Origin: Candidatus Yanofskyibacteriota bacterium
Lineage (GTDB): Bacteria > Patescibacteriota > Minisyncoccia > 2-02-FULL-40-12 > GWA2-44-9
Direction: 5' to 3'
NCBI GenBank assembly: GCA_903830625.1
Contig: CAIKUK010000008.1
Coordinates: 1 to 43,014, forward strand
DNA length: 43,014 nucleotides
In this document: in pieces, positions 1 to 43,014 of the stretch
How the letters are laid out: every line of letters begins with the position of its first letter
How positions within the stretch are numbered: position 1 is the stretch's first letter
Translations under genes and position numbers: made by a program
Notes under the pieces: generated by a model
Databases searched by the model: none
Told to the model about the DNA's origin: nothing
The model's input: the letters and a program-made list of their open reading frames with translations, nothing else

Positions 1-2
1 CC

Positions 3-209
3 AAAGAAAATACCGAAGAATTTAAATCCGTGATGACGAATCTTGTGGAAATGATTTATCAAGCTACAAAAGTACTGACGCCGTTCATGCCGGAAACCGC
101 AGATAAGATCTCTAAAGTTTTTGATTTTAAAAAAGAAGAAGCCGGCCTCGAAGGCCGGCGACTGAAGGTTTCCAAGGGCGAGGTGTTATTCCCACGTCGG
201 GAACAATGA
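3..209 (+). CDS. metG: Methionyl-tRNA synthetase, C-terminal end (5' truncated by window)
   Basis: Open frame from nt 3 to TGA 207-209 translating KENTEEFKSVMTNLVEMIYQATKVLTPFMPETADKISKVFDF..., typical of the class Ia MetRS C-terminal helical domain. Confidence 0.7.
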   Translation, partial: KENTEEFKSVMTNLVEMIYQATKVLTPFMPETADKISKVFDFKKEEAGLEGRRLKVSKGEVLFPRREQ

Positions 210-401
210 CCTAACGGAGAGGGGCAACGTTTTGATGAATCGCTTGGCCTTGTCCCCAGCTTTCTTGATGCCCAGGATGGGAATGAGAATGAGAAAGATC
301 AGGAGCGTTGTCAACATGAGCTCAAGGTCTCCATGAAAAACTTCTGGTTTTGAAAGGACTTTGTACTTCGGAGCAACCCACGCTTGATCCCGATCTGTCA
401 T
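186..401 (-). CDS. Small single-TM membrane protein, unknown function
   Basis: ORF from internal ATG (complement 399-401) preceded by GGAGG; upstream TTGACA/TTTAAT with 18-nt spacer on minus strand; hydrophobic stretch LMLTTLLIFLILIPILGI. Confidence 0.55.
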   Translation of the reverse strand: MTDRDQAWVAPKYKVLSKPEVFHGDLELMLTTLLIFLILIPILGIKKAGDKAKRFIKTLPLSVRSLFPTWE

Positions 402-441
402 TGGGCCTCCATGCATATATTAAAGCACGAGTCCATCTTTT

Positions 442-1290
442 ATGTCAAAAATTTTTGATTCTCACTGCCATCCTCAATTTCCGCAATATGATGCGGATAG
501 AGAAGAAATGATAAAACGAAACCTGGAGCAGGGCGTTTTTATGATCGCCGTCGGCGCTAATTTGGAAACGTCAAAACAGGCCATTGAACTGGCGAATAAA
601 TATGACGGCCCTCCTTCGCCCGATGGCTTCGGGCGGGCAGGCATCTGGGCGACGGTTGGTTTGCACCCCGATGACATAAAAGATGATTTTAAAATAGAAG
701 ATTATCGGTCTTTATCTTCCGGAAAGAAAGTGGTAGCGATAGGGGAGGTTGGCCTTGATTATTACCGGACCCCAGAAGAAGAAAAAAGAACCAGACAAAA
801 AGAAATTTTTTCTCAATTTATAGATCTAGCATTGGAAACAGATAAGCCATTAGTCTTGCATTGTCGGAACGAAAAGAATGGCAAATCGGCTCACGAGGAT
901 GCAATAAAAATATTGTCGGGCAAAGGGTATCCTTCCCCGAGTCTGCAGTTTCCCGGCGTAGCCCATTCTTTTACAGGTACACCGGAAGAAGCTGATAGTT
1001 ATTTAAAACTTGGTTTCATACTGGCTTTTAACGGCATCATTACTTTTACCGAAGAATATGACGAGCTGGTAAAGTTTTTGCCGATGAATAAAATTTTAAT
1101 AGAAACTGATGCGCCATATCTGGCGCCGGAGCCGTATCGTGGACAAAGAAATGAGCCGGGCCATGTAATTGAAGTGGCCAAGAAGATAGCCCAGTTAAAA
1201 AATATGGATTATGAAATGGTGGCCAAAGAAACATTCGGTAATACTCAAAAACTTTTCAAAATCCATCTTCCACCGGAATACAAACTCTAA
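442..1290 (+). CDS. tatD: TatD family metal-dependent hydrolase / DNase
   Basis: MSKIFDSHCHPQFPQYD..., ATVGLHPDD, IGEVGLDYYR, LVLHCRN, ILIETDAPYLAP motifs. Confidence 0.93.
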   Translation: MSKIFDSHCHPQFPQYDADREEMIKRNLEQGVFMIAVGANLETSKQAIELANKYDGPPSPDGFGRAGIWATVGLHPDDIKDDFKIEDYRSLSSGKKVVAIGEVGLDYYRTPEEEKRTRQKEIFSQFIDLALETDKPLVLHCRNEKNGKSAHEDAIKILSGKGYPSPSLQFPGVAHSFTGTPEEADSYLKLGFILAFNGIITFTEEYDELVKFLPMNKILIETDAPYLAPEPYRGQRNEPGHVIEVAKKIAQLKNMDYEMVAKETFGNTQKLFKIHLPPEYKL

Positions 1291-1348
1291 TTTCTAAACT
1301 AAAAAAGGGCCTATTAAAAACCGGTCAAAATGGCCGGTTTTTAGCTAT

Positions 1349-1745
1349 TGACTTTTTGGTACCATTCATGCTATACTTAAGGGGTGATGGAGATACGGGA
1401 TGGGTCGGGCCACAGCGCCAAGGCACTCTGCCTCCGGCGCGCCGGTCCAGCGATACCCGGCCGATTATCTCCTCGGTTGCCCAGTCCCGCCGGCGTGTTA
1501 AGCGTGCGGTGGCCCGAGAAGCCGTGTGCATGGCGTCGACGGGGCTGAGCTCGGTTCTTTACAAGTCGGTGTCGGGTTTGTTGATTTCCGGCGGCCAACG
1601 AAGCTGTCCGGCGTATGGGGGAATCGCCATGCGGGTTACCTTCATTCGAGAATTTCCATACACAGCTGGCCCTGCGGTTGAGCCTCGACCGAGCACAGGG
1701 GATTAGTGGGCAGGTCCGGGTAGTGCACCCCGGGCCTTTATTTTT
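1349..1745 (+). ncRNA. Candidate GC-rich transcription unit without a convincing ORF (possible ncRNA or small-ORF transcript)
   Basis: TTGACT-18 nt-TATACT promoter-like sequence just upstream, visibly GC-rich body, and terminal hairpin GGTCCGGG...CCCGGGCC followed by a T-rich tract. Confidence 0.3.
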
Positions 1746-1786
1746 TTGATAAAAAACTCTATTTCGGCTATGATAACTATACTTAT

Positions 1787-4267
1787 ATGCCCAAATACAA
1801 CCCAGCGAAGATAGAGAAGAAATGGCAGAAATATTGGGAAGACGAGAAGCTTTATCAAGTTTCTGATTCGGGCCATGACAAAAAGAATTTTATGTTACTG
1901 GTGGAGTTTCCGTACCCATCAGGGGATTTACATATCGGCCACTGGTACGCTTTCTCCGTTCCGGATATTTATGGACGGTATCTACGGATGAGCGGATTCA
2001 ATGTCATGTATCCTATTGGTTTTGATGCTTTTGGTTTGCCGGCCGAGAACGCGGCCATCAAAAATAATATTCATCCCCGAGATTGGACGGAAAAGAATAT
2101 TAAAAATATGTCCAAACAGCTCCGTTCCATGGGTGCGGCTTTTGATTGGACACGGGAAGTGTCCACTATTGACCCCGAATATTACAAATGGACACAATGG
2201 ATATTTCTTCAATTATACAAAGCCGGTCTGGCTTATCGGGCGGAAACTTTGGTCAATTGGTGTCCGAAAGATATGACCGTCTTGGCCAATGAGCAGGTGA
2301 TAGACGGGAAATGCGACCGTTGCGGCACCGCCGTTGAACAACGCAATCTGGCACAATGGATGTTTAAAATCACTTCTTTTGCCGATCGTTTAATTGAAGA
2401 CATGAAAGATTTAGATTGGCCGGATTCAACCAAACTGGCCCAGAAAAACTGGATCGGGAAAAGCGAGGGCATCAATATCAATTATGACGTTGACGGTACT
2501 GATAAACAGATAACTGTTTATACCACCAGGCCGGACACTAATTTCGGGGCGACTTTTATCGTGGTCGCGCCGGACAGCCAATTTGTAAAAGAAAACAAAG
2601 ATTTATTCTCTAATCCGGAAGAGATAGAAAAATATTTATCTGAATCAAGGAAGAAAAGCGATTTGGAAAGAATCGCCGAGGGGCGAAAGAAAACCGGGGT
2701 CTCTACTGGTCTTTATGCGGTCAATAATTTGACCGAGAAAAAGATGCCGATTTATGTCAGTGATTTCGTTTTGGCTTCTGTGGGAACGGGAGCCGTCGTC
2801 GGCGTTCCCGGCCATGATATCCGCGACTTTGAATTTGCTCAAGAAAAAGGTTTGGAAGTTATTAGGGTCGTTGTGGGTAAAGATGGCGATGATTCTCCGA
2901 TTACTAAAATAGAACAAGTTCAGGAAGAAGACGGTACGGTAGTCAATAGCCAATTCATAAACGGATTAAACATTCACGAAGCGACAGAAAAAATTAAAGA
3001 TTATATAGAGGAAAAAGCGTGGGGCAAAAGAGCGGTCAATTATCGTTTGCATGATTGGGTTTTGTCACGTCAGCGTTATTGGGGCGTACCCATTCCGATG
3101 GTTCATTGCGCTGATTGCGGATACCAACCAGTGTTGGAAAAAGAATTGCCGATTGAATTGCCGCCTTTAAAGGATTTCATGCCGACGGATGACGGCCGTT
3201 CGCCGTTGGCCAAAGCGGGGAAGTGGCTGAAAGCGGAATGTCCAAATTGCGGCAAACCGGCCGAAAGAGAAACCGACACCATGGATACGTTCGTGGATTC
3301 TTCTTGGTATTATATGCGCTACACCGATCCGGATAATAAGGAAGAGTTTGCTTCCAAAGAGAACATGGCCAAGTGGCTGCCGGTGCCGTTGTATTTTGGC
3401 GGGGCGGAACACAACACCATGCATCTTTTGTATTCGCGCTTTATCACTAAAGCTTTGAACAGCCAGAACTTGGTTGAATTTTCCGAGCCGTTCTTGGGCC
3501 GGCGCAACCACGGCGTAATCCTTGGCCCGAACAATCAAAAAATGTCCAAGTCTAAGGGCAATGTCGTTGATCCGGACGAGCAGGTGGAAAAATTCGGGGC
3601 TGATACCGTGCGCATGTATTTTGCTTTTATGGGGCCGTATGATCAGAATTATTCTTGGAATTTTGAAGGCGTGGTGGGTGTCCGCCGATTTTTGGACCGG
3701 GTTTGGAATTTTACAAATAAACTTATAACTGATAACAAAAAACTTATAACAGAACCAGTAGAGACAAGGGTTGCGATTCACAAAGCGATTAAAAATATTG
3801 GAGAAGCAGTGAAATCGCACAAATTCAATGTTGGCGTATCGGAATTAATGAAATGTTTGAATGCCATTGAAAATTCAGAGTTATCGGTTTTGAGTTATCA
3901 GTCATTCGTTAAATTGCTTGCGCCATTCGCGCCGCACATCGCCGAAGAGTTGTGGTTCCGATTGCAAATGCAATCGAGAATCCTCGATTCGCAGAGCGAA
4001 TCGGGACAGGTTCCAGAAAATTATACCTCGATTCATGCCGAAAAGTGGCCCGAATTTGACGAAGCGTTATTACTGGAAGAATCAGCGACCCTGGTCATTC
4101 AGGTAAACGGCAAATTCCGTGATTCGATTAAAGTGAAACGGGGCCTTTCGGAAGAAGAAATTAAGAAAATAGTGCTGGCCAACGAGAAGGTTCAAAAAGC
4201 GATTGATAACAAAGAGATCAAGAAGTTCGTATACATTCAGGACAAGTTGACGAATATTGTGGTGTGA
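1787..4267 (+). CDS. leuS: Leucyl-tRNA synthetase
   Basis: PYPSGDLHIGHWYAFSVPDIYGRY and KMSKSKGNVVDPDE signatures; 826 aa. Confidence 0.97.
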   Translation: MPKYNPAKIEKKWQKYWEDEKLYQVSDSGHDKKNFMLLVEFPYPSGDLHIGHWYAFSVPDIYGRYLRMSGFNVMYPIGFDAFGLPAENAAIKNNIHPRDWTEKNIKNMSKQLRSMGAAFDWTREVSTIDPEYYKWTQWIFLQLYKAGLAYRAETLVNWCPKDMTVLANEQVIDGKCDRCGTAVEQRNLAQWMFKITSFADRLIEDMKDLDWPDSTKLAQKNWIGKSEGININYDVDGTDKQITVYTTRPDTNFGATFIVVAPDSQFVKENKDLFSNPEEIEKYLSESRKKSDLERIAEGRKKTGVSTGLYAVNNLTEKKMPIYVSDFVLASVGTGAVVGVPGHDIRDFEFAQEKGLEVIRVVVGKDGDDSPITKIEQVQEEDGTVVNSQFINGLNIHEATEKIKDYIEEKAWGKRAVNYRLHDWVLSRQRYWGVPIPMVHCADCGYQPVLEKELPIELPPLKDFMPTDDGRSPLAKAGKWLKAECPNCGKPAERETDTMDTFVDSSWYYMRYTDPDNKEEFASKENMAKWLPVPLYFGGAEHNTMHLLYSRFITKALNSQNLVEFSEPFLGRRNHGVILGPNNQKMSKSKGNVVDPDEQVEKFGADTVRMYFAFMGPYDQNYSWNFEGVVGVRRFLDRVWNFTNKLITDNKKLITEPVETRVAIHKAIKNIGEAVKSHKFNVGVSELMKCLNAIENSELSVLSYQSFVKLLAPFAPHIAEELWFRLQMQSRILDSQSESGQVPENYTSIHAEKWPEFDEALLLEESATLVIQVNGKFRDSIKVKRGLSEEEIKKIVLANEKVQKAIDNKEIKKFVYIQDKLTNIVV

Positions 4268-4363
4268 GATATGTTGGAATAACGGAAATGATTAACTGGC
4301 TGATAAGCGATTGACAGATTCAGCACTGCTCGAACTTCATAGCAAATATCGGCTATTTGACAG

Positions 4364-4708
4364 ATGACCAGCGAACCGGACAGAGATTTTGTAGAGTTTA
4401 TTATCAAGGGGATTGTTAATAATCCCGATAAAGTGGAAGTCGTACGGACAGTGGACGAGTTAGGTGTCCTGTTGACCGTGAAAGTGGCGCCGGAAGATAT
4501 GGGTCTACTGATTGGCCGAAGCGGTTCAACCGCCAAAGCGGTCCGAACACTAGCTCGTATTATTGGTATGCGCAATAACGCCCGCGTTAATTTAAAGATA
4601 GAAGAACCCGAAGGCGGGCGGATGGTTAAAGAAGTGGAACCGATGGCCGGTTTGGGCGATGGCAAAGAAAAGACCGTTGATGAAGCGATGGATAATTTGG
4701 GAATATAA
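4364..4708 (+). CDS. khpA: KH-domain RNA-binding protein (KhpA/YlqC-like)
   Basis: DFVEFIIKGIVNNPDKVEVVRTVDELGVLLTVKVAPEDMGLLIGRSGSTAKAVRTL, with GLLIGRSG KH motif. Confidence 0.85.
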   Translation: MTSEPDRDFVEFIIKGIVNNPDKVEVVRTVDELGVLLTVKVAPEDMGLLIGRSGSTAKAVRTLARIIGMRNNARVNLKIEEPEGGRMVKEVEPMAGLGDGKEKTVDEAMDNLGI

Positions 4709-4779
4709 ACTCTATTTAATTAAACGCCGCGCCTTGCGTGGCGTTTAATTTTGGGGTATAGTAATGAAGGAGGCCGAAC

Positions 4780-4884
4780 ATGTCTCTTTGTTCCTTTGCT
4801 GATTTGGTACTGTGGGCAGCTGTGATCTGGCTCTTTTATCAAATCCTAGTTCTGCACTGGCAGTATCCGGGCTGGCCGAAATAA
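4780..4884 (+). CDS. 34-aa membrane microprotein, unknown function
   Basis: ATG 8 nt after AAGGAGG; MSLCSFADLVLWAAVIWLFYQILVLHWQYPGWPK; followed immediately by the hairpin cgctccgat...atcggagcg. Not in supplied ORF track because of its length. Confidence 0.55.
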   Translation: MSLCSFADLVLWAAVIWLFYQILVLHWQYPGWPK

Positions 4885-4885
4885 A

Positions 4886-4912
4886 CGCTCCGATTCACAG
4901 TGATCGGAGCGT
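4886..4912 (+). terminator. Hairpin, candidate terminator/attenuator after small ORF
   Basis: cgctccgat tcacagtg atcggagcg inverted repeat. Confidence 0.45.
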
Positions 4913-4918
4913 CGCTAT

Positions 4919-5605
4919 ATGAAATTTGATATCATCACAATTTTTCCTAACTTTTTTGAAAGCTTTAAGAGTGAAGCTCTGATTGCGCGCGCTCAAGCCA
5001 AGAAACTAATTTCCATTAAGACTCACAATTTGCGCAGTTATGCTGATGATGAACGGGGGACGATTGATGGCCGGCCTTATGGCGGTGGTGCGGGCATGGT
5101 TTTTCTTTTTGAACCGATACGCCAAGCAATATCAAAAATAACCCGCCTTCGCCAAGGCTTCGGCGGGCGAAGAAAAACAAAAATAATCGTTTTCAATCCC
5201 AAGGGTAAAAAATTCAATCAAGCCATGGCTCGTAAATGGGCGAAGCTTGACCAGCTTGTCATGATTTGTGGACGCTACGAAGGCATTGATGAGCGGGTGA
5301 TGACCGAGTTGGCTGATGAAGAAATTTCTATCGGCGATTATGTTTTATTCGGCGGGGAAGTGCCGGCCATGGTGGTCATGGAAGCGGTGACGCGTTTAAT
5401 TCCCGGAGCGGTGGCTAAAGAGGAATCAACCAGAAACGAGAGTTTCTCTGAAGGATTAAATCTGGAGCATCCCCAGTACACCCGGCCGGAGCTGATAACC
5501 CTCAAAAACAAGAAGCTCCGGGTACCTAAAGTTTTACTCTCCGGCGACCATAAAAAGATAGCTGAATGGCGCAAGAAAAACAGCTGGATAAAGCAGGTAA
5601 AATAA
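4919..5605 (+). CDS. trmD: tRNA (guanine-N1-)-methyltransferase
   Basis: MKFDIITIFPNFFESF, DDERGTIDGRPYGGGAGMVF, CGRYEGIDERV, SIGDYVLFGGE motifs. Confidence 0.95.
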   Translation: MKFDIITIFPNFFESFKSEALIARAQAKKLISIKTHNLRSYADDERGTIDGRPYGGGAGMVFLFEPIRQAISKITRLRQGFGGRRKTKIIVFNPKGKKFNQAMARKWAKLDQLVMICGRYEGIDERVMTELADEEISIGDYVLFGGEVPAMVVMEAVTRLIPGAVAKEESTRNESFSEGLNLEHPQYTRPELITLKNKKLRVPKVLLSGDHKKIAEWRKKNSWIKQVK

Positions 5606-5612
5606 AGGCTTG

Positions 5613-5682
5613 ACCCCTCACCTTTCGGAGACAATAAATAATCAGAGGCAACGAAGTTGCAAGTTTCCGAAAGGTGAGGGGT
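5613..5682. repeat. Long inverted repeat between trmD and 16S
   Basis: CCCCTCACCTTTCGGA (5614-5629) and TCCGAAAGGTGAGGGG (5666-5681), perfect 16-bp arms. Confidence 0.85.
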
Positions 5683-5709
5683 TGACTCTTGGTTGTTGCC
5701 GAGTATAAT
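5682..5709 (+). promoter_or_regulatory. Candidate 16S rRNA promoter
   Basis: TTGACT (5682-5687), 16-nt spacer, TATAAT (5704-5709). Confidence 0.65.
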
Positions 5710-5925
5710 GGGAGTACCATTCGATCCGATAGGGATTGCGACCTTAGAGACCACAATCACTGCGGCAGACAATTAGACACATAGTTAAACCACGATTGTC
5801 CTTAGAGTCTGAGGAAAATCGTGGTTCTGCTTTGCTCGCCGAAGCCTTTGAGGCGAAGGAGAGCTATTGTCTTGAGCCAACGGGTCGCCTTCGCTAAAGC
5901 TACAGCGACCAATGCAAGAACATTG

Positions 5926-5947
5926 TCAATTTCATATAGTTAACCAG
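5926..5947 (+). promoter_or_regulatory. 5' arm of 16S processing stem
   Basis: tcaatttcatatagttaaccag is the exact reverse complement of 10380-10401. Confidence 0.8.
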
Positions 5948-6358
5948 TCCCGATTTTATCCAACCGAAAGGTTGATCTAAAATCGAGGATCCCGACAATT
6001 CCTGCAAAGGTTGTCGGGACAAAAACTTTCTGTCCGCCTCCGGCGGATGGAATTTCTTAAGAGAGTTTGATTCTGGCTCAGGATGAACGCTGGCGGCACC
6101 GATAAGTCATGCAAGTCGAACGGTATAGTCGCAAGATTATATAGTGGCGAACGAGTTAGTAACACATTGGTACATACCCCGAAGTCAGGCATAATTCGCC
6201 GAAAGGCGAACTAATTCCTGATGGTGAAGCAATTCTAAAGGAGCAATCCGCTTCGGGAGTGGCCTATGTCCTATCAGCTTGTTGGCGGGGTAACGGCCCA
6301 CCAAGGCTATGACGGGTAGGGGGTGTGAGAGCATGACCCTCAACGACGAAACTGAGAT

Positions 6359-7082
6359 AAATTTGTCTCCTAGATAAAGTAATTTTCTAGTTAAACCTAG
6401 CTTATAACGGCGAACTCTTCATGTGGATAAAAACCAGTGTGTATAGTGATATACTATACATATATGAAGACAACACCGTGGGAAGTTGTTAGTTCTAAAT
6501 TATCTGATTCTTATTTGGCTGGATTTTTGGATGGCGATGGTTCCATTGTGGCTACTGTTGCTAAACAAGATCCTAAAAGATACCCAAATAAACCACTTCG
6601 AATTATATTGAGGATTAATTTCACTCAACATAAACGATATGAAGGTATACTTGTGGCAATAAAGGAATATTTTGGGGATGTTGGATCGATACGGTATTCA
6701 GTAACACATAATCTCTCCGAACTAGTAATAGTAAAAAGGGAAGATGTTGAAGCAATACTCTATCGACTCTTGCCCCATCTCATTTTAAAGCAAAGGCAAG
6801 CAAACATTGCTCTTGAAATGATAGGTATCTTTAAGAATTGCAAACGAGTTAAAAAGAACGCGATTGCTCCGCAAGATTTTGCGAAGCTAATGCGAATGAC
6901 CATTCAGATAAGAAAGTTAAATTCAAGAACAGGTGGTAAAAAGAATTTAACACTATCAACCCCGTAACGACTTGATCTCGCTAGAGATCAGATAGGTGCT
7001 CTTTAGCATCTATAATACGCTGGCCCCTTTCTATAAAGGGTGAAGACATAGTCTACACCATTAGTGATAATGGATTAATGTG
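6359..7082 (+). mobile_element. Group I intron 1 in 16S (about E. coli position 328) with LAGLIDADG ORF
   Basis: 16S continuity breaks after ctgagaT and resumes at acggttcgtacacctacggg; GAGAU|A pairs with internal TGTCTC (U.G at splice site, P1-like); P7/J8-7-like gaagacatagtct; last intron nt G. Confidence 0.85.
6437..6967 (+). CDS. LAGLIDADG homing endonuclease in 16S intron 1 (start may be ATG 6464)
   Basis: SDSYLAGFLDGDGSIVATV motif; nested in intron. Confidence 0.88.
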   Translation: MCIVIYYTYMKTTPWEVVSSKLSDSYLAGFLDGDGSIVATVAKQDPKRYPNKPLRIILRINFTQHKRYEGILVAIKEYFGDVGSIRYSVTHNLSELVIVKREDVEAILYRLLPHLILKQRQANIALEMIGIFKNCKRVKKNAIAPQDFAKLMRMTIQIRKLNSRTGGKKNLTLSTP

Positions 7083-7276
7083 ACGGTTCGTACACCTACG
7101 GGTGGCAGCAGACGAGAATATTCGACAATGGGCGAAAGCCTGATCGAGGGATGCCGCGTGCAGGAAGAAGGGCTTCGGCCTGTAAACTGCTTTTGTATGG
7201 GAAGAACTTTGACGGTACCATAAGAATAAGGGGTTGCTAACCTCGTGCCAGCAGCAGCGGTAATACGAGGACCCCA

Positions 7277-7307
<31 letters not shown>

Positions 7308-7523
7308 TGAGCAGCCGGTTTTGCTAGTCCTATGTTAAATCTCACTGCTCAACGGTGAGACAGCGTGGGAAACGGCAAAACTAGAGCGGGTAAGAGGCAG
7401 ACGGAACGTGCAGTGTAGGGGTGAAATCCATTGATATTGCACGGAACACCAAAAGCGAAAGCAGTCTGCTAGTGCTCTGCTGACGGTCAATCACTAAAGC
7501 GTGGGGATCAAAAAGGATTAGAT

Positions 7524-8524
7524 AAATCCGTGTGTGCATTGGCCTAGAAACCAAGGAGCATACAAAAGGGTGTCCCTCTCAACAGCAATGTTGAGATGCG
7601 CATTCAGCTGTATCGGGGAAGCCCTATTCTTGATATAATTAAGAAGGGTAATCCCGAGGGAAGTCGTTTCGAACGACCCCGTAGAGACTATGTAATATAG
7701 ACGTAAAAATGATTGAAAGGTCATTTTTGTCGAGAAAAAGTAAAGAAATAATTTTAGGTTCCTTACTCGGCGATGGATCGTTAAAAATCCATCCTCGATA
7801 TCGTAATGCACGATTTTCTTTTCGGCATTCCATAAACCAGAAAGATTATTTTTTCTGGAAAGCGAGCGAACTAAAAGAAATTTCTGGAGATTCGTGCTAT
7901 TGGGAACAAAAGCCTGATGGTTTTGGCGGCAAAAAGTTAAGATATCAAAGTCTTGCTTTACCCTCATTAACCAAGATTCATACATTGACGCATGACAAGG
8001 GACAGATGAATATTAACCAGAAATGGTTAAATAAACTTACCCCCTTATCACTCGCGACGTGGTGGCTCGATGATGGCTCCTTGATAGTTAATGGCCGGCG
8101 CGGTGTATTGTGCACTGATCCGTTTCCATACGAAGCTCAAAAGAAACTTGCAACCTACCTAGAAAAAAGATGGAAGATAAAAGTCAAAGTCGCTAAAACA
8201 AGCCGCATGTGGGGCAATAAGCGGATAGAGTATTATCGCCTCTGGTTTAGATCAGGCGAGGAGCTTAAAAAACTTCTTCGTTTGATTCTACCCTACATCA
8301 AAGTAGAATCCATGTTGCCTAAAGTTTTACTTTTATATCGAAACCCTGTATTGCAACAACGCTGGATCTCTGAAGTCAGTTCCTTAACTGGATTTTCGGA
8401 AGACATAATTAAAAAATATGTAGCCGAAAAGAAGGCCAGATGGAAAGCATTTAGAGAATGATATAGTCCGATCCTCCAAGTAATTGGAGAAATACTGTAA
8501 ACAGTATAATTAAATCTACAATAG
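7524..8524 (+). mobile_element. Group I intron 2 in 16S (about E. coli position 793) with LAGLIDADG ORF
   Basis: Interrupts the conserved ggattagat|acccNNgtagtcc; group I core elements tcggggaagccc...gggtaatcccga (P4-P6-like), gtagagactatg (P7 5') and gatatagtcc (P7 3'); last nt G. Confidence 0.9.
7709..8461 (+). CDS. LAGLIDADG homing endonuclease in 16S intron 2
   Basis: SKEIILGSLLGDGSLKIHPRYRNARFSFRHSINQKDYFFWK and LATWWLDDGSLIVNGRRG motifs. Confidence 0.92.
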   Translation: MIERSFLSRKSKEIILGSLLGDGSLKIHPRYRNARFSFRHSINQKDYFFWKASELKEISGDSCYWEQKPDGFGGKKLRYQSLALPSLTKIHTLTHDKGQMNINQKWLNKLTPLSLATWWLDDGSLIVNGRRGVLCTDPFPYEAQKKLATYLEKRWKIKVKVAKTSRMWGNKRIEYYRLWFRSGEELKKLLRLILPYIKVESMLPKVLLLYRNPVLQQRWISEVSSLTGFSEDIIKKYVAEKKARWKAFRE

Positions 8525-9115
8525 ACCCTTGTAGTCCACGCCCTAAACGATACACACTAGCTATTGGGAGCATCGACCCTTCCAGTGGCGAAGCCAACGC
8601 GTTAAGTGTGTCGCCTGGGAAGTACGATCGCAAGATTAAAACTCAAAGAAATAGGCGGGAATTTGCACAAGCGGTGGATCATGCGGTTCAATTCGACTCT
8701 AAGCGAGGAACCTCACCAAGGCTTGAAATCTAGCTGCACGCTCCAGAAACGGAGAAGCCTTCGAGGGTGCTAGACAGGTGCTGCACGGCTGTCGTCAGCT
8801 CGTCATGTGAATGGTTTCCTTAAGTGGATTAACGAGCGCAACCCCTATTGTCTGTTATATGTGTCAGACGAAACTGCTTTCGTAAGAAAGAGGAAGGTGG
8901 GGATGACGTCAAGTCAGCGTGGCCCTCTGATGTCTTGGGCTACACGCATGATACAATGGTTGTTACAATGGGTTGCCAAGCCGCGAGGCGGAGCTAATCC
9001 CATCAAAGGCAACCTCAGTTCGGATAGGAGGCTGCAACTTGCCTCCTTGAAGCTGGAATCGCTAGTAATCGCAGATCAGAACGCTGCGGTGAATACGTTC
9101 TCAAATTTTGCACTC

Positions 9116-10058
9116 AGAATTAAATGCGCACGGCAGTTTACAAAGCTAGACTGTTTAAATCAGTCCCTCCGATACGCCATCGGAGCGTAGTTGAAAGGTA
9201 GTCCTAGTCCGTGAGGAGTAGGGCGGAGGACCTGGAAACAAATCGTAGCCAGACACACAAAGACCGTCATCGATTCTTATATCGGCAGTGAGGTAAGAAG
9301 AAGATGGCACAAAAAGGTCGTTTGGATGTGAGGAACAGTTCTGTAAATAACCCGTGGAGATCTCATAAGACTAAAGAACTAAGTGTCTTGTGAGAAGTCA
9401 GCTTTGCCGTAGTATTGTTGATAACGATCATGCCCAATGAGAGTATAATTGGTGTATGCATACACGAAGTCAACGAAAAGGGCAAAACCTATTGGACCCA
9501 CAGTATGTTGTTGGATTTGTTGATGGAGAAGGATGTTTTTCTGTTGGTTGTAGTCGTCGCGCTGATGTTGATCTAGGATTTACATTTACGGCGGCTTTCG
9601 AAATCGAGATGACTATTGATGATATGGAAGTAGTTAAGAAAGTCCATAATACACTCGGTAATCCCGGGCAGGTATACACTTCCATATTCAAGAGATATCC
9701 TCGTTGGAAACCTCACGTCAAATTAAAGGTTTCCAATATCAAAGACTTAACAGAAAAAATAATCCCATTCTTCGAGAAGTATCAGCTTCAGTCTAAAAAG
9801 CGAAAAAGTTTTAAGATATTTTGTGTTATCGTGAAAATGATACAACAAAAGAAACATCTTAAACTCAAGTATGCTAAGAAGATTGTCGCCATGAGAAACA
9901 CAATGAACCCGACCGGTAAAGGATACCGTAAGTACTTTGCAGTTCAATTGGGCTCGCGTAGCGCGGGAAATCCGCTCACTACGCCTGATCGTATAAAATC
10001 AGGTCCTGATCGCTATAAGTGATTGGGGTGGGGAATCTAAGTAAGTTCTTACTGAAGA
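9116..10058 (+). mobile_element. Intron 3 in 16S (about E. coli 1396-1399; borders uncertain) with LAGLIDADG ORF
   Basis: ttctcaaattttgcactc aligns to E. coli ttctcgggtcttgtacac, then 16S is lost until tctgcccgtcaa near 10061. Group I-like gactaaag...agtc stretch near 9370-9400, but class not certain. Confidence 0.75.
9456..10022 (+). CDS. LAGLIDADG homing endonuclease in 16S intron 3
   Basis: LLDPQYVVGFVDGEGCFSVGCSRR motif, typical single-motif LAGLIDADG. Confidence 0.9.
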   Translation: MHTRSQRKGQNLLDPQYVVGFVDGEGCFSVGCSRRADVDLGFTFTAAFEIEMTIDDMEVVKKVHNTLGNPGQVYTSIFKRYPRWKPHVKLKVSNIKDLTEKIIPFFEKYQLQSKKRKSFKIFCVIVKMIQQKKHLKLKYAKKIVAMRNTMNPTGKGYRKYFAVQLGSRSAGNPLTTPDRIKSGPDRYK

Positions 10059-10379
10059 CTTCTGCCCGTCAACTCAAGGGAGCCGGGAATACCCGAAGAC
10101 CCGTATTATATATGGGGACACGGTAGGCTCGGTAACAAGGAGTAAGTCGTAACAAGGCAAGGCTAGCGGAAGCTGGTCTTGGATCACCTCCTTTCTATTT
10201 AGAATATTAAGTTCTAAACCTAGAAAGGTTAGTAGCAGGAGATGAGAAAAGGGAAATTAGATTTCTAATTTGTCATATCACACTCTGACCTACATAAAGA
10301 TGTCGATATTATCTTTGATAATGCGGAGTCCCACCGCTAAATGGGAGTTCAATGGCACTAGAACAAAAATCGTGTCTAG

Positions 10380-10401
10380 CTGGTTAACTATATGAAATTG
10401 A
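10380..10401 (+). promoter_or_regulatory. 3' arm of 16S processing stem
   Basis: ctggttaactatatgaaattga, perfect 22-nt reverse complement of 5926-5947. Confidence 0.8.
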
Positions 10402-10402
10402 T

Positions 10403-10440
10403 AAATACAAAACCCGCCGATATCGGCGGGTTTTGTATTT
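10403..10440. terminator. Bidirectional terminator between 16S (+) and SIMPL gene (-)
   Basis: Perfect 38-nt palindrome aaatacaaaacccgccgat|atcggcgggttttgtattt flanked by A/T runs. Confidence 0.9.
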
Positions 10441-10445
10441 TAGAT

Positions 10446-11174
10446 TTATTTGATTTGGTAAGTGATTGTGACATCAATGACGATATCATTCTCGCCAGTG
10501 GGGATTGTCGGTGTAACCGCGCCGCCGCCCATACCAACTGCTCTAGTATCAGAATACATCGGCACCGGATAACCATTAGAACCTTCCACAAAATTTATAA
10601 TCTTGCCCAGACTGATGCCGACTTGTTTTTCCAGTTCAGTCGCTTTTTTCTTGGCGTTATCAATGGCCAGCTGGCGGGCCTGCGATTTCAAAGCGTCCGG
10701 ATTCTCAATTTGTAAACCTAGATTATTAACCTGATTGGCACCAGCCGTGACCAGTCCATCCAATACTGTACTAATCTTGGTCAGGTCGCGGATTTTAATT
10801 TCATATGACTGCGTGACCTGGTATCCGGTAATAGTGGGTTGTCCGCCGTATGGGGGATACTTATATTGCGGAGTGATGTCATAACCGCTCGTTTTAACAT
10901 CTTTGTCGGCGATGCCTTGCTTCTTCAAAAAAGCGGAGACGGCATTTGATTTGGTACTGTTGCTGTCTTGGGCCGTCTTGGAATCAACAGCTTGGGTCAC
11001 AATACTTGCTGAAATAACAGCAATGTCCGGCTTGGCCGTCACCTTGCCTTCGCCGCTGAACGAAACCGTATTGGTGGTCGCGGCTGTATTGGTGACTTGA
11101 TTGATTTCGGCCAACAGGAACAAAGCCAGAATCACGAGCACCAGACTACCTGTCCAAACAAGAGGTTTATACAT
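10446..11174 (-). CDS. SIMPL (DUF541) domain protein
   Basis: VSFSGEGKVTAKPDIAVISASIVTQA..., QVTQSYEIKIRDLTKISTVLDGLVTAGANQVNNLGLQIENPDALKSQARQLAIDNAKKKA. Confidence 0.88.
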   Translation of the reverse strand: MYKPLVWTGSLVLVILALFLLAEINQVTNTAATTNTVSFSGEGKVTAKPDIAVISASIVTQAVDSKTAQDSNSTKSNAVSAFLKKQGIADKDVKTSGYDITPQYKYPPYGGQPTITGYQVTQSYEIKIRDLTKISTVLDGLVTAGANQVNNLGLQIENPDALKSQARQLAIDNAKKKATELEKQVGISLGKIINFVEGSNGYPVPMYSDTRAVGMGGGAVTPTIPTGENDIVIDVTITYQIK

Positions 11175-11214
11175 ATAATTGATAATTACTTTATTTCTAG
11201 TAGTATATCACAAT

Positions 11215-11676
11215 ATGCCTACGCGCCAGATAGTGGCAATATTACACAATGTCCGAAGCCGAGAAAACGTCGGCTCTATTTTCCGTACGGCCGATGCGGC
11301 TGGCGTGGCCAAGATATATCTTTGCGGGATTACGCCCCAGCCCCCTCATGATAAAATCTCCAAAACCGCGCTGGGTGCGGAAACAACTGTGCCTTGGGAA
11401 TACCATAAACAAACTTGGCGGCTAATTGAGCAATTAAAAAAAGATGGTTATCAGGTCGTGTCGCTGGAAAAGTCCAAAACCGCCACAGATATTTTCAAGT
11501 TTAAAAAAAGGGCTGGGCTGCTGGGGTTGGTGGTCGGGAACGAGGTTTTGGGGTTATCCCCAGAAATCCTAAAGCGGTCAAATAGAGTGGTCAGCATTCC
11601 TATGCGTGGCCAGAAGGAATCCCTCAATGTTGCCGTAGCCTTCGGGGTGGCAGTTTATGAATTTAAAAAGAAGTAA
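11215..11676 (+). CDS. TrmH/SpoU-family RNA 2'-O-methyltransferase
   Basis: MPTRQIVAILHNVRSRENVGSIFRTADAAGVAKIYLCGITPQPP; VVGNEVLGLS; VSIPMRGQKESLNVAVAFGVAVYE. Confidence 0.92.
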   Translation: MPTRQIVAILHNVRSRENVGSIFRTADAAGVAKIYLCGITPQPPHDKISKTALGAETTVPWEYHKQTWRLIEQLKKDGYQVVSLEKSKTATDIFKFKKRAGLLGLVVGNEVLGLSPEILKRSNRVVSIPMRGQKESLNVAVAFGVAVYEFKKK

Positions 11677-11791
11677 GTTGGGCAATACTAATATAAAGAT
11701 ATATAAAAAGGTCTAAATTTTAGGAGTCTTTATATATGTTTATGTGTTTATGTTAGATTTCGATCCCAGAAGCTAATTTGATATAATTAAG

Positions 11792-12421
11792 TTGAATTTT
11801 ATGGTTTTACCGACTAAAAATCTGGAAAAAAAGTTGCTCAAATCTGGCTATGACCGGGTAATTGGGGTGGATGAGGTCGGAGTGGGTTGTTTGGCTGGTC
11901 CGGTCGTGGCTTGCGCCGTTTCTTTCTCGGCTGAATTTTACAACATTACATCCGGTAAGTTTCAAGGGTTGCGGGAATCAAAACTATTATCGCCTCAACA
12001 ACGGGAAAAATTCATGACCGAGTTACTCGGACAGAAATATAAAATCGGTTTATGCTATCCTAAAAAAATTGATGCCATAAATATCTTCCAGGCGACCCAG
12101 ACGGCGATGCGAAGCGCTATCAAAAATGTTTCTTCCAAAAATTATCGGCCGATCGTTCTGGTGGACGGCAATAAAAAAATTAAAAATCTGAAATTTGACC
12201 AGCAGACCATCGTCAAGGGGGACCAAAAAATCTTCGCCATCGCTTGCGCCTCCATCATCGCCAAAGTTTACCGCGATAAGATGATGAAACGGTATGCGAA
12301 ACGATTTCCTGGTTATGGGTTCGAACAACATAAGGGTTATAGCACTAAATCACATCAACAAAACTTAAAAATACTTGGTCCCTCGCCAATCCATCGCCGT
12401 TCTTTTAGACTGGAATATTGA
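11792..12421 (+). CDS. rnhB: Ribonuclease HII
   Basis: VIGVDEVGVGCLAGPVVACAV; VDGNKKI; KGDQKIFAIACASIIAKVYRD; KGYSTKSH. Confidence 0.93.
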   Translation: MNFMVLPTKNLEKKLLKSGYDRVIGVDEVGVGCLAGPVVACAVSFSAEFYNITSGKFQGLRESKLLSPQQREKFMTELLGQKYKIGLCYPKKIDAINIFQATQTAMRSAIKNVSSKNYRPIVLVDGNKKIKNLKFDQQTIVKGDQKIFAIACASIIAKVYRDKMMKRYAKRFPGYGFEQHKGYSTKSHQQNLKILGPSPIHRRSFRLEY

Positions 12422-12484
12422 TTTGTATCAATATAGAAGCGTATTACGTAGATAAACATTGAATAACTAATTAATAATATATTT

Positions 12485-12877
12485 ATGAAAACAAAAAATA
12501 TTAGTCAGAGGTTGGTCTTAAATGCCGGCAGTCACGAAGTATATGACGCTTTGATGAGTTCAAAGAAACACTCCCAATTTACCGGCGCCAAGGCAGTGAT
12601 GAGTCAAAAAGTCGGCGGAAAATTTACGGCTTATGACGGCTATATTGAAGGCAAAAATACCGATTTAAAACCGGATAAAAAGATTGTTCAGTTATGGCGG
12701 GCCAGCGATTGGCCGGAAAAACATTTCTCAACGGTGACTTATGCATTAACCGAGAAAGCCGGCAAGACCACTTTGAAGTTTACTCAAAAGAATGTGCCCG
12801 CCGAACAGTATAAAGAGATTAAACAAGGCTGGGTAGATTTCTACTGGTCACCGCTCAAAAAGATGTTTGGCAAGTAA
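12485..12877 (+). CDS. SRPBCC/AHSA1-like protein
   Basis: ISQRLVLNAGSHEVYDALMSSKKHSQFTGAKAVMSQKVGGKFTAYDGYIEGKNTDLKPDKKIVQLWRASDWPE. Confidence 0.82.
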   Translation: MKTKNISQRLVLNAGSHEVYDALMSSKKHSQFTGAKAVMSQKVGGKFTAYDGYIEGKNTDLKPDKKIVQLWRASDWPEKHFSTVTYALTEKAGKTTLKFTQKNVPAEQYKEIKQGWVDFYWSPLKKMFGK

Positions 12878-12878
12878 A

Positions 12879-12908
12879 CAAAAAAGGCCCTAGCGGGCCT
12901 TTTTTGTT
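12879..12908 (+). terminator. Rho-independent terminator
   Basis: aaaaaaggccc tagc gggccttttttg. Confidence 0.85.
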
Positions 12909-13103
12909 TTTGGTAGAATTGGTTATGAAAAAAATCGTGATTTTTGTTGTAATAGTGGCAGCCATTCTTGTTGGGCTTATTATGACAAAATCTTGTAAAG
13001 AAACGTTTCCGCCAAAAGTGAGTCAAATCGATAGTCATTTTGTAGAAAAAGATGGTAAACTCTACTATTGTCAGTCATATTTGGAGTTAATAAAATCGTT
13101 TTT

Positions 13104-14081
13104 ATGGCCAAAGTAGCAATTAACGGATTTGGGCGGATTGGGCGGGCTTTTTTTAAACTGGCATTAACCAAGCCAGAGCTTGAAATTGTGGCTATCAATG
13201 ATTTGGGGGAACTGAGCAATATAGTGGCTTTGCTTCAGCACGATTCTGTTTATGGAGAATACTCATCGAAAGTTGAAAGCCAAAATTCAGACGGCAAAAA
13301 TTACTTGGTCGTTGATGGCAAGCCGTATCTTTTTTTAAATGAAAAAGACCCCGAAAAATTACCTTGGGGAGAATTGGGGATTGATATTGTCGTGGAAGCG
13401 ACCGGCGTGCTTGAAAGTTATACCAAAGCTTCGGTTCATAAAAAAGCGGGCGCCAAGCGGGTGGTGATTACCGCGCCGACAGAAGACGGAGACAGTCCTG
13501 ACAACCGAACGGTTTTGATGGGCATCAATGAGGACGTTTTAAAAACATGCACCATTTCTTCCAACGGTTCCTGCACGACTAATTCGGCGGCTTCGGTCAT
13601 GCAAATCCTTTCCGACAGGCTCGGCATCAAAAAAGCTTTTTTGAATACGACCCATGCTTATACGGCTAGACAAGCGAACGCGGGGAGTAATATTATTCCA
13701 GCAGAAACCGGAGCGGCGATGGCGATTGATAGAGTAATTACTTCCTTGAAAGGAAAATTTGACGGCTATGGTTTGCGGGTTCCGGTCGAGATTGGCGCGA
13801 TTTCTGTCATTACTCTTGTGTTAGAAAAAACAACAACTGCCGAAGAAGTGAACGAGATTCTGAAAGCCAGCGCGTTGGAACCGCGCTGGCAGGGAATTTT
13901 CAAAACAGTGGTTGGCCCGCTGGTTTCATCCGATATAATCGGTGACCCATATCCGGCGATAGCCGATCTATCACTCACGCGAGTAGTTGATGGCGACTTG
14001 TGTATGGTTTATTCTTGGTACGATAATGAATTCGGATATACAAATTCATTGTTGCAACACGTATTAAAAATAAACATTTAA
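13104..14081 (+). CDS. gap: Glyceraldehyde-3-phosphate dehydrogenase
   Basis: MAKVAINGFGRIGRAFFK; SSNGSCTTNSAASVMQIL (catalytic Cys motif); SWYDNEFGYTNSLLQ. Confidence 0.96.
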   Translation: MAKVAINGFGRIGRAFFKLALTKPELEIVAINDLGELSNIVALLQHDSVYGEYSSKVESQNSDGKNYLVVDGKPYLFLNEKDPEKLPWGELGIDIVVEATGVLESYTKASVHKKAGAKRVVITAPTEDGDSPDNRTVLMGINEDVLKTCTISSNGSCTTNSAASVMQILSDRLGIKKAFLNTTHAYTARQANAGSNIIPAETGAAMAIDRVITSLKGKFDGYGLRVPVEIGAISVITLVLEKTTTAEEVNEILKASALEPRWQGIFKTVVGPLVSSDIIGDPYPAIADLSLTRVVDGDLCMVYSWYDNEFGYTNSLLQHVLKINI

Positions 14082-14090
14082 TTTTATAAA

Positions 14091-14246
14091 ATGAAAATTA
14101 TCATTGCAATTCTCGTTATAATTATTTTGGCCATAATTTTCCTGCCGATTTATAGTGGAGAAATTATGTGTGGGGCAAACCCGGAAAAAGGATGTTGGCA
14201 TACTAAAATAAATCTTATCGAATATATAAAATACAAACAGAGATAA
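14091..14246 (+). CDS. Small putative membrane peptide
   Basis: ATG-initiated MKIIIAILVIIILAIIFLPIYSGEIMCGANPEKGCWHTKINLIEYIKYKQR; hydrophobic N-terminus. Weak support. Confidence 0.3.
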   Translation: MKIIIAILVIIILAIIFLPIYSGEIMCGANPEKGCWHTKINLIEYIKYKQR

Positions 14247-14326
14247 TAGAGGAATCCGGAGTAAATGTCCCAATATATTCACGAAGACCCGCCTTCGCTA
14301 AAGCTACGGACGGGCAAGTAAAATAA

Positions 14327-15190
14327 ATGTCAAATTACATTAGTGAAAGCAAAATTCAAGAGCTGGAAATCAAGGCGAATGAGGCGCGGGAGCTTTTGAT
14401 TGAGATGCTAACCGAAGCGGGTTCGGGGCACACGGCCGGCTCTTTGGGGATGGCCGATATTTTTACGGCTTTCTATTTTCACATCTTAAACCATAACCCG
14501 AAAAATCCGGACTGGGCGGAACGGGACCGATTGATTTTATCCAATGGCCATATTTGCCCGATTCGCTATGTGGCCATGGCCATGTCTGGTTATTTTCCTC
14601 TGGAGGAATTAAAAACTTTAAGAAAATTCGGCTCGCGTCTACAGGGTCATCCCGAAAGAGAAAAGTTACCGGGCGTGGAAACCACTTCGGGGCCTTTGGG
14701 TTCGGGACTGGGCCAGGCTTGCGGGATGGCTTACGCCGCCCGGATGGATAAAAAACCCTTCCGAATTTACTGTGCCATGTCGGACGGAGAACACGATGAA
14801 GGTTCGCTTTGGGAATCGGCCATGTTCGCCGGCAAAAATAAATTATCCAATTTGACCGGGATTATTGACCGCAACAATATTCAAATTGACGGTTTTACTG
14901 AAAATGTTATGCCCCTTGAAAATCTTAGAGCCAAGTACGAAGCTTTTAACTGGCATGTCCTGGAAGTGGACGGTCACAACATTGAACAATTTATAGATGC
15001 GATTGAAGAAGCTAAAGCCATATTTGAAAAGCCGACGGTGATAATCGCCCATACTATTCCCGGCAAAGGCCTACCCGAAATTGAATTTGATCCGGCTTGG
15101 CACGGCAAATCTCCCAAACCAGAAGAAGCCAAGAAATTTTTAAATGAACTTAGAACCTTAGGCGGTAAAATTAAATCTGAACATCAATAA
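14327..15190 (+). CDS. Transketolase N-terminal subunit
   Basis: EAGSGHTAGSLGMADIFTAFYFHILNHNP; GSGLGQACGMAYAARMD; SDGEHDEGSLWESAMFAGK; IIDRNNIQIDG. Confidence 0.95.
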   Translation: MSNYISESKIQELEIKANEARELLIEMLTEAGSGHTAGSLGMADIFTAFYFHILNHNPKNPDWAERDRLILSNGHICPIRYVAMAMSGYFPLEELKTLRKFGSRLQGHPEREKLPGVETTSGPLGSGLGQACGMAYAARMDKKPFRIYCAMSDGEHDEGSLWESAMFAGKNKLSNLTGIIDRNNIQIDGFTENVMPLENLRAKYEAFNWHVLEVDGHNIEQFIDAIEEAKAIFEKPTVIIAHTIPGKGLPEIEFDPAWHGKSPKPEEAKKFLNELRTLGGKIKSEHQ

Positions 15191-15222
15191 AATGATGAAA
15201 TTAGAGAAAAGGAGGTGTTTGT

Positions 15223-15480
15223 ATGCACGGAAATTGTAAATGTCCACATCACTGGGCGGCGAAGATAATGATGGTTTTGATTTGGGTGGCTGGAGTCATA
15301 TTTTTCTGGACCAGTTTAATGGCGACGACTGTTTGGGGATTTGAACCGCTTTATTATGCTTGGGTAGTTGTCGTTTTGAGCTTGATGTCGTTAAGCATGA
15401 GAAGTTGTGGTTGTTGCGGTTGGGGTAAGATGGGAGAAAAAATGATGGGCGAAGGTAGTGAACATACACATATGCAGTAA
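15223..15480 (+). CDS. Small Cys/His/Met-rich two-TM membrane protein
   Basis: AAGGAGGTG RBS before ATG; MHGNCKCPHHWAAKIMM...MRSCGCCGWGKMGEKMMGEGSEHTHMQ; two hydrophobic segments. Confidence 0.75.
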   Translation: MHGNCKCPHHWAAKIMMVLIWVAGVIFFWTSLMATTVWGFEPLYYAWVVVVLSLMSLSMRSCGCCGWGKMGEKMMGEGSEHTHMQ

Positions 15481-15535
15481 TTGATTTTTTATGTCATCCG
15501 CCTCTTTCAAGGGGCGGAAAGATAAACAATTAATT

Positions 15536-16516
15536 ATGTTAAATCCAGAAACAAAACTTATTCCTGATTTATCCAAGCCGGCTATGGCGGCGACCCGTGA
15601 TGGTTACGGTAAGGGTTTAATGACAGCGGGAGAGAAAGATGACCGGGTGGTCGTATTATGCGCTGACCTGACTGAATCCACGCGTTGCGAAGAATTCAAG
15701 AAAAAATTTCCTGAAAGATTTATTGAAATGGGCGTAGCTGAACAAAATCTGGCCCTAGTTGCTTCCGGCATGGCTAACTACGGTAAAATTCCTTTTGCAG
15801 CTTCTTATGCTGTCTTCAGTCCCGGCCGTAACAATGAACAAATAAGAACTAATATTTCACTCAATAATGTGCCGGTAAAAATTGTCGGCGCTCATGCCGG
15901 TATTTCGGTTGGACCTGACGGCGCGACCCACCAAGCTCTGGAAGATATTGCTTTGATGCGTGTTCAGCCCAATATGGTGGTGGTGGTGCCATGCGACGCG
16001 GTGGAAGCCGAAAAGGCGACCCTAGCTGCGGCTGTGAATGACAAGCCGACCTATTTACGTTTGGGCCGGGAAAAATCCGCTGTCTTTACCACTCCGGCCA
16101 CGCCATTTGAAATTGGTAAAGCCATCACACTACGTGATGGTGCTGATGTAACGATAATTGGCTGCGGTATGTTGCTATACAATGCTTTGATGGCTGCCGA
16201 GGAGCTTTCAAAAGAGGGAATCGAATGCATGGTTGTCAATTCTCACACCATAAAACCACTGGATGAAAAAACAATAATCGAAGCGGCTCAAAAAACCGGC
16301 GCCGTGGTATCGGTGGAAGAGCATCAGGTTAATGGCGGGCTGGGTTCGGCCATCGCCGAACTCTTGGCTAAAAATCAGCCAACCCCGCAAGAATTTATCG
16401 GCCTTCAAGATCGGTTTGGTGAATCCGGTACGGCCGAAGAACTGATTGAAGCTTGTGGCCTGGATATCGCTCATATTAAAGAGGCCGTCAAAAAAGTAAT
16501 TGCCCGCAAAAAATAA
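15536..16516 (+). CDS. Transketolase C-terminal subunit
   Basis: LCADLTESTRCEEFKKKFPERFIEMGVAEQNLALVASGMANYGKIPFAASYAVFSPGRNNEQIRTNI; GAHAGISVGPDGATHQALEDIA. Confidence 0.95.
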   Translation: MLNPETKLIPDLSKPAMAATRDGYGKGLMTAGEKDDRVVVLCADLTESTRCEEFKKKFPERFIEMGVAEQNLALVASGMANYGKIPFAASYAVFSPGRNNEQIRTNISLNNVPVKIVGAHAGISVGPDGATHQALEDIALMRVQPNMVVVVPCDAVEAEKATLAAAVNDKPTYLRLGREKSAVFTTPATPFEIGKAITLRDGADVTIIGCGMLLYNALMAAEELSKEGIECMVVNSHTIKPLDEKTIIEAAQKTGAVVSVEEHQVNGGLGSAIAELLAKNQPTPQEFIGLQDRFGESGTAEELIEACGLDIAHIKEAVKKVIARKK

Positions 16517-16560
16517 GAAATAAAACAACCCTTCTTGGAGAAGGGTTGTTTTTAGTTTTT

Positions 16561-17118
16561 TTAGAGCAGGGATTTTTTCAGCGTTTCTTTCAGTTTGGCC
16601 AAGTCGTTCATCATATGGGTTCTTATTTGCGGGTCTTTAGCCGCGCTGGGGTGGAAGGTCGGGATTAACTCGTAGCTACCAAAATTGAAAGTTCGGCCAT
16701 GGACATTATCCAGAGGTTGGCGCAGACCGATGCCGTTTAGAGCAGCCATACCGAGAGTCACGACCACTTGGGGGTTAAGAGCTTTGATTTCTTCTTTAAG
16801 AAAAGGAATGTGCGATTTGATCTCTTTAGGCGAAAGAACCTTACCCAGCGGGGCCGAATATTTAACGACACTGGTAATGTAAATCTTATTTTTGTCTATA
16901 CCAATTGATTTGAGAACCTGATGAAACATCTTCTCCGAAAGACCGGTAAGAGGGCGGGATTCACGCATTTCGTCCGGGCCTGGAATTTCAGTGACAAAGA
17001 CGACTTTTGCGGGGACGGAACCAATCCCGAATATCAGTTTTTTGTTTAGGAATTTTTTCTTCAGGGCTTTGTTGACCCTGTCTAATTCCTGCGGTGTTGT
17101 AGTGGCGGTTGTCTTCAT
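16561..17118 (-). CDS. Uracil-DNA glycosylase superfamily (family 4-like)
   Basis: KVVFVTEIPGPDEMRESRPLTGLSEKMFHQVLKSIGIDKNKIYITSVVKYSAP; NPQVVVTLGMAALNGI; LIPTFHPSAA. Confidence 0.88.
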   Translation of the reverse strand: MKTTATTTPQELDRVNKALKKKFLNKKLIFGIGSVPAKVVFVTEIPGPDEMRESRPLTGLSEKMFHQVLKSIGIDKNKIYITSVVKYSAPLGKVLSPKEIKSHIPFLKEEIKALNPQVVVTLGMAALNGIGLRQPLDNVHGRTFNFGSYELIPTFHPSAAKDPQIRTHMMNDLAKLKETLKKSLL

Positions 17119-17260
17119 AGAAGCGTGTTAACCAATCCACCAAGGATTTACCTATCCTAACATAGACTGGATAATTTTGCAAGGAGCGAAGACGGCACAA
17201 GGTCAGGCGGATTCGGAGTTTTTATTTGCTTAGATAGGGGAATTTTGCTACAATTACCAA

Positions 17261-17938
17261 GTGAAAGCTCAACTTAGAGAGCAAGTGATAAGATTAAGAT
17301 TAGATCAAAATCTAGGCTATGCTTCGATTGCAAAATTGGTTCCGGTTTCAAAAAGCACTCTTAGTGCATGGTTAAAAAACTATCCTTTGAGCGAGGACAG
17401 GATTAAAGAGCTAAGACGGCAGAACCTTAAAAATAATGATGCGAAAATTGAAGCTTTTCGAAGTACGATGCGCGCAAGGCGTCAAAAAAAATTTGATGAA
17501 AAATACGCAAATTACCAGAAGCAATTTTCAAATATCTCTCGCCAAGCTCGATACGTGGCTGGACTCATGTTGTATTTAGCGGAAGGAAGCAAGACAGATT
17601 TATATACTATTGCTCTAGCAAATACAGACCCTAATACTATAAAATTCTTTATTGTATGGGTTAAAGAATTTCTTAATATTCCTAAAAATAAACTTAAGTT
17701 TGAGCTCCATCTGTATTCAACTATGGACATAGATAAGGAAATTAAATTTTGGCGAGATATACTAGATATAAAAAATAATCAATTTTACAAGCACCAAATA
17801 AAAGATTTAGAGAAAACTAGCTTTACATATAGAGAGTCATTTCGACATGGTACGTGTTCGGTCCGTTATAGTAGTTCCGAAAAGAAACAAGAATTGTCGG
17901 CCGCAATTAAAGCCTTTGTAGATTCTTTTTTAAAATAG
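17261..17938 (+). CDS. HTH protein with degenerate LAGLIDADG-like domain
   Basis: N-terminal HTH (GYASIAKLVPVSKSTLSAWLKNYPLS) plus YVAGLMLYLAEGSKT...ALANTDPNTIKFFIVWVKEFL, LAGLIDADG-like. Confidence 0.55.
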   Translation: MKAQLREQVIRLRLDQNLGYASIAKLVPVSKSTLSAWLKNYPLSEDRIKELRRQNLKNNDAKIEAFRSTMRARRQKKFDEKYANYQKQFSNISRQARYVAGLMLYLAEGSKTDLYTIALANTDPNTIKFFIVWVKEFLNIPKNKLKFELHLYSTMDIDKEIKFWRDILDIKNNQFYKHQIKDLEKTSFTYRESFRHGTCSVRYSSSEKKQELSAAIKAFVDSFLK

Positions 17939-17945
17939 TAATTAT

Positions 17946-18017
17946 GCGCGTGTAGCTCAGTGGTAGAGCACGTCACTGATAATGACGGGGTCCCAGGTTC
18001 AATCCCTGGCACGCGCA
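17946..18017 (+). tRNA. tRNA-Ile (GAT)
   Basis: gcgcgtg/cacgcgc acceptor, gctc..gagc D-arm, cgtca ctgataa tgacg anticodon arm, ccagg ttcaatc cctgg T-arm; no encoded CCA. Confidence 0.93.
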
Positions 18018-18023
18018 CCCGGT

Positions 18024-18329
18024 ATGAAAAAATACCAGAAAGAAGTAGACGATTGGTTTAAGAAGAATAAGTGGGAATATTTTTCACCGCTATCTATTTT
18101 AGCCCGCCTTTTTGAAGAGTGCGGAGAATTCGCCAGATTGGTAAACCATCTTTATGGAGATAAAAAGAAAAGAAAAGATGAAGAAGACCAGGATCTTGAA
18201 GATGAAATCGGTGACATTCTTTACACGTTAATTTGTTTCGCAAACTCTAATAAACTCGACCTAGGCCGAGCCATCAAAAAAAGCTTGGCCAAGGTAAAAA
18301 AGCGGGATAAAGACAGATATAAGAAATAA
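18024..18329 (+). CDS. MazG-like nucleotide pyrophosphohydrolase
   Basis: LARLFEECGEFARLVNHLYGDKKKRKDEEDQDLEDEIGDILYTLICFANSNKLDLGRAIKKSLAKVKKRD; EExxE...ExxD pattern. Confidence 0.85.
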   Translation: MKKYQKEVDDWFKKNKWEYFSPLSILARLFEECGEFARLVNHLYGDKKKRKDEEDQDLEDEIGDILYTLICFANSNKLDLGRAIKKSLAKVKKRDKDRYKK

Positions 18330-18332
18330 AAC

Positions 18333-18408
18333 GGGCCGTTAGCTCAGCTGGTAGAGCGCCTCATTTGCAATGAGGAGGTCAGCAGTTCGAATCTGCTACG
18401 GTCCACCA
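18333..18408 (+). tRNA. tRNA-Ala (TGC), CCA encoded
   Basis: gggccgt/acggtcc acceptor, anticodon loop tttgcaa, agcag ttcgaat ctgct T-arm, 3' ACCA. Confidence 0.95.
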
Positions 18409-18419
18409 TTCTAAACGAA

Positions 18420-18443
18420 AAGCCGACTCCTCCTAAGTCGGCT
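18420..18443 (-). terminator. Terminator of minus-strand ORF 18433-18825
   Basis: agccgactcctcctaagtcggct inverted repeat with T run on minus strand. Confidence 0.6.
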
Positions 18444-18825
18444 GAACTTGTGTACTGCGGGAATCGGGAACAAATTGGAATCCGTCCCATGTCCCAAGAT
18501 TTTTCTGGTCGTCTATCAGCAGGGCACACTCGGTATAACGAGATTTTAGGGAAAATTGACCGCCGTGGCTGAACATGGTGGAGGGTATCGCTATGTGGAC
18601 GAGAAATTCTCCTGGAGGAGTATTCTTGCCTTTAGTGTTGACGACCTGTTGACCCGGGAAAATGTGCTCGTGACACATCCAGCAGCGAGCAGTCTGGTGG
18701 TTGGCGATGGCGAGTCTGGCTGCTCTTTTCCACAGCACCCATTTCACGTAGCTTATGGGTCGTATCACGCAGAACACGAACCATATCGCCATAGTTGTCC
18801 CGAAGATAATCAAGGCACCTTCCAT
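18433..18825 (-). CDS. Membrane-anchored hypothetical protein with CxxC
   Basis: Starts MEGALIIFGTTMAIWFVFCVI with AAGGGAG RBS upstream on minus strand; CWMCHEHIFPGQQVV zinc-knuckle-like; terminator downstream. Confidence 0.65.
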   Translation of the reverse strand: MEGALIIFGTTMAIWFVFCVIRPISYVKWVLWKRAARLAIANHQTARCWMCHEHIFPGQQVVNTKGKNTPPGEFLVHIAIPSTMFSHGGQFSLKSRYTECALLIDDQKNLGTWDGFQFVPDSRSTQVQPT

Positions 18826-18953
18826 GTTGTCTCCCTTCCTGAATCGAGTGTACTGAGCTGGTTATATTATAAACCTGGCTATTGGTCAACATAGAAAATA
18901 TTTTAGGTATCAGAAACATTGTCCAGGAGTCTTATTTGTGATTAAATCAGAGT

Positions 18954-20072
18954 ATGAATTCTCTTGTTGTTTTGGCGGTAATCGTCTCCCTGGCCACACT
19001 GGTCATGCTTGGCATTAATCTGTATATGATGGCGCAGGGACGAAAAAAAGCGGGTGAACCGGATGAAAAATATCTGGTCCTTCATCAGCGTTTTGATGCC
19101 TTGGCGCAAATTGTGAGCACTCAACTTACGCAAAACCGAGAAGCCTCCGATCGGGCCAGTGCCACGGTCTCTCAGCTTATCAATGAACAGCTTGAACGAA
19201 GCCGGCAGGCCTCCGAACGGGCCACGCTGACCGTTAACCAGCAGGTTCAGGGTTTTAATCAGAGTTTTACTCAAAATATGACCCAACTCCAAGAGAACAT
19301 GAAACAGATGCATGAATCCGTGAAAACGGTTTCGTCATTTCAGGATATTTTTAAATCGCCGAAGCTTCGCGGTATCTGGGGCGAATCGTCGCTGGAGGCG
19401 GCTCTCAATCAATATTTCTCCAAAGACATGTACGGACTCCAGCATTACTTTAAATCCGGCGAAGCCGTCGATGCGGTTTTAAATCTGCCGAACGGCTTAA
19501 TCCTGCCGATTGATTCCAAATTCAATTGGGAAAACTTTGAAAAGATGGTTAACGCCGAAAATGATATTCAAAAAGACATTTATCGCAAATCTTTTTATTC
19601 GGATGTTAAAAAGAAAATTGAAGAAATATCGTCCAAGTACATCTTGCCGTCAGAGGGGACGACCGATTTAGCGATTATGTATATTCCGGCGGAGACGGTT
19701 TATTACGAAGTCATTAATAACCTCAAAGATGTCGATATTGCCAGTTATGCCCGGACGAAGAAAGTTTTTCTCGTTTCGCCTAATACTTTTGCCCTCTCTG
19801 TTTCCGCTATCCGTCACTGGTTCAAAGATGTGGAATTTTCCAAACAGACTAAGGACATTATCAAGCGTTTGGAGCGCATTTCCACCGATGGCGGTAAGCT
19901 AGCCGAAGATTTCCAGCGTCTCGGTAAACACATCATTAATACTAAATCGGCCTATGATGATTCCGAAAAGCGTCTCTCGCTTATGGTTGACCGCGTAAAA
20001 AACGTCATTGAGATAGGCGAATCTTCCGCCGGTGAAGAAGTTCAAAAACTCGACACGCCTCCTGTTTCTTAA
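18954..20072 (+). CDS. rmuC: RmuC-family DNA recombination protein
   Basis: SPKLRGIWGESSLEAALNQYF; LPIDSKFNWENFEKM; TTDLAIMYIPAETVYYEVI; VFLVSPNTFALSVSAI. Confidence 0.93.
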   Translation: MNSLVVLAVIVSLATLVMLGINLYMMAQGRKKAGEPDEKYLVLHQRFDALAQIVSTQLTQNREASDRASATVSQLINEQLERSRQASERATLTVNQQVQGFNQSFTQNMTQLQENMKQMHESVKTVSSFQDIFKSPKLRGIWGESSLEAALNQYFSKDMYGLQHYFKSGEAVDAVLNLPNGLILPIDSKFNWENFEKMVNAENDIQKDIYRKSFYSDVKKKIEEISSKYILPSEGTTDLAIMYIPAETVYYEVINNLKDVDIASYARTKKVFLVSPNTFALSVSAIRHWFKDVEFSKQTKDIIKRLERISTDGGKLAEDFQRLGKHIINTKSAYDDSEKRLSLMVDRVKNVIEIGESSAGEEVQKLDTPPVS

Positions 20073-20083
20073 GCGATTGTTAT

Positions 20084-20219
20084 CCCCGCACATAAGAGGC
20101 ATTTATTGCTCTTGTTTCGTGTGATGATGTGTTTAAAAGAGTGGACGATGTCGGTCATTTTTTCTTTCTAAAATTATGAGTTCGCAATAGTTAGAAACTG
20201 ATGCCTTTTATGTGCGGGG
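20084..20219. repeat. Fold-back intergenic element A
   Basis: ccccgcacataagaggcat (20084-20102) pairs with atgccttttatgtgcgggg (20201-20219); internal tttctaa...ttagaaa hairpin. Confidence 0.75.
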
Positions 20220-20351
20220 TTATCAACACAATCAACATCTTGCTTGATTAAAGATGTTATAATTGGCCTATTGGGAAAAAGTTCCTGCCCGACTGAATGA
20301 TTTCAGTCGTTCGGGCGGGTTAGAAATATTTGATATGATTGGAGGTGTTGT

Positions 20352-21035
20352 ATGTTAGAAGTATTACAAGCGTCTGATATAGTGCAGGGTTCTTTACTCA
20401 CGCTTTGGTCCGGAGTCGCTGGTTTCGTCCCGCGTCTCATAGCGGCCTTAGTCGTGTTTTTGATTGGCTGGCTCGTGGCCGTATTGCTCGGCAAGCTTGT
20501 CTATCACATTGTCCGCATTTTGCACATTGATAGCGCCTTAACGAAAGTCGGGTTCCGACGAGCCTGGGAACGCAGCGGCTTCCGTTTGGATACGCCGAAA
20601 CTATTTTATGAACTCATAAAATGGTTCTTTATCATCGTTTTCTTGATGGCGGCCACCAATATTTTGGGTTTGACCGAAGTAACGAATTTCCTCCAGAGCG
20701 TGGTCTATTACATTCCGAATGTCATTATCGCCGCCATAATTTTGCTCATCGGTATTTTGGTGGCAAAATTCTTGGAGGGTATGGTTCAGGGCTCGGTAAA
20801 AGCGGCTGGTCTCGCTTCGGCGAATTTCCTCGGGACTTTAACCAGATGGGCGATTTTAGTCTTCAGTTTGCTCATCGCTTTAAGCCAATTGAAAGTGGCT
20901 GATGATATTATCAAGATTGTCATCACTGGTTTGATTGCCGCGACTGCGCTGGCCTTAGGTTTATCCTTTGGTCTTGGCGGCGCCCGTCACGCCGAAGAGA
21001 TGGTCGGTCATCTTAAGAAGAGGATTAACGACTAA
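20352..21035 (+). CDS. Conserved TM-helix repeat membrane protein (MscS-like N-terminal helices)
   Basis: GGAGGTG RBS; LIAALVVFLIGWLVAVLLGKLVYHIVRIL; VIIAAIILLIGILVAKFLEGMVQGSV; LALGLSFGLGGARHAEEMV. Confidence 0.8.
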   Translation: MLEVLQASDIVQGSLLTLWSGVAGFVPRLIAALVVFLIGWLVAVLLGKLVYHIVRILHIDSALTKVGFRRAWERSGFRLDTPKLFYELIKWFFIIVFLMAATNILGLTEVTNFLQSVVYYIPNVIIAAIILLIGILVAKFLEGMVQGSVKAAGLASANFLGTLTRWAILVFSLLIALSQLKVADDIIKIVITGLIAATALALGLSFGLGGARHAEEMVGHLKKRIND

Positions 21036-21083
21036 TCAATAATCTTAAATCAAAAATCGGTCTTGAGACCGGTTTTTGATTTC

Positions 21084-21653
21084 TTAATTCTGTTTGAGGA
21101 CCTGGAGCAATCGATTGTATATTTCGGGGAACATTTTTTTAATGACTTCCCGGTCTTTAGACGAGAATTTGGCGAGGACGAATTCCATGACAAATTCGTC
21201 TCTCTTGGAATCGGATTGTTCACGGGCTTTTTGAAGTGCCCTGACGGCAGTGCCAATACGAAGCCGGTGGAACTTATTGGTTTTTAAAGATTTAATAATT
21301 GATTCGATGCCCTTGTGCCCGCCCGAATTTTTCTCGAATGAATTTTTGAAGGCGCCGAATTCTATGTCTAAATCATCCTGAATGACGATGACATCTTTGG
21401 GTTTAACTTTATAAAACTTGGATGCTTTAGCAACCACTTCGCCGCTTTTATTCACATAGCCAAGCGGTTTCAACAATACCACCGGGGTTTTCTCTATTTT
21501 AGATTTGGATATCAGAGCGTTTAATTTTTTATCTTCCGCAAAATCGTTAGCGTCTATCTTCTTGGCCAGATAATCCAAGAACAAAAATCCGACATTATGC
21601 CGCGTCTCCTTATATTCCGGATCAGGATTGCCGATGCCAATAATTAGTTTCAT
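21084..21653 (-). CDS. pth: Peptidyl-tRNA hydrolase
   Basis: MKLIIGIGNPDPEYKETRHNVGFLFLD; LLKPLGYVNKSGEVV; VIQDDLDIEFGAFK; NSGGHKGIESII. Confidence 0.96.
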   Translation of the reverse strand: MKLIIGIGNPDPEYKETRHNVGFLFLDYLAKKIDANDFAEDKKLNALISKSKIEKTPVVLLKPLGYVNKSGEVVAKASKFYKVKPKDVIVIQDDLDIEFGAFKNSFEKNSGGHKGIESIIKSLKTNKFHRLRIGTAVRALQKAREQSDSKRDEFVMEFVLAKFSSKDREVIKKMFPEIYNRLLQVLKQN

Positions 21654-21690
21654 GTCAAAATTATACCAAAATTAGGCAAATTTGACACTA

Positions 21691-21719
21691 TTGACTTTTT
21701 AATAAAATAGGAGTATAAT
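21691..21719 (+). promoter_or_regulatory. Promoter of DGR target gene
   Basis: TTGACT-17 nt-TATAAT. Confidence 0.65.
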
Positions 21720-21797
21720 TAAAGTATAGTTGAAGCTCTGAAATAGGGGCTTCTGAAGAGCAATTACGCTCTTTGAAAAAGAAAGGACGGGTGTGCA

Positions 21798-22535
21798 ATG
21801 ACAAACATTGTGAGCCCAAAATTCAGCCCTGCGGATTTTTCTGAGGGGCAAAGCCACGAGATGCTCGTGACGCTTGGGAAATTCGGCTTCTCGCCGAAGA
21901 TGGCCGACCAAGTGGCCAACCCGAAATCCGGGATGGCCACGAAAATCGTCGCACTGTTCGTCGCGGCGATGGACGTGACCAGCGACCTCAAGGAACAGCT
22001 CGGCTGGTGGACGGCGTTGTGGGCGGAATTCGGCTTCACGGTCGATCCAACCTCAATCACGCTTCCAACCGTGCCGGCAGGTTTCGGTCCTGTCCGTCTG
22101 GGGGTCATTCCGCAAGGACTGACCATTCAGAAGGCCTGGGAGATTGCCGAGTCTCTGTTCCCCTGCAAGAACTGGATTGACGGGGATCTGGACAAGGCGA
22201 TTCCGACCAACGATCGGAAAACCGACAAGGCCTACGCCGTGGCTTTCCGCGACAGACCCGAAGCTGACGAGGAATTCAAAAACCTCTCGGCCAACGACCT
22301 GAAGGCCCGCAACCACAAGGGTATCACGGCTCTGGAAACCATCGTCGATGAAGTCGGCTTTTACAAGAAGACTGGCGGTCATCGCGATATCCAAAACGTG
22401 ACTCTCTGTTCGGGTTCGCGGAGCTCGGATGGCTTCGTGCCGAGGTCCCGCTGGTACGACGACGTGTTCCTGCTGTACTGGCTCCTCGCTGGCTATCGGG
22501 ACGACAATCTCCGCTCCCGTCAGGCAGTTTCGTAA
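21798..22535 (+). CDS. DGR target (variable) protein
   Basis: C-terminal SGSRSSDGFVPRSRWYDDVFLLYWLLAGYRDDNLRSRQ is the VR corresponding to TR-encoded TGSRNSDGNVPKSNWNDDKFQLNWNNADNRNDNLRSRQ. Confidence 0.93.
   Translation: MTNIVSPKFSPADFSEGQSHEMLVTLGKFGFSPKMADQVANPKSGMATKIVALFVAAMDVTSDLKEQLGWWTALWAEFGFTVDPTSITLPTVPAGFGPVRLGVIPQGLTIQKAWEIAESLFPCKNWIDGDLDKAIPTNDRKTDKAYAVAFRDRPEADEEFKNLSANDLKARNHKGITALETIVDEVGFYKKTGGHRDIQNVTLCSGSRSSDGFVPRSRWYDDVFLLYWLLAGYRDDNLRSRQAVS
22411..22523 (+). repeat. DGR variable repeat (VR)
   Basis: 113-nt match to 22798-22910 with 18 substitutions, all at TR adenines. Confidence 0.97.
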
Positions 22536-22566
22536 TCCTTCTGCCTTTTGGCTTGTACCCTTTTCT

Positions 22567-22596
22567 GTCCCGTTTGCTTGGAGGAGCAAACGGGAC
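22567..22596 (+). terminator. Perfect 12-bp hairpin downstream of VR (terminator and/or DGR cruciform)
   Basis: gtcccgtttgct tggagg agcaaacgggac followed by TTTT. Confidence 0.8.
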
Positions 22597-22797
22597 TTTT
22601 CTATTTCAAAAATATATAATTAATCTTGGCTAATAAACTGGCTCCGCCATGGCGGGGTAGCGGTTTGCCCAAGATAACGAAACTGCTTGTTCAATTCTGG
22701 TGAGGAGCTCCCTCTTGAAAAAATCCAGTTAGAACTGGACAACACAGAAGACTTTGCAAAAGGTCTGCGGTGATACAGATGGATTTGAACAATAAAA

Positions 22798-22910
22798 CGG
22801 GTTCGCGGAACTCGGATGGCAACGTGCCGAAGTCCAACTGGAACGACGACAAGTTCCAGCTGAACTGGAACAACGCTGACAATCGGAACGACAATCTCCG
22901 CTCCCGTCAG
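22798..22910 (+). repeat. DGR template repeat (TR)
   Basis: Adenine-rich copy (AAC-rich codons) of VR; identical to VR at all non-A positions. Confidence 0.97.
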
Positions 22911-22933
22911 AAGTCTCGCCAAAACCGCTCCGC

Positions 22934-23266
22934 TTAATGCGGAGCGGTAAGGTATTTAATCCAACCATTAGTCATACGAGATATTTCTTGAAGGTCAGAT
23001 TCAAATTCAATGTATCGATGGGCTGGTATAATATTTAGGTCGTTAGATATTCTGAAGAGTTGTTTTAAAAGCTCAATATTAATTCGGGCTTTGTTAAGAA
23101 TCAGTAGCTTGTTCGGCCTTATTTCAAATGTGGCTTGAGTAACTTGAGCCATCAGTTCTAAACAAATATTTTCTATCTTGAGGTAGATACCGAATTGGTC
23201 TCTTTTTGATATCTTAGATTTAAGTAGGTAAACTTTCTTGTAAAACTTACAAACGTAATGAACCAA
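22934..23266 (-). CDS. avd: Avd-like DGR accessory protein (four-helix bundle / S23-like)
   Basis: SKRDQFGIYLKIENICLELMAQVTQATFEIRPNKLLILNKARINIELLKQLFRISNDLNII...LQEISRMTNGWIKYL matches the bAvd/S23 pattern; located between TR and RT, opposite strand. Confidence 0.82.
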   Translation of the reverse strand: MVHYVCKFYKKVYLLKSKISKRDQFGIYLKIENICLELMAQVTQATFEIRPNKLLILNKARINIELLKQLFRISNDLNIIPAHRYIEFESDLQEISRMTNGWIKYLTAPH

Positions 23267-23282
23267 AGAAATATTAACGTCG

Positions 23283-24269
23283 TTGGGGGGGGGGCTTAAT
23301 GGTCATGATATTTTTGAAGAGATAATCAGTCTTGAAAATTTATTTTTTGCGTGGCGGGAATTTAAGCGTGGCAAGACTAATAAATTTGAAATTCAGGAAT
23401 TCGAGTTGAATCTTGAAGATAATCTCTTTCAGCTTCATAGTGAACTAAAAAATAAAATCTACATTCATTCTGACTATACAGCGTTTTATGTCAATGACCC
23501 AAAACTACGGCACATCCACAAAGCATCCGTGCGGGACCGCGTTCTACATCATGCAGTATTTAGAGTGTTGAATCCGATTTTTGACTCGCATTTTATACAT
23601 GATTCTTACTCGTGCCGAACGGGCAAAGGTACGCATCGGGCAGTTAATCGGCTTAAAAAATTCTTGGCTCAAGCCAGCCAGAATGATAAACGCTTAGTTT
23701 ATGCACTTAAATGCGATGTGAAAAAATTCTTTGACTCAATCGACCAGAATATTTTGTTAGAACCTATCTGTCGGTACATCCATGATGAACGTACATTCCA
23801 ACTCATTCAGCAAATTATAGGCAGTTTCGAAAAAACTCCAGGCGTTGGGTTGCCCCTAGGCAACGTCACCAGCCAGTTATTCGCCAACATTTATCTTAAT
23901 GAATTAGACCAATTTGTAAAACATCAGCTTAAAATAAAACATTATCTTCGTTATTGCGACGATTTTATTATTCTGGGGCATAATCCATATGCTTTGGAAG
24001 AGAAGGCTAAGCAGATTGATAATTTTTTACAAGAACGGCTAAAACTTTATCTTCATCCCAACAAAATCATTATCCGCAAATACCGACAAGGGATTGATTT
24101 TTTAGGGTATGTCATATTGCCACACCATAGAGTCCTTCGAACCAAGACAAAATTAAGGATACTCAAGAAAGTTAATGAGGGCGTCAATGAGTATAGTCTA
24201 CAGTCTTATTTTGGCATTCTTTCCCATTGTGCGGGTCACGATATTAAACAAAAAATATTAATAATTTAA
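23283..24269 (+). CDS. DGR reverse transcriptase
   Basis: HIHKASVRDRVLHHAVFRVL, ALKCDVKKFFDSID, GVGLPLGNVTSQLFANIYLNELD (DGR-type GxxxSQ), HYLRYCDDFIILG catalytic YxDD, GIDFLGYVI. Confidence 0.95.
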   Translation: MGGGLNGHDIFEEIISLENLFFAWREFKRGKTNKFEIQEFELNLEDNLFQLHSELKNKIYIHSDYTAFYVNDPKLRHIHKASVRDRVLHHAVFRVLNPIFDSHFIHDSYSCRTGKGTHRAVNRLKKFLAQASQNDKRLVYALKCDVKKFFDSIDQNILLEPICRYIHDERTFQLIQQIIGSFEKTPGVGLPLGNVTSQLFANIYLNELDQFVKHQLKIKHYLRYCDDFIILGHNPYALEEKAKQIDNFLQERLKLYLHPNKIIIRKYRQGIDFLGYVILPHHRVLRTKTKLRILKKVNEGVNEYSLQSYFGILSHCAGHDIKQKILII

Positions 24270-24286
24270 ATAAAAACAAGTGAAGT

Positions 24287-24487
24287 CTTAGCGATTTTTT
24301 TCGCTCCGCAGACAAAGACTGGCCCGCAGAAGCGGTTCGATGGATTCTGATAATCATAGGTCGAGCCGCCAAGCTTTAGCTTGGCCTAAATATGAGGTGA
24401 GGGTTACTTGTGATTATCAGCTTAATCCATCAGAGCTGTCTTCAAGGGACAGGCTGAAGTTGAGGACGTGCGAGAAAAATCGCTAAG
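24287..24487. repeat. Fold-back intergenic element B (candidate structured RNA)
   Basis: Outer 18-bp arms 24287-24304/24470-24487; inner 10-bp 24347-24356/24411-24420 and 8-bp 24339-24346/24424-24431; apical gccaagct/agcttggc hairpin. Confidence 0.8.
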
Positions 24488-24535
24488 GCGGAACGTCATA
24501 TTGAATTGCCCGAAAAAATAGAGTAAAATAACTAA

Positions 24536-25150
24536 ATGTCTGAAGAAGAATTCAAATATGTGATGTCTGAAAATCCATCCGGCGAGCCGACAATGAAGAG
24601 CGAAGTTTTCGCTTTTTTATGGGAAACAATTAAGATCGTTGTTGTTTCACTGATTATCATCCTGCCGATTCGCTATTATATTGTTCAGCCGTTTTTCGTG
24701 AAAGGCGCCTCAATGGAATCAAATTTTGAAGACGGAGATTATATTTTTGTTGATGAACTGTCGTATGGCTTAGGGAATCCGAGCCGGGGCGATGTGGTTA
24801 TCTTCCGGTACCCGCTCGACCAATCTCAATTTTTTATCAAGCGTGTCATCGGTTTGCCCAACGAGACCATTGATATTAAAAATAATAAAGTGACGATTTA
24901 TAATGCCCAGCATCCCGAAGGCGTGGTGCTTAATGAAACTTACCTTGACCCAGGCCAGCAAACTCTTGGTACTTCGCGTATTAAACTCGACAGTAATGAC
25001 TATTTTGTCTTAGGCGACAATCGCCTTCGCAGTTCCGATTCTCGAACCTGGGGTGTCCTCAACCGGTCGTTTATTACTGGCAAAGCTTTCATCCGGCTCT
25101 GGCCATTTTCAAAATTAGGAACGGTCCCTCATTTCTCGTATCCGATATAG
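24536..25150 (+). CDS. lepB: Signal peptidase I
   Basis: VKGASMESNFEDGDYIFVDELSY (catalytic Ser), RGDVVIFRYP, FFIKRVIGLPNETI, VLGDNRLRSSDSRTWG. Confidence 0.95.
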   Translation: MSEEEFKYVMSENPSGEPTMKSEVFAFLWETIKIVVVSLIIILPIRYYIVQPFFVKGASMESNFEDGDYIFVDELSYGLGNPSRGDVVIFRYPLDQSQFFIKRVIGLPNETIDIKNNKVTIYNAQHPEGVVLNETYLDPGQQTLGTSRIKLDSNDYFVLGDNRLRSSDSRTWGVLNRSFITGKAFIRLWPFSKLGTVPHFSYPI

Positions 25151-25196
25151 AGGGACTTGCGTTCAGGCAAGTTATAGTGGTATTTAATTATTAAAC

Positions 25197-26495
25197 ATGT
25201 CAAAACTCAAAGCCAAGCAAATTCAGTCGGTCCGGGGCATGCACGATATTTTGCCCGAAGAACAGAAATATTGGCACTATATCCAAAAGAAAATCGAAAG
25301 TCTTTTGGAATATTATGGTTTTGAACGTATCAGTACGCCGGTCTTGGAATCAGTGGAGCTGTTCAATCGTTCCGCCGGCGAGACATCCGATATTATTTCT
25401 AAAGAAATCTACACTCTTAAGACCAAGGGCGGGGACATGCTGGCTTTGCGTCCCGAAGGCACAGCGCCGGCGGTGCGGGCTTATCTGGAAAATGGCATGA
25501 ATGTCCGTCCGCATCCCGTGAAGCTCTACTACATTGACCCCATGTTCCGCCACAATGAACCGCAAGCCGGCCGGTATCGGCAATTCTATCAACTGGGTCT
25601 GGAAACAATCGGCGACGGTTCTGAAGCCGTCGACGCCGAAATGATTTTTATTGCCTACAAACTTTTGGATTCGTTAGGCCTTGATGGTTATGATGTCCAC
25701 ATCAACAGTATCGGCGACCAGAACTGCCGGCCGGCGTACATCAAAGCCCTTAAAGATTATTTCCGCACCCGAGGTAAAAAACTATGCGTCAATTGCCGGA
25801 ATCGTTTGAAAGATAATGTGTTGCGCGTTCTTGATTGTAAAGAAGAAGGCTGTAAGGAAGCCATCAAAGAAGCGCCCCAGATGATGGATTTCTTAGATGA
25901 TGCTTGTCGGTTGCACTTCAAACATGTTTTAGAATTCCTGGATGAAGCGAAAGTGCCTTATATTCTTGACCCATATTTAGTCCGCGGGCTGGATTATTAT
26001 ACCCGGACCGTCTTTGAATTGATGCCGAACGAAAATGCCGGCGCGCAATCAACCTTGATTGCCGGCGGGCGCTATGATCGGCTAATTGAACAGCTCGGTG
26101 GTGTTAAAACGCCAGCCGCCGGCTGGGCCATGGGCATTGAACGCATTATCTTGGCGATGAAAGAAAAAAATGTTCATGTGCCCGAAATCGGTCCGAAGCC
26201 GAAAGTTTTTCTGGTCCAGCTTGGTGAAGCACCCAAGCGCAAAGCTCTGCCTTTGTTTGAAAGTTTCCGTAAAGCGGGGATAGAGGCTAAATCTTCGCTC
26301 GGCCGGGATAGTATCAAATCCCAACTTCGCATTGCTCATCGTCTTGGTGTCCGCTTTGCTTTAATCTTCGGCCAGAAGGAAGCACTAGAAGGCACGATTA
26401 TTCTCCGCGAAATGGATACCGGTGTTCAGGAAACCATTCTTCTTGAAAAAATAGTAGATGAAGTCAAAAAACGTTTGAAAGAAAAACAAGAATAG
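25197..26495 (+). CDS. hisS: Histidyl-tRNA synthetase
   Basis: VRGMHDILPEEQKYW; LRPEGTAPAVRAYLE; GRYRQFYQLGLETIG; VRGLDYYTRTVFE; GGRYDRLIEQLGG. Confidence 0.97.
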   Translation: MSKLKAKQIQSVRGMHDILPEEQKYWHYIQKKIESLLEYYGFERISTPVLESVELFNRSAGETSDIISKEIYTLKTKGGDMLALRPEGTAPAVRAYLENGMNVRPHPVKLYYIDPMFRHNEPQAGRYRQFYQLGLETIGDGSEAVDAEMIFIAYKLLDSLGLDGYDVHINSIGDQNCRPAYIKALKDYFRTRGKKLCVNCRNRLKDNVLRVLDCKEEGCKEAIKEAPQMMDFLDDACRLHFKHVLEFLDEAKVPYILDPYLVRGLDYYTRTVFELMPNENAGAQSTLIAGGRYDRLIEQLGGVKTPAAGWAMGIERIILAMKEKNVHVPEIGPKPKVFLVQLGEAPKRKALPLFESFRKAGIEAKSSLGRDSIKSQLRIAHRLGVRFALIFGQKEALEGTIILREMDTGVQETILLEKIVDEVKKRLKEKQE

Positions 26496-26507
26496 GGACT
26501 CTCCAGC

Positions 26508-26855
26508 ATGATCTCCGATATTTTCTGCAAAATTATCAATGGAGAACTGAAAGCCGATATCGTTTGGCAGGATGACGATTTTTTGGTCATCAATGATATC
26601 AACCCGCAGGCGCCGGTTCATCTTTTAATTATCCCCAAAAAACATTTTGAAGCCCTTCATGATTTTATAGAGAGCGATGCTTCATTATTGGGGAAAGCTT
26701 TGCTTGTCGCTGATAAAGTAGCCAAGCAAGTCGGCGTGCACGATAAAGGTTATCGGCTCATTCTTAATGAAGGTGAACATGGCGGGAAACTTGTTCCGCA
26801 TCTCCATATCCACCTCCTGGGCGGCAAGCCTCTCGGCGCGAAAATCGTGCAGTAA
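26508..26855 (+). CDS. HIT family protein
   Basis: DIFCKIINGELKADIVWQDDDFLVINDINPQAPVHLLIIPKKH; HLHIHLLGGKPLG. Confidence 0.95.
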   Translation: MISDIFCKIINGELKADIVWQDDDFLVINDINPQAPVHLLIIPKKHFEALHDFIESDASLLGKALLVADKVAKQVGVHDKGYRLILNEGEHGGKLVPHLHIHLLGGKPLGAKIVQ

Positions 26856-26912
26856 TAAAACTTGAAAGTGTCCGTATTCAGTGGTATCCTATAAGCAGAA
26901 GGAGGTATATTT

Positions 26913-27179
26913 ATGGTAGAAGTAAAACGAAAACCCAATGAATCTGTCGGCAGTCTGATGCGCCGATTTAATCGCTTTGTCCAACAGAGCGGTGTTTTAT
27001 TGAAAGCAAAAAAATCGAAATTCAGAATCAAGAAACAAACCGAACGCCGGGAAAAGAACGCCGCCATCATGGGCGTCCATTTGGCCGGCCTGCGACGCAA
27101 ACTGGAGAAACTTGGCACTTATGACAAAGATGTCTTTGATGAAGCTAAGCGCAAATTAAAACAGGAAATCGATTTGTAA
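26913..27179 (+). CDS. rpsU: Small ribosomal subunit protein bS21
   Basis: MVEVKRKPNESVGSLMRRFNRFVQQSGVLLKAKKSKFRIKKQTERREKNAAI; AGGAGG RBS. Confidence 0.85.
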   Translation: MVEVKRKPNESVGSLMRRFNRFVQQSGVLLKAKKSKFRIKKQTERREKNAAIMGVHLAGLRRKLEKLGTYDKDVFDEAKRKLKQEIDL

Positions 27180-27297
27180 GTATTTGTCCAAGAGTGAAGC
27201 GATTGGTAACAAAAAGTTACCCGCCAAAATTTTCCGAAGGAAAACTTAGGCGGGTGCGAAATTGTAACCACTCACTGTGTTCGCAGGCAATTGTCGC

Positions 27298-27789
27298 ATG
27301 TTAAAAGAAAAACTGAAGGAAGACATGAAGAATGCTTTAAAGTCAGGGGACAGCTCTCGGCGGGTTTTGATTGGCATGGTTATGGCTTCGATTAAAAACA
27401 AAGAACTGGAAAAACGAGGCAAACTATCCAAAACGATTACCGACCCGATTCAACTCGATACCGAAAGCCAGCTCAACGAACAAGAAACTCTGGATGTTTT
27501 GGCTTCGGAAGTGAAGCGCCGCCGAGATTCGGTGGCCGAATTCACCAAAGGCGGCCGGCCGGAGTTGGCGGCTTCCGAACAAGCCGAAGCCGATGTTCTT
27601 ATGACCTATTTGCCCAAGCAAATATCTGACGATGCTTTGCGAGCCATAATTCAAAAAACTATTTCCGCTACGGGCGCAGCTAGTCTCAAAGATATGGGTA
27701 AAGTCATCGGTGCGGTCATGGCCGAAGTTAAAAGTACTGCCGACGGTCAGCGAGTCAGTGCGATGGTTAAAGAAGAGCTGTCTAAATAA
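27298..27789 (+). CDS. GatB/YqeY domain protein
   Basis: MLKEKLKEDMKNALKSGDSSRRVLIGMVMASIKNKELEKRGK; AEADVLMTYLPKQISDDALRAII; MGKVIGAVMAEVKSTADGQRVSAMVKEEL. Confidence 0.95.
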   Translation: MLKEKLKEDMKNALKSGDSSRRVLIGMVMASIKNKELEKRGKLSKTITDPIQLDTESQLNEQETLDVLASEVKRRRDSVAEFTKGGRPELAASEQAEADVLMTYLPKQISDDALRAIIQKTISATGAASLKDMGKVIGAVMAEVKSTADGQRVSAMVKEELSK

Positions 27790-27802
27790 ATTTTTCAAAT
27801 CA

Positions 27803-27829
27803 AAGCCGGCCTTCGAAGGCCGGCTTTGA
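27803..27829 (+). terminator. Terminator after yqeY-like gene
   Basis: aaagccggcctt cg aaggccggcttt followed by T-rich tract. Confidence 0.75.
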
Positions 27830-27911
27830 TTTTGTTGCGCATAAATTTTTTTATGGTATAGTATCGGCAGTTTTCCATTCAGCACTTTAACTTCCTTTTC
27901 AGGAGTGACGC

Positions 27912-28451
27912 ATGGGACAACCGCTTATTTCGACGGAGACCATCAACTTTCCCACTTTGTATGGAGTGGGAGGCCGTAGATGGACATCTCACGAGGAACT
28001 TCGTCTGGCTCTCGAATCCGAGGGAAAGTGCGACTTCACGAAGTGGGCGAAGGACCTTCTCGGCTTTGGTGGTCAGGATTTCTGGCTTCCAAGGGAACAA
28101 GAGACACTTAATCTCACGGCGCCGACCACCAGCGATCTGGGTCTGACTGAAATGACTTCAGCCCAAGAGATCTGCCATCAAGGCGGGAGAGTGTTCCACC
28201 TGAACATTCTGGCGGCGGCACGCGGATTGGAAATCTGTTTCGATAGCAGGAACTTGTTTCCTTGGTCTATGCTCTTGCTCATCAACATGATGTTCATCAA
28301 GGTCAATGGCCATCCCCGAGGTCTATTCATCATTTGTCCTGGCGCTGCTGGTCGTCATCTGGTGGACGTGGTTGGCACCGAAGAACGTCTGCCGTCGGAT
28401 CGGTTTCCTGGTCCGATCCGGGTTCTCTTTAAGCAGAGGTTCTCGTTGTGA
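27912..28451 (+). CDS. Hypothetical protein, possible Patescibacteria-type lineage family
   Basis: RBS caggag before ATG; FTKWAKDLLGFGGQDFWLPREQETLNLTAPTTSDLGLTEMTSAQEICHQGGRVF; own promoter-like tatagt and downstream GC hairpin terminator. Confidence 0.6.
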   Translation: MGQPLISTETINFPTLYGVGGRRWTSHEELRLALESEGKCDFTKWAKDLLGFGGQDFWLPREQETLNLTAPTTSDLGLTEMTSAQEICHQGGRVFHLNILAAARGLEICFDSRNLFPWSMLLLINMMFIKVNGHPRGLFIICPGAAGRHLVDVVGTEERLPSDRFPGPIRVLFKQRFSL

Positions 28452-28466
28452 GACCTCGGCGAGGCC

Positions 28467-28506
28467 ATCGGCGCGTGCGTGCGCCGATGGCCATTTCTTT
28501 TTTTAA
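28467..28506 (+). terminator. Strong GC hairpin terminator
   Basis: ggccatcggcgc gtgcgt gcgccgatggcc then atttcttttttt. Confidence 0.85.
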
Positions 28507-28528
28507 GGTTTTAGCTTAGTATTTTAAT

Positions 28529-28671
28529 ATGCCAGGTAGTGAAAATCCGACAGGGTTTTACTGGCGCCAAATAATCGTATAGATTTTATTAGTTAGTGTT
28601 TCGTAGAATTTCTATTTGCTTACGTCTTTTGTAAAACCTAAGGCGTAAGTCGGGTTTCTACTACCTGGTAT
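28529..28671. repeat. Fold-back element C overlapping the ybeY start codon
   Basis: ccaggtagtgaaaatccgac (28532-28551) versus gtcgggtttctactacctgg (28649-28668), with G.U/mismatch positions; inner cttacg/cgtaag. Confidence 0.7.
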
Positions 28672-29116
28672 GCTCGATTTAGTCTATGAAAATCAAACAG
28701 GCGATTCTAAGTGGCCGGAAGAGTTTTTCCGGCCAATTATAAACAAAGCCATTTATCGTCTTAATTTGCCTGAAAAAAAAATAGAATTGGGCCTCCATTT
28801 AGTTGCTCCTGAACGAAGCCGGGAACTGAACAAACAATACCGGCACAAAGACGAGCCGACCGACGTCCTTTCATTCCCGCTGGATGAGCGAGGGCTTAAA
28901 GAATATGGTATACTGCCGTTAGGAGATATTTTCATTTGTCTTGAAGTGGCCCAGCGGCAAGCAGAAGAAATGAAAATTCCTTTAAACCAAGAAATGGCTC
29001 GGTTGGCTGTTCATGGATTGCTTCATCTTTTTGGCTATGACCACGAAATCTCGCCTGAGGACGAGAAAAAAATGACCGATCTTCAGGAAGAAATCATCAA
29101 TTCACTTTCATTATGA
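28670..29116 (+). CDS. ybeY: Endoribonuclease YbeY
   Basis: LNKQYRHKDEPTDVLSFPLDE; LGDIFICLEVAQRQA; RLAVHGLLHLFGYDHE. Confidence 0.95.
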   Translation: MLDLVYENQTGDSKWPEEFFRPIINKAIYRLNLPEKKIELGLHLVAPERSRELNKQYRHKDEPTDVLSFPLDERGLKEYGILPLGDIFICLEVAQRQAEEMKIPLNQEMARLAVHGLLHLFGYDHEISPEDEKKMTDLQEEIINSLSL

Positions 29117-30357
29117 AACCCCATTTATTATCCGGCATCGATATCGGGAACTCCGAGGTTAAAGTCTCTATTGCCAAAATTGAACAGGACGGTGTTCGTC
29201 CTGAAATATTAGGTATCGGTTCGGCGCCATCGCATGGTTTACGCAAGGGGATGGTCGTGGATATGGAAGAAACAATTAATGATGTCGCTATCGCTATTCA
29301 GCGGGCTGAAGCGACGGCCGGAGTCAAACTTAAACGGGCTTATGTGGCTGTGAACGGCCTGCATATCAAGAGCCAAGTCTCGCGGGGCGTGATTGCCGTT
29401 TCCCGAGCCGATAATGAAATTTCGCAGAATGATATTGACCGGGTTATTCAAGCCGCGTCAGTGGTCAGTCTTCCGGCCAATCGGGAAATTGTTCATGTCG
29501 TACCGCGAAATTTCATTATTGATGGCACTGAAAATGTAAAAAACCCACTGGGAATGAAGGGTGTTCGACTCGAAGCGGAAGTTTTGATTATCGACGGCTT
29601 ATCGCCTTATCTGCGGAATCTGGTGAAATGCGTGAATGAGAACGGTGTCGAAGTATCCGGTCTGGTCTTTGCGCCGCTGGCCGCTTCACTCTCGGTCCTG
29701 GATAAGAATCAGCGCGAGTACGGAGTGGCTCATCTTGATTTTGGCGGCGGCACATCAACCCTGACCGTTTTTGAAGAAGCTGATTTGATTCACAGCGCCG
29801 TTTTGCCGATTGGCTCGCGGCATATTACCAATGATCTGGCGATGGCCCTTCGGACCTCGATGGATATCGCTGAGCATATTAAGATTGAACATGCCACGAC
29901 AGGCATGGTTGAGGATCTTCGCAAGAAGGAAAATCTTGACCTTTCTGTTTTGATGGGCGAAGAGAATTTTATTTTACCCAAGAAGCAATTGGTTCGCGTG
30001 GTTGACGCCCGAATCGGTGAATTTTTAGATTTGGTCACGGCTGAATTAAAGAAAGCCTCTCGAATCGGCATGTTGCCGGCAGGCATTGTTGTTTCCGGAG
30101 GCGGCGCCCATCTTCCAGGGTTGCTGGCGGTCATTAAGGATACGCTTCGGGCACCCGTCAGACTGGCTCGACCGTTACACCTTGATGGCGTCATTGATGG
30201 CGCTGCTGATCCGTCTTTCGCCGTCGCCAACGGCCTTGTTTTATGGGGTTTTGAAAACGAGATCGGGAACACAAAATCACGAACTGGTGGCTTATCCGGC
30301 TTAGGAGATGGGTTCCTGGGGAAGGTAGTTGGTTGGTTCAAGAATTTCCTGCCCTAA
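29113..30357 (+). CDS. ftsA: Cell division protein FtsA
   Basis: LLSGIDIGNSEVKVSIAKIE; GVAHLDFGGGTSTLTVFEEADLIHSAVLPIGSRHITNDLA; GIVVSGGGAHLPGL. Confidence 0.95.
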   Translation: MKPHLLSGIDIGNSEVKVSIAKIEQDGVRPEILGIGSAPSHGLRKGMVVDMEETINDVAIAIQRAEATAGVKLKRAYVAVNGLHIKSQVSRGVIAVSRADNEISQNDIDRVIQAASVVSLPANREIVHVVPRNFIIDGTENVKNPLGMKGVRLEAEVLIIDGLSPYLRNLVKCVNENGVEVSGLVFAPLAASLSVLDKNQREYGVAHLDFGGGTSTLTVFEEADLIHSAVLPIGSRHITNDLAMALRTSMDIAEHIKIEHATTGMVEDLRKKENLDLSVLMGEENFILPKKQLVRVVDARIGEFLDLVTAELKKASRIGMLPAGIVVSGGGAHLPGLLAVIKDTLRAPVRLARPLHLDGVIDGAADPSFAVANGLVLWGFENEIGNTKSRTGGLSGLGDGFLGKVVGWFKNFLP

Positions 30358-30466
30358 ACTGGTTTTGACAGTTATCCACAATCTTACCCACAGGGAGAGA
30401 ACGATTGCTTGCATGGCATTTTTTTTTATGATAGTACGGGGTATCCTTAAGTAAATATAGACAAAC

Positions 30467-31645
30467 ATGGTTCAAGTTAAACCCGCATTTGAAACGTTTG
30501 CTCGCATCAAAGTTGTTGGTGTTGGCGGCGGTGGTACGAACGCTCTCACTCGGATGATTGAGGCCCGTATTCATGGCGTTGAGTTCATTGCTATTAATAC
30601 CGATGCTCAAGCTCTCCACGCCTCGCCGGCTTCGGTTAAAATCCATATCGGCAAAAGTCTCACTCGTGGTCTTGGTGCCGGCATGAATCCGGAAATTGGC
30701 CGACAAGCAGCTCATGACACGAAAGAAGAAATTAGCGCTGCTTTGAAGGGTGCGGACATGGTATTCATTACCACTGGTCTTGGCGGCGGCACAGGCACAG
30801 GCGCGGCGCCAGTTATTGCCGAATTGGCTCGCGAAGCTGGCGCGTTGGCGGTTGGCGTTGTAACTAAACCATTTACATTTGAAGGTTTGGCCCGCATGAA
30901 GATTGCCGATGCTGGCTGGAACAATCTTCGTGAACGCGTTGATTCGCTTATTACAATTCCCAATGACCGCATTCTTTCTATTATCGATCGCAAAACCCCA
31001 TTGCTTGAATCATTTGGCATTGTAGACGATGTTTTGCGCCAAGGTGTCCAAGGCATCTCCGATTTGATTACTATTCCCGGTATCGTTAATCTTGATTTTG
31101 CGGATGTCAAAGCGGTTATGTCCAATTCCGGTTCAGCGCTCATGGGCATCGGTCAGGCCAGCGGCGATGACCGGGCGGTGGAAGCGGCTAAGATGGCCAT
31201 CAATTCTCCATTGCTCGAAGTTTCTATCGATGGCGCCAAGGGCGTGCTCTTTAATGTCTCCGGTGGCGTGGATATGGCCATGGCGGAAATTAACGAAGCG
31301 GCTCGGATTATTACTGAACATGTCGATCCGGAAGCTCGAGTGATTTTTGGAGCCGTGATTGATGACAAAATTAAAAAAGGCGATATTAAAATTACAGTCA
31401 TTGCTACCGGGTTCAATAGTGACAATTCGTCGCCAATTCGGCCTTCAGTTTCCGGATTCGGCTCGCCGGCTGATATGGGCCAAAATTTATTTGACTCAAT
31501 CAAAAAGAACACTCCGCCGACAGTTAATCAACCGTATGCTTCATCGGGTTCAACGCCGCCGATCAAAGAATTTGTTGACGACTCGCTCAGTGATTCCGAG
31601 TTTGACACCATCCCCGCATTTATTAGGAGAAAGATGAACAAGTAA
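30467..31645 (+). CDS. ftsZ: Cell division protein FtsZ
   Basis: [39 protein letters not shown]-terminal [15 protein letters not shown]. Confidence 0.98.
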
Positions 31646-31753
31646 AAAAGTTTTCAATAAAAATTTCTGCATGGCAGGAATCTTTTCTTGACGTAAATAA
31701 CCCTATATTTTATATAGTTATCAACAGTTGGCAGTTTGTGCCAGTGTCGTACA

Positions 31754-34603
31754 ATGGCCCATATGAACTCTCCGCAAACTCAGTCGCAAGCTCAGCCTGA
31801 ACTGCTAAATAATTCTCGAAAAGGCGCTTTTCACTGGAAGCGTCTTTTTGGCGAGATGCATCCTTATGACAGCATCGTCTGGGAAAAAAGAACCGCCAGA
31901 ATTGAGCGCGGCAACGGGGAAATTGTTTTTGAGCAGAAAGATGTCGAAGTGCCTAGTTTTTGGACTCAAACCGCGACCGATATCGTGGCTTCCAAGTATT
32001 TTAGAGGCCGATTGGGTACGCCGGAACGGGAAACGAGCGCTCGGCAGATGGTGGATCGGGTAGTAAACGAAATCCGTCGCTGGGGATTGGAAGGGGATTA
32101 CTTTGCTTCATCGACTGATGCTGACAATTTTGCCCAAGATTTGACCTGGATGCTGATTAACCAATACGTCGCGTTCAATAGCCCAGTCTGGTTTAATGTC
32201 GGCGTTAAAGAACATCCTCAGTGCTCGGCCTGTTTTATTCTTTCCGTTGAAGACACGATGGAGTCAATCTTCAAATGGTACATTGATGAAGGCAATATTT
32301 TTCGGGGCGGTTCAGGATCAGGTGCTAACATTTCCAAACTTCGTTCATCCAAAGAACCTCTTTCAAAAGGGGGCACTTCATCGGGTCCGGTTTCATTCAT
32401 GAAAGGCGCTGATGGTGTGGCGAACTCCATCAAATCAGGCGGGACGACTCGGCGGGCGGCCAAGATGGTTATTCTTGATGCTGATCATCCGGATTTGAAG
32501 GATTTTATTTATTGCAAAAAAGTTATCGAGGATATGACCCACGTTTTGGCTCAAGCCGGAGTCAAAAATTCTATTGCCGGGGAAGTGTTTGATACCTACA
32601 CACTTTTACCATTTCAGAATGCAAATAATTCCGTTCGAGTAACCGACGAGTTCATGCAAGCGGTTGAAGCCGATGCTGATTGGGATCTGACCGCCCGAGT
32701 TACGGGCAAAGTTGTAGAAACACTCAAGGCTCGCGAGATTATGGATTGGATTGCCGACGCCGCCTGGGCTTCGGCCGATCCGGGAATGCAGTATGATACA
32801 ACCATTAACAACTGGAACACCGTGGCTAATACTGGCCGGATCAATGCCTCTAATCCGTGTTCCGAATATATGCATCTCGACAACAGCGCCTGCAATTTGG
32901 CTTCGTTGAATTTGATGAAGTTTCTGAAAGAAGGCGCCAAGTTTGATGTGGACCTGTTCAAGAAAGCCGTTGACGTTATCATTCTAGCTCAAGAAATCCT
33001 TATTACTCCTTCTTCTTATCCAACGCCGGAAATTACGGCCAATGCCAATGCTTACCGCGAACTTGGTCTGGGTTATGCCAACCTTGGCGCTCTGCTTATG
33101 GTGCTCGGCTTGCCTTACGATTCGGATATGGGCCGGTATTTTGCCGCCAACATTACTTCTCTCATGTCCGGCGAAGCTTATCGGATGTCGGCTTTGATTG
33201 CGGATTCAAAAGGGCCATTCTCGGGTTATATCAAGAATCGCGAACCGATGATTAATGTCATTCGGAAACATCTTCACGCCGCCGAACATGCTTATAATGA
33301 ATCGATTCTGGGCGGTATGAACGATGAACCGCTTCAGAATGCTTCTCGTCAGGTTTGGCACGAGACTTTGGAACTGGCCGAAAAATACGGCGTTCGCAAT
33401 TCTCAGATTAGCGTTCTCGCTCCGACCGGCACGATTGCGTTCCTGATGGATTGCCAGACAACCGGCGTGGAGCCCGATATTGCTTTGGTGAAATACAAGA
33501 AACTGGTCGGCGGCGGCGTGCTTAAATTAGTAAACAACCAAGTGCCGTTGGCTTTGCGCCGCCTCGGTTATACCAATCAGGAAGTGGAAGCCATCATCGC
33601 TCACATTACCGAACACGATACCATTGAGGGCGCTCCGCATTTGAAAGATAAGGATTTACCAGTCTTTGATTGCGCTTTCAAAGCGGCTAATGGCGAACGC
33701 AGTATCGGTTATATGGGCCATCTCTTGATGATGGCCGCCGTTCAGCCGTTTATTTCCGGCGCTATTTCCAAAACGATAAATCTTCCATCTACTGCTACAA
33801 TAGATGATGTTAAAGAAGTGTACATGCAAGGCTGGAAACTTGGTTTGAAAGCCATCGCTCTGTACCGCGACGGTTGTAAAACTATCCAGCCGTTAAATAC
33901 CACAAAAGATGGCGATACGACCGAAGAAGCCAAGATTGTCGTGGATCCGCTGATTGAAAAATCAAACGGCTACACTCGCCGCCGGCTGCCGGATGAACGG
34001 CCGTCGTTTACCCACAAATTCAATGTTGGCGGGCACGAGGGTTACCTTAATGTCGGTTTTTATCCCGATACCATGCGGCCAGGAGAAACGTTTATTACGG
34101 TAGCTAAAGAGGGGAGCACTTTTTCCGGTTTACTTGATACTATCGCCACGCTTATCTCCGTCTGTCTCCAGTCGGGCGTCCCGTTAAAAGTTCTGGTCAG
34201 GAAATTCAAAGATATGCGCTTTGATCCGTCCGGATTTACGGGCAATGAAAATATCCCGACCGCCAAATCCGTCGTTGATTACGTGTTTCGTTATTTGGGC
34301 ATGAAATATTTGTCCAAAGAAGACCGCGAAGAAATATTCGGCCAAGAATTTGCGGCCATGCCCGAGTTCGCTGAACGTGTTCTGGAAGTAAAAAATCAAA
34401 CCGATTCATTACTGGCCGGCCTCGTAACTGATTCACCCACTCCTTTATCGGAAACAACAGAAGCTTCAGAACGCCACCAACCGGGCATGGTCAGTGCTCC
34501 TTTGGCTGATGCGCCTATCTGCACCTGCGGGACGCTGATGGTCAAAGCCGGCGCCTGCTATTCGTGCCCCAATTGTTTCGCCACTACCGGCGTTTGCAGT
34601 TAA
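31754..34603 (+). CDS. nrdJ: Adenosylcobalamin-dependent (class II) ribonucleotide reductase
   Basis: NSPVWFNVGVKEHPQCSACFIL; NASNPCSEYMHLDNSACNLASLNLMKF; APTGTIAFLMDCQTTGVEPDIALVKYKKL; C-terminal CTCGTLMVKAGACYSCPNCFATTGVCS. Confidence 0.95.
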   Translation: MAHMNSPQTQSQAQPELLNNSRKGAFHWKRLFGEMHPYDSIVWEKRTARIERGNGEIVFEQKDVEVPSFWTQTATDIVASKYFRGRLGTPERETSARQMVDRVVNEIRRWGLEGDYFASSTDADNFAQDLTWMLINQYVAFNSPVWFNVGVKEHPQCSACFILSVEDTMESIFKWYIDEGNIFRGGSGSGANISKLRSSKEPLSKGGTSSGPVSFMKGADGVANSIKSGGTTRRAAKMVILDADHPDLKDFIYCKKVIEDMTHVLAQAGVKNSIAGEVFDTYTLLPFQNANNSVRVTDEFMQAVEADADWDLTARVTGKVVETLKAREIMDWIADAAWASADPGMQYDTTINNWNTVANTGRINASNPCSEYMHLDNSACNLASLNLMKFLKEGAKFDVDLFKKAVDVIILAQEILITPSSYPTPEITANANAYRELGLGYANLGALLMVLGLPYDSDMGRYFAANITSLMSGEAYRMSALIADSKGPFSGYIKNREPMINVIRKHLHAAEHAYNESILGGMNDEPLQNASRQVWHETLELAEKYGVRNSQISVLAPTGTIAFLMDCQTTGVEPDIALVKYKKLVGGGVLKLVNNQVPLALRRLGYTNQEVEAIIAHITEHDTIEGAPHLKDKDLPVFDCAFKAANGERSIGYMGHLLMMAAVQPFISGAISKTINLPSTATIDDVKEVYMQGWKLGLKAIALYRDGCKTIQPLNTTKDGDTTEEAKIVVDPLIEKSNGYTRRRLPDERPSFTHKFNVGGHEGYLNVGFYPDTMRPGETFITVAKEGSTFSGLLDTIATLISVCLQSGVPLKVLVRKFKDMRFDPSGFTGNENIPTAKSVVDYVFRYLGMKYLSKEDREEIFGQEFAAMPEFAERVLEVKNQTDSLLAGLVTDSPTPLSETTEASERHQPGMVSAPLADAPICTCGTLMVKAGACYSCPNCFATTGVCS

Positions 34604-34629
34604 TCTCTTTTTCTTGTTAGGATTTATTC

Positions 34630-36183
34630 ATGCATAAGTCTCAAGTGTTCGGGTACCTTTTGATATTTTTTCTAGTCGGTGTTTTTGTCGGACCGTGGTT
34701 TACGGATGTGACGACGGCGACGCTAGTCTTTGTTTTGATTGGGACGATTATTGTCGCGGCTTCGGCTTATGAAAAAACATTCGCCAAAACAAAGAAAGCT
34801 CAACTGAATCGGCAAGTAGGTGTTTTAATTGGCGGATGTATTTTGGTTCTGGCTTTAGGGGTGTTTCGTTATGGCCAGGTGAATTTAAATCACAGTGTAC
34901 TGACAGAGTTCGCTACCCATCAAGCCGAAGGCAAGGGGATTTCGGTCACAATGAGAGGCTTTGTTGACGGCGAGATGATAGTGAATGGCGACAAGGCCCA
35001 ATTAATTTTTCATGTTACGGAATTGGAAGTGCCGGGCCGAACGATAGCCGTTGATGAGAAGACGTTGATTTTTTTAAGCTCGTATCCCGTTTATAAATTT
35101 GGCGACACCCTTTCGGTTACGGGTGCGCTTCAATTGCCCGATAATTTTACGCCCGGTTTTGACTATATCCAGTATTTGAAAAACAAAGAGATTAGAACCA
35201 CTATTCCTTATCCCAAGATTTCTCTGGCGCCAGTAGTTAGCCTTTCGCCATTGCAACAACTTAAAATTTCCGTTTATCGCCGAATCTTTACTGTGAAAGA
35301 TAATTTTCAGTCAGCGATTAATCGTTCTTTGTCGGCGCCTGATTCGGCGTATATCAATGGCGTGCTGTTGGGGACGCGGCAAGATATTCCGGCTGAACTT
35401 ACTAATGCTTTCAATCGTACCAGTACAACCCACATTTTAGCTATTTCCGGTTACAACATTACTATTATCGCCGAAGCTTTGCTGGCGGTACTGGTATTTT
35501 TCATGCGCCGTCGCCATGCTTTTTGGGTATCGGTAGCGATAATTATTATTTTTACCATTATGACCGGCGCCGGCGCTTCCGTGGTCCGGGCGGCCATCAT
35601 GGGAGTCTTGTTATTGTTTGCGAACGGTTATGGCCGGCTATACGACCCCAAAAATTCAATTTTGTTGGCAGCTGGGGCGATGATTTTCCTTGACCCGCTT
35701 GCTTTAAGGTTTGATGTTGGTTTCCAATTATCGTTTTTGGCCGTGCTGGGTTTGATGTATATTGCTCCGCTTCTCCAGGAAAAGTTTAAAAAAATTCCCG
35801 AAGGATTTGGTTTGAAAGAAACAGTGCTGATGTCTGTCTCGGCTCAAATCATGGTCGCTCCGCTTTTGGCCTATACTTTTAACACTTTCTCGCTTGTTTC
35901 AATTCCGGCGAATCTTCTGGTGCTTCCACTGATGCCTTATACGATGCTGTTTGGTTTTTTGACGGGTGTAGCCGGGCTTATTGCCGGACCATTGGGTCAG
36001 GCGGTAGGCCTGATTGCATTGGTGCTGTCGTCATTTCAGTTACATGTCATAAGTTGGCTCGGGGCGTTGCCTTTTTCAGCCATTACGGTCGCGATGTCTT
36101 CGTTCTTGCTTTTCTTACTTTATGTTTTAATTGTTTTTGGTATCTGGAGTATTAAAAAAATATATGAACCCAAAACATCTTAA
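34630..36183 (+). CDS. comEC: ComEC/Rec2-family DNA uptake channel
   Basis: SAPDSAYINGVLLGTRQDIPAELTNAFNRTSTTHILAISGYNITIIAEALL; GAGASVVRAAIMGVLLL; multiple TM. Confidence 0.9.
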   Translation: MHKSQVFGYLLIFFLVGVFVGPWFTDVTTATLVFVLIGTIIVAASAYEKTFAKTKKAQLNRQVGVLIGGCILVLALGVFRYGQVNLNHSVLTEFATHQAEGKGISVTMRGFVDGEMIVNGDKAQLIFHVTELEVPGRTIAVDEKTLIFLSSYPVYKFGDTLSVTGALQLPDNFTPGFDYIQYLKNKEIRTTIPYPKISLAPVVSLSPLQQLKISVYRRIFTVKDNFQSAINRSLSAPDSAYINGVLLGTRQDIPAELTNAFNRTSTTHILAISGYNITIIAEALLAVLVFFMRRRHAFWVSVAIIIIFTIMTGAGASVVRAAIMGVLLLFANGYGRLYDPKNSILLAAGAMIFLDPLALRFDVGFQLSFLAVLGLMYIAPLLQEKFKKIPEGFGLKETVLMSVSAQIMVAPLLAYTFNTFSLVSIPANLLVLPLMPYTMLFGFLTGVAGLIAGPLGQAVGLIALVLSSFQLHVISWLGALPFSAITVAMSSFLLFLLYVLIVFGIWSIKKIYEPKTS

Positions 36184-36781
36184 ATCAATCTGGCTTGGGA
36201 TTGCTTTTCTAATCGCCGGCTTGGCTGGATATTATGCTGGTCAAGATTCGGTAGCTGTCGTGACCCAGCGAGCCTTGTTCAGTTCCACCGAACCGTTCGT
36301 GGCTCAAGTGCAAACTAAAAACCAGCAATGCGTGGCGATGAACGGCTTGCCTGATCCGGCTTGCACACCAGGCGCGATATTCGCAGATGTGACAGCTGAA
36401 AAAACTTGCGTGGCTGGATATACCAAAACCGTGCGCAATGTTTCCACCTCGCTGAAGAAAAAAGTTTACCAGGAATATGGCATTGCTTATCCGCCGCCAA
36501 CCGGCACTTATGAAGCCGACCATTTTATTCCGCTCACGCTTGGCGGGAGTAATGACATTGCTAATTTGTTTCCCGAAGCGGCCGAACCCAAGCCCGGTTT
36601 TAAAGAAAAAGATTTGGTAGAAAATTATCTCCACGAAAAAGTTTGTTCCGGCGATATTAGTCTCTCCGCTGCCCAGCATGCCATCGCCACCAACTGGATT
36701 GCTGTCTACAACAGCATCAGCCCGACCGACTTGAACGCTTTGCGCCAGTTGTATAAAAGCTGGACCACGACGGGGGATTAG
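36164..36781 (+). CDS. Exported/membrane-anchored HNH-type nuclease-like protein
   Basis: Start overlaps comEC 3' end; N-terminal hydrophobic segment LGIAFLIAGLAGYYAG; YEADHFIPLTLGGSNDIANLFPEAAEPKPGFKEKDLVENYLHEKVC HNH-like. Confidence 0.75.
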   Translation: MNPKHLKSIWLGIAFLIAGLAGYYAGQDSVAVVTQRALFSSTEPFVAQVQTKNQQCVAMNGLPDPACTPGAIFADVTAEKTCVAGYTKTVRNVSTSLKKKVYQEYGIAYPPPTGTYEADHFIPLTLGGSNDIANLFPEAAEPKPGFKEKDLVENYLHEKVCSGDISLSAAQHAIATNWIAVYNSISPTDLNALRQLYKSWTTTGD

Positions 36782-36832
36782 ATGCGAGTTTAATCGTTTT
36801 ATTTTTTGGATTTTTTAGTATAATATAACCCT

Positions 36833-37327
36833 ATGGAACAAACACTTATTTTATTGAAGCCGGACGCGTTGGACAGGGGAATTGTCGGGGAAATTTTATC
36901 AAGATTCGAAAAAGTGGGGGCGAGAATGGTTGGGATGAAAATGCTGGTTTCTTCTAAAGATACCGCCCAATTGCATTACACCGAAGATTTAGCCAAGCGA
37001 CGGGGAGAGAAAGTGCGAGAGATGATGATTGAGATGCTGACGTCTGGTCCGGTTGTAGCGCTGGCGCTGGAAGGCATTGATATTGTGGAAGTGGTTCGCA
37101 AGATGGTTGGCGCGACTGAACCGAAAGCGGCCTTGCCTGGTACAATCCGTGGAGACTATGCTCACATTTCGTATCGTTACGCCGATGAAAAAGGAATCGG
37201 TATTTTTAATCTCATTCACGCCTCGGCTACGCCCGAAGAAGCAAAAATGGAAATAGCTGTTTGGTTCAAGCCAGAAGAATTGGTTAAACATCGCCCAAAC
37301 TATACAAAAATGACGCTGAGGGATTAA
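36833..37327 (+). CDS. ndk: Nucleoside diphosphate kinase
   Basis: MEQTLILLKPDALDRGIVGEILSRFE; SGPVVALALEG; GTIRGDYA; LIHASATPEEAKMEIAVWF. Confidence 0.95.
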   Translation: MEQTLILLKPDALDRGIVGEILSRFEKVGARMVGMKMLVSSKDTAQLHYTEDLAKRRGEKVREMMIEMLTSGPVVALALEGIDIVEVVRKMVGATEPKAALPGTIRGDYAHISYRYADEKGIGIFNLIHASATPEEAKMEIAVWFKPEELVKHRPNYTKMTLRD

Positions 37328-37347
37328 GACTTTTGCAGATAGGGGTC

Positions 37348-37384
37348 CACTAAAAACTCGACGCATTGTGTCGAGTTTTTAGTG
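37348..37384. terminator. Terminator after ndk
   Basis: cactaaaaactcgac gcattgt gtcgagtttttagtg, perfect 15-bp stem. Confidence 0.85.
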
Positions 37385-37452
37385 TTTGTTTACACTGAGC
37401 CTGTCGAAGTGTCGGGCCGCCGCCTTTCAGAATGAACTGCTTCATTCTGAAA

Positions 37453-37514
37453 ACGAATTTTAGCAAGCGTCTATTGCGGGCAGATAGCCCGCATAGTGAA
37501 GCGTAAAAATTCGT
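37453..37514. repeat. Fold-back intergenic element D
   Basis: acgaatttt...aaaaattcgt outer arms; inner tgcgggc agata gcccgca hairpin. Confidence 0.6.
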
Positions 37515-37559
37515 AGAACCCGGTCTACATCCTCCTGTGAATTTTGATTATCGCCAAAG

Positions 37560-37630
37560 TCGGGCTGCCGAGATTTGAACTCGGACTAAATCCACCCCAT
37601 GGACTCGTGCTACCGTTACACTACAGCCCG
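37560..37630 (-). tRNA. tRNA-Pro (GGG)
   Basis: Minus strand cgggctg ta gtgtaacggtagcac gagtcc atggggt ggattt agt ccgag ttcaaat ctcgg cagcccg; anticodon GGG. Confidence 0.92.
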
Positions 37631-37697
37631 ACTTTGGCGATAATGACGAAAATTGTAAATTTTCTAAAATTCCCGTTGAAGTGCTACAAGCACTTCA

Positions 37698-37735
37698 ACC
37701 CCCATGGACGCGTACTACCGGCATACTCCGGCCCG
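37698..37735 (-). pseudogene. Partial tRNA-Pro-like 5' half
   Basis: Minus strand cgggccggagtatgccggtagtacgcgtccatggggg aligns with tRNA-Pro 5' half cgggctgtagtgtaacggtagcacgagtccatggggt; no matching 3' half nearby. Confidence 0.65.
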
Positions 37736-37741
37736 AATTTA

Positions 37742-38668
37742 TTATTTGAGCTCCCCAAAATTTTTGAGGAGATACTGAAGGCCCTGATTAACTGAATCTC
37801 CCATATTTTCTAGGGATTCTTCTGGTGAAAGTTCTACATGATTTAATGTTGCAATTATATTTAGGACACCTTGGAATTTCTCTGCCGCCACATTTTGATT
37901 ATTCTGAAGTGCATAATCTCTAAATATTTGTGCTTGGTTTGAGATTTCATCCAAAACAAGTTCCCGTACTCTATGTCGGGCGAGTTTTTGCTGGGCGATA
38001 CGGGCCATCTCGCGTTGGTGAGCAATGGTTTCCTCTGAAAGGCCGGTCGTATCTTTTTGAAGTCGTGGAGCATGAGCGGTAAGCCAAAGCTCGCTCAATT
38101 CGTTTATAACTTTTGGAGAAAGTCCAATAATAAAAAGGGGAATCTTACCAAGCTCTCCTCGAATATGGCTTCGGTCAGACACGAAGTATTTAATTCGAGT
38201 CAGCTGGCCCTCTCTAATACGTTCTTTGGCAATGAGAATCTTTTTTGTGAGGCCTTCTATGCTAGATGTTATATCTACCCCGAGAGCAAGGTGTTTAAAC
38301 CCCTCTTCTCTTTCAAACTCAACAGCGATATCAATACCATTTTTTAAATCATCAAATTCTGATGGAACAAATGTCGCAGCCTCTGGTCCGAACCAATCAC
38401 TGAGTTCTATTTGCTCACTGATTAAGGCTTCTACAATCTCAGCGCGTTTAGACGGTCCCGTTCCGGCCTCTTCTATTCTTTTTCTTTTTCTCGCTACATA
38501 ATCTCCGTCTTCTTTTATATTGGTCTCGCCATATAAATCTAGGAAATCACCCATATTGATTGCATCTTTTTTGTGCTTGGCGACTAATAAATCAAAAATC
38601 TTAGCCTCGGCGGGCATGAGATGTTCTTGGTGAGTTTGTTCTACTGGCGTCTCAAAAGACTTAGGCAT
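37742..38668 (-). CDS. Hypothetical protein, possibly nuclease-like
   Basis: 308-aa uninterrupted ORF; SEFDDLKNGIDIAVEFEREEGFKHLALGVDIT has a PD-(D/E)XK-like D..(x)..E pattern, not verified. Confidence 0.7.
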   Translation of the reverse strand: MPKSFETPVEQTHQEHLMPAEAKIFDLLVAKHKKDAINMGDFLDLYGETNIKEDGDYVARKRKRIEEAGTGPSKRAEIVEALISEQIELSDWFGPEAATFVPSEFDDLKNGIDIAVEFEREEGFKHLALGVDITSSIEGLTKKILIAKERIREGQLTRIKYFVSDRSHIRGELGKIPLFIIGLSPKVINELSELWLTAHAPRLQKDTTGLSEETIAHQREMARIAQQKLARHRVRELVLDEISNQAQIFRDYALQNNQNVAAEKFQGVLNIIATLNHVELSPEESLENMGDSVNQGLQYLLKNFGELK

Positions 38669-38855
38669 GAGCGATGGCTCGTTTGGAAATGGTCTTGATG
38701 CAGTCGGTGCAGATTTTGACGCGTTTGCCGCCGACCTGGGCCCACTGGAGGTTGGGATAGCGTTTGGATTTGGCGGTTGGATTATAACGGCCGCGAAGTA
38801 AAACTCGCGAAGTCGACATAGTTGGTTTTTTACCGCATTGAGAACATCTGGTCAT
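38661..38855 (-). CDS. rpmB: Large ribosomal subunit protein bL28
   Basis: MTRCSQCGKKPTMSTSRVLLRGRYNPTAKSKRYPNLQWAQVGGKRVKICTDCIKTISKRA. Confidence 0.85.
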   Translation of the reverse strand: MTRCSQCGKKPTMSTSRVLLRGRYNPTAKSKRYPNLQWAQVGGKRVKICTDCIKTISKRAIAHA

Positions 38856-39057
38856 ATAACTTGCTGGCCGCACCGCTCGGCCTCCTGGCCGATAAGCGGG
38901 CTCTTGACCACCTTCTTCGTTGAAAGCTCCGCTTCTCCTTCACCATATGTCTATATGGTTCAGTCGAATGCTCACTTTCGCCTCGAAGCCGGTCAAGCCA
39001 GCGGCGTTCTAATATTGGTTTACATATTACATCAAAATTGGTATTCTTGCAATACTT

Positions 39058-39678
39058 ATGTCAGCTACAATATTACTGTTTGGTTTTGTCGTCTTTATTT
39101 ACTCCGTGGTTATTCACGAGGTTAGCCATGGTTTCGCGGCCCAGGCGTTAGGCGATGATACAGCCCGGCTTATGGGCCGTCTTAGTCTTAATCCTATCAA
39201 GCATATTGATATTTTCGGTTCGGTTATTCTTCCGCTCTTTTTATGGGTCGCTGGAAGCCCGTTTTTGTTCGGTTATGCCAAGCCTGTGCCTTATGATCCC
39301 AGAAATCTCCGCGATCAAAAATACGGTCCAATAAAGGTGGCCTTGGCCGGCCCGGCCTCCAATCTTTCAGTGGCGGTTGTGTTTGGTCTCATGTTGAGAT
39401 TCTTCCCGGATGCTTTGCCAGCCACGATAATTCCTCAATTATTTGCCTTAATCGTGGCTATAAATCTGGTTCTGGCCATATTCAATTTATTCCCGATACC
39501 GCCACTGGACGGCCATTGGGTCTTGATGACTTTATTGCCGGCCCGCTACCACGCTTTTAAGTCCTTTCTCTATCGGTACAGCATTTTCATCTTCTTAATA
39601 TTTCTCATCCTGATTTATCCGATTGTGTTTCCGGTTGTGCCCTGGCTCTTTCATTTGATTACAGGATTGAATTTTTAA
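39058..39678 (+). CDS. Site-2 protease (M50) family membrane metalloprotease
   Basis: VIHEVSHGFAAQALGDDTARLMGRLSLNPIKHIDIFGSVILPLFL; NLFPIPPLDGHWVL. Confidence 0.94.
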   Translation: MSATILLFGFVVFIYSVVIHEVSHGFAAQALGDDTARLMGRLSLNPIKHIDIFGSVILPLFLWVAGSPFLFGYAKPVPYDPRNLRDQKYGPIKVALAGPASNLSVAVVFGLMLRFFPDALPATIIPQLFALIVAINLVLAIFNLFPIPPLDGHWVLMTLLPARYHAFKSFLYRYSIFIFLIFLILIYPIVFPVVPWLFHLITGLNF

Positions 39679-39799
39679 AGCTACATCGCCATTAAAAGCA
39701 GGATTGGGAGGCTTGCAATACTGATTTCCATCTGTTATTATAGGTAAACAAGTTGAACCACAATTCAGCTGGCAGGGAAGGTTTATTTTTTTGCTACAA

Positions 39800-40210
39800 A
39801 TGCCCACATTCAGACAACTGCTTAAAAATCCAAGGAAAATTGCCCGAGCGAAAACCAAGTCGCCGGCTTTGACGTTTGGGATGAACACCAAAAAGAACCG
39901 TCCGGTCTATTATCCGTCCTCGTTCAAGCGAGGCGTTTGCACCCAAGTTCGAACCATGACCCCTAAGAAACCGAACTCGGCTTTGCGCAAAATCGCCCGC
40001 GTCCGCTTAACCAACGGTAACGAAGTGACCGCCTATATTCCCGGTATCGGCCATAATTTACAGGAACACTCGGTGGTAGTTATCCGCGGTGGTCGTGTCA
40101 AAGATCTTCCGGGTGTTCGTTATCATATCGTCCGGGGTGTCTTAGATGCCGCTGCACCTGAAGGCCGGAAGCAACAGCGTTCTAAATATGGCGCCAAGAA
40201 AGGCAAGTAA
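39800..40210 (+). CDS. rpsL: Small ribosomal subunit protein uS12
   Basis: [78 protein letters not shown]. Confidence 0.97.
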
Positions 40211-40224
40211 TCTTAATTTTATCC

Positions 40225-40701
40225 ATGCGTCGTCCCATTAAACATAAAACTCACGTCGAACCGGATCTCCAATATCAGAGTTTGGTTGTGGCTAAAATTA
40301 TCAACCGGGTGATGTATTCCGGCCATAAATCACACGCCACCAAGATTATTTATCGGGCTCTTGAAATTGCTTCCGAGAAAGCCAAAAAGCCGGCGTTGGA
40401 AGTTTTAGAAACGGCTATTGCCAACGCTTCGCCGAACATGGAATTGAAATCCCGACGTATCGGCGGTGCCAATTATCAGGTGCCGATTGAAGTTCGACCC
40501 GAAAGAAAAAATGCGCTCGCGGTCCGCTGGCTGGTTGAAGCTGCTCGAAATGGCAAAGGTAAACCGATGGAAGAAAAATTTGCCGAAGAGTTGCTCAATG
40601 CTTTTAACAATACCGGCAATGCTGTCAAGAAGAAACTCGATATGCACCGCATGGCGGATGCTAATAAGGCATTTGCTCATTTTGCCTGGGGCAATAAATA
40701 A
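40225..40701 (+). CDS. rpsG: Small ribosomal subunit protein uS7
   Basis: VVAKIINRVMYSGHKSHATKIIYRALEIASEK; NASPNMELKSRRIGGANYQVPIEVRPERKNALAVRWLVEAAR. Confidence 0.97.
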   Translation: MRRPIKHKTHVEPDLQYQSLVVAKIINRVMYSGHKSHATKIIYRALEIASEKAKKPALEVLETAIANASPNMELKSRRIGGANYQVPIEVRPERKNALAVRWLVEAARNGKGKPMEEKFAEELLNAFNNTGNAVKKKLDMHRMADANKAFAHFAWGNK

Positions 40702-40738
40702 TCAGGAAGTTAGGAATCTAGGAAATTAGGGGCTAGCC

Positions 40739-40774
40739 CTAGACACCTAGAATCCTAGACACCTAGAATCCTAG
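40739..40774. repeat. CTAG-rich tandem repeat, 2 x 16 bp
   Basis: ctagacacctagaatc ctagacacctagaatc ctag. Confidence 0.9.
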
Positions 40775-40776
40775 TT

Positions 40777-42879
40777 TTGAGAGAATATCCTATTGAAAAA
40801 ATTAGAAATATTGGAGTCATAGCTCATATCGACGCTGGGAAAACTACGGTTTCCGAGCGCATTTTGTTTTACACGGGTATCAGCCACAAGATTGGCGAGG
40901 TTCATGAAGGGGATACGGTTATGGACTGGATGGAACAGGAACGCGAGCGCGGCATTACCATTACAGCCGCCGCCACGACCACTTATTGGGTTCCGACCAA
41001 TGCTCATGGCGACGTTGATAAAAAAATCAAAATCAACCTTATTGACACGCCGGGGCATATTGACTTTACTATTGAAGTCAAACGTTCCATGCGCGTCCTT
41101 GATGGCGCTGTCGTCGTCTTTGACGGCGTGGCCGGAGTAGAACCGCAATCGGAAACCAACTGGCGCTATGCCGATGATTTCAATGTCCCTCGCGTCTGTT
41201 TCGTTAATAAACTCGATCGCTTAGGCGCGTCCTTTGACCGTTCCTACAAATCAATTTTAGAACGGCTGACGACCAATGCGGTCAAAATGCAAATACCGGA
41301 CGGCCACGAAGATAAATTTACCGGCGTGGTGGATTTGCTGGAAATGAAATTCGTCCAGTTTGAAGGCGCCAAAGGCGAAAAAGTTATTTTCAGTGAAATT
41401 CCGGCTGAATTAAAAACCGAAGCCGATAAAGAGCGGGCGATTTTAGTGGAAAAAATTGTTGAAAATGACGATGTGGCCATGGGTCAATATTTGGAAGGCA
41501 AAGAAATCCCGGTTGAAAAACTTAAATCCATTCTCCGAACGGCGGTTATTGCCGGCAAAATTTATCCGGTCTTTTGCGGTTCAGCTTTGAAGAACAAAGG
41601 CGTCCAGCTTGTCCTTGATGCCGTCGCTTATTATTTACCCTCTCCATTGGATGTCCCGCCGGCTATCGGCAAAGACGTTAACGGCGAGGATGTTATTGCT
41701 GAACCGTCAGATAGCGCTCCATTCCGCGCTCTGGCTTTCAAAGTGGCCACTGACCCTTATGTCGGTCAGCTGACCTTCTTCCGTGTTTATTCTGGTGTTC
41801 TGCAGGCTGGTTCATATGTTTTAAATACACGCACGGGCCAACAGGAACGCATCGGCCGTATTGTCCGCTTACACGCCAACGAACGTCAGGAAATCAAAGA
41901 AATTGATGCTGGCGGTATTGCGGCAGCGGTGGGCTTGAAAGCCACCAAGACTGGCGACACTCTTTGCGACCCTGATCATCCGGTTACGCTTTTGGGTATT
42001 ATCGCGCCCGAACCGGTCATTGATCTTCGCATTGAACCAAAAACCAAAGCCGACCAGGAAAAAATGGGCATGGCTTTGCGCAAACTTTCCGATGAAGATC
42101 CGACCTTCCGAATTCGAACCGACGCTGAAACCGGCGAAACCATTATTTCCGGCATGGGCGAATTGCACTTGGATGTGCTGGTGGAGCGTATGCGTCGAGA
42201 GTTTGCCGTGGATGCTAACGTCGGCCGTCCGCAAGTCGCTTACAAAGAAACTATTACTCAAGAAGCTCAAGCGGAAGGTAAATATATCAAACAATCCGGC
42301 GGGCGCGGTCAGTACGGCCATGTTTGGTTGAGAGTGGCACCGCTGGAACGAGGCAAGGGTTATGAATTCGTTAATGCCATCAAGGGTGGTTCCGTGCCGG
42401 AAGAATTCGTCAAACCGACTGAAAAAGGTGTTCAAGAAGCCATGGACCGAGGCGTCGTGGCCGGTTTCCCGTTGGTGGACATGAAAGTTACGCTTTACGA
42501 CGGTTCTTATCACGAAGTGGATTCGTCCGAAATCGCCTTCAAGATGGCCGGTTCAACGGCCTTGCAGGAAGCTTCAAAACGCGCTAAACCGGTATTGTTG
42601 GAGCCAATCATGAAAGTGGAAGTTATTATTCCTGAAAAATCGATGGGTGAAACCACGGGCGACTTGGCTTCTCGACGCGGACAAATTCTAAATATTGCCG
42701 ACCGCTCCACTATCGGTTTGAAAGTCATTGATGCCCGCGTGCCGTTGTCTTCGATGTTTGGTTATTCAACTTCCCTCCGTTCATTAACCGAAGGCCGAGG
42801 CAACTACACCATGGAATTTGACCATTATGAACCGGTGCCTCAAAACGTCGCTCAGCAAATTATCGAGGGAAAGAAGTAA
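40777..42879 (+). CDS. fusA: Elongation factor G (TTG start)
   Basis: IRNIGVIAHIDAGKTTVSERILFYTG; DTPGHIDFTIEVKRSMRVLDGAVVVFD; FVNKLDRLGASF. Confidence 0.97.
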   Translation: MREYPIEKIRNIGVIAHIDAGKTTVSERILFYTGISHKIGEVHEGDTVMDWMEQERERGITITAAATTTYWVPTNAHGDVDKKIKINLIDTPGHIDFTIEVKRSMRVLDGAVVVFDGVAGVEPQSETNWRYADDFNVPRVCFVNKLDRLGASFDRSYKSILERLTTNAVKMQIPDGHEDKFTGVVDLLEMKFVQFEGAKGEKVIFSEIPAELKTEADKERAILVEKIVENDDVAMGQYLEGKEIPVEKLKSILRTAVIAGKIYPVFCGSALKNKGVQLVLDAVAYYLPSPLDVPPAIGKDVNGEDVIAEPSDSAPFRALAFKVATDPYVGQLTFFRVYSGVLQAGSYVLNTRTGQQERIGRIVRLHANERQEIKEIDAGGIAAAVGLKATKTGDTLCDPDHPVTLLGIIAPEPVIDLRIEPKTKADQEKMGMALRKLSDEDPTFRIRTDAETGETIISGMGELHLDVLVERMRREFAVDANVGRPQVAYKETITQEAQAEGKYIKQSGGRGQYGHVWLRVAPLERGKGYEFVNAIKGGSVPEEFVKPTEKGVQEAMDRGVVAGFPLVDMKVTLYDGSYHEVDSSEIAFKMAGSTALQEASKRAKPVLLEPIMKVEVIIPEKSMGETTGDLASRRGQILNIADRSTIGLKVIDARVPLSSMFGYSTSLRSLTEGRGNYTMEFDHYEPVPQNVAQQIIEGKK

Positions 42880-42962
42880 TCATTCCTCGTCCGCCGGACC
42901 CCTTCGAAACCCGCCCGACTGCCTGAAGCATTCAGGCGGGCGCGGTCTGCTCGGAGCAGAGT

Positions 42963-43014
42963 TAATCAAATGCTTTAAAATCTAACATATGTTAGATTTT
43001 AAAGCATTTGATTA
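42963..43014. repeat. 52-nt perfect palindrome at window end
   Basis: taatcaaatgctttaaaatctaacatatgttagattttaaagcatttgatta equals its own reverse complement. Confidence 0.95.

Follow-up and report, generated by a model that had tools for sequence, protein, structure and literature searches.

What does a run of ten G do at the place where the reverse transcriptase (RT) gene and the avd gene of a diversity-generating retroelement (DGR) begin, and can one such run decide whether both of them are read? The question is raised by a cassette in the window, by which we mean the whole stretch of 43,014 nt that was analysed. The cassette lies between pth and lepB-hisS, and its features are as follows.

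21798..22535, plus strand: target gene of 245 aa with the VR at its 3' end (ORF, AlphaFold model)
22411..22523, plus strand: variable repeat, VR (alignment to TR)
22501..22523, plus strand: putative IMH-like 3' zone of VR, same as in TR (5 A unchanged)
22538..22562, plus strand: degenerate CTT array with 7-7-8-nt spacing, directly 3' of the target stop codon
22567..22596, plus strand: 13-bp hairpin with a T tail, terminator-like, possible target hairpin (43 nt from VR)
22798..22910, plus strand: template repeat, TR (alignment to VR)
22924..22948, no strand assigned: 10-bp hairpin directly 3' of TR, spanning the avd stop codon (folding)
22934..23266, minus strand: avd (bAvd), ORF from TTG, antisense to TR (Pfam, PHROG)
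23258..23260, plus strand: ATG, putative RT start (MNQRNINVV-GGG...), off-frame at G10, in frame at G9
23283..24269, plus strand: DGR RT with motifs LGNVTSQ and YCDD; the listed ORF opens with TTG at the tract
23285..23294, plus strand: G10 tract (C10 on the avd strand), putative common slippage switch
23304..23306, minus strand: ATG, putative avd start reading across the C tract, off-frame at C10, in frame at C9

The locus is a genuine DGR in a chromosome of the Patescibacteria type, as seen from its A-restricted TR/VR pair, its DGR RT, its Avd and the C-terminal position of VR in the target. A gapless alignment of VR and TR covers 113 nt and shows 18 mismatches, and all 18 fall on the 31 A of TR (nine A to T, six A to G and three A to C), which would happen with P = 6e-13 if the substitutions were placed randomly. 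The sequence-only reading had reported 18 substitutions, no indels and every change at an A of TR; re-alignment agrees with its coordinates and counts, and no C, G or T position of TR is changed in VR. The differences alter 13 codons of the target, mostly AAC (Asn) in TR. The final 23 nt are the same in VR and TR despite their 5 A, while upstream of this zone 18 of the 26 A are changed. This identical 3' end had been said to fit an IMH; the non-mutated zone is real, and we infer that it is IMH-like, with no difference within it that would distinguish an IMH at VR from an IMH* at TR. The assembly (598 kb in 24 contigs) has one RT and no further VR or TR. Among related loci, 72 TR/VR pairs hold 1288 changes at A in TR and 26 at other bases, a count that is biased by a scan which admitted no more than one non-A mismatch in 70 nt; the pair in the window is free of this bias and was found from the sequence without that rule.

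The RT has its best match among solved structures in 8ub7 (E 9e-48), which we take to be the RT of the BPP-1 DGR, followed by RTs of the group II intron type (1e-20), and it matches RVT_1 in Pfam and phrog_1423 (E 6e-109). Identities as a group II intron RT or a defence RT were rejected, their matches being weaker than the DGR match. Avd matches bAvd in Pfam (PF22296, 49.6 bits with a cut-off of 40) and "Avd protein of DGR" in PHROG, and reaches 47 bits in NCBIfam, under the cut-off of 80 bits. Together with the target ORF that ends in VR and the 72 related pairs, these matches support the A-specific mutagenic retrohoming that had been proposed from the letters. In line with established DGR biology, a complex of RT and Avd would copy TR RNA with errors opposite A, and the mutated cDNA would then take the place of VR.

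The target ORF stops 12 nt beyond VR, which is in frame at its 3' end. The 245-aa protein has no family match in Pfam, NCBIfam or PHROG, and its profile matches no PDB sequence; the AlphaFold model (pLDDT 89) gave no significant match in PDB and BFVD, the best non-significant ones being C-type lectins. RT relatives in named genomes are nearly all from Patescibacteria. An orthologous cassette, also upstream of lepB, is found in the genome G002 of the same genus, with identities of 75% for RT, 87% for avd and 34% for the target. In G003 a gap of 663 bp with no DGR gene separates pth from lepB; it contains other sequence and hence does not represent a clean empty site. As a side observation, the target (21798-22535) is 34% identical to that of locus L230, from another species of the genus, while avd is 87% and RT 75% identical; this target gene has either diverged far faster than avd and RT, or was exchanged.

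The layout of avd and RT is particular to this group. In all 130 loci of the Patescibacteria set that have avd, it lies upstream of RT and antisense to both TR and RT, so that TR and avd converge, whereas in 56 of 57 loci on viral contigs avd is on the same strand as RT (the exception, L125, is Patescibacteria-like). The 5' coding ends of the two genes overlap in the window across one G:C tract, with the RT ATG 27 nt to the left of it and the avd ATG 9 nt to the right. The tract is the longest G run in the assembly, which has four sites of G8 or more in its 598 kb. A tract of G6 to G13 stands at the RT start of 89 distinct loci of the Patescibacteria set, with a mode of 9-10, and 38 loci are tractless; the fetched loci, 0.95 Mb in total, contain 99 G/C runs of at least 8, nearly all at the RT start. 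GGG makes up 21% of the Gly codons in RT and CCC 23% of the Pro codons in avd. Since these codons are only about a fifth of their kind, the pure tract appears to be kept as nucleotides, and codon use speaks against a poly-Gly/poly-Pro constraint as its only cause.

The start codons on both sides of the tract differ with the kind of locus. We divided the tract loci into class A, 56 loci with no in-frame RT ATG to the right of the tract, and class B, 30 loci with one. Of the 56 class A loci, 40 have an ATG on the left side of the tract at a distance of 22-37 nt, vs 4 of the 30 in class B (Fisher p 2.5e-7). This left ATG corresponds, on the opposite strand, to an Avd His codon (PLVHK), at a position that is mostly Gln or Lys in class B and in tractless loci, and the avd ATG is in the same manner the reverse complement of an RT His codon (e.g. 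GHDIF), a His that is found also in some tractless RTs. An avd ATG to the left of the tract occurs in 4/51 class A and 4/28 class B loci, compared to 22/36 at the corresponding place in tractless loci. In class B the tract would control at most avd, so that any switch in these loci might affect only Avd. We also observed that L090, L104, L107, L109, L206 and other class B loci have kept the tract though their RT ATG lies behind it, only avd reading through.

For class A we worked out how many G must be gained or lost to bring the ATG of RT into frame with RT, and likewise for avd. In 36 of the 37 unambiguous loci both genes call for the same change (20,000 permutations gave a mean of 14.5 and a maximum of 25), which means that the antisense overlap is codon-aligned constantly on both sides; the concordance could partly stem from the fixed codon register of the conserved His residues. 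Scored in 39 loci, the phases are 9 ON (in frame), 20 with one G over and 10 with one G short, that is 30 OFF, in a comparison across loci with one genome per species and with homopolymer lengths that may be off by one in draft assemblies. At least 15 phase changes are needed on the RT tree of the scored loci, and the genome G134 has two DGRs that differ in phase, L210 and L223, their tracts being G9 and G7. RT is in register with its ATG in the loci with a decayed tract (L013, L022, L035) and in L014, which has G6; for avd, assessed in two of these loci, the same holds in L014 (computed) and L013 (read from the sequence). As at a contingency locus, the geometry lets the repeat length set the reading frame, and this length varies between relatives that have intact genes beyond it.

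With one G in excess, RT and avd are OFF in the window as well as in G002, and G9 would be ON in the window. All the same, both genes are under purifying selection between the two (RT: dN 0.18, dS 3.56, saturated; avd: dN 0.08, dS 0.93), which argues that the two frames are used, as unused frames would have decayed. The suggestion that the system was recently active is plausible in so far as non-A differences have not built up between VR and TR. Against it, the upstream ATGs of RT and avd are off-frame by one G of G10, a tract that the sequence-only reading had overlooked, and most of the sequenced population may therefore be in the OFF state, a conclusion that would not hold if TTG 23283 (RT) and TTG 23266 (avd) serve as starts.

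The most rational explanation for these observations, and one that we consider probable, is that the tract would act as a shared, reversible (phase-variable) frame switch of RT and Avd. Read from these ATGs, the tract length modulo 3 puts both genes in frame or neither. Slipped-strand mispairing would add or remove G in the tract within populations, and with the two ATGs serving as starts the result would be joint ON/OFF expression; in the ON reading the N-terminus of RT would be MNQRNINVVGGG and that of Avd MTIKPPPNDV. Retrohoming in the prototype DGR requires RT and Avd (PMC12875486), and a common tract would toggle the whole machine in one step. Cells would alternate between a mutating state, with RT and Avd ON, and a silent one, and a changing fraction of them would mutate while the remainder would keep a variant that has been tested. 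We lean, with a little less assurance, towards the wider reading that many Patescibacteria DGRs would carry one poly-G contingency switch that toggles RT and Avd jointly.

An ordinary DGR in which RT and avd start at nearby TTG or GTG codons, the tract being a by-product or a poly-Gly/poly-Pro linker, appears unlikely to us. In the window the in-frame TTG codons at 23283 and 23266 could start both genes at G10, and avd has some ATG, GTG or TTG to the left of the tract in 39 of 51 class A loci, but for RT any TTG or GTG to the right of the tract is present in just 10 of 56. Tractless relatives have a proper RT ATG in 34 of 38 cases, the left ATG occurs mostly where RT has no other ATG, and the pure tract outlasts saturating synonymous divergence even in class B, whose tract is not part of RT; these points speak against an ordinary DGR.

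The conservation of both genes with 30 of 39 loci OFF would also be understandable if RNA polymerase or the ribosome slipped on the run and so supplied a little in-frame RT and Avd at all times, irrespective of the tract length in the DNA, a throttle instead of a switch. Such programmed slippage would couple the two genes too, but it should favour one fixed offset, and all three phases occur, even among near relatives; we hold it to be a slightly poorer candidate than the ordinary DGR. That most loci are truly in frame and their tract lengths are assembly or sequencing errors is very improbable. The loci do come from metagenome drafts, and the assemblies of L088, L110 and L116 have N gaps at the tract; such gaps, however, fit difficult sequence or length mixtures alike, and are expected of real mixtures as well. 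Errors would have to be present in 30 of 39 independent assemblies, and they would leave both the conservation of the tract and the concordant layout unexplained.

Compared with known systems, the cassette is like the DGR of Bordetella phage BPP-1 in its A-only TR/VR substitutions, its RT and Avd and the VR at the 3' end of the target. It differs in that BPP-1 has avd-TR-brt on one strand as an operon (PMC12875486), whereas here avd is antisense, head to head with RT, and a G tract is common to both. With the clade 2 DGRs of Roux et al. 2021 (PMC8144416) it shares the Patescibacteria host group and the cellular location, and it probably belongs to this Patescibacteria-restricted clade; searched by term, that paper yielded nothing on avd, homopolymer or orientation. 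The same authors describe that targets turn over more slowly in cellular clades of DGRs, that of Patescibacteria among them, and leave open if the cause is stronger RT control or stronger selection (PMC8144416). If true, the frame switch would be RT control of the kind left open there. The tract resembles the poly-G/poly-C tracts of phase-variable genes in Campylobacter and Neisseria, with about 8-11 G in the 5' coding region and three frames among relatives, but unlike these it would, as one tract, govern the reading frame of two divergent, overlapping genes, both belonging to a mutagenic retroelement, and its variation is here known from differences between relatives. In the limited literature that was searched, no paper was found that describes a DGR controlled in this manner, by phase variation, a poly-G run or strand slippage. 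The DGR itself is of a known type and, as far as the searched literature goes, the proposed shared poly-G frame switch would be the new part. If true, it would bring together phase variation and mutagenic retrohoming, two separate ways in which bacteria diversify, and would account for possible mis-start or frameshift annotation of the RT and avd genes of this group.

Some further observations were made on the cassette and its relatives. RT lies in two frames in L019 and L091, as if frameshifted within the gene body. Between RT and lepB, at 24284-24495, there is an imperfect palindrome of about 210 nt with a rod fold (-103 kcal/mol, z -8.95); it has no match in Rfam and no similar sequence among the fetched loci, and no Rfam family was found within 21000-25500. 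The 13-bp hairpin at 22567-22596, behind VR, fits a terminator as well as a DGR target hairpin. In BPP-1 such a hairpin is found within 35 bp of VR (PMC3240598), whereas this one is 43 nt away, behind the CTT array. Chains of at least three CTT with 7-8-nt spacing are present in 53% of the VR flanks of related loci and in 56% of a second set, in comparison to 1.4% after RT stops and about 8% after the VR of viral-contig DGRs, and the array is possibly a target-recognition element. A hairpin between the convergent TR and avd, at 22924-22948 in the window, can be seen by eye in most related loci, in many of them with A-rich sequence before and T-rich sequence after it, like a bidirectional terminator; were it one, the 3' spacer of the TR RNA would be far shorter than that of BPP-1.
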